Virus record (IMG/VR): IMGVR_UViG_3300009684_000046
Coordinates: 1-49,859 of that record
Length of the DNA: 49,859 nucleotides
Reading direction: 5' to 3' (one strand)
From: a virus
Below are positions 1 through 49,859 of the stretch, piece by piece. A program made the position numbers and the translations under genes. The first letter of the stretch is position 1. Each line of letters starts with the position of its first letter. A model generated the notes under the pieces. The model searched no databases. It had not been told where the DNA came from and saw only the letters and a program-made list of their open reading frames with translations.

Positions 1-1
1 A

Positions 2-343
2 CTTAGCAAGAATAACGATATTAGGTGGAGAGGTACTGATATTGATGTAATATTAGAACAAGCAGAACAAATTTTAGAAAAACAAATGATTAGTATAATT
101 GATGAAGTATCACCAAATTGGTACAAGTGTTACACTCAAGAAGATAAAAAAGCACACTTATCAAAAATATCAGAATCACTTAAACACCAAGAATTCAAAA
201 ACGATTGTATTAAATGTGATTATTGTAGTAAAGTAGTTAAAAATTTTATGGCTATTGATGTTTGGATGATAACAGACGATAATAAAAATGTGTGTTACGA
301 ATGTCAAATAAAAAACAATATTGGGTATGGAGAAAAAAAATAA
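2..343 (+). CDS. Zinc-ribbon protein, 5' end outside window
   Basis: The reading frame is open from base 2 to the TAA at 341-343, so the gene very probably begins left of the window; the first internal ATG at 86 is only a minimal start. The C-terminal half carries CIKCDYC and, about 30 residues later, CYEC, a CxxC...CxxC pair that would bind one zinc. The part before it is hydrophilic and helical, without a motif I recognise. It is followed at once by the paralogous-family gene at 354. Small zinc-ribbon proteins like this are common in large phages, but no function can be given. Confidence 0.6.
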   Translation, partial: LSKNNDIRWRGTDIDVILEQAEQILEKQMISIIDEVSPNWYKCYTQEDKKAHLSKISESLKHQEFKNDCIKCDYCSKVVKNFMAIDVWMITDDNKNVCYECQIKNNIGYGEKK

Positions 344-353
344 TTTAAATAAA

Positions 354-680
354 ATGGGAAATACAATAGAAAATAAAATGATGAAACTTCAGTTTAAGTA
401 TTTAGATTACTTATTTGAAGGAATGTATGAGGTTAAGTCAGATGAAGATGATGTTAGAATTTGGAGAAAAAACGAACAACCTGTATTAAAATTAGAATTG
501 CAAATAGGATTTATTCGCAAATTGTGGGTTTTAAACACATATTGGGATGATATTAGTGATATGTTATCATTAGATAATCGTGAAACTAAACAACTAATGA
601 GAGAATGGGCTGAAAAACGTATAGAATTAAAAGGAAAAGTTTACCCCCAACCACGAATATTAAGTTTTCTTAGTCAATAA
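354..680 (+). CDS. Divergent member of the QFKYLDYLF small-protein family
   Basis: This 108-residue protein is clearly related to the four tandem genes at 42335-43683. It shares QFKYLDYLFEGMYEVKS near the N-terminus, a central W..ISDMLSLD stretch and ETKQLMREWAE near the C-terminus. The ATG at 354 was chosen because it aligns with the starts of the paralogs; an upstream ATG at 321 would overlap the previous gene. Unlike the paralogs it lacks the leader M(K/R)I(L/I)ITEN and starts MGNTIENKM. A strong terminator follows directly. Function unknown; the family has one or two aromatic-rich strands and a C-terminal helix. Confidence 0.75.
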   Translation: MGNTIENKMMKLQFKYLDYLFEGMYEVKSDEDDVRIWRKNEQPVLKLELQIGFIRKLWVLNTYWDDISDMLSLDNRETKQLMREWAEKRIELKGKVYPQPRILSFLSQ

Positions 681-687
681 GAATTAG

Positions 688-714
688 CCCCTCACTAAAA
701 GAGGGGTTTTTTAT
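688..714 (+). terminator. Rho-independent terminator
   Basis: The perfect 6-bp stem CCCCTC/GAGGGG with a 7-nt loop is followed by six T residues. It ends the transcript of the family gene at 354-680 and separates it from the replication operon. Confidence 0.9.
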
Positions 715-743
715 TTGACTTAACACTCATTTACAACTATACT
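715..743 (+). promoter_or_regulatory. Candidate promoter of the replication operon
   Basis: TTGACT at 715-720 and TATACT at 738-743 are 17 nt apart, placed just after the terminator and 40 nt before the exonuclease start. This fits a primary-sigma promoter; the match to the Bacteroidota -7 box TAnnTTTG is only partial. Confidence 0.45.
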
Positions 744-782
744 TAATTAGAAACAATATTTTATCACCACACAAATGATTAA

Positions 783-1772
783 GTGAAGACACTTTTAATT
801 GATGGAAATAACCTGTATATGATAGGTTATAATGGAGTTAGGGACTTATTCTCAGGAAACGAACATATCGGAGGTATATACCATTTCATTAATACAATAC
901 GGAAGTTCTTAGAAGAACAGAATTACGACAAGGTAATCGTTTGTTGGGATAGTGAGTCCAACACATCGGTTAGAAAAGAGTTGTATCCAAACTACAAGGC
1001 ACAAAGAAGAAATGAGATGAGTGAGGAGCAATATGAATCTTATCTCCACCAAAGACAAAGGGTTAAACAATACTTGGAAGAAGTATTTGTTAGACAAATC
1101 GAATCCCCAAATAATGAGGCTGATGATTTAATTGGACAATATTGTAAGATTGCATTAGATGAGAATATAACCATCTTCTCGGCGGATAAGGACTTAACCC
1201 AGCTCATATCAGAAAGAGTCCAAATTTACTCTCCTATTAAGAAAGAATACTATAAATTCGGTGATATGATATCACTTAACAAAGTTGATATCCCCCATCA
1301 AAATGTATTACTAACAAAAGTATTTGTTGGTGATAAGTCAGATAATATTTCAGGTATTGATGGTCTTGGTGAAAAGACATTGGTTAAGTTATTCCCTATG
1401 TTACAAGAGAAATCTTGTACTATCACCGAAATCTTGGATAATGCACGACTTATCGGGCAAGAAAAGAAAGTTCCAAAAATTATCAATAAAATTTTGACTG
1501 GTGAATCAAAAAATGGTATACTTGGTGAAGAGTTTTACAATACAAATCTAAAAATAATTGATTTAGGAAATCCACTAATTACAGATGAGGCGAAAGAATT
1601 GGTAGAAGAAGTTTATAAAGAAAGAATTGACCCCACGGATAGGGGATATAAAAATCTAATGAAGATGATGATGGCTGACGGATTATTCAAGTATTTGCCG
1701 AAAGACGACAATGCTTGGATTAACTTCCTAAAACCATTTCTAAAATTAACAAGAAAGGAAAAGAAAAAATAA
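783..1772 (+). CDS. rnh: 5'-3' exonuclease / flap endonuclease (T4 RNase H type)
   Basis: This PIN-fold nuclease would remove RNA primers and 5' flaps during phage replication, like T4 RNase H and the N-terminal domain of DNA polymerase I. Metal-binding acidic residues are all visible: D7 in LLIDGNN, D56 in VIVCWDSE, E112/D114/D115 in NEADDLIGQ, D135/D137 in FSADKD, and D184/D187 in FVGDKSDN. The last run leads into a helix-hairpin-helix (GIDGLGEKT) that binds DNA. The length of 329 residues fits T4 RNase H (305). The start is GTG at 783; the nearby ATG at 775 is out of frame and hits a stop after three codons. It leads an operon with the helicase and ribonucleotide reductase. Confidence 0.93.
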   Translation: MKTLLIDGNNLYMIGYNGVRDLFSGNEHIGGIYHFINTIRKFLEEQNYDKVIVCWDSESNTSVRKELYPNYKAQRRNEMSEEQYESYLHQRQRVKQYLEEVFVRQIESPNNEADDLIGQYCKIALDENITIFSADKDLTQLISERVQIYSPIKKEYYKFGDMISLNKVDIPHQNVLLTKVFVGDKSDNISGIDGLGEKTLVKLFPMLQEKSCTITEILDNARLIGQEKKVPKIINKILTGESKNGILGEEFYNTNLKIIDLGNPLITDEAKELVEEVYKERIDPTDRGYKNLMKMMMADGLFKYLPKDDNAWINFLKPFLKLTRKEKKK

Positions 1773-1791
1773 CCAAAAAACAAAATAAAGT

Positions 1792-2244
1792 ATGAAAGAG
1801 ATGGACATTACGAAGATGGAATTTTTGTTGACACTTAACGATATTATTATCGTCCAAAGATTCTATAATGTGAGAAACTACAACCCAAGTGTGAGGAATT
1901 CTTTTGAGATTTACGACTTGATGTTTCAGATTAAAAACGAGTTACAAAACGACTTGAAGTGGAAGACAATTGTGTATATGATTGACAACAAATCGTTGAT
2001 TGAGCAAGACCCAAAAGTCATGAATACTTCTATGACTAATGAACCTGAATTTTTTAACATGTATATTAAAGTTGGGGATGAGACAATTTGTCATAGACAA
2101 TTTGATGCTAAAATGTATCCGCCAAAGATAAGATATACTGTGGATGTACGCCCTTACTTGAAAAGTATTCTTAAGGATTTGACTGACATTTTTTCAGAAC
2201 AAAATTTAACTTATGAATATCTCGGACTTCCGCTAGAGGCTTAA
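1792..2244 (+). CDS. Conserved-looking hypothetical protein in replication operon
   Basis: This is a 150-residue protein with no signal peptide or membrane segment. I do not recognise the family. It lies 19 nt after the exonuclease and 29 nt before the helicase, so a role beside replication is plausible from position only. The N-terminal half (TLNDIIIVQRFYNVRNYN...) and the C-terminal half (RYTVDVRPYLKSILKDL) look like a compact alpha/beta protein. The ATG at 1792 follows an A-rich stretch typical of starts in this genome; an alternative ATG lies three codons later. Confidence 0.7.
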   Translation: MKEMDITKMEFLLTLNDIIIVQRFYNVRNYNPSVRNSFEIYDLMFQIKNELQNDLKWKTIVYMIDNKSLIEQDPKVMNTSMTNEPEFFNMYIKVGDETICHRQFDAKMYPPKIRYTVDVRPYLKSILKDLTDIFSEQNLTYEYLGLPLEA

Positions 2245-2252
2245 TATTTATT
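2245..2252 (+). promoter_or_regulatory. TATTTATT octamer, candidate phage promoter
   Basis: This is one of about ten copies of TATTTAT(A/T) just before gene starts in this window. Here it lies 21 nt before the helicase ATG, the longest spacing of the set, so it is the weakest member. Confidence 0.35.
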
Positions 2253-2273
2253 TTAACACAAACACATTTTAGC

Positions 2274-3656
2274 ATGAATTCTGACAAAAATTTTAATTAT
2301 TTAGGTAATACATTTCAACTACAACTTCTTAACCAAATCATTTTAGACAAGGAATTTTCTCGTTCAATAATTGATGTTACTGAGTTGAACTACTTTGAGA
2401 ACAAATACTTTAAGATTATCATTCAGATGATTAAAGAGTATTATGTAAAGTATGAATCAACACCATCGTTTGACACTTTGGAACAAATTGCTAAGTCAGA
2501 AATTTCACAAGAACTTGCGGCAAAGATTGTCTTAGATACAATTAAGCAAGTGAAAGATGCACCATTTGAAGGTGTGACATTTGTTCAGGAAAAAGCATTG
2601 AAATTCTGTAAACAACAAGAATTACAGAAGGTGATGACAAAGGCTCAAAGAATTATTGATGGAGGAGAGTTTGAGAATTATGACACGTTAGAGGAAATGG
2701 TTAGAGAAGCCTTACAAGTAGGTGAGGTTGATAAAGGAACTGAGGATGTGTTCCACAACCTTGAGGATGTATTAAACGACGATTTTAGACATCCAATTCC
2801 GATGGGGGTACCTTCTATAGACAAACTACTTAAAGGTGGTTTGGCGAAGGGAGAGATAGGTGTGATACTAGCCCCAACGGGAGTAGGTAAATCAACATTA
2901 CTTACAAAAATGGCAAATCACGCATATAATCTTGGGTATAATGTTCTTCAGATATTTTTTGAGGATAACCCAAAGATTATACAAAGAAAACATTTCACAT
3001 TGTGGACGGGAATATCACCTGATGAATTGGCAAATCAAAAAGAAATGGTGATGAAAAAGGTTATTGAAATTAAGGAGACACTACCAAATAGATTAATCCT
3101 TAAAAAATTACCTTCCGACACAATGACGATGTTACAGATTAAAAACCAAATTAGAAAGATGATTGCTGAGGGTAATAAAATTGATATGGTACTTTTGGAT
3201 TATATTGATTGTGTTGTCCCCGACAAAAATCTTGGTGATGAGTGGAAAAGTGAAGGTTCAGTTATGAGAGGGTTTGAGGCCATGTGTCATGAACTTAATT
3301 TAGTTGGTTGGACTGCTACACAGGGTAACAGAAGTTCAATATCTTCTGAGGTCGTTACCACCGACCAAATGGGTGGCTCCATTAAAAAAGCCCAAGTTGG
3401 ACACGTTATTATTTCAGTCGCTAAAACTCTACAGCAAAAAGAAATGAAATTGGCGACAATCGCTATCACAAAATCTCGTATTGGTCCCGATGGAATCATC
3501 TTTGAGAACTGTAAATTTGATAACGAATTATTGGTTATTGACACCGAAAGTTCCGTAACGTTCTTAGGTTTTGAAGAAAACAAAGAAGTACAACAAAAGA
3601 ACAGAGTTAAAGAGTTATTGGAGAAGAGAAAAGAAAGAGAATCACAAAACAAATAA
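2274..3656 (+). CDS. dnaB: Replicative DNA helicase (DnaB / T4 gp41 type)
   Basis: This 460-residue protein is the hexameric replicative helicase that would unwind the fork and partner the primase at 34340. The N-terminal 150 residues form the helical DnaB-N region. A RecA-like core follows: Walker A APTGVGKST near residues 200-208, Walker B MVLLDYID with D at about 309, the WTATQGNR motif (H3-like) near 342-350, and a probable arginine finger in TKSRIGPDG. The length matches T4 gp41 (475). It sits between an unknown gene and the ribonucleotide reductase, in the same direction. I see no intein or frameshift. Confidence 0.93.
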   Translation: MNSDKNFNYLGNTFQLQLLNQIILDKEFSRSIIDVTELNYFENKYFKIIIQMIKEYYVKYESTPSFDTLEQIAKSEISQELAAKIVLDTIKQVKDAPFEGVTFVQEKALKFCKQQELQKVMTKAQRIIDGGEFENYDTLEEMVREALQVGEVDKGTEDVFHNLEDVLNDDFRHPIPMGVPSIDKLLKGGLAKGEIGVILAPTGVGKSTLLTKMANHAYNLGYNVLQIFFEDNPKIIQRKHFTLWTGISPDELANQKEMVMKKVIEIKETLPNRLILKKLPSDTMTMLQIKNQIRKMIAEGNKIDMVLLDYIDCVVPDKNLGDEWKSEGSVMRGFEAMCHELNLVGWTATQGNRSSISSEVVTTDQMGGSIKKAQVGHVIISVAKTLQQKEMKLATIAITKSRIGPDGIIFENCKFDNELLVIDTESSVTFLGFEENKEVQQKNRVKELLEKRKERESQNK

Positions 3657-3670
3657 ACTAAAAAAGAAAA

Positions 3671-5539
3671 ATGAATAAAATGGACGCATCTCAGAAGATA
3701 TTGTCTGACATTACGGTGTATATGAAATACGCCAAATTTTTACCCGAACTTGATAGAAGAGAAACGTGGGAAGAATTAGTAACCAGAAACATGAATATGC
3801 ACATTAAAAAATACCCCAAACTTGGAAGTGAGATTGTTGAGGTATACAAATATGTGTATGATAAAAAAGTATTACCCTCAATGAGGTCAATGCAATTCGG
3901 TGGAAAACCAATTGAAATTTCTCCAAACAGAATTTACAATTGTGCTTACCTACCTATTGACCATTTGGACTCATTTGCTGAAGCAATGTTTCTACTTTTG
4001 GGTGGAACAGGTGTTGGGTATTCAGTACAAAAACATCATGTTGAAAAATTACCTGAAATTAGAAAACCAAACTCAAACAGAAAAAGAAGATTCTTAATTG
4101 GAGATTCTATTGAAGGATGGGCTGATGCAATCAAAGTATTGTTCAAATCTTATTTTGGAGAACAGTTATCAACTCCTGATTTTGATTATTCGGATATCCG
4201 ACCAAAAGGTGCAAGATTAATTACCTCAGGAGGAAAGGCACCGGGTCCTCAACCTCTTAAAGATTGTATCCACAAAATACAAGGAATATTGGATACTAAA
4301 AATGATGGAGAAAAGTTATCAACAATAGAGGTACATGATATGATTTGTCATATCGCTGACGCAGTACTGAGCGGAGGAATCCGGAGAGCGGCTCTCATAT
4401 CCCTATTCAGTGCTGATGACCATGAAATGATTTCATGTAAGTCAGGCTCATGGTGGGAGAACAACCCACAAAGAGGTAGAGCGAATAACTCAGCAGCACT
4501 TGTAAGACATAAAATTACCAAAGAGTTCTTCATGGACTTATGGAAAAGAGTTGAGGCCTCAGGAGCAGGAGAACCAGGAATCTATTTTACAAATGATAAA
4601 GATTGGGGAACTAATCCTTGTTGTGAAATAGCACTTCGTCCAAATCAATTCTGTAATTTGTGTGAGGTAAATGTATCTGACATTGAATCACAAGAAGATT
4701 TGAATAGTAGAGTTAAAGCAGCGGCGTTCATCGGAACATTACAAGCTGGTTATACTGACTTCCATTATCTTCGTGATGTTTGGAGAAGAACAACAGAAAA
4801 GGACGCTCTTATTGGTGTATCTATGACAGGTATTGGTTCAGGTGTGGTACTTGGATATAATATGAAAGAAGCTGCAGAGATTGTTAAAGAAGAAAACTCA
4901 AGAGTTGCAGAACTTATTAGGATTAACAAATCGGCAAGAACTACAACTGTCAAACCCGCTGGTACTACATCATTAACATTGGGAACATCAAGCGGTATTC
5001 ACGCTTGGCACAACGATTATTACATTAGAAGAATTCGTGTTGGTAAAAATGAGGCGATATATAATTATTTATTTCAAAACCATCCTGAATTAATTGAGGA
5101 CGAATTTTTTAGACCTCACGATACTGCGGTTATTTCTGTACCACAAAAGGCTCCAGAAGGGTCCATCTTAAGAACCGAAAGTCCATTCCAACTTCTTGAA
5201 AGAATTAAAAAAATAACTCAAGAATGGGTTAGACCGGGACACAGGAATGGTTCAAATACTCACAACGTATCTGCAACAGTAAGTTTGAAACCCGAAGATT
5301 GGGAACTAGTGGGTGAGTGGATGTGGGAAAACAAATCATACTACAATGGCTTATCAGTATTACCCTTTGATAATGGGTCTTATATCCAAGCCCCCTTTAC
5401 TGATTGCACTAAAGAAGAATTTGAAAGATTGTATTCTAAATTACATTCAATTGATTTAAGTAAAGTTGTTGAATTAAGTGATGAAACTGATTTAAGTGGT
5501 GAACTAGCTTGTTCTGGAAACTCTTGTGAAATTAAGTAA
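3671..5539 (+). CDS. Adenosylcobalamin-dependent ribonucleoside-triphosphate reductase (class II)
   Basis: This enzyme reduces ribonucleotides to deoxyribonucleotides for phage DNA synthesis. Visible landmarks are C91 in YNCAY (first redox cysteine), the radical-site NPCCE at 315-319 matching the N-x-C-x-E triad, cysteines 328 and 331 in FCNLC as candidates for the second redox cysteine, and a C-terminal CSGNSC (C614, C619), the CX4C shuttle pair seen in Lactobacillus-type monomeric RTPR. The LLLGGTGVGYSVQ stretch near residues 110-122 is also typical. At 622 residues it is shorter than the Lactobacillus enzyme (about 740). No separate small subunit or activase lies nearby, which fits a B12-dependent enzyme. 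It follows the helicase by 14 nt. Confidence 0.88.
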   Translation: MNKMDASQKILSDITVYMKYAKFLPELDRRETWEELVTRNMNMHIKKYPKLGSEIVEVYKYVYDKKVLPSMRSMQFGGKPIEISPNRIYNCAYLPIDHLDSFAEAMFLLLGGTGVGYSVQKHHVEKLPEIRKPNSNRKRRFLIGDSIEGWADAIKVLFKSYFGEQLSTPDFDYSDIRPKGARLITSGGKAPGPQPLKDCIHKIQGILDTKNDGEKLSTIEVHDMICHIADAVLSGGIRRAALISLFSADDHEMISCKSGSWWENNPQRGRANNSAALVRHKITKEFFMDLWKRVEASGAGEPGIYFTNDKDWGTNPCCEIALRPNQFCNLCEVNVSDIESQEDLNSRVKAAAFIGTLQAGYTDFHYLRDVWRRTTEKDALIGVSMTGIGSGVVLGYNMKEAAEIVKEENSRVAELIRINKSARTTTVKPAGTTSLTLGTSSGIHAWHNDYYIRRIRVGKNEAIYNYLFQNHPELIEDEFFRPHDTAVISVPQKAPEGSILRTESPFQLLERIKKITQEWVRPGHRNGSNTHNVSATVSLKPEDWELVGEWMWENKSYYNGLSVLPFDNGSYIQAPFTDCTKEEFERLYSKLHSIDLSKVVELSDETDLSGELACSGNSCEIK

Positions 5540-5540
5540 T

Positions 5541-5741
5541 ATGGAAAACATAGAACAAAAAATTAGGGAGAAGGATAAACTTCTCCCTTCTTATTATTAT
5601 TTTAACGAAAAGGGTTTATTAGTTTTTACTGAGGACTATCATTTAAGTAGAGGACATTGCTGCGGTAATAAATGTTTGCATTGTTGTTATGACCCGAAAC
5701 ATGAAAAAGGGGTAACAAACATAAAAAAAACTAATACATAA
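5541..5741 (+). CDS. DUF5522-like cysteine-rich small protein
   Basis: This 66-residue protein contains YYYFNEKGLLVFTEDYHL followed by RGHCCGNKCLHCCYD, the pattern I remember for DUF5522, a family found mainly in Bacteroidota. The closely spaced cysteines probably bind a metal. The ATG at 5541 is preferred over an in-frame GTG at 5526, which would overlap the reductase. Only 1 nt separates it from the reductase stop, so the two are translated together. Function unknown; the link to the reductase is positional only. Confidence 0.75.
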   Translation: MENIEQKIREKDKLLPSYYYFNEKGLLVFTEDYHLSRGHCCGNKCLHCCYDPKHEKGVTNIKKTNT

Positions 5742-5749
5742 TATTTATT
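5742..5749 (+). promoter_or_regulatory. TATTTATT octamer, candidate late promoter
   Basis: It lies 3 nt before the gp25 ATG, at the very start of the virion gene block, which is where a late promoter is expected. A start point 5-7 nt downstream would give a leaderless mRNA. Confidence 0.5.
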
Positions 5750-5752
5750 TGT

Positions 5753-6214
5753 ATGTCAAATGGTAAAACATACGGTATAGCGTTTCCCTTTAATATTTCA
5801 AATCAAGGTAAGTACCTAAGATTAACTCAAACCGCTAATGATGAAATTAGAACTGATTTAATTCATTTACTCTTAACAAGAAAAGGTTCAAGATATTTTT
5901 TACCTGATTTTGGTACAAGATTATATGAATATATATTTGAACCAATGGATAGTCCAACCTTTAATAATATTGAGTCGGATATTAGGGAGGCTTGTGAAAA
6001 ATACATGCCACAACTTAAAATAACTAATATTTCTATAAAGGCGGCATCAGATGAAGAAGAAGTTAATGTTGTTACTACGGCAGGAAATGTTATTAATAAA
6101 GAATTTAATGTGCCGAATTCAAGTACTCAACCATACACAGCAAAGGTTAGAATTGATTATGCGATAACAGACGATGTATTTAATTCAAGAGATTTTGTAA
6201 TACTTAATATTTAA
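5753..6214 (+). CDS. Baseplate wedge protein gp25-like
   Basis: This 153-residue protein belongs to the GPW/gp25 family, a baseplate wedge component that nucleates sheath assembly in contractile tails. Typical features are the N-terminal half with TDLIHLLLTRKGSRYFLPDFG, containing the family's LLT..G.R...P.FG signature, and YEYIFEPMD shortly after, followed by a beta-rich C-terminal half. The length is near that of T4 gp25 (132). It is followed after 6 nt by the gp6-like gene, the same gene order as in T4. Confidence 0.9.
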   Translation: MSNGKTYGIAFPFNISNQGKYLRLTQTANDEIRTDLIHLLLTRKGSRYFLPDFGTRLYEYIFEPMDSPTFNNIESDIREACEKYMPQLKITNISIKAASDEEEVNVVTTAGNVINKEFNVPNSSTQPYTAKVRIDYAITDDVFNSRDFVILNI

Positions 6215-6220
6215 TATTAT

Positions 6221-8062
6221 ATGGGAGAAAAAAGAATATCATATTCCGTAAGGGATTTTCAATCAATAAGAACAGAATTAATAAATTTTGTTAAAACATA
6301 TTATCCAGAATTAATAGATAATTTTAACGATGCGTCTGTTTTTTCTATGTTCTTGGATTTGAATGCTGCGGTATCAGATAATTTACATTACCATATTGAT
6401 AGAAGTATTCAAGAAACGGTATTACAATACGCACAACAAAAATCATCAATATATAATATTGCCAGAACTTATGGATTAAAATTACCGGGACAAAGACCTT
6501 CAGTTGCTTTAGTTGATTTTTCAATTACAGTTCCGGCTAATGGAGATAGACCTGATGAAAGATATTTGGGTTTGTTAAGAAAGGGAAGTCAAGTTATTGG
6601 TGCGGGACAAGTATTTGAAACTGTTAATGATATTGATTTTACATCACCCTTCAATTCTGAAGGTTTTCCAAATAGAACTATTCGTCCTAATACTAATGGT
6701 AATAATACATTGGTAAATTATACTATAACAAAACGAGAAATTGTAGTTAATGGTATTACAAAAGTTTTTAAACAAACAATAACTCCTGGTGATGTTAAGC
6801 CTTTTTATGAGTTATTTTTACCTGAAAAAAATATACTTGGAGTTACTTCAGTTATTCAAAAAGATGGAACAAACTATTCTAATGTACCAACAGTTCAAGA
6901 ATTTTTAACTTTAAATGGGAAATGGTATGAAGTGGAGGCGTTAGCGCAAGATAGAGTTTTTATTGAAGACCCAACAAAACCTACGGATATGCCAGGAGTT
7001 AAAGTAGGGACTTATATTTCAACCGATAATAGGTTCATGACCGAATATACTCCTGAAGGATTTATGAAAATGACTTTTGGCGGTGGTAATACATCGGCCG
7101 AAGACCAGTTAAGAGAGTTTGCTAGAACGGGAATCAATGTTCAAAGTATCCAAACATATTTAAATAACTTTTCTTTGGGTCGCACATTAAAACCAAATAC
7201 AACATTATTTGTACAATATAGAATTGGCGGTGGTTTAGGAACAAATCTTGGAGTTAATGTTATTAATCAAATAGGTACAGTTTATTTCTTTGTAAATGGC
7301 CCTTCTGATGAAACTAATACATCTGTAATTACTTCTTTAAGATGTAATAATGTTACCGCAGCGATTGGAGGTTCAGGATTACCTACTTTAGAGGAAGTTA
7401 GAAATTTTATTTCATTTAATTTTGCTTCTCAGAATAGAGCGGTCACCGTAAATGATTATGAAGCTTTGATTAGAAAAATGCCATCAAATTTTGGAGCACC
7501 TGCTAAAGTGGCAATTTTGGAAGAAGATAACAAAGTTAAAGTTAAAATTTTGTCATATGATGCCAACGGTTCATTAACAGCAATAGTATCTAATACTTTA
7601 TTAGGTAATATTGCGGAATATTTGTCTAACTATAGAATGTTGAATGATTATATTTCTGTAGAAAGTGCCGAAGTTATTGATTTGGGAATTGATTTATCAA
7701 TAGTATTGGATGCTAGTCAAAATCAGGGTGTAATTGTTTCTTCAATTATAAATCAAATATCTACTTATTTTAATCCAGCAACAAGACAATTAGGACAAAA
7801 TGTTAATGTGTCAGAACTTAATAGAATATTACAATCACAAAATGGTGTTATATCCGTAACAAGCTTACAAATTTTTAACAAAGTTGGAGGACAATACTCA
7901 TCATCTCAAACATCTATGTCTTATATTGATTCTGAAACAAAAGAAATTGGTGTGGTTGATGGGACTATATTTGCAATGCCTAATCAAATATATCAAATAC
8001 GATTTGCTAATAAAGATATTAGGGTTAAAGTCAAGAATCTCCAATCAGTAAGTATTAGTTAA
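6221..8062 (+). CDS. Baseplate wedge protein gp6-like (baseplate J family)
   Basis: This 613-residue protein directly follows gp25, as gene 6 does in T4. The N-terminal region (YSVRDFQSIRTELINFVKTYYPELI...DASVFSMFLDLNAAVSDNL) is the typical start of gp6/gpJ-like wedge proteins. The middle region has beta structure, and SQNRAVTVNDYEALIRKMPS at about residues 405-424 matches the conserved VT..DYE.L...P pattern of the J family. The C-terminal part contains a gpJ-like alternating alpha/beta domain (SIINQISTYFNPATRQLGQNV). It would form the ring joining wedges around the hub. T4 gp6 has 660 residues. Confidence 0.88.
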   Translation: MGEKRISYSVRDFQSIRTELINFVKTYYPELIDNFNDASVFSMFLDLNAAVSDNLHYHIDRSIQETVLQYAQQKSSIYNIARTYGLKLPGQRPSVALVDFSITVPANGDRPDERYLGLLRKGSQVIGAGQVFETVNDIDFTSPFNSEGFPNRTIRPNTNGNNTLVNYTITKREIVVNGITKVFKQTITPGDVKPFYELFLPEKNILGVTSVIQKDGTNYSNVPTVQEFLTLNGKWYEVEALAQDRVFIEDPTKPTDMPGVKVGTYISTDNRFMTEYTPEGFMKMTFGGGNTSAEDQLREFARTGINVQSIQTYLNNFSLGRTLKPNTTLFVQYRIGGGLGTNLGVNVINQIGTVYFFVNGPSDETNTSVITSLRCNNVTAAIGGSGLPTLEEVRNFISFNFASQNRAVTVNDYEALIRKMPSNFGAPAKVAILEEDNKVKVKILSYDANGSLTAIVSNTLLGNIAEYLSNYRMLNDYISVESAEVIDLGIDLSIVLDASQNQGVIVSSIINQISTYFNPATRQLGQNVNVSELNRILQSQNGVISVTSLQIFNKVGGQYSSSQTSMSYIDSETKEIGVVDGTIFAMPNQIYQIRFANKDIRVKVKNLQSVSIS

Positions 8063-8103
8063 TAATTTATTTATTTAATAAACAAGTTATGTTTATAACG
8101 AGT

Positions 8104-8127
8104 GTATTTTTTCTTTTGGAAAAATAC
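8104..8127. other. Hairpin in gap before the giant tail gene
   Basis: The arms GTATTTTT and AAAAATAC (8 bp, extendable to 10 with a T.G and a C-G pair) enclose a short T-rich loop. No T-run follows on the plus strand, so it is not a standard terminator for gp6. It lies 10 nt before a TATTTATT octamer in a 95-nt gap and could be an attenuator, a processing site or an mRNA 3'-end stabiliser. Confidence 0.5.
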
Positions 8128-8136
8128 CCCATCAAC

Positions 8137-8144
8137 TATTTATT
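8137..8144 (+). promoter_or_regulatory. TATTTATT octamer, candidate late promoter
   Basis: It lies 13 nt before the ATG of the 1760-residue tail gene, downstream of the hairpin at 8104-8127. It is another copy of the motif shared by structural genes. Confidence 0.45.
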
Positions 8145-8157
8145 ATAAAGGTTATTA

Positions 8158-11100
8158 ATGGGTCAATCATATAGAATAAGAACAACGCCGGGGGATGACA
8201 AAAATATTGTTATTAAAGTAGAACAAGATTTTGAGCAATTGGAAGTTCTATCTTTAAAAATAAGACAATCTGATGTTTATACTAGGATGTGTTCTGATTA
8301 TGGGGTTATTGCCGGAAGAGTTTTTGCGAATAACGGATACGGTATTCCAAATACCAAACTTTCAATTTTTATTCCGATAAAACCCGAAGATGAAGATAAT
8401 CCTGTAATATCTTCCATATATCCTTATAAGAATTTAGAACAAACTAATGAAGATGGTTATAGATATAATTTATTACCATATGTTCCATCATATACTAATC
8501 ACGTACCGACAGGTACTTTTCCAACAAGATTAGATGCTTTAGTAAATCAAACCGTTGTAGAACTTTATGACAAGTATTATAAGTATACTGTTACAACCAA
8601 CGATAGTGGTGACTTTTTAATTTTTGGTGTTCCTGTTGGAACTCAAACAATTGTGATGAATGTTGATTTATCGGACATTGGTGAATTTTCGTTGACTCCT
8701 CAAGATTTAATAAGGATGGGTGTTGCAACTGAAGAACAGTTTGATGGTGTAAAATTTAAATCATCATCTAATTTCAATCAATTACCACAAATTATTGTGA
8801 TTAATAAAACAATTGAAATTGTTCCATTTTGGGGTGAAAAAGATGTTTGTCAAATTGGGATAACAAGAAGTGATTTTGATTTAACAAACGAGGCCAATAT
8901 TAATATATTACCAACATCAATTTTTATGGGTTCTCTAATGAGTTCAAATGAAAAATCTGCGGTTAAATCAAACGGTATTGCACAAAAAGCGACGGGTGAT
9001 TTGTGTAAGTTAATTACAGGTCCTGGTGAAATTATTGGATTAACACAATCAATTTATAGAGATTCTAATGGGTTACCTATTATAGAAAGGGCTGATTTAC
9101 CAAATGGTGGTAAGTTAATAGATTCTGCGGGTGCTTGGTTATTTGATTTACCAATGAATCAGGATTATGTGTATACAAATGAATTCGGACAACAGGTTTT
9201 ATCTAATGACCCATCAGTGGGAGTTCCAACAAAGGCTAAATATAGATTCAAGATTAAATGGCAACAAAGTACGAGTGTGTCCGAAGATTATAAAAGAGGA
9301 TATTATTTAGTACCTAATGTTAAGGAACGAGGATGGAATGGAGGATTTGACCCAACGATTATTCAATTTGTTAATCCGAATTACCAAACTGACCCTGATT
9401 GGTTAGATTTTCAGAAATCGTATGCGTTTAGTTTAGATTGGTCAGCATATACTAATGGTAGTGTGAGTATTACTAATCCTGACATTCAAGATATAATAAA
9501 TTGTGAAGATTATTTTTATGAATTTGAGTACAATAAGGTTTATACAGTATCTTCATTTATTGATAATTATAAAATCGCAAATAATAAAGAAAAATTTATT
9601 GGTATTAAAAGAATTGACGATGATACCTGCGAAGATGTTGCTAATAGGTATCCCGTAAATGATGGGGTTTTTCATACTAGTTTAATATGGAGAGTTTTTA
9701 ATTTTTTATTGATTATTTTGGGTATTATTGGATTACCTTTAATAATTTTATATAGTTTAATAGCTTATCTTTGGAAAAGTTGGTTAAAAGTATTTTTCTT
9801 TATTTTTTTAGAATTATGGGCGGGATATAATATAGTTCAATCGACATTAGGTATAATTGCGGCGGCAACACCATCAATAGGTTTTGGTGCGACAGTTTGG
9901 GTTGCGGGTGTAATATACTATTCAGTAATGCTACTTTTATGGTTAGGAATTGCAATCGCCCTTATAATTGTTTTTGCAAGATTAATAGATTATGATTTTC
10001 CACCACTAAAATTACCGATGATTACATATCCTGATTGTGATGTTTGTGATTGTAGTGGTGATGATAATGGGGGTAGCACGTTATCGTCGGCACAATCTTC
10101 AACCGCAAACGCAGGTAGTAATAGTGGTTTATTGGTCAATTTTGCTAATTTAGGAGTATACTCAGATGCCTTAGAAGTTAAATTTGATACTGATTTTCCA
10201 AAATTAGTCAAAGACCCTAATTTTTTTGTAGGTAACGGATGTTATAATAAAGATTATGATTATATATTAGTTCTTCAATTATTATCCGGTAATCTAAAAA
10301 AATATAACTCAAACTATGGAGTGCAGTTATATACTACATTTGAAATTTCTGCGAATGATTATTATTCAGCATTATATACTGCGGATATGCCATTTGGGGA
10401 GAGATTAAATCAGTTTAATACAAAGGCGAATTATTATAACGGGACTAATCAAATATCTGTACAAATAGAACCAAATATACCAACAAATAGTAATAAACAA
10501 CATTTAGATAATGTTGTTGTGTTTATTGGGCAGGCGGGTACGTATGGTGATTTAAGTACCGGGTCCATGTTTAGTTTTGTGGGTCCAAAAAATTCCAAGG
10601 ACCCTAATATAACAGGGGGTACTCTAAATAGTTTTGGTACTAAATCAATTACTGGGACAACAGACACTGGAAAAACTTCGGTAACTATAATTTATGGTAA
10701 AACAAATAGTAGAGTTGGTAACGAGCTTCCCGTAACATATGCTCTAACCGCAAGTGCAAGTACTAACGAAAAAACGTATCAATATCCTAGTGATATTGAA
10801 TATTTCCAAGTGGTTACTGGAATGACAATTACTCAGTTTAGAAATTTACATGCTTCTAGTCCAATACCTAATACTTTAGCGGATATAATTGAAAGTACAA
10901 CAACTATTATAAAAAGAACATGGTATCAAACGTATTTTTGTCTTAGTTATTTCCCAACTAATCCTGAAAAATTATTTACTTGCCCGCATCCGGTAAAAAA
11001 CATAGATTATATAGATAATAATTCGGTAATTTATATCACTCAAAGAGGGGTTGACCCATATTCTCCGCAATATCCAACAAAAGTAGGACTGGGAAAACTT

Positions 11101-13440
11101 TTAGGGTTTAGTAATATAAATGGTGTTCAAATTAATGCTCCACTTAGATTAAATATACCGATTAGAAATATTGACCCAACCATCGGTGGTTCGATTGGTA
11201 ATGAACTATGTTATATTCATAGATTAGCGAATAATAATTTAACGGTTAATAATGGGCAAAAACTTTGGAATCCATCATATTTTTTCACACCAAGTAATCA
11301 ATATTCAGGATATACAACAAATTTAACAAGATATTACTCGGCTTTAGATACCACAACGTTAAATTATGTGATTGACCCTACAAATGCTGGAAATACAAGT
11401 ATTAGTGGAAAAGCGTTTCCATCAACAAATAATAATGGTTCTAGTGATGTGGTTTCTAATCCAAATAATTTTTTGTTTTCGAGTACTAATAGCCCTCAAA
11501 AATATTCAACACAAGATTCTTTAGTTGGAGGTACTTTTATGTATATGACAAAACCGGGAATTGCAGGTGTGAGCGATGGTTGTTATGGTAGTTATCCAAT
11601 AAATCAAACTATACCAGAAGAACTTTATTTTAGTTTTATATATCCAACTGGATATACGACAAACATGTCGGATAAAAATAATATTGTTATGAGGTCTGAT
11701 AGATTACCATCATCGGATGGGTTGTTATTATTTTCAACAGGTAGTACTGCGTATACTAATTATAATAATGTTGCAATGATGAATCAAAACCCCAAACAAA
11801 GTATGTATATCTTTACCGATAGTGGTGTTTTGACGGTTGGTGGAGGAATTAGTTCTCCTCAGTATAATGCGGGTGATTTTTTATCGGGGAACAACGCATT
11901 TTATGGAACGGTATTGAATACTTTTGATTGTGCGGGAATGGTTCAGTTTAATTGCTATTCAGGAAATGGTATAAATTTTGGCGTCAGTAGTAATTGTACA
12001 AATACCGATGCGGTTGAAAATGGATGTTATGTATTTGTTAGGGAACCCTTAAAAGGATTATTTAACCCGAAATCGGATAATGATATTACAAGATGGTCTG
12101 AATATGTTTTAAGATTTAGATTTTTCTATGCCCTGTGTCAAGGTGTTTTATCCAATGTTTTTGTTAATAATTGGGTTAATGGTAATTTATATGCGTTTCC
12201 TTTTAAGGTTGATACGTATTATAATAAATTAAATCAAGTTTATAAACGTAAGTTTCCTTTTGAAACTGTTATGTTACAATATGAAACAAATAATTTTTAT
12301 TATCGTTCATCTCCGGCTGAAAAATTTTTAAGTTCTTATAGATTTGTTGGTGCTCCGTCTAGCGGTGACCCGGATAGAGGCTCTAATATTTCGGATATAA
12401 AAACTCCAACAACAATAATGAATTTAGGGCCTAGAGATGAATTCTTAAAAGAAATAATTTTGAGTCCTAATTATTATGGGTATAATATGAAAAAAATATC
12501 TCAAACATCATATACTGATTTATCTGATATGATAAACTTTTTTTCAATTATTAGAGTGATAGATACTAATTTTTGGCGTTCATTATTGAGTACTGATATG
12601 ATTAAAAAACTTTTTAGTCGTGGTGGTTCTAAAGGATATAGAGTTGATGCCGATTTTGCTCAATCTTCAGCAATTAATAGTCAAATAGGTGTGATACCTT
12701 TTGATTCCGATTATTATGATAGTACGGGAACTAATCCTGCATTAATCGCGGCGGGATTCGGTGCTAATAATATAATGATGGGTATTTTTTTCGAATCAAC
12801 AACTGAAGATATGCAAGTTAGGGATTTTATATCCCCAATGAGAATAATAAGATATAACACAAATACAAATTCTTTTGTTTATGATTATATACCTAATAAA
12901 TCACAAATAGTTCCAAATTATAAATGGAAAGTTCAAACCGGAGGATATACACTTTTTGGAAAACAAACTAATGATTGGGTGACAACACCACCTGTTAATG
13001 GATTTTACGCTCAAAAGTATCAATCGTTAGATAGATTAACTAGTGATTATCCTAGAGCCGGTTCATTATTACCAAACGAATATAATTCAAGAGGATATCT
13101 TTTTGCTCAATCAGCCCCTATTACACTAACTGTTGGTACACCATTAATTGTAGGTAATGTTTATACAATAATTAATTATGTTAGTCCTGATAATTTTTTA
13201 AATGTGGGGGCAACGGCTAATACAAATGACGTTAGTTTTATTGCAACAGGAACAACACCATCAAGCTGGGTTAATTCAACAATTGAAGCATCACCTATTT
13301 ATTTAACAGGTGCGACAATAAATCCAAATCCCGCTTTAGCAGGTGCTCCATGGTATTTTTATTTTGGATTAAAGAAAGGTGAAACAGCTATAAATAAATT
13401 TTACACTAAATATATTGGTGAAACCACATTAAATGAGTGA
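8158..13440 (+). CDS. Giant virion/baseplate-region protein with internal membrane-like segment
   Basis: This 1760-residue protein holds the position of T4 gene 7 (after genes 25 and 6) but I cannot show homology to gp7. Residues about 45-180 contain a carboxypeptidase-regulatory-like beta domain (GRVFANNGYGIPNTKLSIF, later TNDSGDFLIFGVPVGTQTI). Residues about 510-610 are strongly hydrophobic, with four or five possible membrane helices (for example FNFLLIILGIIGLPLIILYS), followed by an acidic Cys cluster CDVCDCSGDD. The long C-terminal part (residues 640-1760) is Asn/Tyr/Gly-rich and beta-like, as in fibre or baseplate proteins. Its stop overlaps the next start by 8 nt. A virion role is an inference from context. 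Confidence 0.75.
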   Translation: MGQSYRIRTTPGDDKNIVIKVEQDFEQLEVLSLKIRQSDVYTRMCSDYGVIAGRVFANNGYGIPNTKLSIFIPIKPEDEDNPVISSIYPYKNLEQTNEDGYRYNLLPYVPSYTNHVPTGTFPTRLDALVNQTVVELYDKYYKYTVTTNDSGDFLIFGVPVGTQTIVMNVDLSDIGEFSLTPQDLIRMGVATEEQFDGVKFKSSSNFNQLPQIIVINKTIEIVPFWGEKDVCQIGITRSDFDLTNEANINILPTSIFMGSLMSSNEKSAVKSNGIAQKATGDLCKLITGPGEIIGLTQSIYRDSNGLPIIERADLPNGGKLIDSAGAWLFDLPMNQDYVYTNEFGQQVLSNDPSVGVPTKAKYRFKIKWQQSTSVSEDYKRGYYLVPNVKERGWNGGFDPTIIQFVNPNYQTDPDWLDFQKSYAFSLDWSAYTNGSVSITNPDIQDIINCEDYFYEFEYNKVYTVSSFIDNYKIANNKEKFIGIKRIDDDTCEDVANRYPVNDGVFHTSLIWRVFNFLLIILGIIGLPLIILYSLIAYLWKSWLKVFFFIFLELWAGYNIVQSTLGIIAAATPSIGFGATVWVAGVIYYSVMLLLWLGIAIALIIVFARLIDYDFPPLKLPMITYPDCDVCDCSGDDNGGSTLSSAQSSTANAGSNSGLLVNFANLGVYSDALEVKFDTDFPKLVKDPNFFVGNGCYNKDYDYILVLQLLSGNLKKYNSNYGVQLYTTFEISANDYYSALYTADMPFGERLNQFNTKANYYNGTNQISVQIEPNIPTNSNKQHLDNVVVFIGQAGTYGDLSTGSMFSFVGPKNSKDPNITGGTLNSFGTKSITGTTDTGKTSVTIIYGKTNSRVGNELPVTYALTASASTNEKTYQYPSDIEYFQVVTGMTITQFRNLHASSPIPNTLADIIESTTTIIKRTWYQTYFCLSYFPTNPEKLFTCPHPVKNIDYIDNNSVIYITQRGVDPYSPQYPTKVGLGKLLGFSNINGVQINAPLRLNIPIRNIDPTIGGSIGNELCYIHRLANNNLTVNNGQKLWNPSYFFTPSNQYSGYTTNLTRYYSALDTTTLNYVIDPTNAGNTSISGKAFPSTNNNGSSDVVSNPNNFLFSSTNSPQKYSTQDSLVGGTFMYMTKPGIAGVSDGCYGSYPINQTIPEELYFSFIYPTGYTTNMSDKNNIVMRSDRLPSSDGLLLFSTGSTAYTNYNNVAMMNQNPKQSMYIFTDSGVLTVGGGISSPQYNAGDFLSGNNAFYGTVLNTFDCAGMVQFNCYSGNGINFGVSSNCTNTDAVENGCYVFVREPLKGLFNPKSDNDITRWSEYVLRFRFFYALCQGVLSNVFVNNWVNGNLYAFPFKVDTYYNKLNQVYKRKFPFETVMLQYETNNFYYRSSPAEKFLSSYRFVGAPSSGDPDRGSNISDIKTPTTIMNLGPRDEFLKEIILSPNYYGYNMKKISQTSYTDLSDMINFFSIIRVIDTNFWRSLLSTDMIKKLFSRGGSKGYRVDADFAQSSAINSQIGVIPFDSDYYDSTGTNPALIAAGFGANNIMMGIFFESTTEDMQVRDFISPMRIIRYNTNTNSFVYDYIPNKSQIVPNYKWKVQTGGYTLFGKQTNDWVTTPPVNGFYAQKYQSLDRLTSDYPRAGSLLPNEYNSRGYLFAQSAPITLTVGTPLIVGNVYTIINYVSPDNFLNVGATANTNDVSFIATGTTPSSWVNSTIEASPIYLTGATINPNPALAGAPWYFYFGLKKGETAINKFYTKYIGETTLNE

Positions 13441-15181
13441 TATTAACACAACGATAGTATTAGGTTCTAAAAGATATAAGTCAGCAATAAATACTGACTT
13501 AACTGTAGATATACCTTTAGTCAATAATCAAAAAGAGATTGATGAATTTGATAGAAGTGACATTGTTGATTTGAGTCAAATATTTGACAATGAAAGACAA
13601 GCGTCTAATATTTTCAGATTAACAACTAATATGGACTTATTATTTTATAATGCTTATAGTGGAACAACGGGGGCTTTTGGATATGCTCCATTTAGGAATA
13701 ATCTGTATTATGTTAATAGTGAATCTTCATTCAATACTAATAATTGGTTTGGATATCCCCAATATTATGAATTTGACTTTATAAGAAATGATAATAATGT
13801 TTCTGGTTATACTATAAATTCAGGCACAACTTCACCACATATTAGTTTTATTAATAAAAGTGCGTCAACATATAATTGGACTCAATATGTGAGTTATGCG
13901 TATGAGAATGAATCCAATAAAGTATTACAATATAATTTAAACTCGTCAACAACTCTAACGTGGATATGTGGTACTGGAATTCCTTTTTATGTTGTTAATC
14001 CATTTAATTACGAAGGTAGAAATTTGATATCTTTTGTTTGTCCTGTTGAACATAATTTGAGTGTTGGTGAGTTTGTTCAAATAGAGTTTAACTTTGGTTG
14101 GACTGGATATAATGGGAGTAAAGTTTTTCAAGTATATTCGTTAGGTAATTATGGGTATAATTCAGACGAATATATTTTTAACTTATATAATAATGGATTT
14201 ACAGGGAATACGTTTTTTAATTCGGCTCAAGGGACATTTAAAAGAATTATTGATATTAATAATTCTGCAGAAACAATGTCTAAATATTATGTTAGAAAAC
14301 ATAAAATAATAACGAATGTGAGTGATTCAATCCTAACAAAATGTGGATTTGAACAAAATATTTTTAATGTTAAAAGAAAATATGAATTTGGTACATTAAC
14401 GCCCGATAAAGTTTCTAGAATAACACAAAAAGAAGGGTCTCAATCGTATCTATTGTCATTCTCAAGTGATATTGATATATCAGAATATAGAGATAATTTG
14501 AATAGACCATTATCGGAGTTGTTTATTACTATTATAAATAATGGTTATTTTGGGTGGATGAATAAACCAATTGCGAATAATGTTTCAATTAGAGAAGGTT
14601 ATCAATACAATTTGGGTCCATCAGTATCATCATACTGGGATTACACTAATTCTAGTGTTAATTTAACTACAATACCAACAGCGTCATATATTAAACCAGG
14701 AGGGTTTACCTTTTATTACAATCAAAATTTAAAAAGTGGTGATACAATAAATGGGGATTATTGTGAGTTTAATCAATTTGAACAAAAAGAAAGAATCATT
14801 TCTCAGTTGTATCATAAGATATCATTTAATGATAATTTATTTATTATTCAATCGGCAACAACAAATCCAAACGGATATTATTATAAACCGCATAATTTAA
14901 TACAATTAAGGGTTTATTCTGATTATTTAGAGGAGGGTTCATTAAAAGAAGTTGATAATATACCATATTATTCGTATTACTCAAATTACAAAAATAGTTT
15001 TATTTGGAGAGACATGTATACTTACGGATTTATTGACGAGTCAGGAAAAGGGGTTAATTATCCTTTTTTAAATGGAACTCATTATCCATCAACCAAGATT
15101 ATATTTAGACTAATTCCTGAAGGAAATGTTGGTCAAAATATATCTACAATAGCAGACCCGATTACTGATGATTGTGAATAA
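13433..15181 (+). CDS. Putative structural protein of the baseplate/tail block
   Basis: This 582-residue protein is rich in Asn, Tyr, Ser and Thr and predicted mostly beta. It overlaps the giant gene by 8 nt and the next gene by 14 nt, so the three are translationally coupled. The N-terminal region (residues about 10-60, with INTDLTVDIPL and EFDRSDIVDLS) resembles the N-terminus of the next protein (TNTDKEINIPI, LLDRSDSLVEY), suggesting a shared docking domain. In T4 this region encodes baseplate wedge proteins gp8-gp11, but I cannot assign one. Confidence 0.65.
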   Translation: MSDINTTIVLGSKRYKSAINTDLTVDIPLVNNQKEIDEFDRSDIVDLSQIFDNERQASNIFRLTTNMDLLFYNAYSGTTGAFGYAPFRNNLYYVNSESSFNTNNWFGYPQYYEFDFIRNDNNVSGYTINSGTTSPHISFINKSASTYNWTQYVSYAYENESNKVLQYNLNSSTTLTWICGTGIPFYVVNPFNYEGRNLISFVCPVEHNLSVGEFVQIEFNFGWTGYNGSKVFQVYSLGNYGYNSDEYIFNLYNNGFTGNTFFNSAQGTFKRIIDINNSAETMSKYYVRKHKIITNVSDSILTKCGFEQNIFNVKRKYEFGTLTPDKVSRITQKEGSQSYLLSFSSDIDISEYRDNLNRPLSELFITIINNGYFGWMNKPIANNVSIREGYQYNLGPSVSSYWDYTNSSVNLTTIPTASYIKPGGFTFYYNQNLKSGDTINGDYCEFNQFEQKERIISQLYHKISFNDNLFIIQSATTNPNGYYYKPHNLIQLRVYSDYLEEGSLKEVDNIPYYSYYSNYKNSFIWRDMYTYGFIDESGKGVNYPFLNGTHYPSTKIIFRLIPEGNVGQNISTIADPITDDCE

Positions 15182-15974
15182 ATATAAAATATTATTATCT
15201 ACAACAAATACAGATAAAGAAATCAATATACCAATTGAAATGAATTGGGATTTGCTTGATAGAAGTGACTCTTTGGTTGAATATGAAGAACAAACAATTA
15301 AAAGTGTTATCAATCAAGATAAAGATTTTGAAGTTGCAAGATTTGAACATTCTCAGAATGTAAATTCATTGACTACAGATATTAATTATGAATTTTATTT
15401 TGCTCCATCAGGTGCTACCAGCGCAAATACAATTTGGTTAACATCATATCCTATACAAGGATTTACTCCTACGGAAATTTATTACTATAGTAATTCTTTT
15501 AAAAAGTCATTTTTTAAATTAGATTTATATGATACTACTGATTTAACTAAACAAACCAACTATGTTACCTTAATATTACCAACACAACAAGGAGTTACAT
15601 CAGCAACGACAGTCGGATATACTGTGAATGATATTAAAACACCTGTAATGAAATTGGATTTTGTTGGTGATAAAGAAGGGTTTTTTATTTACTGGTTAAA
15701 AAATACATCATTTTTAAATATTAATACTTTTTATATGACCGCAAAGTTTTTTGATGCGAAGACAGGGATTTTTATTAAAATGATGAATAGACCGCAATCA
15801 ACATTAACAGGTATTAATAAATTTAATTTTCCCCAAGAAAAATACTTTTATTATAAAGTAATTTTAGATTATAGTAATTATACATATAAGGTTTATGATA
15901 TAAACACGGGATATGATGTCTTAATTGGAGATAGCTCTAACCCAATAAAATGGTATGAATATATTAATCCGTAA
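15168..15974 (+). CDS. Putative structural protein sharing an N-terminal domain with its neighbour
   Basis: This 268-residue protein starts inside the end of the previous gene and ends TAATG into the next. Residues 8-50 have the TNTDKEINIPI...DRSD pattern also seen in the upstream 582-residue protein. The remainder is beta-rich with many aromatic residues and has no transmembrane segment or catalytic motif. Position in a run of overlapping late genes implies a virion or assembly role; nothing more specific is visible. Confidence 0.6.
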   Translation: MIVNKYKILLSTTNTDKEINIPIEMNWDLLDRSDSLVEYEEQTIKSVINQDKDFEVARFEHSQNVNSLTTDINYEFYFAPSGATSANTIWLTSYPIQGFTPTEIYYYSNSFKKSFFKLDLYDTTDLTKQTNYVTLILPTQQGVTSATTVGYTVNDIKTPVMKLDFVGDKEGFFIYWLKNTSFLNINTFYMTAKFFDAKTGIFIKMMNRPQSTLTGINKFNFPQEKYFYYKVILDYSNYTYKVYDINTGYDVLIGDSSNPIKWYEYINP

Positions 15975-17143
15975 TGAACGAAGATTATTACTATATAAAA
16001 ATATCTCATGAAAATGTATTAAATGACATTTTTCCTGAACCATATACCGCATATACGTATGTAATAACGGGTGTAACAGGAACTTGTTGTTACATATCAT
16101 CAATATCTAGTGACACGGTTTATGTTACGGGATTAACCTACGTTTATTCGTCTATGACTGATATATTAAGTGGAGGTACTAATGGTGATTCTTTATTGAC
16201 AGGATTAACAATCCCAATACTGTTTAGAGAGACAGCTGTGGATATGGGATACTATTCTGTTTTTGATGGGGCGATTATGCAGGCGGATGTAGTTAAAAAC
16301 TTTGTCTTTTCAGCAACAACATCATTACCTAAAAGATATTATTTTTATAATACGTCAGAAACACAGTTGAGAACCTTTTTACAACTATCCACATATTCAG
16401 TTGATTGGGGTGACTCCTCACCGATACAAACAATTACAACAACATCACCAAATTTTATTTATCATGATTACATAAATAATGGTAGTTATTTAATTACATT
16501 AATACAGAATACACCTTGGGGAAGAAATACTGTAAAGAAAACGGTAGTGGTTCCATTTACAGGAACGACAATTCAAAACCCTAATGGTTCTGCATACTTT
16601 ACTCCGAATATAGGGTCTTGGTCTGCGACATCAATATCGTATGATTTTATATTCTCAGGTGACTCGGATAATCATATTTCGGCACAAACATCAAATAATT
16701 ATGTTTCCGTTCCATTTTCAATCAGTGGATATACAACATCAAGAATAAATGAATTATCCCAATATGGGGTAACAAAATATCCTTTATATGTTCCAACAAT
16801 AAAAAATGGACAACAATTTGGAGTCATAACAACAATGAGTTCAAGTTATACAGGATATACTATAGAGGGTGTTCAGTATTTGGATTTTCCTGATAAAACG
16901 ACGGTATATGTTTTTGATAGTTCTGGATTAACATCTGATTGGATGGTTCAATCTGCAATAACGAAAAATGAATCTCTTATGAATATAGTTAATGACCCTG
17001 AAGTACAATCAGATGTTTTTGTGGAAAGAGGTAAGAATAGTGCATTGGAAAGAGTTGAAAGATTAGGTGAGATTGATAATATTGGTGATTTGGAAAATTA
17101 TGGATATGGATTTTTTAATTTTGTTAACCAAAGTAATTTTTAA
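15974..17143 (+). CDS. Structural protein with PKD-like domain
   Basis: This 389-residue protein begins at TAATG, sharing one base with the preceding stop. Around residues 145-190 it has YSVDWGDSSPIQ...FIYHDYINNGSYLITL, the WGD...Y.Y...G.Y.ITL pattern of PKD (Ig-like) domains, which mediate protein or carbohydrate contacts on cell surfaces and fibres. The C-terminal 70 residues are more charged (ERGKNSALERVERLGEIDNIGDL) and probably helical. The protein is likely a tail or baseplate component; the exact role is unknown. Confidence 0.65.
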   Translation: MNEDYYYIKISHENVLNDIFPEPYTAYTYVITGVTGTCCYISSISSDTVYVTGLTYVYSSMTDILSGGTNGDSLLTGLTIPILFRETAVDMGYYSVFDGAIMQADVVKNFVFSATTSLPKRYYFYNTSETQLRTFLQLSTYSVDWGDSSPIQTITTTSPNFIYHDYINNGSYLITLIQNTPWGRNTVKKTVVVPFTGTTIQNPNGSAYFTPNIGSWSATSISYDFIFSGDSDNHISAQTSNNYVSVPFSISGYTTSRINELSQYGVTKYPLYVPTIKNGQQFGVITTMSSSYTGYTIEGVQYLDFPDKTTVYVFDSSGLTSDWMVQSAITKNESLMNIVNDPEVQSDVFVERGKNSALERVERLGEIDNIGDLENYGYGFFNFVNQSNF

Positions 17144-17158
17144 AAAAGAGTAATAAAC

Positions 17159-17166
17159 TATTTATT
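17159..17166 (+). promoter_or_regulatory. TATTTATT octamer, candidate late promoter
   Basis: It lies 15 nt before the ATG at 17182 in a 38-nt gap, one of the few gaps in the otherwise overlapping virion block. Confidence 0.45.
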
Positions 17167-17181
17167 AAATAAAAGAATAAA

Positions 17182-18090
17182 ATGGCAATAGGAACCTACG
17201 GAACAATAAGACCTTCTGACGTATCACCTGAAGATGTTGAAATAATATTAAATTATACTCCTTCTAGGGATGTTACAGATAATTTTATATTAAAAAAGTT
17301 AGATACGTTAAATATATTGAGGCCATATTATAATAATAATAATACTGGCGGTAATGCCAATATTGAAATATTAGGGGGTCTTTATAATTTAAGATTACCG
17401 GCAAATGAATTTAATAAAATTGGTATTTACACTTTATATGTTAAGCCGGCTCAAATAAGAACGGAAATTACTGATTGTGGTGTATTATCGGCGCTACCTA
17501 ACGTTAAAGGTATTGTAATTGATTTAAATAATGTACCGACACAATATAGAAATAAATTTGTATCACAAGGACTTGTTGGATTTAGGGTTGAATACTTAAA
17601 TAGTGACGGTACTAAAATACCTAACTTTTTTAGAATAGTAACTTCTAACTTTTTTTGTGAACCTGTTTTACAAAATTTAACAAATACATCTCAAAAGGCG
17701 ATTAGATATAGATATGTTGATGCCGTTACAAATTTAATATTTTGTACATTAACACCATCATCATCTCCGACAAACAAACCAAACGCGACCCCATTTATAG
17801 GACAACCTGCACAAAAAATAATAATAACTAATACTTTTTTTAATCCAATTACGATAGATATTGAAATTGTTGAACACGATATATCAACATTAGCGTTGGC
17901 TTTGTATGGTAATCAAACTAAATCAATGCAAGATGGTATATATACTATTTATGACTCAAACAATAATATCTACAAACAATATAACTTGTATGAAATTAGA
18001 GACCAATCTAATTCTTTGTTATATGAGGTTAGACAAGATAGAGGAAATAATATAGATTATAGTAAAAACTTTACAAACATAACTCAATAA
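17182..18090 (+). CDS. Putative structural protein of the tail block
   Basis: This 302-residue protein has a short N-terminal helical region (IRPSDVSPEDVEIILNYTPS) followed by beta-rich sequence, including ANIEILGGLYNLRLPANEFNK and a C-terminal YTIYDSNNNIYKQYNLYEIRD. There are no membrane segments or catalytic motifs that I recognise. It overlaps the following 983-residue gene by one base (TAATG), so the products are probably made in matched amounts and could interact. Baseplate or fibre-connector roles are possible; neither is demonstrated. Confidence 0.6.
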   Translation: MAIGTYGTIRPSDVSPEDVEIILNYTPSRDVTDNFILKKLDTLNILRPYYNNNNTGGNANIEILGGLYNLRLPANEFNKIGIYTLYVKPAQIRTEITDCGVLSALPNVKGIVIDLNNVPTQYRNKFVSQGLVGFRVEYLNSDGTKIPNFFRIVTSNFFCEPVLQNLTNTSQKAIRYRYVDAVTNLIFCTLTPSSSPTNKPNATPFIGQPAQKIIITNTFFNPITIDIEIVEHDISTLALALYGNQTKSMQDGIYTIYDSNNNIYKQYNLYEIRDQSNSLLYEVRQDRGNNIDYSKNFTNITQ

Positions 18091-21041
18091 TGGGTAAAAC
18101 GATTATTAAATATCCTGACGGTGCTAATGGTAGACCTTTTTCAGATGATTTGGTTGGATTTCAATTAGTCCAAGGAGGTGGTTTAACGCAAGGTAATTTT
18201 CAATTCACAACAACTATAACAGAAAAAGTTAATAGAGAGTTTAATATTGGTTCTTTTTCTGAACCAATTACTTTAGACACATTAAATGTTTCTAATGTTT
18301 TAGAATCTAAGGCAATTATTGCTAAAGAATTTAGAGTTTATCCTAATTTTGATTTAAGTGAGATAACTAAATTTAATATTTATGGTCCGTTATCTAAAAG
18401 AATGTCAACATCAGTTCAAAAAATTATAAATTATTTTCCTTCTGCATTAGAAGTATATAATCTTAATTCTGATTTTACTACTGACAATACCGCGATTGAT
18501 ATTGATTATGACAATATTGAAGATGTTACTTCATTTAAAATTGATGTGACTAAATTGACAAATCCTTTTGGAATTGATTATTCGGTTAATGCAACCAGAA
18601 ATATTTCATTAAAAGAATTTGAGGTATCTCCATTAAGAAATTTAACTGTTGAGTATAATAAGTTTTCTTTATTTTTAGGAGATAAAGAATTTCCTATTTA
18701 TCATTTTACACCATCCAGTAGTTTATATTCAGGTTTTATAGAAATTATTGTTTTTGGTCAACCATTTTCAGGAAAAATGGAAACAACCGAAACTTTAGTT
18801 ATTAGACCAAATACTTTTTATGCGGATAAATCATTAATAGAACCGTTTGATGAGGTTGAAAAGTTTTTATTAAATAGAATGATTGTCCCTAAATACACGG
18901 CAACGTTCCAAGTACCAAAACAATCAGATGATGGTGTTTTATTTACTAGTTTTGTTAATGTGACTTGGCCAATAGATGGGATTTGGAATTTAGATATTAG
19001 GACAAGATTATTTGATAATTATTTAAATTCTTTAAATGAGATTGCGGTTGCATTTGATGAATCAAAAACAAATTTAATAACAAGATTTTTAACTACTGAA
19101 TCGTTTAAAGAATTTGATACTGAAGACCAAAGAGTTCAAAAAATATTAAGTATCTATGGTAGAAGTTTTGATGAGGTTAAAAAGTTTATAGATGGATTGG
19201 CTTATATGAATTCTGTAAATTATACGGTTAAAAATGATATACCATCACAATTACTTAAAAATTTGGCAGAAACAATTGGATGGAAAATAAACGTTTCCCC
19301 AATTACTAATGAAAATTTCTTAGGTTCAGTTTTTGGTAATAATAGTAAAATTGAATTTGAGGGATATTCTAGAGCGTCAACACCAACAGAGTTAAATTAT
19401 CAATTTTATAGAAATTTAATTTTAAATTCTGCTTATTTGTTTAAGTCAAAAGGTACAAGAAAGTCTATAGAATTTTTACTAAGACTTATTGGTGCACCGG
19501 AGGCTTTAATAGAATTTAATGAAAATATATATATTGCAGGTCAGAAAATTAACATGGCGGATTTTAATATGAGGTACGCTCAAATATCTGGTGGTACATA
19601 TGTTGAAGAGATGCCCGTATTTGATACTACAACATTTACTATTTATGGTAATGTATATTCAGCCTTTACAACACAAACTACGATAACTGATGTTGATGTG
19701 ACATTGGCGGATTTTCCTGTGGATTCTTATGGTTATCCGAAGTCACCTGAAGATACTCAAGATTATTTCTTTCAGAAAGGGGCGGGATGGTTTGAACTAG
19801 TTAAAGACCACCAAAGTCCTCAAAAAATTAATTATACTAATAGTGTATTTACGGGACAAAATTTTAATGTTCAAACTGAATTTGAACAATTTACTTATGG
19901 ACAAAAATATTTGGATAGATATAGATATTTTCCATATTTGAATACAGGTTATAGACTTTTAAGAATACCCGATAATAAAAAAAGTTGGCCTGTGACAGAC
20001 ACAGGACTTAGAGTAGGTAATGGAGGTTCTAAATATGATGCTTATTATTTTGTTGATAATGAAAAATTTGTATTAAATGTTAAAAATGTTGATTTATTTT
20101 TAAATCCTGCTCAAGGGTTGGCATATGATGTTTGGTATATGTCAAGAAAGTATGATTACCCAATACCTAGTACTGGTTTAACTTCCCCTTATCCACAACC
20201 AGGAGGGGTTGATTCAACATTCATTAATCCACAACCAAATAAAAAATCGTTCTTTGAATTTGCTCAAACATTTTGGAATAACATGATAAATGTTAGAGAT
20301 AGACAATTTAGTTCTGATGGTAAAACAAGTGGATATTTAACATTACAGTCTATATTTTGGAATTACTTACAATCACAAGAAACTGTCGGAATACCGAATG
20401 ATAATTTTAATTATCGTTCAATGATGGATTATGTTAATGGGTTAGGTGATTATTGGATTAGATTAGTTGAACAAATGATACCAGCGACCACAATATGGTT
20501 AGCCGGAGTTAAGTATGAAAATTCTATATTTCATAGACAAAAATTTGTATATAGAATTCAAAGAGGATGTGCAATATTACCGGTACCGTGTATACCTTGT
20601 ACGTTGAATGGTAATTTATTTTTATATAATTGTATTGATGAAACTATTGAATGTCCTATTTATCCTTGGAATGGAGGGTCATCAACAGTACAATCATTCC
20701 AAGATATATTAAATCAAACTGTGACAAATTATGTCACATCTAATTCATTAACATGTGATTTGAATTCTTTAGTCACTGATTGGTATATTGATTTAAGATT
20801 GGATAGTACTGTTTTATTACAACAAAAATTCTTTACAGGATATGGAACATTACAAACACCGACTAATTCTCAATGGAGCGGTGCGGTACAAACTTATGTG
20901 ACAAATTTAACTGATGCTGACTTAACGTATTTCCTTAGTGGAAATACTTTGTATGTTTCTAATTCAGGATGCGAACCTAAATTTACAAATAAACAAATCC
21001 AATTAAACGTTGGATTGAATTTTACAATTAGTTGTAGTTAA
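18090..21041 (+). CDS. Large baseplate-like protein with tail-protein-I-like motif
   Basis: This 983-residue protein sits late in the tail block. Around residues 440-475 it has FKSKGTRKSIEFLLRLIGAP, like the KGT..AI...L..LG motif that I associate with P2 gpI-type tail proteins, which link baseplate wedges to fibres. It is preceded by helical sequence (QLLKNLAETIGWKINV) that is also typical of that fold. The N-terminal third is beta-rich. The C-terminal 130 residues contain several cysteines (CAILPVPCIPCTLNGN..., CIDETIECP). It shares TAATG junctions with both neighbours. I favour a baseplate-fibre connector; homology to gpI is tentative. Confidence 0.6.
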   Translation: MGKTIIKYPDGANGRPFSDDLVGFQLVQGGGLTQGNFQFTTTITEKVNREFNIGSFSEPITLDTLNVSNVLESKAIIAKEFRVYPNFDLSEITKFNIYGPLSKRMSTSVQKIINYFPSALEVYNLNSDFTTDNTAIDIDYDNIEDVTSFKIDVTKLTNPFGIDYSVNATRNISLKEFEVSPLRNLTVEYNKFSLFLGDKEFPIYHFTPSSSLYSGFIEIIVFGQPFSGKMETTETLVIRPNTFYADKSLIEPFDEVEKFLLNRMIVPKYTATFQVPKQSDDGVLFTSFVNVTWPIDGIWNLDIRTRLFDNYLNSLNEIAVAFDESKTNLITRFLTTESFKEFDTEDQRVQKILSIYGRSFDEVKKFIDGLAYMNSVNYTVKNDIPSQLLKNLAETIGWKINVSPITNENFLGSVFGNNSKIEFEGYSRASTPTELNYQFYRNLILNSAYLFKSKGTRKSIEFLLRLIGAPEALIEFNENIYIAGQKINMADFNMRYAQISGGTYVEEMPVFDTTTFTIYGNVYSAFTTQTTITDVDVTLADFPVDSYGYPKSPEDTQDYFFQKGAGWFELVKDHQSPQKINYTNSVFTGQNFNVQTEFEQFTYGQKYLDRYRYFPYLNTGYRLLRIPDNKKSWPVTDTGLRVGNGGSKYDAYYFVDNEKFVLNVKNVDLFLNPAQGLAYDVWYMSRKYDYPIPSTGLTSPYPQPGGVDSTFINPQPNKKSFFEFAQTFWNNMINVRDRQFSSDGKTSGYLTLQSIFWNYLQSQETVGIPNDNFNYRSMMDYVNGLGDYWIRLVEQMIPATTIWLAGVKYENSIFHRQKFVYRIQRGCAILPVPCIPCTLNGNLFLYNCIDETIECPIYPWNGGSSTVQSFQDILNQTVTNYVTSNSLTCDLNSLVTDWYIDLRLDSTVLLQQKFFTGYGTLQTPTNSQWSGAVQTYVTNLTDADLTYFLSGNTLYVSNSGCEPKFTNKQIQLNVGLNFTISCS

Positions 21042-24000
21042 TGCCTATTAATTATATTATAACAACGGTTACAGGGGATTGCCTAAATATAGGTACAGGT
21101 GCTTTATATATAGAACCAATTGATGGACAATCGCCATATATTATTGATTGGCAAATACCTAATTTAGGAACTGATGTTTCTTTTACATCATCAACTAGAA
21201 CTGGTTTATCGGTAGGTACTTATCAAATATTAGTTACTGACTCTTCTGTTTCACCACAAGAACAACCTGTTTTATTAACCATTTCTTCAGGGATTTGTTT
21301 AGAGACAAGTGTGATAAATTCAACTTGTGGATTACCAAATGGGGTTTTAACCGCAACAGCAACAACATCAGTTAATATAGTTGATTATTATTTATATAGT
21401 AATACTAATGGATATGTAACTTCAGGTACTTCCTCTGTTGGATTTTATCCTTTTGTTCAACTGTCTGCAGATACATATTATGTGGAGGCGATTGATAATG
21501 GAGGATGTAGCGGACGCTCATCTACTAATGTTGTTTTGGATTCAGGACAATTAGATTATGGGTTTTTTGTTGTTAATAATTCAAGATGTTCAGGCCCTTC
21601 TGGAAAAATATATATTACAGGTCAAACAGGAGTTTCACCATATACTTATTTATGGAGTAATAATGAAACAACCTCATCTATTAGCGGTTTAACTGCGGGT
21701 GTTTATACTGTAACAGTACTTGATTCTGGAGGATGTTCTGTCACTAAACAAGCAACAGTTATAGATGTTGAACCACCGGGTATAACTAATTTATTACCTG
21801 TTTCTCCAAATTGCTTTCAAGCGGACGGACAAATCACGGTTTATTTGAGTGGAGGAACTGCACCATTTTATTATGTTTTATCAAATGGGGATACAAAAAT
21901 TGACTTTTCAAATAATACAACATTTACCGGACTATCGTCAGGAATATATAATGTAACGGTTACTGATGCGGGATTATGTACCACATCAGGAACAATAACA
22001 TTATCAAGTCCAAATGCGTTTACATTTGTCGCTGCGTCATCGGTTCCTTCTGTATGTGGAAGTAGTAATGGAATTATTAATGTATTTGTTCAAGGGGGAA
22101 ATACACCTTATACATATACATTAACAGATACTTCAGGCAATACTAGAGTTATTTCTATAAATTCTAACGCTCAATTTAATAACTTACCAACAGGTACGTA
22201 TCATATTAAAATAACAAACCCAAGTACTTGTAGTTATGAGACCGACATTACCGTTATTAACGAAGACGCTTTTACAATTACTACAACGTATATTGATACA
22301 ACATGTGGGTTATTAAATGGTTCTATTAGAGTTGAGACAAGTGCTAACGGTACATACACCTATGAAATACCGGGACAATCAATTACCTTAAATTCTACTG
22401 CATATACGTTTAATAATTTATCAAGTGGATTATACGCAGTTTCAGTTACTGATGTTAATGGTTGCAAACAAATAAAATCAGTTAGTATAAAAAGTAGTAA
22501 TGATGTCCAATTTAGTTTAATTGATACAAGCTGTGGTAAGGGTAATGAAGGGACAATAACTGCGGTAATCACTAAGGGTACACCGCCATTTACAATATCT
22601 TGGTCACCTAATGTCGGTTTGCAGGATGGTATATATGTTACAGGACTTACCGCTGGAACATATTCTGTAACAGTTACTGATAGTAATAATTGTAGTTTAA
22701 TTAAAACAACTCAAATACTTTGTGGAACTTCTAATACATCATATCAGATTTTCAATATTTGTGATAGTATTTTTACAGAAAGAACAGGAACAAAAACAGG
22801 ATTTCAACAAATGTTAAATCAAGGATATCAAGACTTAACGATTGGTGAAATAAATTGTAAATTAACGTTGGCTCAATTTAATTTGTTATTAAATGTTGGT
22901 AGTTCGGCGTTCACTAGTAACTTTTTTGCTACAACATCTTTATCTGTATATCCTACAGACCAACAATATGTTGATGCGTTAAATGCTTTATTAAGTGGAG
23001 TTCCTGGTATTGGTTCAATAGTTCTAAATGCGAATACAAATTCAATTAGTTTAAATACGGATTGTGCTAGAACACTATCTGCGGATACTGTTAGTGTTGC
23101 AATTAGAATTGATTATGACATTTGTTGTTATGGGGTACCATCACCGTCAGCAACACCAACAGTTACACCAACTCCTACGATAACTCCAGAAAATACTCCA
23201 ACACCAACAGTAACTATTACGCCAACTATAACAGTGACACCTACTATTACTCCGACACCTAGTTTACCTTTACAGTCATTTAGGATGACAGCAGTAAATG
23301 TTAGTGCTATTACAATCACAGAAATTCAGTCAACTTCATACGGATACTTAGTAGATTGGGGTGATGGTAACGTGAGTACTTTTGCGGCAGGAAACCATAC
23401 ACCTAATCATGTTTATAGTAGTTTGTATAATGGATTAATCACAGTAAAATCACTTGATTTATCTGATATTACAAGATTTGCTATTTCCACAACAGTGACA
23501 GGTTCTTCGGGTATTAATGTAGTTATTGATACTTCAGAATATACCAAATTAGATAATCTGAATAATTCATATTTGAACTATGAGGTTAGATTAGATGGTT
23601 TGATTTCACAAATACCAAGAACTCCGACTTATTTAGTTATTAGTCAATCTAATCTAACAGGAAACACAACAGACTTACCACCTAATCTTCTAAATTTGCA
23701 GATGTTTAATAATAATGGTAACACTGTACTAAGTGGAAATACATCAGGATTACCTTCAGGACTGACATATGTTTCAATTTATGATAATACGATTAGCGGT
23801 AATACTACAGGACTACCATCTGGTTTAACTTATTTAAATTTACAAGGTGATAACACCGTTAGTGGTAATACCACAGGATTACCCACAGGAATCACAATAC
23901 TCGCAATTGGTGGTAAAAATACGATAAGTGGCAGTACTTCAGGATTACCAACAGGATTAACTTATTGTCAAATATATACTATGGACGGTTATTTTGGTCC

Positions 24001-24571
24001 TGGTAATACAATAAGTGGAAACGTATCGTCATTACCTACAGGGATAACAAATTTAATACTTGGTGGTGATAATACAGTTAGTGGTGACACTTCAGGGTTA
24101 CCTATGGGATTAACATATTTATATGTAACTGGTGATAATACTATTAGTGGTGATGTGGCGGATTTACCAAATGGATTAACTGATATGTATTTGACAGGTC
24201 TTGGTACTATAACGGGTAACGTGTCTTTTTTACCGCCAAATTTAACTAATGTAACTATTATAGGTAATAATACTATTGATGGTAGTATTTCAGATTTTTC
24301 ATCGGCGGCGTTCAATATTGCAATAGAAGGTAATAACACAATTACTGGGTATACTTTTAGTCGTGTTTGGCCAACTACAATGTATCAGTTAAAAATACGA
24401 GGAAATTCTACAATAAGTACAACTAATATTAATAATATATTGAGTGATTTGGCGACTTATTCAACAACTTGGGATAGTTCTAAATTAGTAAGTTTAAAAG
24501 GAACTCAAACCAATCCTGGAGCGGTGGCGACATTAACGGGAAGAACTGTTACAGTTACTATAACACCGTAA
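21041..24571 (+). CDS. Tail fibre/adhesin: SprB-like repeats, Thr-Pro linker, LRR-like repeats
   Basis: This 1176-residue protein is a probable host-binding fibre. Residues 1-560 hold about seven Ig-like repeats of roughly 75 residues, each ending like GVYTVTVLDSGGC or GTYSVTVTDSNNC; this matches the SprB repeat of flavobacterial gliding adhesins. Residues about 700-744 are a Thr-Pro linker. A PKD-like WGDG stretch follows (about 770). Residues about 865-1120 are leucine-rich-repeat-like, with LPSGLTYL..GDNTVSGNTTG repeating about every 22 residues. The last 50 residues (NINNILSDLATYS..) may be a cap. No signal peptide is present, as expected for a phage fibre. The gene ends one base before the stop of a convergent minus-strand gene. 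Confidence 0.75.
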   Translation: MPINYIITTVTGDCLNIGTGALYIEPIDGQSPYIIDWQIPNLGTDVSFTSSTRTGLSVGTYQILVTDSSVSPQEQPVLLTISSGICLETSVINSTCGLPNGVLTATATTSVNIVDYYLYSNTNGYVTSGTSSVGFYPFVQLSADTYYVEAIDNGGCSGRSSTNVVLDSGQLDYGFFVVNNSRCSGPSGKIYITGQTGVSPYTYLWSNNETTSSISGLTAGVYTVTVLDSGGCSVTKQATVIDVEPPGITNLLPVSPNCFQADGQITVYLSGGTAPFYYVLSNGDTKIDFSNNTTFTGLSSGIYNVTVTDAGLCTTSGTITLSSPNAFTFVAASSVPSVCGSSNGIINVFVQGGNTPYTYTLTDTSGNTRVISINSNAQFNNLPTGTYHIKITNPSTCSYETDITVINEDAFTITTTYIDTTCGLLNGSIRVETSANGTYTYEIPGQSITLNSTAYTFNNLSSGLYAVSVTDVNGCKQIKSVSIKSSNDVQFSLIDTSCGKGNEGTITAVITKGTPPFTISWSPNVGLQDGIYVTGLTAGTYSVTVTDSNNCSLIKTTQILCGTSNTSYQIFNICDSIFTERTGTKTGFQQMLNQGYQDLTIGEINCKLTLAQFNLLLNVGSSAFTSNFFATTSLSVYPTDQQYVDALNALLSGVPGIGSIVLNANTNSISLNTDCARTLSADTVSVAIRIDYDICCYGVPSPSATPTVTPTPTITPENTPTPTVTITPTITVTPTITPTPSLPLQSFRMTAVNVSAITITEIQSTSYGYLVDWGDGNVSTFAAGNHTPNHVYSSLYNGLITVKSLDLSDITRFAISTTVTGSSGINVVIDTSEYTKLDNLNNSYLNYEVRLDGLISQIPRTPTYLVISQSNLTGNTTDLPPNLLNLQMFNNNGNTVLSGNTSGLPSGLTYVSIYDNTISGNTTGLPSGLTYLNLQGDNTVSGNTTGLPTGITILAIGGKNTISGSTSGLPTGLTYCQIYTMDGYFGPGNTISGNVSSLPTGITNLILGGDNTVSGDTSGLPMGLTYLYVTGDNTISGDVADLPNGLTDMYLTGLGTITGNVSFLPPNLTNVTIIGNNTIDGSISDFSSAAFNIAIEGNNTITGYTFSRVWPTTMYQLKIRGNSTISTTNINNILSDLATYSTTWDSSKLVSLKGTQTNPGAVATLTGRTVTVTITP
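23640..24400 (+). repeat. In-gene LRR-like repeat tract
   Basis: About ten imperfect units of roughly 66-72 bp encode LP.GLT.L.L.G.NT.SG.TSG. Spacing and consensus fit a right-handed solenoid of the leucine-rich-repeat type, and the near-identity of neighbouring units suggests recent duplication or recombination at the binding tip. Confidence 0.7.
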
Positions 24572-24572
24572 T

Positions 24573-24743
24573 TTATTTTTTATCTTTACTGATTTTGTTG
24601 ACCTTTTCCATCAACTTGAGAGTATCTGTGTAGTTTTTTTCTAATCTTTTGATAGTTCTTTCGTCAGCACATCTATCACATGCTGAATAGTAATCTTTTT
24701 CAGATTCTTCTACTAGTCTTTGTATTGTTTTAATTAGTTTCAT
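24573..24743 (-). CDS. Small CxxC protein, only minus-strand gene
   Basis: This 56-residue protein starts MKLIKTIQRLVEESEKDYY, continues SACDRCADERTIKRLEKN and ends with a lysine-rich tail. It is highly charged and helical with one CDRC motif that could bind a metal as a dimer. The ATG (complement of 24741-24743) is preceded at 5 nt by a perfect TATTTATA on the minus strand, the same octamer as before plus-strand genes, which supports it as a real gene. It is convergent with the fibre gene and divergent from the glycosyltransferase. The family was not recognised; a regulator or small accessory protein is possible. Confidence 0.7.
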   Translation of the reverse strand: MKLIKTIQRLVEESEKDYYSACDRCADERTIKRLEKNYTDTLKLMEKVNKISKDKK

Positions 24744-24748
24744 ATGTA

Positions 24749-24756
24749 TATAAATA
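24749..24756 (-). promoter_or_regulatory. TATTTATA octamer on minus strand
   Basis: Reading leftward, TATTTATA lies 5 nt before the ATG of the 56-residue minus-strand gene. It is the only copy tied to a minus-strand gene and shows that the motif follows gene orientation. Confidence 0.55.
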
Positions 24757-24815
24757 TATCCAAATTTGTTCTATTTAAAAAAAGATATAAATCCTTATAA
24801 TTATTTAAAAAAGAA

Positions 24816-25793
24816 ATGTCGGAATTGTTATTTGTTACTGCACAACCTGATGTCCCATATTTTCATTGGCAGTGTGAAGTATATTGTCATAATTTTGTTG
24901 AGAAAGGTATTAAACCATCTCAAATACATATCATATTAGGTATGTTTAATGGAGGTAAAGTACCATCTGAAAACGGATTAAAGTTAAGAGAAAAAGGTTA
25001 TAATGTCCATTTTTATAGTGATGAAAGAGATAAGAGACATTATATACCTAGTATTAAACCATACTTAATTTCTAAATGGTTAGAAGAATTTCCTGAAAAT
25101 GGAGAATTGTTTTTTCTGCACGATGCTGATATTATACTGAGAGAGTTACCTGATTTAGAAAAGTATTTAACAGACGATGTCTGTTATATGGCTGATACCA
25201 AGGGATATATAGGGCATGATTATATTATGAGTTGTTGTGAGAGATATGAGTCGGCTCACCCAACATCTGAAAAAAATCAACTAATACAAGAGATGTGTGA
25301 TATTGTTGGTATTAATATGGAATGTTTAAAGAACAATCAAGAAAATTCTGGTGGAGGTCAATACATAATTAAAAAAACAACAACAAAAAATTGGTATGAT
25401 ATATATAACGATTCCAATAATTTATATGACCAAATGCATAGTTATCAAAAAAGATTCCCTATAAGTCCTGGCGAAATACAATTTTGGACGGCAGAGATGT
25501 GGTCATTACTTTGGAACTTGTGGTGTTTAGAAAAAGATACAAAAATTATAAATGAATTAAATTTTTGTTGGGCGACAGATAGTGTTGATAATTATGAAAA
25601 AAAATATATACTCCATATGGCAGGAGTATTAGACGGAATGAAAACAACTAAATTTTATAAAGGTGATTATATTAACTCAAGTCCGTTAGAAAAATTAAAA
25701 GAAAATGAAAACTATTTTGATTTTGTTGATGAGAATAGTGCAACAATAAAATATGTTGAAGTTATGAAATCATTAGTTAAAAAAAACAAATAA
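24816..25793 (+). CDS. Putative GT-A glycosyltransferase, resembles hydroxyproline/serine O-glycosyltransferases
   Basis: This 325-residue protein has a GT-A-like layout: an N-terminal strand LLFVTAQ, YFHWQ at 15-19, HYIPSIKP near 75-82, ELFFLHDADIIL with the DxD motif at D103-A-D105, SGGGQYII near 178-185, and EIQFWTAEMWSLLW near 220-233, then ILHMAG towards the end. This order of motifs recalls plant hydroxyproline O-arabinosyltransferases and peptidyl-serine galactosyltransferases (FDWQ..., ..YPAINKP.., ILDADM, ..W.SEMY.., FHYG). The family link is from memory and needs a profile search. It lies between the LRR fibre and three Thr-Pro-rich proteins, so those repeats are likely substrates. 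No membrane anchor or signal peptide. Confidence 0.7.
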   Translation: MSELLFVTAQPDVPYFHWQCEVYCHNFVEKGIKPSQIHIILGMFNGGKVPSENGLKLREKGYNVHFYSDERDKRHYIPSIKPYLISKWLEEFPENGELFFLHDADIILRELPDLEKYLTDDVCYMADTKGYIGHDYIMSCCERYESAHPTSEKNQLIQEMCDIVGINMECLKNNQENSGGGQYIIKKTTTKNWYDIYNDSNNLYDQMHSYQKRFPISPGEIQFWTAEMWSLLWNLWCLEKDTKIINELNFCWATDSVDNYEKKYILHMAGVLDGMKTTKFYKGDYINSSPLEKLKENENYFDFVDENSATIKYVEVMKSLVKKNK

Positions 25794-25798
25794 TTGAT

Positions 25799-25806
25799 TA
25801 TTTATA
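25799..25806 (+). promoter_or_regulatory. TATTTATA octamer, candidate late promoter
   Basis: It lies 3 nt before the ATG of the first Thr-Pro-rich gene, in a 16-nt gap after the glycosyltransferase. Confidence 0.5.
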
Positions 25807-25809
25807 GAT

Positions 25810-27153
25810 ATGGCTTGTAATGCGATAGTTTTATCATCAGGGGCAACATTTAGTGGGTCGGTAACCTCTTCTACGTTTACTACGTATTATATGGATACTG
25901 CTACTTTTGACGTAGGAACTACTTTATTTTATGGCACACCTTGTGTACTTTCAGTACCGGGAATACCTGGAAATGAAGTTGCGGATGGGTATTATTATTA
26001 TACAGGAGGAACTTCACCTACTGTTGGGTCTGTTTATAGGGATATATATGGTGATGGATATGTTTATTTTACTCAAGCAATAACAAGTTTTGAAGATTGT
26101 TGTAATTCAAGAAATGTATTTAATGTTGCTCATGATACAGGTATATTTAATTTAGGTGAGGTATATTATTTACAAACAACCTCATTTACCGGATGTGCGA
26201 CCGTAGTAACTTATGATATTTTACAACCAATTTATGTTTCAACATTAAGTACTGGAAGTTATGATGGATGTACGAATTGTTTAACCGGTAACTCATTAAG
26301 TTGTGGAGGAACATCCCCAACTCCAACCCCAACTCATACTCCAACACCGACAGTTACCCCTACTATTACACCTACACCGAGTAAAACTCCTGTAATCACA
26401 CAAACACCTAGTTCAACACCTGCATATCCTGGGTTATGTCCAATAGCTGAATATTGTTTAAATACGGGTGGAATTTATGCGTATGATGGTACTTTTTATC
26501 ATGTTGGTTCTTATCTTTCACATGATTACTACGTTGGAAATGGAACATCAACGGGTTATTTATTTTTTGATGGTATAAAGTGGTGTTTGTCGGATACGTT
26601 AGGAGGTGATTGTATTCTTTTTGGTAGAATACCTTGTGCAACTGAGTGTCCTGATATAAATGGATTAACACCAAGTCCATGTGCGACAACAACAACTACA
26701 ACCAACCCTTGTGATATTATTAATTTTGATGCGATATTTGATTGTAATGCGGAAATAATACCATCACAAACTCCAACACCTACACAAACTCCATCACCAA
26801 CGCCTACTGTTACACCTGGATTATCACCTACACCAACACCTACTGTTACACCTACAACGGGATTATCACCAACACCCACGCCAACTCAAACAATTACTCC
26901 AACAAATAGTGTAACACCAACACCGGGACTATCACCAACAACCACACCAACAACCACACCTACACCAACTCCAACTACAACACAACTTTGTTATGGTACT
27001 AGTATAACTTTAAGTTCTACTACGTTGCCTGGAGAAAGTCCTACACCAACACCAACACCAAGTGCGACACCATTAAATAGAGATAAATGTTTTACAGGTG
27101 ATGCAACATTTGATATAATGAATGAAGATTTTACTTGTTTGCCGATAATATAA
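25810..27153 (+). CDS. Thr-Pro-rich fibre-like protein
   Basis: This 447-residue protein begins MACNAIVL, like the protein at 27385 (MACNPIQL). Residues 1-165 are Tyr/Gly/Thr-rich beta sequence with paired cysteines. A first Thr-Pro stalk covers about 168-205, a Cys-containing globular domain (YPGLCPIAEYCLNTGG...) about 208-290, and a second long stalk about 318-395 built from TPTPT, TPSPT and GLSPT units. A final Cys pair precedes the end (CFTGDATFDI...CLP). It looks like a mucin-like stalk joining small beta domains. It may be glycosylated by the neighbouring transferase, which is inference. Confidence 0.65.
   Translation: MACNAIVLSSGATFSGSVTSSTFTTYYMDTATFDVGTTLFYGTPCVLSVPGIPGNEVADGYYYYTGGTSPTVGSVYRDIYGDGYVYFTQAITSFEDCCNSRNVFNVAHDTGIFNLGEVYYLQTTSFTGCATVVTYDILQPIYVSTLSTGSYDGCTNCLTGNSLSCGGTSPTPTPTHTPTPTVTPTITPTPSKTPVITQTPSSTPAYPGLCPIAEYCLNTGGIYAYDGTFYHVGSYLSHDYYVGNGTSTGYLFFDGIKWCLSDTLGGDCILFGRIPCATECPDINGLTPSPCATTTTTTNPCDIINFDAIFDCNAEIIPSQTPTPTQTPSPTPTVTPGLSPTPTPTVTPTTGLSPTPTPTQTITPTNSVTPTPGLSPTTTPTTTPTPTPTTTQLCYGTSITLSSTTLPGESPTPTPTPSATPLNRDKCFTGDATFDIMNEDFTCLPII
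26761..26983 (+). repeat. Thr-Pro codon repeat tract
   Basis: Short ACA/ACT-CCA/CCT codon repeats encode a long TPTPT/GLSPT stalk in the gene at 25810. Similar shorter tracts lie at about 26311-26430, 27815-27884, 28096-28180 and 23137-23272. Their DNA similarity makes them likely sites of slippage and recombination between fibre genes. Confidence 0.7.
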
Positions 27154-27157
27154 AATT

Positions 27158-27379
27158 ATGATAACTAAACAAATAACGATAGATACATTAGTTGGTGCAG
27201 AACCATATTATATTTATTTATGTGATAATACAAATATTTGTATGTACATAGATACCATATATGATATTGATGTGCCGTATTCTTTTTTGGTTCCTAGTAA
27301 TTTTTTATCACAATCTCAAGTTACGGTGAAGGCGATTGATAGTAATGGATGTAATATAATAAACACAGTTAATATATAA
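27158..27379 (+). CDS. Small SprB-like single-domain protein
   Basis: This 73-residue protein ends with QVTVKAIDSNGCNIINTVNI, the closing strand pattern of the SprB-like repeats in the fibre at 21041, and its start (TIDTLVGAEPYYIYLCD) matches the opening of such a repeat. It appears to be a free-standing single repeat. It lies 4 nt after one Thr-Pro-rich gene and 5 nt before the next. It may cap or cross-link the fibre proteins; that is inference. Confidence 0.6.
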   Translation: MITKQITIDTLVGAEPYYIYLCDNTNICMYIDTIYDIDVPYSFLVPSNFLSQSQVTVKAIDSNGCNIINTVNI

Positions 27380-27384
27380 AATAA

Positions 27385-29238
27385 ATGGCATGTAATCCGA
27401 TACAATTATATTATTTTGGAATAAGTAGCGCTAATATTTGTACTCAGGCTTTTGTTCCAAATACTGTGTATTATATTGATGGTGACCCAATGACATTGGG
27501 TAGTTATTTACATACATCAAGTCCATGTACGGGTGCGAATTTGGCGACAAGTGGTTATTATGCTTACATTAATAACGGAATTATTTATTATTTTAGTATA
27601 GATAGAAATGGTGCATTAAATAAAATGGACCAGTGTAATAATTGTGCGGTCGGAAGTGTTAAAAATTTAACACTAGTAACTTATACCGACTGTTGTGGAA
27701 ACTATGTAGAATTAATACCCACGGTTATTGACCAAACATTTATTTATGACCCCAATTATCCGGTAACAGGTGTGTATGTGTTTATTTCAACAACACCAAG
27801 AGTACCATGTCCTTCAAATTCTCCTACACCAACACATACGCCAACACCAACTGTAACACCAACACCAACAAAAACACCGGTATCTATATATGTTTCAGGA
27901 TGTTGTGATGGTAAAATATATAAATTATTATCAGGGGTAGGACAATCTATTGGGGCAGTAATAAGAGTTGCACCATTAAATTTTTGTTATACGGTTATTT
28001 CTGAACCTAAATTACCACCGACAAATACTTTAAAGGATAATTTGGGTATTACAATAGTTGACGGAGATTGTTATGATTTAAGTTGTCAACCATGTCCAAG
28101 TTCTACCCCAACACCAACACCAACACAAACTCCTGGTAATACCCCAACACCAACACCGGCACCAAATCCACCACCAATACCTGCTGCGGGTTCAGTAGGT
28201 GGAGAATGTAAGATTATTACAATAGAGAACTTTGAAATAAGTTGTAGTGGTACTAATCCAACAACATATGCTTCTTTAGATGGTAGTTTAACTGCAATTG
28301 TATCAGGAGGAACTGCGCCTTATTATTATATTTGGAGTGGGCCAAATGGAAGTTATTATACCAGTAAAACAATAACGAATATACCTTCAGGTGATTATAC
28401 TTTAACGGTTTATGATTATTTTAGGGATTTTACAGGAACAACTATTTGTACAATTACAGGACCTAAAGATTGTGAATTTGGCGCATCGTATTTTGAGTTT
28501 TTACCTCCAGAACCTTCACAAACATTAACAATGACAGTAACACCGACATTAACTCCTACTCGTACACCAACACCTACGCCTACTAAAACAACTGGATATA
28601 TACCGCCAACACCAACAGTAACTAAAACGTCAACACCAACAAGAACAATTACACCAAGTAATACCGCAACACCTACAGTTACACCAACAATAACTGCAAC
28701 ACCTACAGTTACACCAACAATAACTAGAAGTGGTGTACCAGCACCTGTATATAGTCAATCATATGAGGCGAATGTATATCGTTGTGTTCCTACCATACAA
28801 TGTGGAAGTGGATATACGATAACAACAATCACAGTTCAAAATCCGTTTACATTAACTTTGGCTAAATTCTATAGAAGTACTGACCCATATGATACTAATG
28901 TTTATGAGCCTTATACTACAGTATCAACACCGGCATCAGTAATTGTTAATTTTGGTTCTGAAACAACTACATGTACTTTGGCGTGTAATGCGTTACCAAC
29001 ATATAGATATTATTTGGCAGATAAGTATGATTGTGGTACTTGTACATTACAAGATAGCGGAGTTCAAGTTGCTGTGGCAAATTCAACATTGACGGTTGGT
29101 AAATGGTATGGTAATACTGATGGTACTTTCTCTTATTATATTACTTCAGGTCCAATAACGTCATCACCATCAGGACAACCAATATTGTTATCGTATACAA
29201 TGTCAACAAATTGTGCTAATGCTTGTATTATAAATTAA
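27385..29238 (+). CDS. Thr-Pro-rich fibre-like protein with SprB-like domain
   Basis: This 617-residue protein starts [12 protein letters not shown], a paralog of the N-terminus at 25810. It alternates small Cys-containing beta domains with three Thr-Pro stalks (near residues 145-165, 238-265 and 380-450). Between stalks two and three lies a SprB-like repeat ([20 protein letters not shown]...GDYTLTVYD). The last 160 residues have repeated Cys and Tyr-rich units ([28 protein letters not shown]). No signal peptide. It most likely forms a stalked virion fibre; the repeated modules suggest exchange with neighbouring genes. Confidence 0.65.
28531..28730 (+). repeat. Thr-Pro codon repeat tract
   Basis: This is the third stalk of the gene at 27385. 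It includes a direct duplication encoding [10 protein letters not shown] twice, with nearly identical DNA in both copies. Confidence 0.65.
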
Positions 29239-29248
29239 AAAATAAAAA

Positions 29249-30565
29249 ATGAGTAGATATTTTACTATATATATTAATTCAGGAACATCTCCAGGTCCTT
29301 ATAATGTTTATTATAATACTATTGGTTCTGGTAATATTGCAACGGTATATCCGACAGGGTTACCTGCAACTAATTTAACTTTAAGTCAGTTACTAGTTGG
29401 AGTTACAGTATATGCACCTGTAGACATTGTTGATTTATATTTGTATAATGAATTGTGTGAAACATCTAAAAATTTCAATATACCTCAAGTACCTGTAAGT
29501 TATCCTGATATATGTATTACAGTCCAAAATAGAGAACAAAGTATCAATGACCAATATTCGTTTTCGTATAATTATAATACTGTCAACGGTAAGCCGGAAT
29601 ATGAAACATTTGATGGTTATTTATTAAATTGGAATACTAACGGATATTGGGAGTTTATTACATATCCGGGTTCTGTTAGGTTACAATCTAACGATGCCGA
29701 TAATGTACCTGATAGTAATTGGAGTGCTTTGGGACCTGGAGGAAGTTTATATATAATAACGGCTCAACAAGGAGTTTGTTTTGCACTTAAAAATCCAAAT
29801 AATTTAAATATTACATATATTGACCCAACTTGTTATGGAAATACTGATGGGTCAATCAGTGCTATTGCAACTGGTGGTGCTGGTGGTTGGGTGTATTCAT
29901 TAAATGGTATTATGTACAATAATTCAGTGGGTATATTCACCTCTTTAGGTGGTGGACAATATACTGTATATGCTAAAGATTTAAGTGGAGATGTGATTAG
30001 TCAAACAGTTACATTGACTGCACAACCAGTTAATAATTTTACAATAACAGGTGTTAGAAGTGTTACAAACTTACCTACTGTTGGAAACATGAATTATTAT
30101 TTAGTAACAATAAATTATGATACATCACAAATACCTACGGGAGGGGTTGTATTTGATTATGAGATGGTTTATAATTTATCATACACTGGACCTGGGTCGG
30201 TAATTTTTGATACCACACAACATTATTTAACTATAAATGGAAATCCATTGGTAATTAATTCCGCATTTACAAATACATTAACCGCTACAACATTATCATC
30301 TTGTAATCCTATATATAGTCAATATGATGGTTCTAATGGTTATGTTTCTACGGGAATTAGTTTATTAAATGGTGACGTATTTACTGCTAATATTATTTAT
30401 GGTATTGATACAAAAACAAATGGTATTTTTGATGGGGTATGTTATACGAAAAGTTCTGTTATACTTAATCTAATCTTGGGTAATGTTAAACTTTATTGTG
30501 ATTGTTGTAATATAAACAACACGATAATTAATATTTCAGAACCAATACAAATTTACCAACCTTAA
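29249..30565 (+). CDS. Fibre-like protein with SprB-like repeat
   Basis: This 438-residue protein lacks the Thr-Pro stalks of its neighbours. Around residues 190-255 it has DPTCYGNTDGSISAIATGG...GGQYTVYAKDLSGD, a clear SprB-like Ig repeat. The N-terminal 150 residues are Tyr/Asn-rich beta sequence, and the C-terminal 60 contain CDCCNI. It starts 10 nt after the previous gene. Probably another component or tip of the fibre assembly; a specific partner cannot be named. Confidence 0.6.
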   Translation: MSRYFTIYINSGTSPGPYNVYYNTIGSGNIATVYPTGLPATNLTLSQLLVGVTVYAPVDIVDLYLYNELCETSKNFNIPQVPVSYPDICITVQNREQSINDQYSFSYNYNTVNGKPEYETFDGYLLNWNTNGYWEFITYPGSVRLQSNDADNVPDSNWSALGPGGSLYIITAQQGVCFALKNPNNLNITYIDPTCYGNTDGSISAIATGGAGGWVYSLNGIMYNNSVGIFTSLGGGQYTVYAKDLSGDVISQTVTLTAQPVNNFTITGVRSVTNLPTVGNMNYYLVTINYDTSQIPTGGVVFDYEMVYNLSYTGPGSVIFDTTQHYLTINGNPLVINSAFTNTLTATTLSSCNPIYSQYDGSNGYVSTGISLLNGDVFTANIIYGIDTKTNGIFDGVCYTKSSVILNLILGNVKLYCDCCNINNTIINISEPIQIYQP

Positions 30566-30567
30566 AA

Positions 30568-30575
30568 TATTTATT
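30568..30575 (+). promoter_or_regulatory. TATTTATT octamer, candidate late promoter
   Basis: It lies 4 nt before the ATG at 30580 in a 14-nt gap. Its position also supports that ATG over the in-frame TTG at 30574, which falls inside the motif. Confidence 0.5.
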
Positions 30576-30579
30576 GATT

Positions 30580-32793
30580 ATGGGTTATATTATTAAAAAT
30601 ACTTCGGCATTAGTTAACACTAGATTTACAGATGCGGGAAGAAGAAAATTATCACAAGGAAATCTAAATATAAGGTATTTCCAAGTCGGAGATAGCGAAG
30701 TTTTTTATAATAAAATATCGGGTTATAATCAATCTGATTGTTATGTTCTTCAACCACCTTATAATGCTCAAAATATAAGTCAACAACCTCAAACTAATAA
30801 AGGGAATGTTAAATACCCTTATTATGTTAAAGGAAGTAGTGGTAATACTTATGGGATAGCAATTGAACAATCAGTGATATCTCCAATATATAACTCAGCG
30901 GGACTAAAAGGATTTTTTAGTGGAAGTCAGTATCCTTGGTCAGTTCAGATAACTAGTGGATATACACTAAGTCCAAATTATACAATGAATAGTTGTAATT
31001 TTTGTAGTGACTCAAGTATTTTCTTTTATAACAATCCTTGCACCTCTGAAACCTATTTTCCAAAAGTGGGTGATTTTGCAACAATTTATTTTAAGGGTGA
31101 TGATAGTTGCGGTACGTTTAGTACTGACTTTCCTGTTTTTACATATAGGATACAAGATATCGTTGGTGATATTTTATTTTTTGATAGGAAAGTTCCTGAT
31201 TTTCAAGGAATGAATAGTGGATTAATTAATTGTTGTGCTGACCATAGAATTTATATTTACCCGTCAGGAATGACGGTATTGTATGATACTAAAACACCAC
31301 TTGGATATGTTCCACCTACAGTGTTAAATTTTGAGACAATTTGTTATTTGGGGTATGGTGATGTTAATGTTTGGAATATGAATATTCCTTGGTCTGTAAG
31401 TCCTGCGGGGTTAATATCAACACTAAATGAGGATTATACTAAATTTGGTTCGGTTAATTATCTTGGGACAAAAGAATATTTGGGATATCAAGAAAGTACA
31501 GGACAAACATTTTTTATTAGTAATACTTTAAGTGCGGAAACTACGGACACTTACTATTATAATTCTTATAGTGAAATAATTAAAGTTAAACCTGAAGACC
31601 AAAAGGCGATTGCAATTGTTCACTACACTAATAATTTAATTGATACTATATACGGCGAAAAATTCGCATTAGAACCATTTGATATAAAGGCAACAGACCA
31701 AACAGGTTTTGCAAGAAATTTTAAGGTTACACTACCCACTCTTATGTGGCACAAATCAAATACAGGATTAATGGGTGAAACATTTTATGTTGACCCCAAT
31801 GTAGGAACCTCTGACTTTTTTGATGTTAGATATATGCAATCCTCAAAAAATATGGATATGAATGACCCTGGTTTAAGATATTACCATTTATGGGACACGT
31901 ATCTTAATACTGATGGGATGCCAAGTAGGGTTGGTAAGGTTTTTCCTGACTTGAAAATGGTTATATTTGATGACGACGAAATTATTGCGGCAATGTCATA
32001 TAAGGCAAATAGAAACTGGACGTTACCGGCACCGAAGTTATCTTTAATGGTACCAAATGCATGTGATACAATTGATGATGACTATGGTTTATTGGCAAAT
32101 GAAAATGAATACTTGTATTTGACATATAGATTTAATTCAAGTGCTTTTACAAATTCTTTACATTGTAATTATTATACAAAGATACAGGGGCCTCAAACTT
32201 GTTTTACAACACAAAGACAAGACGTTGCCGTTAAATTTGGAGGAGGGTTTAATTTCATGAAAGAGTGTTGTTTCCAAGGATATAGTGCAAATGAGTTTTA
32301 TATTTTAGCTCAGGTAGTTACGGGTTCTACAACTCAGCCAAATCCTGCATCGTGGAAAATCATTAATTTTACAGACCAAATGAGTGCGACAACAAGTAAT
32401 GGTTATATCACATCAAATGGTATGACAGGTTCTACATTTATTGTTAGATATAATCAATATACGACTGCGGCAACATATAACTTGGATGAATATATTGATT
32501 TACCTTTACCGACAGGAGAAGAGAGTAAATTAACATTTGGTGATGAATATTTCTTTTATGGTAATATTGAAACAGATATTGAGGCGACAATATATGAGAT
32601 GAAATATTTGTGTAATTTGAGTTCTCAACAGTTTACTAATAGTAGTAATCCGACTTGGACATCAGGTGCAACATCTTATATGACTGAAGTTGGTTTGTTT
32701 GACGAAGACAAAGATTTGCTAATTATTAGTAAATTTCAATCACCAGTTTTAAGACAAGGAACACAACAAGTGTCAATTAATATTGACTTCTAA
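30580..32793 (+). CDS. Putative virion protein at end of structural block
   Basis: This 737-residue protein starts MGYIIKNTSALVNTRFTDAG. The start at 30580 is preferred over an upstream TTG because it is an ATG and lies 4 nt after the promoter-like octamer. The first 60 residues (LVNTRFTDAGRRKLSQG) resemble the N-terminal region of phage fibre or neck proteins that begin with a short helix. The rest is beta-rich with scattered cysteines (CNFCSDSS, CCADHR). Its C-terminal 100 residues end in SINIDF. Not recognised; a fibre, whisker or baseplate-associated role is possible. Confidence 0.6.
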   Translation: MGYIIKNTSALVNTRFTDAGRRKLSQGNLNIRYFQVGDSEVFYNKISGYNQSDCYVLQPPYNAQNISQQPQTNKGNVKYPYYVKGSSGNTYGIAIEQSVISPIYNSAGLKGFFSGSQYPWSVQITSGYTLSPNYTMNSCNFCSDSSIFFYNNPCTSETYFPKVGDFATIYFKGDDSCGTFSTDFPVFTYRIQDIVGDILFFDRKVPDFQGMNSGLINCCADHRIYIYPSGMTVLYDTKTPLGYVPPTVLNFETICYLGYGDVNVWNMNIPWSVSPAGLISTLNEDYTKFGSVNYLGTKEYLGYQESTGQTFFISNTLSAETTDTYYYNSYSEIIKVKPEDQKAIAIVHYTNNLIDTIYGEKFALEPFDIKATDQTGFARNFKVTLPTLMWHKSNTGLMGETFYVDPNVGTSDFFDVRYMQSSKNMDMNDPGLRYYHLWDTYLNTDGMPSRVGKVFPDLKMVIFDDDEIIAAMSYKANRNWTLPAPKLSLMVPNACDTIDDDYGLLANENEYLYLTYRFNSSAFTNSLHCNYYTKIQGPQTCFTTQRQDVAVKFGGGFNFMKECCFQGYSANEFYILAQVVTGSTTQPNPASWKIINFTDQMSATTSNGYITSNGMTGSTFIVRYNQYTTAATYNLDEYIDLPLPTGEESKLTFGDEYFFYGNIETDIEATIYEMKYLCNLSSQQFTNSSNPTWTSGATSYMTEVGLFDEDKDLLIISKFQSPVLRQGTQQVSINIDF

Positions 32794-32821
32794 TCATATT
32801 GATTTATTTTCATTATAATTT

Positions 32822-33421
32822 ATGGCTAAAGAAATAGAAAATAACCCAAAAGTTTTGGCGTTGGATATATCCACCAAAACCATCGGAATTGCTTTGTTTG
32901 ATATAACAACCAGAGAATTATTGGAATTAACTCACGTATCTCCCGTCCCCAAGCCAAAGAGGGAGAATAAGATGGAGGAGTTGTTGATTAAGGCGGAGAT
33001 GGTTCGTTCCAAGATTGATAATTACAAAAACTTAAATGTGACGGAAGTAGTTATTGAGGAGCCATTGTTAGGTTCTAATAACATCTATACAATCCAAACG
33101 TTATTAAGATTTAATACTTTAGTATTTAAGGACATTTACGAACAATTGGGAATTGTTCCTGAGTTTATTTCTACATACAATGCACGTAAGTTTGCATTTC
33201 CCCATCTTGTCCAACCAAATGACAAGGGTAAATTTGTTTTGTTTGGAGGTTTTCCAAGAGACATAGACAAAAAAACTATAATATGGGAGTTGGTTGCCAA
33301 GAGGGAACCACAAATCACTTGGAACTACACCAAGAATAACACTCTTAAGAAAGAGAATTTTGACTCGTCTGATGCTTATACTGCTGGTCTTGGGTATATG
33401 AGGATGAAACAGATTTGGTAA
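32822..33421 (+). CDS. RuvC-like Holliday junction resolvase/RNase H-fold nuclease
   Basis: This 199-residue protein has the RuvC layout: D15 in VLALDISTKTIGIAL (strand 1 of the RNase H fold), E79/E80 in VVIEEPLL, and the paired acidic site D181/D184 in FDSSDAYTAGL at the C-terminus. It would resolve branched recombination or replication DNA before packaging, a task done by endonuclease VII in T4. It lies between the structural block and the RHH/HNH cassette, near the primase. The middle region (residues 120-150) has an extra loop not seen in bacterial RuvC, common in phage forms. Confidence 0.82.
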   Translation: MAKEIENNPKVLALDISTKTIGIALFDITTRELLELTHVSPVPKPKRENKMEELLIKAEMVRSKIDNYKNLNVTEVVIEEPLLGSNNIYTIQTLLRFNTLVFKDIYEQLGIVPEFISTYNARKFAFPHLVQPNDKGKFVLFGGFPRDIDKKTIIWELVAKREPQITWNYTKNNTLKKENFDSSDAYTAGLGYMRMKQIW

Positions 33422-33471
33422 TCCTCTAATTTTTTTTTATTAAAAAAATGATACTTTTACAAAAAATAAAA

Positions 33472-33479
33472 TATTTATA
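33472..33479 (+). promoter_or_regulatory. TATTTATA octamer before RHH/HNH cassette
   Basis: It lies 3 nt before the ATG at 33483, so the cassette seems to carry its own promoter. The 50 nt before it are very A/T-rich. Confidence 0.5.
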
Positions 33480-33482
33480 TAT

Positions 33483-33644
33483 ATGGGAAGGAAAAAAATA
33501 GACAAAGAAGATAAAAAAATTAGGATGTCGGTTACTGTTGACCCGGACATAGAAAAAATAATAAGAAAAAATCATATTAATCTTTCCTCATTAACTAATA
33601 AATTATTAAAGGAGTATTTTAATGGAAAAAAAGATATGTTCTAA
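33483..33644 (+). CDS. Small ribbon-helix-helix type DNA-binding protein
   Basis: This 53-residue protein begins MGRKKIDKEDKKIRMSVTVD and continues PDIEKIIRKNHINLSSLTNK; the strand KIRMSVTVD and the two following helices match the Arc/CopG ribbon-helix-helix fold. Such proteins bind operators as dimers. It overlaps the HNH gene by 23 nt, so it probably controls or accompanies that endonuclease. The overlap with a selfish endonuclease and the private octamer suggest the two form one mobile unit. Confidence 0.75.
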   Translation: MGRKKIDKEDKKIRMSVTVDPDIEKIIRKNHINLSSLTNKLLKEYFNGKKDMF

Positions 33645-34314
33645 GTGTCTGATTGACAAAAATGTTGGAGAATTTCACAAACATAAAAAAATGAAGGATG
33701 GTTTATATTCTCAATGTAAAGAGTGTAGAATATTGAAATCTAAATTTGATTATAAAATAAATTCTGAAAAAACAAAAAAAATAATTGAAGAAAAAAAATG
33801 TTGTTCTTGTGGGATAATTAAAAATATATCTAGTTTTCACAAACAAATTGGTACTAATGATGGTTATAGAGTTATGTGTAAAGATTGTAGAAAGGAAGAT
33901 TTTAAGTTAAAGTATTCAGAAATAAAATACAAACACAGAGAACGTGCTAAAAATTATAGAATTAATAATAGAGATAATTATAACAAATATAGAAAAAAAT
34001 TATATAAATTAAAACCTCATATTTTTGCTTGGAGAGGAATGATAAATTCGGTTATTAGAAGGTTGAATAAAAAAAAAGAAGATAAAACATATGATATTTT
34101 AGGATATACCGCACTAGAATTCAAAGAACATATTGAAAAACAATTTTTGGATGGTATGTCGTGGGATAATTGGGGAGAATGGCACATTGACCACATTAAA
34201 CCATTAAATTCTTTTGACAAAGAAACTGACCTTAAAATAATAAATAGTTTATCTAATCTTCAACCACTTTGGGCTATTGATAACATTTTGAAGAGAGATA
34301 GAATTTTGATTTAA
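33622..34314 (+). CDS. HNH homing-type endonuclease
   Basis: This 230-residue protein carries two zinc-binding repeats, C6/C9 with C32/C35 and C59-C62 with C85/C88, each followed by a short helix (EFHKHKKMKDGLY, SFHKQIGTNDGYR), then a basic helical region and a C-terminal HNH nuclease: H187, D189 and H190 in WHIDHIKPL and the later NLQPLWAIDN with N211 and N220. It probably cuts an allele lacking the insertion and spreads the cassette among related phages. It sits between the RuvC-like and primase genes and interrupts neither. Confidence 0.85.
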   Translation: MEKKICSKCLIDKNVGEFHKHKKMKDGLYSQCKECRILKSKFDYKINSEKTKKIIEEKKCCSCGIIKNISSFHKQIGTNDGYRVMCKDCRKEDFKLKYSEIKYKHRERAKNYRINNRDNYNKYRKKLYKLKPHIFAWRGMINSVIRRLNKKKEDKTYDILGYTALEFKEHIEKQFLDGMSWDNWGEWHIDHIKPLNSFDKETDLKIINSLSNLQPLWAIDNILKRDRILI

Positions 34315-34339
34315 TTTAATTTTTTAATATAATTCTTCA

Positions 34340-35239
34340 ATGGATAATGAAGAAGAAGTAATTTATGAACTATTAGTTGAAGTTTTAGGAGAACCAAAAA
34401 AGGCGTATCATTCGCATTCGCAGTTTTCATGGAATTGTCCTGTGTGCGATGAAGGGAAGGGTAAGGGTAATTTTGAGGTAAATATTATAAAATCAACGTT
34501 CAATTGTTGGAGTTGTGGCGATAGTGAGGGAACTCATGGCCCGATAGGAAAACTATTTGATAAGTTTGGAACCAAGAAACAGAAGAAGTTATATCTATTG
34601 GTTCGCCCCGAAGAGAAACAGGAAAAGAGAGCGTTTATACCCAAGGTTAAACTACCTGATGGGTTCACCAAGATATTAGATTGTAATAAGATTTATCCCC
34701 CATATAGGGAAGGTATTAACTATCTCAAGAGTAGAGGTATTACTGATGAGATGTGTGAAAAGTATGGTATTGGTTTGACTAGTATTGGTAGTTTTGCTGG
34801 TAGGGTTGTTATTCCGTCATATGATAAGGGTGGGGACTTAAATTATTTTGTTGCTCGTTCTTGGAATCCGAGGGCTAAACAAAAGTATATGAATCCTAAG
34901 GCTGAGAAGGATAAAATTATCTTTAATGAGAACTTAATTGATTGGGATAAAGATATTTATGTTTGTGAGGGAATGTTTGATGCGATATTTTTGCCTAATG
35001 CCGTTCCAATGCTTGGTAAACATTTATCTGAGTTATTATTCACGACGATATATGAGAAGGCTAAGGGTGATGTGATTATATGTTTGGATGGGGATGCATA
35101 TGAGAGTAGTATTAAATTATATCACACATTAAATGGGGGTGTTCTTTATAATAGAATAAAGATGGTTAGATTACCGGTGGATAAGGATGTGTGTGATTTG
35201 AGGGGTGAAATAAATGATTATTATATAACAATTAAATAA
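34340..35239 (+). CDS. DNA primase (DnaG / T4 gp61 type)
   Basis: This 299-residue protein makes RNA primers for lagging-strand synthesis. It has an N-terminal zinc-binding domain (C33, C36, C56, C59 in CPVC...CWSC) and a Toprim catalytic core with E210 in YVCEGMFDA and the metal site D250-G-D252 in ICLDGDAY. The length is close to T4 gp61 (342). It partners the helicase at 2274, although the two genes are 32 kb apart here. It starts 25 nt after the HNH gene, which may have been inserted just upstream. Confidence 0.9.
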   Translation: MDNEEEVIYELLVEVLGEPKKAYHSHSQFSWNCPVCDEGKGKGNFEVNIIKSTFNCWSCGDSEGTHGPIGKLFDKFGTKKQKKLYLLVRPEEKQEKRAFIPKVKLPDGFTKILDCNKIYPPYREGINYLKSRGITDEMCEKYGIGLTSIGSFAGRVVIPSYDKGGDLNYFVARSWNPRAKQKYMNPKAEKDKIIFNENLIDWDKDIYVCEGMFDAIFLPNAVPMLGKHLSELLFTTIYEKAKGDVIICLDGDAYESSIKLYHTLNGGVLYNRIKMVRLPVDKDVCDLRGEINDYYITIK

Positions 35240-35242
35240 AAT

Positions 35243-35455
35243 ATGAAAGAAACAAAATTAGGTTCAGACATTACACCTGATGAAAAGGTGTGTTATAACT
35301 GCAAACATCTCGCTTGGATGATTGGAATAGGACAGGGGTTAAGATGTATTCATCCAAAGAAGGGGAACTCGGAGATGATACCGAGTAGCAAACACACATG
35401 CGAATTATTTGAGAAAAATCCAAAATTGGAAAAACCCGATAAAAATGAATTATGA
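35243..35455 (+). CDS. Small Cys-containing protein
   Basis: This 70-residue protein has CYNCKHLAWMIGIGQGLRC and a later HTCELFE; the four cysteines could bind one metal ion. It starts 3 nt after the primase stop and overlaps the next gene by 4 nt. The family resembles other short phage proteins with a CxxC...C...C pattern, but I cannot name a function. Confidence 0.6.
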   Translation: MKETKLGSDITPDEKVCYNCKHLAWMIGIGQGLRCIHPKKGNSEMIPSSKHTCELFEKNPKLEKPDKNEL

Positions 35456-35739
35456 AAAAGTTATTTACAATAATTTTATTATTGTTCTGCATCAATACGA
35501 ATGCTCAAATTTTAGAAGTTAAAACACAAAGTGTAACTCAAGAATACATTAACTTTTATAATAAAAAGTTGGATTCTTTATCTAAACTATATAATAAAAA
35601 AGTTTTTGGATATCAAAGGACTATTACCGTTGGGGAAAAAGTTAGGGAAACATGTGTTATTTTTTACACGTCAAATAAAGAAACGAGAGACAGTATAGTT
35701 TGGGTTAAAGAACTCATTGTTGAAAAAAAACCAAAATAA
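35452..35739 (+). CDS. Small exported protein with signal peptide
   Basis: This 95-residue protein starts MKKLFTIILLLFCINTNAQ, a signal peptide of typical Bacteroidota style ending in NAQ. The mature part is about 76 residues, hydrophilic, with two Lys-rich helices (YINFYNKKLDSLSKLYNKK) and a short beta region. It would act in the periplasm or at the envelope during infection. It overlaps the preceding gene by 4 nt and ends just before a host-type promoter. Confidence 0.75.
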   Translation: MKKLFTIILLLFCINTNAQILEVKTQSVTQEYINFYNKKLDSLSKLYNKKVFGYQRTITVGEKVRETCVIFYTSNKETRDSIVWVKELIVEKKPK

Positions 35740-35741
35740 TT

Positions 35742-35771
35742 TTGGCGGTATTGAAATTAGTTTTATATTTG
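35742..35771 (+). promoter_or_regulatory. Host-type promoter (TTG ... TATATTTG)
   Basis: TTG at 35742-35744 and TATATTTG at 35764-35771 are separated by 19 nt, fitting the Bacteroidota primary-sigma consensus. It drives the small genes from 35791. The flanking sequence (TTTGGC..., TTTGTGTTCTAAA) recurs at five other sites in this window. Confidence 0.8.
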
Positions 35772-35790
35772 TGTTCTAAAACGATAAAAT

Positions 35791-35955
35791 ATGGCGGATA
35801 TAATTAATTTTGATTTACAAACGTATGGCAGATTAAAAAAGGAATATCAACGCTCTGTTGATAATAACGTTGAGGTATTTGTGTTTGAGGGACATGAGTT
35901 ATTGACCGAATACGCCAAGTATTTGATTGAGTATTTAACCACAAAATTTAATTAA
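35791..35955 (+). CDS. Small hypothetical protein
   Basis: This 54-residue protein has the sequence start MADIINFDLQTYGRLKKEYQ and a C-terminal helix (HELLTEYAKYLIEYLTTKF). It is the first gene after the host-type promoter at 35742, so it is likely made early. It is soluble and helical with no known motif. Confidence 0.65.
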   Translation: MADIINFDLQTYGRLKKEYQRSVDNNVEVFVFEGHELLTEYAKYLIEYLTTKFN

Positions 35956-35961
35956 TAAGAT

Positions 35962-36057
35962 ATGAACAGACAGACAAACGAAAGAACGACATATCCACTT
36001 TTTATTGGTGCGATTGTTATTTTTATTTTATTGGTTGTATTAATGAAATTAACTTAA
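35962..36057 (+). CDS. Small single-pass membrane protein
   Basis: This 31-residue peptide has a polar N-terminus (MNRQTNERTTYP) followed by one transmembrane helix (LFIGAIVIFILLVVLM). It lies 6 nt after the 54-residue gene and 4 nt before the next gene, so it is part of the same transcript. Very short phage membrane proteins often act on the host envelope or on holins, but nothing here decides. Confidence 0.55.
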   Translation: MNRQTNERTTYPLFIGAIVIFILLVVLMKLT

Positions 36058-36061
36058 AATT

Positions 36062-36487
36062 ATGAAAGGGACATTAAATAAAACAGAACAAGGGTGGGTG
36101 GTAAGATATGGAGATATGCGGTTTCTTCCATTACATCCCGAATACCAATATTTTTTACCGTTAGATTTAAATTTGGAGGGTAATGAAGTGGAATTTGATT
36201 GGTCTGTTATAGTAGACCACTATACAGGTAAAGGTAAGGAATATGCTAAATTACTTGATAAAAAAGTAATATGTGAGTATAGTGGTTTACCATCAGTAAC
36301 ATCATATACTACATCCGAATATCCTGAACTTGAAGGAACATTAGCATTATGTAATGATAAGATTTGGGACGACATATATGAAGAATACTCAAAGGAACAA
36401 TATCCACCATTTGGTGGGCCATTTACGGACTCAATATCATTTATAGATTGGTTAAAATTATACTATAAATCACCCGAAAAAAAATAA
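36062..36487 (+). CDS. Hypothetical protein
   Basis: This 141-residue soluble protein is rich in Tyr, Trp and Pro. It starts MKGTLNKTEQGWVVRYGDMR, has a beta-rich N-terminal half, and a C-terminal segment with WDDIYEEYSKEQYPPFGGPF. No motif recognised. It is the last gene of the transcript led by the promoter at 35742 and ends 12 nt before the next host-type promoter. Confidence 0.65.
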   Translation: MKGTLNKTEQGWVVRYGDMRFLPLHPEYQYFLPLDLNLEGNEVEFDWSVIVDHYTGKGKEYAKLLDKKVICEYSGLPSVTSYTTSEYPELEGTLALCNDKIWDDIYEEYSKEQYPPFGGPFTDSISFIDWLKLYYKSPEKK

Positions 36488-36499
36488 TTAAAAAAAGTT

Positions 36500-36530
36500 T
36501 TGGCTGGTAAATAATTACCCTTTATCTTTG
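36500..36530 (+). promoter_or_regulatory. Host-type promoter (TTG ... TATCTTTG)
   Basis: TTG at 36500-36502 and TATCTTTG at 36523-36530 have 20 nt between them. It is followed by TATTCACAAAACAATCAAA, which also follows the promoter at 39608. It drives the gene at 36553 and probably the first tRNA-like element. Confidence 0.82.
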
Positions 36531-36552
36531 TATTCACAAAACAATCAAATAT

Positions 36553-37029
36553 ATGACAACAACTACCACCACCCCAACAACAACAGTAATTAACCTTACA
36601 ACTGGCACAATGGCTGGCGACGTATTCTACGGAACGTACAATACAATCGTTAAAGGTAAATCTCAAAAAGTAATGGTTTCCAATCACCTTAAAGAGGACA
36701 AACAATATGAGTTCCGTATTGCTAACAAATGTCAAGCAGGATTTGTAAATATCTCTGATTGGACTACAACACCGAAAGAAATGATTTCAGGTTTTGGTAA
36801 AAACACTTTGGTTAATATCCAAGTGAAACATACCTACGATAACGGAAAAATTACTTGGATGAATGTATTTACAACCAAAGGTGGCAAATGGTATTCTATT
36901 GATAAAGGATTTTTGGATGTGTTGACTGTGGGTGATATGAGACAATCATTTCCTGATATGTGTGATATGGAGTTGTGGGGTAGAATGGGTGCTAAAACTT
37001 GGGCGGACAAGGCGTTCGTCCAAAACTAA
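36553..37029 (+). CDS. Hypothetical protein, probably strongly expressed early
   Basis: This 158-residue protein begins with a Thr-rich stretch (MTTTTTTPTTTVINLTTG) and then a globular, mainly beta domain (YEFRIANKCQAGFVNIS, NIQVKHTYDNGKITWMNVF) ending with a helix (GRMGAKTWADKAF). It follows one of the best host-type promoters. Codon choice is richer in C-ending codons than in the structural genes (for example AAC, TAC, ATC), hinting at selection for high expression. Function unknown. Confidence 0.65.
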   Translation: MTTTTTTPTTTVINLTTGTMAGDVFYGTYNTIVKGKSQKVMVSNHLKEDKQYEFRIANKCQAGFVNISDWTTTPKEMISGFGKNTLVNIQVKHTYDNGKITWMNVFTTKGGKWYSIDKGFLDVLTVGDMRQSFPDMCDMELWGRMGAKTWADKAFVQN

Positions 37030-37035
37030 AAATAT

Positions 37036-37165
37036 AGTCAGGTGGCGAGAGGTACACGCACCGAAACATTGGAATAGGTTCTGCCATGAACCTCAAACAA
37101 CGGAGTATCTGCTTTAACCAATGTGCTGATGGATACTATCACAGGTTCAAATCCTGTACTGGCTA
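37036..37165 (+). tRNA. tRNA-like element 1 with disrupted anticodon region
   Basis: The 5' arm AGTCAGG pairs with ACTGGCT (six pairs incl. one G.T; the innermost G/A is a mismatch). T-G at 8-9, a Leu-like D-arm (GCG...GGTA...CGC) and a perfect T-arm (ACAGG, TTCAAAT, CCTGT) follow the standard plan, with A at the discriminator. In place of a 17-nt anticodon arm there is an 80-nt stretch with a long stem CATTGG/CCAATG enclosing a second hairpin (AGGTTC/GAACCT). Total length is 130 nt, far above the usual 85-90 of long-variable-arm tRNAs. No anticodon loop can be assigned. It may be an interrupted tRNA or a tRNA mimic. Confidence 0.5.
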
Positions 37166-37229
37166 CAAAAAACTTATGAAAAAACTTCTATATAAAATCT
37201 TTAATTGTAAAAAACAAAAAATAAAAACT

Positions 37230-37628
37230 ATGGTAGGAAAAAAAGTAAAATTACAACCAACGCCTAAGGGTAAACGAAAGTCGGGCAACCCAAATCTTAC
37301 AAGTTCTATTGGATTCACTATTACCGCTTGTTATAATGAAAATCCTAAAGCTTGGCTTATTAGTTTTGATAATGGCACCGAAGCCGGATGGGTATATGAG
37401 TGGGAAATGATTGACTACAAAGTTACTCTTGAAGAACTCCGTGATGAGTATACAGAAAAGGAAAATCAAATGAAAGAAATTGGTGTCAAAATTGAATGGA
37501 TGGAAGAAACTAACTCAACTGAATTTAACGAAAACGAGTTTAAGGTGTATCAGACCCTGAAGTTATTTGAAAACAAGGAACTGACAATGGTTGAAAAGAG
37601 TAGATTAATTGCCAATTTAATAAAATAA
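37230..37628 (+). CDS. Basic hypothetical protein
   Basis: This 132-residue protein starts MVGKKVKLQPTPKGKRKSGN; the ATG at 37230 was chosen because upstream in-frame starts fall within the tRNA-like element or directly after it, and because the A-rich sequence before 37230 matches the local start pattern. The N-terminal half has a small beta fold with WLISFDNGTEAGWVYEWEMI; the C-terminal half is a coiled-coil-like region (EELRDEYTEKENQMKEI). An alternative ATG at 37176 would add 18 residues. Function unknown. Confidence 0.65.
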   Translation: MVGKKVKLQPTPKGKRKSGNPNLTSSIGFTITACYNENPKAWLISFDNGTEAGWVYEWEMIDYKVTLEELRDEYTEKENQMKEIGVKIEWMEETNSTEFNENEFKVYQTLKLFENKELTMVEKSRLIANLIK

Positions 37629-37633
37629 AAGTT

Positions 37634-37723
37634 ATGAAAATAGTGTTAATAATAATCGGAGTGATGTTAGTTGTTAAATTAGCCTTTTTTATGGCAGAGG
37701 TTCACGGAAAAAGTCCTAAATAA
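37634..37723 (+). CDS. Tiny membrane peptide
   Basis: This 29-residue peptide MKIVLIIIGVMLVVKLAFFM... is one transmembrane helix with a short polar tail. The start has the local A-rich/TTATG context (AAAAGTTATG), identical to that of the next gene. Its reality rests on this context and spacing (5 nt after the previous gene). Confidence 0.5.
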   Translation: MKIVLIIIGVMLVVKLAFFMAEVHGKSPK

Positions 37724-37736
37724 AAAAATAAAAGTT

Positions 37737-38048
37737 ATGGTACAATACAGAATAATAGAAAACAAATGGGTAGACAGTCATGGTAAATTATTCACCGGAA
37801 AAACTCACTATACCATAATGTATAAAAGAAAGTTTTTGTTTTTGGGCTACTGGGAAACTGTAAAGCACGTAGTCGAAAACCCTGATTGTAGTGTGGTAGA
37901 AAGATTACATGGTGGTACTGGTAGATTGGTACCAACCAAATTTAATTCACTCTTGGAAGCTAAAGAATTTGCGGAAAACTATGTTGCAAAAGGTATAGAA
38001 ACAAATAGATGGGTTAATAAAATTGTGATTTCCAACGCATTACAATAA
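37737..38048 (+). CDS. Hypothetical protein
   Basis: This 103-residue soluble protein starts MVQYRIIENKWVDSHGKLFT. It has a beta-rich N-terminal part (YTIMYKRKFLFLGYWETVKHV) and a helix near the end (SLLEAKEFAENYVAKGI). It lies between two tRNA-like elements in one transcription unit. No family recognised. Confidence 0.65.
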   Translation: MVQYRIIENKWVDSHGKLFTGKTHYTIMYKRKFLFLGYWETVKHVVENPDCSVVERLHGGTGRLVPTKFNSLLEAKEFAENYVAKGIETNRWVNKIVISNALQ

Positions 38049-38058
38049 AAAAACAAAT

Positions 38059-38163
38059 AGTCAGGTGGCGGAATGGTAGACGCAACGAAAGTAGAGAAAG
38101 ATGGCCCAATCCTTTTAGGTGCGAATAAGCTACTCTATACAAGTTCAAATCTTGTCCTGGCTA
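38059..38163 (+). tRNA. tRNA-like element 2 (Leu-like ends) with disrupted anticodon region
   Basis: AGTCAGG pairs fully with CCTGGCT (one T.G pair). The D-arm GTGGCGGAATGGTAGACGC is a textbook tRNA-Leu D-arm, the T-arm is ACAAG/TTCAAAT/CTTGT and the discriminator is A. Relative to element 1 the T-stem differs by a compensated pair (G-C to A-T), evidence for selection on structure. The middle is 54 nt instead of about 31, with AGTAG/CTACT as the best outer stem. No standard anticodon loop is found. Total length 105 nt; CCA is not encoded. A reading frame passing through this element is treated as spurious. Confidence 0.55.
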
Positions 38164-38177
38164 CAAAATTAAAAACT

Positions 38178-38282
38178 ATGGAAGTATTGATTATGTTTAT
38201 TGTAATTGCAATTGGATTTGCTTGGGCGTGGCCTGAAGAAGAAATAGAAGAACTTGATAAACGTCTTGGTAAAAAGAAATAA
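38178..38282 (+). CDS. Small membrane protein between tRNA-like elements
   Basis: This 34-residue protein reads MEVLIMFIVIAIGFAWAWP followed by an acidic/basic tail (EEEIEELDKRLGKKK). One transmembrane helix with a charged cytoplasmic tail is likely. The start at 38178 lies 14 nt after tRNA-like element 2 in the local A-rich context; upstream in-frame ATGs lie inside that RNA and are rejected. Confidence 0.55.
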   Translation: MEVLIMFIVIAIGFAWAWPEEEIEELDKRLGKKK

Positions 38283-38285
38283 AAT

Positions 38286-38418
38286 AGTCAGGTGGGCGTA
38301 ATGAGGGAAGGTACCCGAGTCCCCAAGATTGGCGGTTACCGACACTAGGGTGGCCGTTGCGTCGTAAGGTTGTCTAATCCGTCTTGAACGGTATTCGGTT
38401 CGAGTCCGACCCTGACTA
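38286..38418 (+). tRNA. tRNA-like element 3 with disrupted anticodon region
   Basis: The acceptor arm AGTCAGG/CCTGACT is fully Watson-Crick paired, followed by discriminator A. The T-loop is TTCGAGT with a 4-bp stem. A long-variable-arm hairpin CCGT/ACGG (loop CTTGA) lies before it, as in Leu/Ser/Tyr tRNAs. GATTGG and CTAATC (one G.T) can form an anticodon-stem equivalent, but about 40 nt lie between them instead of 7. The element is 133 nt long and shares its first 9 bases with elements 1 and 2. A single T residue precedes all three, so processing sites may be common. Confidence 0.45.
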
Positions 38419-38452
38419 CCCTATATAATTAGACTTTTTTGTACATAGTGCA

Positions 38453-38460
38453 TATTTATA
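38453..38460 (+). promoter_or_regulatory. TATTTATA octamer before GIY-YIG gene
   Basis: It lies 15 nt before the ATG at 38476. As with the HNH cassette, the endonuclease gene appears to have its own phage-type promoter. Confidence 0.45.
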
Positions 38461-38475
38461 TAGAAATGTATAGAT

Positions 38476-39105
38476 ATGCCTAGAAAACAAAAAACAATTC
38501 ATTATCTCTATAAAACCACTTGTTTGATTACGGATAAATATTATATAGGAATGCACAGCACCAGTAATCTTGAAGATGGTTATATGGGAAGCGGAAAACG
38601 TCTCAGATATAGTATAAGGAAATATGGTAAAGAAAACCACGTTAAAGAGATACTAGAGTTCTTTGATTCAAGAGAGAGTTTAGTTGAAGCTGAAAAGCAT
38701 TTGGTAACGAAAGATTTAATCAGTCAAGAAAATTGTATTAACTTAAAAGAAGGTGGAACAGGCGGTTTTTCAAGCGATGAACATCGTAAAAAATTTTTTG
38801 AGACTACGAATGTTAAGAATTCTCATGATAGAATTAAATGGTTAAGAGAAAATGACTTAGAGTGGTATTATAAATGGATTGACAAAATCAAAGATGGTAG
38901 GAAAACTGGAAAGTACAACCCGAGTTTTTTAAATAAAAAACATTCTGATACATCTCGAAAAAAAATTAGTGAGTCATTGAAGGGGTTAGGTATTGGTGCT
39001 CGTAATTCGCAATATGGTACTAAGTGGATAACCAACGGTGTAAAGTGTAAAAAAATAAAAAAAGAAGACCCGATATCAGAAGGTTGGCATTTGGGTAGAA
39101 AATAA
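38476..39105 (+). CDS. GIY-YIG homing-type endonuclease
   Basis: This 209-residue protein has the GIY-YIG nuclease domain at its N-terminus: HYLYKTTCLITDKYYIGMH, with the two Tyr motifs at residues 10-12 and 22-25, followed by GYMGSGKRLRYSIRKYG and an acidic helix (ESLVEAEKHLV). The C-terminal third has NUMOD3-like DNA-binding segments (HSDTSRKKISESLKGLG and GARNSQYGTKWITNG). It resembles T4 Seg enzymes and T4-like free-standing homing endonucleases. It directly follows the tRNA-like cluster, a common place for such genes in phages. Confidence 0.88.
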   Translation: MPRKQKTIHYLYKTTCLITDKYYIGMHSTSNLEDGYMGSGKRLRYSIRKYGKENHVKEILEFFDSRESLVEAEKHLVTKDLISQENCINLKEGGTGGFSSDEHRKKFFETTNVKNSHDRIKWLRENDLEWYYKWIDKIKDGRKTGKYNPSFLNKKHSDTSRKKISESLKGLGIGARNSQYGTKWITNGVKCKKIKKEDPISEGWHLGRK

Positions 39106-39117
39106 AAAACATATAAT

Positions 39118-39318
39118 ATGGAAATAGGAGATTGGATTGAATATCCCGGACACGACAAGGCTTGGATTGGGTGGGAAACGACAAGTTCGTATCTAATATA
39201 CAGGATTAAAAATGTCCTCAATGAGGAAGGTAAAACTTCACAAACTTGGTTATACAAACAATTAGAATTAGAGTGGATATTAAAAACTGATTTTAATTAT
39301 AAAACAAAAAACATATAA
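39118..39318 (+). CDS. Small hypothetical protein
   Basis: This 66-residue protein starts MEIGDWIEYPGHDKAWIGWE and is rich in Trp and Tyr; a small beta barrel is likely. The 15 bases before its ATG (AAAAAACATATAAT) are repeated almost exactly before the next gene at 39320, suggesting a duplicated translation-start region. No family recognised. Confidence 0.6.
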   Translation: MEIGDWIEYPGHDKAWIGWETTSSYLIYRIKNVLNEEGKTSQTWLYKQLELEWILKTDFNYKTKNI

Positions 39319-39319
39319 T

Positions 39320-39604
39320 ATGGAACAAAAATTAACACCAACAGAAAGAGTAATTGCAATTGCATTATTCACAATTGTATTCCTTGCATTGTTGTCGGGA
39401 CTTGTAAGTTGTAGCCAACCGGTACTTAATAAGAATGAATATGTTATAGTAGATACGTTAAATGTGTCGCGTAATGGATTTGGAAAGGTTATTGAATATG
39501 AAGTAATCGTTGAGATTGATAGTTCTTATCATTATGGGACTATTAACGGAGATGGAGAACTAACGCATATTAATATAAAAAAGATTAAAAAAGAAATAAA
39601 ATAA
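39320..39604 (+). CDS. Putative lipoprotein
   Basis: This 94-residue protein has a charged N-terminus (MEQKLTPTERVI), a hydrophobic stretch (IALFTIVFLALLSGLVSC) and LVSC, which fits a lipobox with the Cys as the lipid-modified residue. The mature part is about 65 residues, beta-rich and charged (KVIEYEVIVEIDSSYHYG). It could sit in the host envelope, for example as a superinfection-exclusion factor, but this is only a guess from its type. Confidence 0.6.
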   Translation: MEQKLTPTERVIAIALFTIVFLALLSGLVSCSQPVLNKNEYVIVDTLNVSRNGFGKVIEYEVIVEIDSSYHYGTINGDGELTHINIKKIKKEIK

Positions 39605-39607
39605 ATT

Positions 39608-39637
39608 TTGGCAGAACCAAAATTATCTTTATCTTTG
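39608..39637 (+). promoter_or_regulatory. Host-type promoter (TTG ... TATCTTTG)
   Basis: TTG at 39608-39610 and TATCTTTG at 39630-39637 are 19 nt apart. It is followed by TATTCACAAAACAATCAAA as at 36500. The in-frame TTG within the -33 box is therefore not a translation start. Confidence 0.82.
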
Positions 39638-39658
39638 TATTCACAAAACAATCAAAAA

Positions 39659-39859
39659 ATGAAACTCGCATTAAAATTTATCTTATTACTTTTGCATCTT
39701 ATAATATCGGGAGTTGTAATGTATTATATTACCGATTATATTTCTCAACCTGTCAGCCTTGGATTTGTAATTGCCGGTGGTTTGGTTTACTTGGGAATTA
39801 TGATTACAATTAGCTTACACACCTATCAATTTTTGTCATCAATTAAAAACCAAATATAG
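39659..39859 (+). CDS. Small two-helix membrane protein
   Basis: This 66-residue protein starts MKLALKFILLLLHLIISGVV and has a second hydrophobic segment (LGFVIAGGLVYLGIMITISL), giving two transmembrane helices. The ATG at 39659 lies 21 nt downstream of the -7 box; an upstream TTG would read through the promoter and is rejected. It precedes the SPFH gene by 3 nt and may work with it in the membrane. Its stop is TAG. Confidence 0.65.
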   Translation: MKLALKFILLLLHLIISGVVMYYITDYISQPVSLGFVIAGGLVYLGIMITISLHTYQFLSSIKNQI

Positions 39860-39862
39860 ATT

Positions 39863-40816
39863 ATGATTTTTTTATTAACATTTATTTTAGCGATGCTTAT
39901 TCTAGGAACAAGCTTCGGAGTATTTAACTTCAAAAACTACACCTCAAAGGTGGAAACAAAGTATGGTTCGGAAACCAAAACCAACACAGGATTAATTATT
40001 AAGGCAGTTGTTGTTGTATTGGCATCAATCATTTTAGGAACGGTAAATCCAATTACAGTAGAACGTATTGACGTTGGTAATGTCGGACTTAAGGTAAACA
40101 ACACTGGTGATGAACGAGGAGTCAGCAAAACTGCTTACGTTACGGGTTGGGTGTTCTACAACAATTGGTTGTCTCGTATTAAGGAGTTCCCTGTGACACA
40201 GCAACACATTGATTATGAGGAGACATCAATTATCACAAGAGGTGGATTCCAAGCCATCATCAAACCAAGTTTTAACTGGTCTGTTAATCCGGGAAACGCC
40301 GCTGATATGTACCAGAACTTAAAACAGGACGTAGACCAAATCAAGGACACTTGGCTTAAAAACGCAATCATCGGGGCAGTTAATGATATTGCCAACTTAT
40401 ATACCGTAGATAGTATTTTTAACCACAGGGCTGAGTTTGAAGCGGACATTGTTAGAGAGTGTAACAAACGTGTAAGTAAGTGGTTTAATGTCTCTCAATT
40501 GAGAACAAACATCGTTCCACCGAAGGAGATTACACAAGCGATTAACGCCAAGACAGCGGCAGTTCAGGAGGCACAAGCGGCAATACAACAAAAGATAGTT
40601 GCTGAAGCACAGGCACAAACACAGATTGCAAAGGCAAAAGGTGATTCCGCACAGGCAGTTATATCCGCATCAGGTAGAGCTGAAGCCGTTAAGAAAGAAC
40701 AACAATACTTAACACCTATGTATATTGAATATATCCGAGCTCAAAGATGGGATGGTAAATATCCTACAACAATGTTAGGTGGTAATACATCTACTTTATT
40801 GAACCTCAACAAGTAA
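39863..40816 (+). CDS. SPFH/prohibitin-like membrane protein
   Basis: This 317-residue protein has two N-terminal hydrophobic segments (residues about 1-20 and 45-62), an SPFH/Band-7 domain (VGLKVNNTG, TAYVTGWVFYNN, FPVTQQHIDYEETSIITRGG), and a long Ala/Gln-rich coiled coil (INAKTAAVQEAQAAIQQKIV and onward to residue 285). This is the build of prohibitins, stomatins and HflC/K, which form ring or cage oligomers on membranes and control proteases. It follows a small membrane gene in a host-promoter unit, so it may remodel or protect the host membrane early. A defensive or lysis-timing role is speculative. Confidence 0.85.
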   Translation: MIFLLTFILAMLILGTSFGVFNFKNYTSKVETKYGSETKTNTGLIIKAVVVVLASIILGTVNPITVERIDVGNVGLKVNNTGDERGVSKTAYVTGWVFYNNWLSRIKEFPVTQQHIDYEETSIITRGGFQAIIKPSFNWSVNPGNAADMYQNLKQDVDQIKDTWLKNAIIGAVNDIANLYTVDSIFNHRAEFEADIVRECNKRVSKWFNVSQLRTNIVPPKEITQAINAKTAAVQEAQAAIQQKIVAEAQAQTQIAKAKGDSAQAVISASGRAEAVKKEQQYLTPMYIEYIRAQRWDGKYPTTMLGGNTSTLLNLNK

Positions 40817-40846
40817 TAATCCCGTAAGGGTGGAGCCACGGCAAAG

Positions 40847-40871
40847 ACCTCATCTTAGGATGGGGTTTTTT
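40847..40871 (+). terminator. Rho-independent terminator (repeat copy 1)
   Basis: ACCTCATC/GATGGGGT with a TTAG loop and one T.G pair is followed by a T-run. The surrounding 45 nt (40836-40880) are nearly identical to 42275-42319. It ends the SPFH transcript. A small separate hairpin CCCGTAAGGG lies just before it. Confidence 0.88.
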
Positions 40872-40936
40872 ATTTTATAAAGAATATGTGTTAAATACTT
40901 TTTTGTATTAGATTAATACAAACCTAAAAAATAAAG

Positions 40937-40967
40937 TTGTTAAGTTAAAATATTCTATGTATTTTTG
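40937..40967 (+). promoter_or_regulatory. Host-type promoter (TTG ... TATTTTTG)
   Basis: TTG at 40937-40939 and TATTTTTG at 40960-40967 are separated by 20 nt. It is followed by TATTCTAAACCAATAAAA, as at the promoter at 41796. It drives the run of small genes from 40996. The 180-nt gap 40817-40995 holds only this promoter and the terminator. Confidence 0.78.
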
Positions 40968-40995
40968 TATTCTAAACCAATAAAACTTAAATAAA

Positions 40996-41151
40996 ATGAT
41001 TATACTAATAACATTGTATATTATCTCTATTGTTGTTTATATAGTTGCTAAAGTATTAACTAATAAAACAATAAATGAAATTGAAAAACTACAGTCATCA
41101 AATGATGAAGAAGTTAAAATGTGGATTACCAAACAACCTAAAAAAGATTAA
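40996..41151 (+). CDS. Small membrane protein
   Basis: This 51-residue protein has one N-terminal transmembrane helix (LITLYIISIVVYIVAKVL) and a charged tail with a KMWITKQPKKD end. It is first after the promoter at 40937. Start in the A-rich AATAAAATG context. No family recognised. Confidence 0.65.
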   Translation: MIILITLYIISIVVYIVAKVLTNKTINEIEKLQSSNDEEVKMWITKQPKKD

Positions 41152-41153
41152 TT

Positions 41154-41306
41154 ATGAAAGAAGAATTGTTAAAGTATTGCTACAAACATCAAAAAGAATA
41201 TGTTTATGATGTTAGTCAAAGAGAATTTGATTCTTTAATTCTACTTGTAGAAGAAGGGAACATTAAAACTTATGAAGATTTAGCAAAATATGGAATGGAC
41301 TATTAA
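41154..41306 (+). CDS. Small acidic helical protein
   Basis: This 50-residue protein starts MKEELLKYCYKHQKEYVYDV and is mainly helical with alternating charges. It follows the previous stop by 2 nt. Not recognised; co-expression with the membrane peptide and the SET protein is implied by spacing. Confidence 0.6.
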   Translation: MKEELLKYCYKHQKEYVYDVSQREFDSLILLVEEGNIKTYEDLAKYGMDY

Positions 41307-41326
41307 AAACTTAAAACTTAAATAAA

Positions 41327-41485
41327 ATGAAAATATATCACCAAATAGATTATGAAAAAGTAAAAACCATTGAGGATATTATCTTAATATTAAAAGCAAT
41401 GGACTTAAAAATAGTTGTTGATTCTGATTATGAAATACCGGAAGAAATATTAGAGATTACAAAATTTTTAAAAGAAGTGGAATGA
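41327..41485 (+). CDS. Small helical protein
   Basis: This 52-residue protein (MKIYHQIDYEKVKTIEDIIL...) has two predicted helices separated by a short loop (DLKIVVDSDYEIPEE). It overlaps the SET-domain gene by 4 nt (ATGA), so the two are likely translationally coupled. No known motif. Confidence 0.6.
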   Translation: MKIYHQIDYEKVKTIEDIILILKAMDLKIVVDSDYEIPEEILEITKFLKEVE

Positions 41486-41799
41486 TTAAAGTTGATTTTT
41501 CTAAAATAGATGGAAGAGGTGTTTTTGCAACGCAGAAAGTTGATGTGGGAACTGAACTGGTGTGTGATGTGATGCTTTTTGAGAATGATAATAAACATTT
41601 AATTAAATGGTCTTATCCGTGGAGTAAAACACATTTCTCTTTTTGTGTGGGTTTTGGTTCTTTTTTTAACCATAATGACACCCCAAATGTTAAGATTAAA
41701 AGTATTGATAAAGAAAAATTAACTAAAACATTTGTTGTGATAAAAGAGGTTAATAAGGGTGATGAACTTTTTTTAAATTACGGAAGAAATAAATTTTAG
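41482..41799 (+). CDS. SET-domain protein, putative lysine methyltransferase
   Basis: This 105-residue protein is a minimal SET domain: DGRGVFATQKVDVGTEL (residues 10-26, the GRG strand), GFGSFFNHNDTPNV (57-70, with N63-H64 of the NH motif that binds S-adenosylmethionine) and VNKGDELFLNYG (90-101, with catalytic Tyr100). The pre- and post-SET zinc regions are missing, as in bacterial and viral SET proteins. It would methylate lysines on a host or phage protein early in infection. The target cannot be read from the sequence. It overlaps the gene before it and precedes a host-type promoter. Confidence 0.8.
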   Translation: MIKVDFSKIDGRGVFATQKVDVGTELVCDVMLFENDNKHLIKWSYPWSKTHFSFCVGFGSFFNHNDTPNVKIKSIDKEKLTKTFVVIKEVNKGDELFLNYGRNKF

Positions 41800-41825
41800 C
41801 AAAACCAAAATTATCCTTATATTTG
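41796..41825 (+). promoter_or_regulatory. Host-type promoter (TTA ... TATATTTG)
   Basis: TATATTTG at 41818-41825 with TTA at 41796-41798 (19-nt spacing) and downstream TATTCTAAATCAATAAAA. The -33 box is TTTTAGC rather than TTTTGGC and overlaps the stop of the SET gene. Confidence 0.72.
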
Positions 41826-41843
41826 TATTCTAAATCAATAAAA

Positions 41844-42077
41844 ATGGCAAACGCAATAACAAACATTTATTCTAATATGACTGACTCGGAACTATCACAA
41901 GCAATCAAAGAAATGAAGGAAGACGCACCAACCGGTATTATTCGTGAAAATGGAATAGTACGTGAAAAATGTAAAATGGTGAATAAAATTACTGGTGGTA
42001 ATGTTTATGAACACCAAATGTCCGTTCAATTTTCTATTCTTCAAGAAGCCGCATACAGATTCACACCTAAAATTTAA
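41844..42077 (+). CDS. Small hypothetical protein
   Basis: This 77-residue protein starts MANAITNIYSNMTDSELSQA. The ATG at 41844 follows the -7 box by 18 nt; a TTG start inside the promoter is rejected. It has a helical N-terminal half and a short charged C-terminal half (CKMVNKITGGNVYEHQMS). Function unknown; expected to be expressed early. Confidence 0.65.
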   Translation: MANAITNIYSNMTDSELSQAIKEMKEDAPTGIIRENGIVREKCKMVNKITGGNVYEHQMSVQFSILQEAAYRFTPKI

Positions 42078-42086
42078 TAAATAATT

Positions 42087-42266
42087 ATGGAAATTACATT
42101 AACAAGACAAGACATTATTGATTGGAAAAAGAGTGCTCCCATCAACGAAATTAAATCATTTGATTATTTTAAGCAAGAATCAATAACAAGTGAAGAAGTG
42201 CTTAGAGCAGACATCATTAATTTTAAAGATGGTGATAATATTACTTTCTTAAAATCAAGAAATTAA
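42087..42266 (+). CDS. Small hypothetical protein
   Basis: This 59-residue protein starts MEITLTRQDIIDWKKSAPIN and is soluble with a mixed helix/strand prediction. It starts 9 nt after the previous stop and is the last gene before the second copy of the repeated terminator. Not recognised. Confidence 0.6.
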   Translation: MEITLTRQDIIDWKKSAPINEIKSFDYFKQESITSEEVLRADIINFKDGDNITFLKSRN

Positions 42267-42285
42267 TAACATATCCACGGCAAGA

Positions 42286-42310
42286 ACCTCATCTTAGGAT
42301 GGGGTTTTTT
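42286..42310 (+). terminator. Rho-independent terminator (repeat copy 2)
   Basis: ACCTCATC/GATGGGGT with a TTAG loop and a T-run. It is nearly identical to the terminator at 40847-40871, including about 10 nt upstream and 10 nt downstream of the stem. Confidence 0.88.
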
Positions 42311-42322
42311 ATTTTATAATAG

Positions 42323-42330
42323 TATTTATA
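42323..42330 (+). promoter_or_regulatory. TATTTATA octamer, candidate promoter of the leader-peptide gene array
   Basis: It lies 4 nt before the ATG at 42335, just after the terminator. All five array genes could be read from it, as the next terminator lies at 44802. Confidence 0.55.
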
Positions 42331-42334
42331 ACAT

Positions 42335-42649
42335 ATGAAGATTTTAATAACAGAGAATCAAATGAGGAAAGTTCAGTTTAAGTATTTGGATTACTTATTT
42401 GAGGGTATGTATGAGGTGGAATCAAAAAAATTTCGGGGTTCAAGATTTTGGAAGAAAGGAGATAAGGTAATATTAGAATTGGGAAAATCAGGTAGATTAT
42501 GGGTTTTACATTCAATTTGGAGAAATATTTCCAATATGTTTTCATTAGATTATAATGAAACTAAACAACTCATAAAAGATTGGGTGGAACAACATTTAGA
42601 ATTGGAGGGGGTAATACCACACGAACACGGAAAGGATATTGATTTCTAA
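42335..42649 (+). CDS. ITE-leader family protein, copy 1
   Basis: This 104-residue protein starts MKILITENQMRKVQ and continues with the family core QFKYLDYLFEGMYEVES, a W..ISNMFSLDYNETKQL segment and a C-terminal helix (IKDWVEQHLELEG). It is the first of four tandem paralogs, and a fifth, lacking the leader, lies at 354. The leader ends in ITE, an (I/L)xE sequence like the sites cut by the T4 prohead protease. The core has no motif I recognise. If the leader is a capsid-targeting tag, the product would be packaged in the head; this is inference. Confidence 0.75.
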   Translation: MKILITENQMRKVQFKYLDYLFEGMYEVESKKFRGSRFWKKGDKVILELGKSGRLWVLHSIWRNISNMFSLDYNETKQLIKDWVEQHLELEGVIPHEHGKDIDF

Positions 42650-42675
42650 ATGGGACAACATTTAAAATAAAAATT

Positions 42676-43005
42676 ATGAGGATTTTAATAACGGAGAATC
42701 AAATGAGGAAAGTTCAGTTTAAGTATTTGGATTACTTATTTGAGGATATGTATGAAGTTGAATCGGCAAAATATAAGCACTCTAAATTTTGGAAAAAAAA
42801 TAATGAGGTGATGTTAGAATTGGAAAAATCAGGTCGGATGAGAGTTTCATCCTCAATTTGGCGTAATATATCAAATATGTTTTCGTTAAATTATGATGAA
42901 ACTAAACAACTTATAAAAGACTGGGTGGAACAACGTTTAAAATTGGAGGTATTTACACCTTTTATTTACAACAACATCGTAAATCCAAGGTGGGACAACA
43001 TTTAA
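42676..43005 (+). CDS. ITE-leader family protein, copy 2
   Basis: This 109-residue paralog starts MRILITENQMRKVQ. The core is closest to copy 1 (YEVES, SIWRNISNMFSLNYDETKQL). The last 20 residues (FTPFIYNNIVNPRWDNI) match those of copy 3 in pattern, ending in RW(D/N)NI. Between residues 60 and 66 it differs by substitution of hydrophobic residues (MRVSSS for LWVLHS). Spacer to the next copy is 11 nt. Confidence 0.75.
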   Translation: MRILITENQMRKVQFKYLDYLFEDMYEVESAKYKHSKFWKKNNEVMLELEKSGRMRVSSSIWRNISNMFSLNYDETKQLIKDWVEQRLKLEVFTPFIYNNIVNPRWDNI

Positions 43006-43016
43006 TATAAAAAATT

Positions 43017-43346
43017 ATGAAGATTTTAATAACGGAGAATCAGTTAAGGAAAGTTCAGTTTAAGTATTTGGATTACTTATTTGATGGGATGTATGAGATT
43101 AAATCCGCAAAATATCCTGATTCCAAAATTTGGAAAAAAGATGATGAAGTGGTGTTAGAATGGTCAACAACAGGTCAGTTGAGAGTTTTACATTCAATTT
43201 GGAGTAATATTTCCAATATGTTTTCTTTGGAATATGATGAAACTGAACAACTTATAAAAGATTGGGTGGAACAACATTTAGAAGTAGAAAGAATTACTTC
43301 TTTGTATAGAACACAATTTTATCATTCCAGGTGGAACAACATTTAA
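43017..43346 (+). CDS. ITE-leader family protein, copy 3
   Basis: This 109-residue paralog starts MKILITENQLRKVQ with core FDGMYEIKSAKYPDSKIWKK and a C-terminus ending YHSRWNNI. It keeps the conserved W and helix (LIKDWVEQHLEVE). It shares the C-terminal end type with copy 2 and the EIKS variant with copy 4. Confidence 0.75.
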   Translation: MKILITENQLRKVQFKYLDYLFDGMYEIKSAKYPDSKIWKKDDEVVLEWSTTGQLRVLHSIWSNISNMFSLEYDETEQLIKDWVEQHLEVERITSLYRTQFYHSRWNNI

Positions 43347-43356
43347 TATAAAAATT

Positions 43357-43683
43357 ATGAGAATTATAATAACGGAGAATCAAATGATGAGGGCTCAGTT
43401 TAAGTATTTGGATTACTTATTTGATGGGATGTATGAGATTAAATCAAATGATTATCCGAATTCCAAAGTTTGGGGAAAAGATGGTGAGATAATTTTAGAA
43501 TTAGATGACTATAATGGATTTTGGGTTTTACGTGAAATTTGGGATAATATTTGCGATATGTTTTCAATTGAATATCCTGAAATTAACGAACTTATAAAAG
43601 AATGGGCTGAAGAAAATTTAGATTTGGAGGGAACTACACTGAATCCAAATGCCATCAATCCAGTAAGATTTTACACCGATTAA
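43357..43683 (+). CDS. ITE-leader family protein, copy 4
   Basis: This 108-residue paralog starts MRIIITENQMMRAQ. It is the most diverged tandem copy (YEIKSNDYPNSKVWGKDGEI, WDNICDMFSIEYPEINELIKE) and its central and C-terminal parts are closer in type to the gene at 354 (W.DNI/W.DDI; EWAE). The leader retains ITE. The gap to the metallopeptidase gene is 10 nt. Confidence 0.75.
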   Translation: MRIIITENQMMRAQFKYLDYLFDGMYEIKSNDYPNSKVWGKDGEIILELDDYNGFWVLREIWDNICDMFSIEYPEINELIKEWAEENLDLEGTTLNPNAINPVRFYTD

Positions 43684-43693
43684 TATAAAAATT

Positions 43694-44812
43694 ATGAAGA
43701 TTTTAATAACAGAAGAGCAATACGAAAGATTATCAGGTGAGATGGAAGAGGCACTTGGAGTTCCCGAAGGAATACTTGAAGCCGGTGAAGAGATATATGA
43801 TTTAATAGTCCAAGAGTTGGATGATTTTAATGGTGATATTGAGGACTTAAATAAAGATGGGTTTGAGATAGATAAAGAATTTACAGTTGGGGGACACAAC
43901 TTTAATAAGATAACCGTTAAGTTTGATGTTGAAGAACACCCGATGGCAAAAAATGCTGATATGGTTGGGATGAGTTCGGAGAATGATTCAGAACTTGACG
44001 ATAGATTGGTGTTCAGGAGTGTCAGAGACCCACAAGAAATTGTTATAGGGTTCAAGTTCTTTATTGGTTCAGGAAAGGGAATTGAGGTTATTAAAAACTA
44101 TCTTAAAAGACATAGAAACGAAGACATACCATCACTATCTCACGAAATAAAACATGCGTTTAGAGATGTTAAACAAAAGACGGAACCGATGCACCAAAGG
44201 GTTGGGTATGGTGCAATACAACAACAAAAAGAGTTTTTTGGTTTTATTCCTGAACTTAATGAATTTTTATTTAACTCATATTATATCCATGCACTTGAGA
44301 ATGTTGTAAGACCAACAGAACTTGCCGCAGAAATGAGAATTAATAATGTGTCAAGAAAAGAGTTCTTAAAGTTTTTCTTAAACTCCGAAATGATTAAAAG
44401 ATTAAAAGAAATACAAAATTTTAGTTATGAGGACTTTATAGAAAAAATGCATTCAACTGAAAACGTCAGTAAGATAAAAAAAATGTTGGATGCTGTTGGA
44501 GTTGATTATGAAGGTGAAGATGATTATGAGGTTGTTGATAAATTTTTGAAGATGTTTATTGTTAGTTTAACAAATAAAAAAAATGAGTTAATGAATAGGT
44601 TTTTAACATCTAACGCAATGGAAGCTATATTAGGGTTAAGAGGTGTTAAAGATAAATTTTTCAAGAAGTATGTTGCTCAAACAACAAAATATGGTTATGA
44701 CTACGATGCCTTCTTTGAGAATGAAGAGAACAATTTCCACCGAGTCGCCACGATGATGTTTAAGAAACTCGCAAAACTATACGCAATGGCTAAAAACAAC
44801 CCCCCTTCTTAA
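43694..44812 (+). CDS. Putative zinc metallopeptidase with ITE leader
   Basis: This 372-residue protein begins MKILITEEQYERL, sharing the leader of the four upstream paralogs but not their core. At residues 150-154 it has HEIKH, an HExxH zinc-binding motif, in IPSLSHEIKHAFRDV; a third ligand could be E209 or E213 in NVVRPTELAAEMR. The region from 60-130 is a beta-rich domain before the active site, and residues 220-372 are helical. The family is not identified. With its leader it could be a packaged, ejected protease acting on host proteins, or a protease acting within the head. The stop codon lies inside the terminator hairpin loop. Confidence 0.65.
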   Translation: MKILITEEQYERLSGEMEEALGVPEGILEAGEEIYDLIVQELDDFNGDIEDLNKDGFEIDKEFTVGGHNFNKITVKFDVEEHPMAKNADMVGMSSENDSELDDRLVFRSVRDPQEIVIGFKFFIGSGKGIEVIKNYLKRHRNEDIPSLSHEIKHAFRDVKQKTEPMHQRVGYGAIQQQKEFFGFIPELNEFLFNSYYIHALENVVRPTELAAEMRINNVSRKEFLKFFLNSEMIKRLKEIQNFSYEDFIEKMHSTENVSKIKKMLDAVGVDYEGEDDYEVVDKFLKMFIVSLTNKKNELMNRFLTSNAMEAILGLRGVKDKFFKKYVAQTTKYGYDYDAFFENEENNFHRVATMMFKKLAKLYAMAKNNPPS

Positions 44813-44826
44813 TAGAGGGGTTTTTT
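44802..44826 (+). terminator. Rho-independent terminator overlapping a stop codon
   Basis: CCCCTT/GAGGGG (with T-A and T.G pairs) has a loop that contains the TAA of the metallopeptidase gene, followed by a T-run (44821 onwards). The downstream TTTTTTATTTTATAA is shared with the two terminators at 40847 and 42286. Confidence 0.8.
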
Positions 44827-44840
44827 ATTTTATAAAATAT

Positions 44841-44871
44841 TTGGCTGGTAATTTATTATTTCTTATTTTTG
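44841..44871 (+). promoter_or_regulatory. Host-type promoter (TTGGCTGG ... TATTTTTG)
   Basis: TTG at 44841-44843 and TATTTTTG at 44864-44871 with 20 nt between. The start region TTGGCTGGTAA is the same as in the promoter at 36500. Confidence 0.82.
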
Positions 44872-44891
44872 TATTTCTAATAACAATTATT

Positions 44892-45137
44892 ATGACACCA
44901 AAAGAAAAAGCGAGAGAATTAGTACATATATTTTACATTTCCTTACCAAACAATGGTGGATTTACAGGGTTAAATAACGTTAATAGTAGATGGAATGAGG
45001 GAAAAAATTGTGCGTTGATTGCGGTAAATGTCATGTTAAAAAACATGATGTTCTATGAGGAACAATTTGATACGGGAAAACCTGAACATCATAGAACATA
45101 TTGGGAAGAAGTTAAAACAGAAATTGAAAAAATATGA
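44892..45137 (+). CDS. Hypothetical protein leading the recombination operon
   Basis: This 81-residue protein starts MTPKEKARELVHIFYISLPN. The ATG at 44892 lies 20 nt after the -7 box; a TTG start within the -33 box would read through the promoter and is rejected. The N-terminal helix is followed by NNGGFTGLNNVNSRWNEGKN and NVMLKNMMFYEEQ. It resembles short Bacteroidota phage proteins with KARELV... starts, but I know no function. It overlaps the nuclease gene by 4 nt. Confidence 0.65.
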   Translation: MTPKEKARELVHIFYISLPNNGGFTGLNNVNSRWNEGKNCALIAVNVMLKNMMFYEEQFDTGKPEHHRTYWEEVKTEIEKI

Positions 45138-45997
45138 ATCTAAAAGATATAGCCCAAGAAATAAGGGATGTTATTTCACAGAAACAATTAGAGTTGGGAT
45201 TGGAGTTCTTTGAGGAGGAGCACAAATACCTTATGAAAGATGTTGATGGTAAAGTTAGAAATGACTTCCCATCTGTATCAAAGGTATTAAAGTGTTTTTA
45301 CGATGAGTTCCCAACTGAGGAAGCCGCCTATAAGAAATCAGGTGGTGACCCCCAAGAACAAGAGAGATTGATTAAAGAGTGGGCGGATGCTGGTGATTAT
45401 GCGACCAATATGGGTAGTAGAACTCACTTTTTACTTGAGAAAAAATCTCTTGATATGTTCGGAATAAACAAGGAGGTGAGACAACCTGTGTTTGATTGTG
45501 ATATCCTACAGGTTCAGAAAAGTGATAGTATGGTTCAGGCGGGAACAAAGTATCTTAAGTTGATGGAACAGAGAGGTGCGGTATTACTTGATACGGAGAT
45601 GGTGTTAGGACATCCTGAATTAGGATTTGTGGGACAACCAGATAAATTTTGGTTGATGGAGAATAAAGATAAATCAGGTTATGGTTTGGCAATCACTGAT
45701 TGGAAGACGAATAAGGTTAAGAACTTCCAAAAAACCCGATATACCAAGAAAATGAAATCGCCATATCACTTTGTGGATGATTACGCCTTGGGTCATTATT
45801 ATGTACAATTATCTTTATATTGTAAGTTGTTCTTGAAGATGTTGGATGGCAGTAAGTACGAAGGATTAAACCTGTATGGTGGTGTTGTAGTCCTATTAAA
45901 GGATGACTCTGATTACGTGGAGTATAGAATACCAAAGGAGGTTATTACAACCACGATGGAAATGAATGTAAAAAACTATTTAACCAAGAAAAAATAA
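45134..45997 (+). CDS. PD-(D/E)XK nuclease (Cas4/RecB-like)
   Basis: This 287-residue protein has the features of a RecB-family exonuclease: H98 in MGSRTHFLLEK, E155 in DTEMVLGH, D170 in FVGQPDKF, the core D189-W-K191 in AITDWKTNK and QLSLY (Q225, Y229), a QxxxY motif. The N-terminal PSVSKVLK motif is also typical of phage members. No iron-sulfur cysteine set, unlike Cas4. It would degrade DNA ends or help recombination. It starts at ATGA, overlapping the previous stop, and lies in a unit with gp47- and gp46-like genes. Confidence 0.85.
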   Translation: MNLKDIAQEIRDVISQKQLELGLEFFEEEHKYLMKDVDGKVRNDFPSVSKVLKCFYDEFPTEEAAYKKSGGDPQEQERLIKEWADAGDYATNMGSRTHFLLEKKSLDMFGINKEVRQPVFDCDILQVQKSDSMVQAGTKYLKLMEQRGAVLLDTEMVLGHPELGFVGQPDKFWLMENKDKSGYGLAITDWKTNKVKNFQKTRYTKKMKSPYHFVDDYALGHYYVQLSLYCKLFLKMLDGSKYEGLNLYGGVVVLLKDDSDYVEYRIPKEVITTTMEMNVKNYLTKKK

Positions 45998-46002
45998 AGT
46001 AT

Positions 46003-46212
46003 ATGACAATTAATTTTGAGAATCCAACAACATTAACTATTAGTAAAATGTTTAATGGGACAACCGAAGATGGAAGAACTTTTACAATCACCGCTCAATG
46101 GGATGAGTGGGATGATTGGACTGTAGATGGTATTGATTGGGATGATGAACCTGGAACTGAAGAAGAGGAAGAAGAAATTACTGAAAAATTTTTAGAAAAA
46201 ATTAATGAATAA
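46003..46212 (+). CDS. Small acidic protein
   Basis: This 69-residue protein has a Trp/Asp-rich stretch (QWDEWDDWTVDGIDWDDEPG) followed by an acidic run (TEEEEEEITEKF). A beta hairpin and a negatively charged tail suggest a DNA mimic, or a partner for a basic protein; that is speculation. It lies 5 nt after the nuclease stop and 3 nt before the next start. Confidence 0.6.
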   Translation: MTINFENPTTLTISKMFNGTTEDGRTFTITAQWDEWDDWTVDGIDWDDEPGTEEEEEEITEKFLEKINE

Positions 46213-46215
46213 GCT

Positions 46216-47076
46216 ATGTCAAAAGTAGATGAATTAAGGGCTAAGTATCCAAAAATAACTGCGGCAACATTTATCAAATTTGTCACTGAGGATAAAACAA
46301 AGACAAAAAAGTATTTGGAGTATTTCTGTAAGGTGTGGTTAAATAAAAAACAATATAATTTTCCTGGTACATCATCGGAGTTGGTTTATATTGTTAATGA
46401 GTTTGATAGTCACCTTCCTTATATTGTGAATAAGGACATTTATAGTGATTATTACACTAATGTTAAAAATCTATATACTACAGTTGAAACCGCCACAGAA
46501 TTAAAAGAAGAAAAAACTTTTGTTAAGGAAGGTAATGTTGAGATATTGGAGGAGAATGACAGTTATATCTTATTAAGACCTTTGACTCATAGAGCCTCCG
46601 TTAAGTATGGTGCCAATACCAAATGGTGCACCTCAGGAAAAAACGCTGAATCATTATTTAACAATTACATAAGAAAAGGATATTTGGTTTATCTTATTTC
46701 TAAAAACGTAATGCAGAATAAAGATTATCAGAAGGTTGCTTTTTATATGGAATGTGCAAATGCCTTGTTTGGTAGTATTGACAGTTATGATGTTATTGAT
46801 AGACAATTCAATGATGAAACCATGATTAAAAATGGTTGGAAATCTGAGGAGTTGTATAAAATTACTACAAAAATTAGAGGTGAGTATTATAATTGGAAAA
46901 CACTTAAACAAGCGAAGGATAAAATATACAGAGCAATGATAAATCTTACCTCAATTAACTTTGATGAATTAAAAGAACATATAACAGTAGTTGAGAAATC
47001 AAAAGATTTTGATTATATTTCAAGTGTTAAAGAAACTATAAACGAATTTGTAAAAAAATTAGAATTACAACTATGA
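46216..47076 (+). CDS. Phage protein with TKWC motif
   Basis: This 286-residue protein has SVKYGANTKWCTSGKNAESL near residues 128-147 (K136, W137, C138), followed by NNYIRKGYLVYLIS. This KYG..TKWCT....F..Y....L..I pattern recurs in many large-phage proteins that I cannot assign a function to. The N-terminal 110 residues are helical (LRAKYPKITAATFIKFVTED). It overlaps the zinc-ribbon gene by 4 nt. Conserved Cys and Trp suggest a binding site rather than a classical catalytic motif. Confidence 0.65.
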   Translation: MSKVDELRAKYPKITAATFIKFVTEDKTKTKKYLEYFCKVWLNKKQYNFPGTSSELVYIVNEFDSHLPYIVNKDIYSDYYTNVKNLYTTVETATELKEEKTFVKEGNVEILEENDSYILLRPLTHRASVKYGANTKWCTSGKNAESLFNNYIRKGYLVYLISKNVMQNKDYQKVAFYMECANALFGSIDSYDVIDRQFNDETMIKNGWKSEELYKITTKIRGEYYNWKTLKQAKDKIYRAMINLTSINFDELKEHITVVEKSKDFDYISSVKETINEFVKKLELQL

Positions 47077-47303
47077 GTGATTTATTAAAACCAAAAATTG
47101 ATTTAAGAGAACAACCAACCATCATCTGTGAGAATTGCCAAGGGGAATACTTCAAAGAGGTTGTGGTACTGAAAAAAGTATCAAGATTATTAACAGGGTC
47201 ATCAGAGGATACTTTAGTGCCCTTCCCAACTTACATGTGTAATAGTTGTGGACACGTTAACGAAGAATTTAGATTATTTGAAACACCAAAAATTGAGGAA
47301 TAA
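47073..47303 (+). CDS. Zinc-ribbon protein
   Basis: This 76-residue protein has CENC at residues 19-22 and CNSC at about 57-60, 34 residues apart, forming a zinc ribbon with a beta hairpin between (VVVLKKVSRLLTGSSED). Such proteins bind DNA or proteins. It overlaps the previous gene by 4 nt and shares TAATG with the next. Confidence 0.7.
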   Translation: MSDLLKPKIDLREQPTIICENCQGEYFKEVVVLKKVSRLLTGSSEDTLVPFPTYMCNSCGHVNEEFRLFETPKIEE

Positions 47304-47521
47304 TGGATTGCCAAGTTGGTAAAATATACGAATGTTTTGGTACCTTTGTTTTATGTATTGGGACTAAACAAGTGGAGTTTATGGGGTCTAAAACATTTCA
47401 GGGTGTGGTTGTTAAAACCGACGGCGATGAAGAATCTTATTTGGGACAATACTCCGATACTTGGAGTTCAGACCAATTTAAGGAGACAAACAAAAAAATT
47501 AAATTAAAGGATAATGATTAA
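47303..47521 (+). CDS. Small hypothetical protein
   Basis: This 72-residue protein starts MDCQVGKIYECFGTFVLCIG at a TAATG junction and ends with a Lys/Asp-rich tail overlapping the start of the Mre11-like gene by 8 nt. It is mainly beta (FQGVVVKTDGDEESYLG). Not recognised. Confidence 0.6.
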   Translation: MDCQVGKIYECFGTFVLCIGTKQVEFMGSKTFQGVVVKTDGDEESYLGQYSDTWSSDQFKETNKKIKLKDND

Positions 47522-48293
47522 AAAACTGGTACATTTTTCGGATTTACACATCAGGTTGTTTAAAGACCACGATTTGTATAAGAAGATACTTAACCAAGCG
47601 TTCTCTGAGTGGAGAGACCTTGCACCTGATAGAATTGTATTCACAGGTGATTTAGTCCATAGTAAGAACCAAATGACACCTGAACTTATTGAGTTCGTGG
47701 CTTGGGTATTAAATGAATGTTCCAAGATTGCAAAGACCATTGTTATCATTGGCAATCATGACTTCCTTGAAAACAACATGTCAAGATTGGATGCGTTAAC
47801 ACCTATTGTAGAGTCATTACAGAACGAAAACGTGGTTTATTATAAGGACAGAGGGGTTTACCAAGACCAGAACATTGATTGGTGTGTTTACTCCCTAATG
47901 GAACATAACATACCACCTGACATGACAAAAAATGGTAATACCAAGATTGGTTTATTCCATGGCCCTGTTCAGGGACTAACTACCGACATCGGTTATAAGT
48001 TTGAGGAAGGATTTGATGTAGATAAGTTCAGAGGATGTGATTTGGTATTGTGTGGTGATATTCACAAAAGACAGATATTTGATATTCCGAATGGTAAGAA
48101 AGCGTATATGATTGGTTCCACCATCCAACAGAACTTTGGTGAGACGGTAGAAGCCCACGGGTATGGGATATATGATGTTGAGAAGGATGAATACAAAGCA
48201 ATAAATTTAGCAAACCCAAAACCATTCTTGGCTTTCAAGATAAACTCAATAGAAAATTTAGAACATGGAACAGAACAATTACTCAATTATTAG
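47514..48293 (+). CDS. Recombination nuclease, Mre11/SbcD/T4 gp47-like
   Basis: This 259-residue protein is a metallophosphatase-type nuclease: D10 and H12 in HFSDLHIRL, D46 in VFTGDLVHS, N81-H82-D83 in IGNHDFL, H149 in LFHGPV, and G181-D182-H184 in CGDIHKRQ. These are the five conserved phosphoesterase motifs. It would form the recombination complex with the gp46-like ATPase at 49275 and process DNA ends. It is shorter than T4 gp47 (about 340), lacking most of the C-terminal capping region. It overlaps a coiled-coil gene by 29 nt. Confidence 0.88.
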   Translation: MIKKLVHFSDLHIRLFKDHDLYKKILNQAFSEWRDLAPDRIVFTGDLVHSKNQMTPELIEFVAWVLNECSKIAKTIVIIGNHDFLENNMSRLDALTPIVESLQNENVVYYKDRGVYQDQNIDWCVYSLMEHNIPPDMTKNGNTKIGLFHGPVQGLTTDIGYKFEEGFDVDKFRGCDLVLCGDIHKRQIFDIPNGKKAYMIGSTIQQNFGETVEAHGYGIYDVEKDEYKAINLANPKPFLAFKINSIENLEHGTEQLLNY

Positions 48294-48684
48294 TAAACCC
48301 TTGGAAGGTGATTTCGTTAGTTTTTGTAAACTCAATAACATAGAAAACATAGAAGAATTTAGATTTGAGTGTTTTAAGAAAGGTTATTATATAGAAAAAT
48401 ACGGGTTACTTGGAGAGGATGATGAGATTAAACCTTGGGAGGTAATCGTGGAGAAAGAGGTGGTGAAGGAAGTTCAGAAAGAAGTTATAGTAAATGCAGA
48501 CTGCAAAGAATGTAATGAAAAACTTGAGATGATTGGATACACACTTCAAAGTTTAAGAACTCAAATTAATGAGAAAGACGAAAAAATAAAACAACAAGAA
48601 ATAAAAATAAACGACCTTAGTGGAATTATAACAAGCCGATTGGCAAGATTCCATCCAGGTTCAAACTTAAAAGATACATTATGA
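48265..48684 (+). CDS. Coiled-coil protein in recombination operon
   Basis: This 139-residue protein starts MEQNNYSIISKPLEGDFVSF within the end of the gp47-like gene (29 nt overlap). Residues 65-125 are a coiled coil (IVEKEVVKEVQKEVIVNADC, then LQSLRTQINEKDEKIKQQEI), with CKEC at about residue 80 that may act as a zinc hook or disulfide. Its position between gp47 and gp46 suggests an adaptor for the complex, by context only. Confidence 0.65.
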   Translation: MEQNNYSIISKPLEGDFVSFCKLNNIENIEEFRFECFKKGYYIEKYGLLGEDDEIKPWEVIVEKEVVKEVQKEVIVNADCKECNEKLEMIGYTLQSLRTQINEKDEKIKQQEIKINDLSGIITSRLARFHPGSNLKDTL

Positions 48685-49040
48685 CGCAATTAGTAGTATG
48701 GATGATAATGGCTTATGGATTAAGCAATATCGTTGTCTATGGAAGTATTTTTAACGGACCTAGAAAGGTCATAAACGATTGGGCGCAAAGTGAATTACCA
48801 TTAAATTCTTTTGGTAAATTTTTGAAGGATATGACATCTTGTATGATGTGCTTTGGATTTCATTGTGGTTGGTTTTTATCACTTTTAGTGTATTCACCAG
48901 TTCATGAAATGTTAGGGTTAACACATTACGCTTCATGGTTCTTTGATGCATTTTTATCATCAGGAGCGGTATGGATTATCAACTCAATAGTAGAATGGTT
49001 TGAAGAGAACAGACCTAGTAATAACAATCAAATATTATAA
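48681..49040 (+). CDS. Small membrane protein, DUF1360-like
   Basis: This 119-residue protein has three probable transmembrane segments (residues about 4-22, 52-72, 86-108). The motif SCMMCFGFHCGWFLSLLV resembles the CxxCxGFWxG pattern that I associate with DUF1360 proteins of phages and bacteria. It overlaps the preceding gene by 4 nt (ATGA). Function unknown. Confidence 0.65.
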   Translation: MTQLVVWMIMAYGLSNIVVYGSIFNGPRKVINDWAQSELPLNSFGKFLKDMTSCMMCFGFHCGWFLSLLVYSPVHEMLGLTHYASWFFDAFLSSGAVWIINSIVEWFEENRPSNNNQIL

Positions 49041-49042
49041 TT

Positions 49043-49264
49043 ATGCCAAAATCAAAAAAAAGGGGCGGAGAAAAAGCCCACAGAAAAAGAGTTAAACTGA
49101 ACACAGTTAACGCAAAAAAACAAGTTGCAAAGGCACAGAAGATGTTCCAAGATGTAATGATGGAACAAATTGAAGCTATGAAACAAGCATCATCAGGAGA
49201 AACAGAAAACAAAGAAACCACAAATGAGCCAACTGGATTTGTTCAATCCGCCGAAAACCTTTAA
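49043..49264 (+). CDS. Small basic protein
   Basis: This 73-residue protein is strongly basic at the N-terminus (MPKSKKRGGEKAHRKRVKLN), with a helix (QVAKAQKMFQDVMMEQIEAM) and a disordered acidic tail. It might bind nucleic acid. It lies 2 nt after the membrane gene and 10 nt before the gp46-like gene. Confidence 0.65.
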   Translation: MPKSKKRGGEKAHRKRVKLNTVNAKKQVAKAQKMFQDVMMEQIEAMKQASSGETENKETTNEPTGFVQSAENL

Positions 49265-49274
49265 TTATCAAATT

Positions 49275-49859
49275 ATGACAAAAAAATTAGACGTTCAGAA
49301 ACTGGATAACCCCTACGTGCAAGTAATTTGGGAAGACACCCAAGAGAACTTCACACAGGAAAAAATCAAAAGTGTTAAACAGTATTTCCAAAAGAAATAT
49401 ATGTCAACCAATGTAAATGTCATCACCAAGGCAAAGATGTCAGAGGAAGATGGTATGCAGACGGTAGATGTATCACTTAACATTATGGATAAAAATTATC
49501 AGGTAGAACTGATAAAGAATTATCTTAAGTCCAAAAAATATGATAATGTCATTGACAGAATCATGGAGTTGGATAGAGCAGTTGAGAACAAGATAATTTC
49601 AGAGTCAGAGGAGGTAGCCACATTTCAAAAGTGGTATATCAAAAGGATTGAGTTTAGTAATTTCTTATCTTATGGTGAGAACCAAGTGATTGATTTTGAC
49701 AAGTGTAATGGTGTAGTGGTGGTTGAGTCAGACCCACCTAATTTCGGTGGTAAGACAGTATTAAGTGTGGACTTATTAATGTTCTTATTTTTTAACACGA
49801 CAACAAAGACACAGAAAGCAGAAGAAATCTTTAATAGATTTACGGATAAAGATAAGGTG
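49275..49859 (+). CDS. Recombination ATPase, SbcC/Rad50/T4 gp46-like, partial
   Basis: The first 195 residues are present; the gene continues beyond the window. Residues 118-150 (KWYIKRIEFSNFLSYGENQV) match the N-terminal strand of SMC/Rad50/SbcC ATPases and are followed by a P-loop at about 153-161, DPPNFGGKT. Residue K160 and T161 fit Walker A, but the first Gly of the consensus is a Pro here. Before this lies an unusual N-terminal extension of about 118 residues that T4 gp46 lacks. It partners the gp47-like nuclease in end resection and recombination-dependent replication. Confidence 0.85.
   Translation, partial: MTKKLDVQKLDNPYVQVIWEDTQENFTQEKIKSVKQYFQKKYMSTNVNVITKAKMSEEDGMQTVDVSLNIMDKNYQVELIKNYLKSKKYDNVIDRIMELDRAVENKIISESEEVATFQKWYIKRIEFSNFLSYGENQVIDFDKCNGVVVVESDPPNFGGKTVLSVDLLMFLFFNTTTKTQKAEEIFNRFTDKDKV

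Follow-up and report, generated by a model that had tools for sequence, protein, structure and literature searches.

What is the function, if any, of a short peptide with which five adjacent viral genes begin? The window (the whole stretch of DNA that was analysed, a virus record of 49.9 kb) contains five consecutive open reading frames on the plus strand whose products start with M(K/R)I(L/I)ITE(N/E)Q: four tandem paralogs of about 108 residues, followed by a protein that has an HExxH motif. The first paralog (42335–42649, 104 aa) starts with MKILITENQ (42335–42361), the second (42676–43005, 109 aa) with MRILITENQ (42676–42702), the third (43017–43346, 109 aa) with MKILITENQ (43017–43043), the fourth (43357–43683, 108 aa) with MRIIITENQ (43357–43383), and the HExxH protein (43694–44812) with MKILITEEQ. 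These starts and coordinates confirm the common MK-ILITE start reported in an initial annotation of this DNA. Two terminator-like sites on the plus strand, a hairpin upstream of the cluster (42282–42309, a 12-pair stem and then a run of T) and a hairpin directly 3' of the HExxH gene (44803–44820), bracket exactly the five genes and no others; five such sites were found in the region, where 1.0 is expected.

Paralogs 2 to 4 are 50–69% identical to paralog 1, and both the upstream DNA and the leader codons are nearly identical between the copies of the array, so that the common start of the paralogs is partly due to tandem duplication. The same cannot fully explain the leader of the HExxH protein. 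Past the leader, family searches detected no similarity between this protein and the paralogs, in agreement with the initial annotation, which had described a conserved leader on unrelated bodies. A near relative of the virus (G001, 192 kb) has one paralog and an HExxH gene whose product is 96% identical to that of the window over the best segment. In a second relative (G002, 102 kb), the HExxH protein is 72% identical and its gene lies about 33 kb away from three paralogs; it still starts with MKIIITEEQ, which local gene conversion or duplication does not account for.

The comparison of six homologs of the HExxH protein shows where its leader ends. H150, E151, H154 and E202 are invariant, and E202 would be the third metal ligand. 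The six leaders, 11–23 residues long, are mutually unrelated (MKILITEEQYERLSGEMEE, MKIIITEEQLKRIKGEMEE, MRELIRQVLRE, MKKNLIITENQLEIIVNNLLLNE, MIDQRIQVLLNE and MSVSNKLKIRNLIRE), A(L/V)GVP follows directly in six out of six, and at the junction only E19, A20, G22, V23 and P24 are invariant (E↓A-GVP, the arrow marking here and below the predicted cut). In the AlphaFold model, residues 1–19 have low confidence and form a separate helix. The homolog junctions and the low model confidence point to a 19-residue propeptide, MKILITEEQYERLSGEMEE (43694–43750, plus strand), which would be cut off before ALGVPEG to leave a mature metalloprotease-like protein (43751–44812, plus strand; H150-E151-x-x-H154). 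The initial annotation had placed the cut after ITE, at E7; the homologs place it between E19 and A20. The P3 residue of the site in the window is M rather than I or L, which counts against a propeptide. The HExxH protein has no Pfam match, a PDB fold search with its model, which is of moderate confidence, returned nothing at E < 0.001, and tblastn gave no match among isolate phages.

Leaders of this kind are widespread. The two relatives encode further proteins starting with MKIVKLTESDIQKLIKKVLSE, MAKKIIRLTESDLTKLIKRVILE, MKKIIRLTENDLTRLVRRVINE and similar peptides. Scans of IMG/VR with the leader family matched at least 600 and at least 120 stretches, and 160 loci among the matches listed contain 357 proteins whose start is of the LTE or ITE type. 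In GTDB, on the contrary, bacterial and archaeal genomes totalling 257 billion bases yielded two leader loci, both in one MAG. A tblastn search of isolate phages with a 26-aa leader found no match, and a literature search for LTESDL or ITESQL found no relevant published mention. By a simple word-sharing measure, 95 proteins of the ITE type fall into 76 body clusters. In 28 leader-bearing records the leader-coding pattern has 253 matches, against 2 for a reversed control pattern, a count that is not a prevalence since the records were selected by their leaders and include near-duplicates; up to 21 matches of the LTE/ITE type occur in a single record. The leader codons vary synonymously, hence it is the peptide, and not the DNA, that is conserved. 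As had been proposed, the N-terminal peptide thus appears to be an independent module: dozens of unrelated bodies carry it, and it is swappable and optional.

In the LTE class, conservation runs up to an (I/L)xE motif whose Glu lies 13 positions after the Glu of LTE, around residue 22: E occupies position +13 in 91% of the sequences, I, L or V position +11 in 95%, and beyond this the information falls below 1 bit. The conserved unit of the widespread form therefore ends about 13 residues past ITE or LTE, not at ITE as first proposed. The same sharp end recurs in leaders fetched with a pattern that stops at +3 and puts no constraint downstream, and (I/L/M/V)xE is present at +13 in 239 of 262 leaders, nearly all of which are 22 residues long. 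The enrichment is modest in the ITE class, where (I/L)xE occurs between +6 and +16 in 35 of 94 proteins (shuffled mean 20.6), or in 33 of 68 (shuffled mean 19.1) when the members resembling the small paralogs (the KYLD family) are left out. A profile of the leader helix starts within residues 1–20 in 376 of 4885 proteins and matches internal windows in only 7 of 3399, 4 of 2745 and 0 of 2300, which shows that the tag is N-terminal. The residue after the predicted cut is mostly Q, N, S, E or D in the LTE class and rarely A, unlike in gp23 and at the T4 sites; this difference is the main weakness of the propeptide reading, although A does occupy this position in the HExxH and head-cluster families.

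More leader classes, M(K/R)(D/E)LIR(K/R)(V/I)L(K/R)E↓ and MNLQENIRRILRE↓, are common in these phages (for example L059, L099, L071 and L182). The idea that the leader helix mimics a scaffold protein (gp22-like, KELVKESLKE↓Q) is unsupported: profile scores are only moderate and do not rank at the top.

Leaders are also exchanged between homologous proteins. Two loci (L065 and L212) encode bodies that are 98% identical behind different leaders, joined at VIKE↓Q (VIKE↓QGVRTLVP), and in 16 orthologs of the G001 gene at 27688–28152, the segment KIxRLTESD is optional while the helix and (L/I/V)xE are constant. The unrelated leaders that homologous bodies carry end in (I/L/M)xE. About 15 of the 25 blastp families listed, judged by eye, show an (I/L/M/V)xE junction in both members; a general statistical test of junction co-location on blastp pairs is confounded, as the alignments often begin inside the leader helix. 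As read from these alignments, the swapping is what one would expect of propeptides that are detachable and have their processing site in common.

A protease suited to this site is present in the same phages. A gp21-like prohead protease of family S77 was found in 22 of 28 large leader-bearing records, those without it being possibly fragments. The 192-kb relative is among the 22, and it also encodes a gp23-like capsid protein with FLINE↓ASATD. The motif (I/L)xE↓(A/S), as LINE↓A, LINE↓S, LLNE↓S or LIYE↓A, is present in all 20 gp23 proteins that were checked, in addition to that of G001. Further leaders and a gp21-like protease, both of which the initial annotation had suggested looking for in the complete genome, were found in relatives; the window itself yielded no protease gene, and neither did G002, probably because both are fragments. 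The gene that follows gp23 carries a leader of the same kind (MDRLNKIIKRVIKE↓ATSD, MNIRNIVKKILRE↓ATSD or MNIQDIVNKIILE↓ATTE), as does a gene preceding the terminase (MGHKELEKLIRRIVKE↓APVDYGDYPERMDP). No leader matches were obtained in four Bacteroidota phages that lack S77 (crAss001, Cellulophaga phi14:2, phi38:1 and phiST), although these controls are few. Judged from these genes, the leader-bearing phages are T4-like, and the nearest isolate terminases indicate that their hosts are probably Bacteroidota. In three loci (L265 4270, L266 3209 and L276 13829), the protein after gp23 has a helix resembling a leader (e.g. LRDLVKKVLRES) at the C-terminal end too.

We argue that the common start belongs to a family of interchangeable N-terminal propeptides, of about 11–25 residues, that would target proteins to the capsid in T4-like phages. 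A removable propeptide is indicated by the end of conservation just after (I/L)xE, by the (I/L/M)xE with which unrelated leaders end, and by the invariant E↓A-GVP of the HExxH proteins; as far as sequences tell, the tag is modular, confined to phages, N-terminal, conserved in its (I/L)xE end and present in phages that also encode the matching protease. At its core would be an amphipathic helix ending in (I/L)xE; in many cases a strand-like extension lies ahead of this helix, with the pattern K-(I/V)-(I/V)-x-(L/I)-T-E-(S/N)-(D/Q)-L, and MKILITE in the window would be the short form of this extension. The tag would bind the prohead core during head assembly, the gp21-like S77 protease would then cut after (I/L)xE during maturation (after E19 in the HExxH protein), and the freed body, by analogy with T4, would stay with the DNA in the head and enter the next host at infection. 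The cargo of the window would then consist of the metalloprotease-like protein and the four small folded proteins encoded in tandem. Of the readings considered, a removable propeptide for capsid targeting has the best support, and we consider it probable. The proposal of the initial annotation is supported in outline, by the confinement to phages, the co-occurrence with S77 and the (I/L)xE end, but not in the form in which it was stated, with a cut at ITE.

Two other explanations concern the leader as a whole. It may be that the leader is an uncut tag that docks proteins to another phage structure or complex, such as a membrane, the replication compartment or the transcription machinery, in which case the terminal Glu would merely be the end of an amphipathic helix. 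The helix is indeed rich in Lys and Arg, the residue past the Glu is seldom A as in gp23, and a sigma factor and endolysins are among the cargo; yet it would be surprising for a docking tag that unrelated leaders, across many bodies, have nothing but the (I/L/M)xE end in common, and that the same leader type occurs next to gp23, before the terminase and together with S77. We consider an uncut tag unlikely. Far less probable still is that the common start reflects shared ancestry without any function, the array having arisen by tandem duplication and the HExxH gene having gained its first codons by recombination with its neighbours: the near identity of upstream DNA and leader codons in the array agrees with this view, but neither the retention of the leader by the distant HExxH gene of G002 nor its wide distribution, on dozens of unrelated bodies and with synonymous codon changes, does.

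A more serious doubt, which we would nevertheless not favor, applies to the four paralogs alone: MKILITE could be no more than the strand and helix cap with which their fold begins, the leader of the HExxH protein being a true propeptide. The paralog family has no (I/L)xE junction, and in the AlphaFold model of paralog 1 (pLDDT 90.8) the helix after ITE, residues 7–21, is an integral part of the domain, which counts against a propeptide. The only candidate junctions are ITE7↓N8 and, inside the domain, LFE in paralogs 1 and 2, where paralogs 3 and 4 have LFD; the four proteins might be cut at E7 or uncut. Some homologs start with MVITD, MISD or MEISN in place of the arm. On the other hand, residues 1–6 are modelled as coil outside the fold, other homologs lack the arm altogether (L226_11113 and a fifth paralog of the window, at 321–680 on the plus strand, which by sequence comparison has the same body without the MK-ILITE start), and one homolog (L226_7964) has a full LTE leader ahead of the domain. 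A PDB fold search with the paralog gave no confident match, and structural matches of its model were to uncultured phage proteins only. The upstream start of the fifth paralog, MGMEKKNNLNKMGN, is unlike that of the other paralogs. Minus-strand tandem arrays of several MKYLITES paralogs of this small-protein family occur in L060, L078, L135, L154 and L226.

Short propeptides of this sort are known from other phages. The propeptides of the T4 internal proteins (IP), named capsid-targeting sequence, have 10–19 residues and are cut after (L/I)xE; an aspartate instead of the Glu prevented the processing of IPIII (PMC9026906). Following this motif, gp23 of T4 would be cut at FLTE↓A, IPII and IPIII at MKTYQEFIAE↓A, and IPI at TITE↓A. 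As in T4, the leaders described here are short N-terminal peptides with an (I/L)xE end, carried by unrelated, exchangeable small proteins in phages that have a gp21-like protease and a gp23 capsid. They differ from the T4 sequence by their length (about 22 residues), their LTE-helix structure, the existence of several classes and a residue after the predicted cut that is often Q, N or S; MKTYQEFIAE has no evident similarity to them beyond MK and the xxE end. In the giant phage SPN3US, the prohead protease gp245 removes N-terminal propeptides of 20–24 residues from gp45 and gp225 (PMC10052503). These head proteins are alike in having short propeptides cut by a prohead protease, but the motif is AxE, only nine substrates are known, and we found no leader family shared by unrelated cargo described in the same paper. 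An isolate for comparison is Flavobacterium phage immuto (MW353175; host Flavobacterium sp. LMO8), which has S77 and gp23 and two genes starting with MKKQILSEQF(K/R)RMQxLAGIITE↓S: the length class, the (I/L)(S/T)E near the start and the (I/L)xE at the end are the same, but no detailed alignment of these leaders to the LTE and ITE classes is possible. A literature search found no virion proteomics of this phage.

In the textbook example of proteins injected together with phage DNA, the T4 internal proteins disarm host defences, and the cargo of the leaders could likewise be injected effectors. Most leader-bearing proteins have no family match. Those that do include endolysins (with LysM or peptidoglycan-binding domains), an L,D-transpeptidase-like protein, an acetyltransferase, an endonuclease VII-like protein and a UPF0227 hydrolase; in the last, the match to the family profile does not begin until residue 27, directly past a leader of 21 residues. 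Part of the cargo has the look of proteins for lysis or transcription, whose packaging cannot be taken for granted, and this counts against capsid targeting. An ECF-like sigma factor with an ITES leader (L221, 2357–2932) would, if packaged, arrive with the DNA.

Beyond the window, a large group of uncultured T4-like phages may use several interchangeable, protease-removed N-terminal tags as a general loading code. Each virion would then take up dozens of mutually unrelated proteins (metalloprotease-like ones, enzymes acting on peptidoglycan, hydrolases, a sigma factor and members of very many unknown families), and the injected proteome could be predicted from the tag alone; we see this extension as evenly poised between true and false. 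A sequence handle for injected cargo in uncultured phages has been lacking so far. Should the proposed function hold, inspecting the first 25 residues would serve to single out candidates for injection in an abundant group of aquatic phages, and these would span very many families whose function is unknown; the direct prediction is that mature N-termini lie right after a defined Glu.

Last, we note a few neighbouring genes. A small SET-domain protein, unusual for a phage, is encoded at 41482–41799 of the window (Pfam, E 3.5e-10). A membrane protein of the SPFH/Band 7 (stomatin-like) type is encoded at 39863–40816, and it adjoins leader genes in G001 and G002 too. In another locus (L005, 13296–14298), three paralogs in tandem, with many short repeats (MTIAQQLKVTKFPF...), lie between the counterparts of the window genes at 45134 and 46216.
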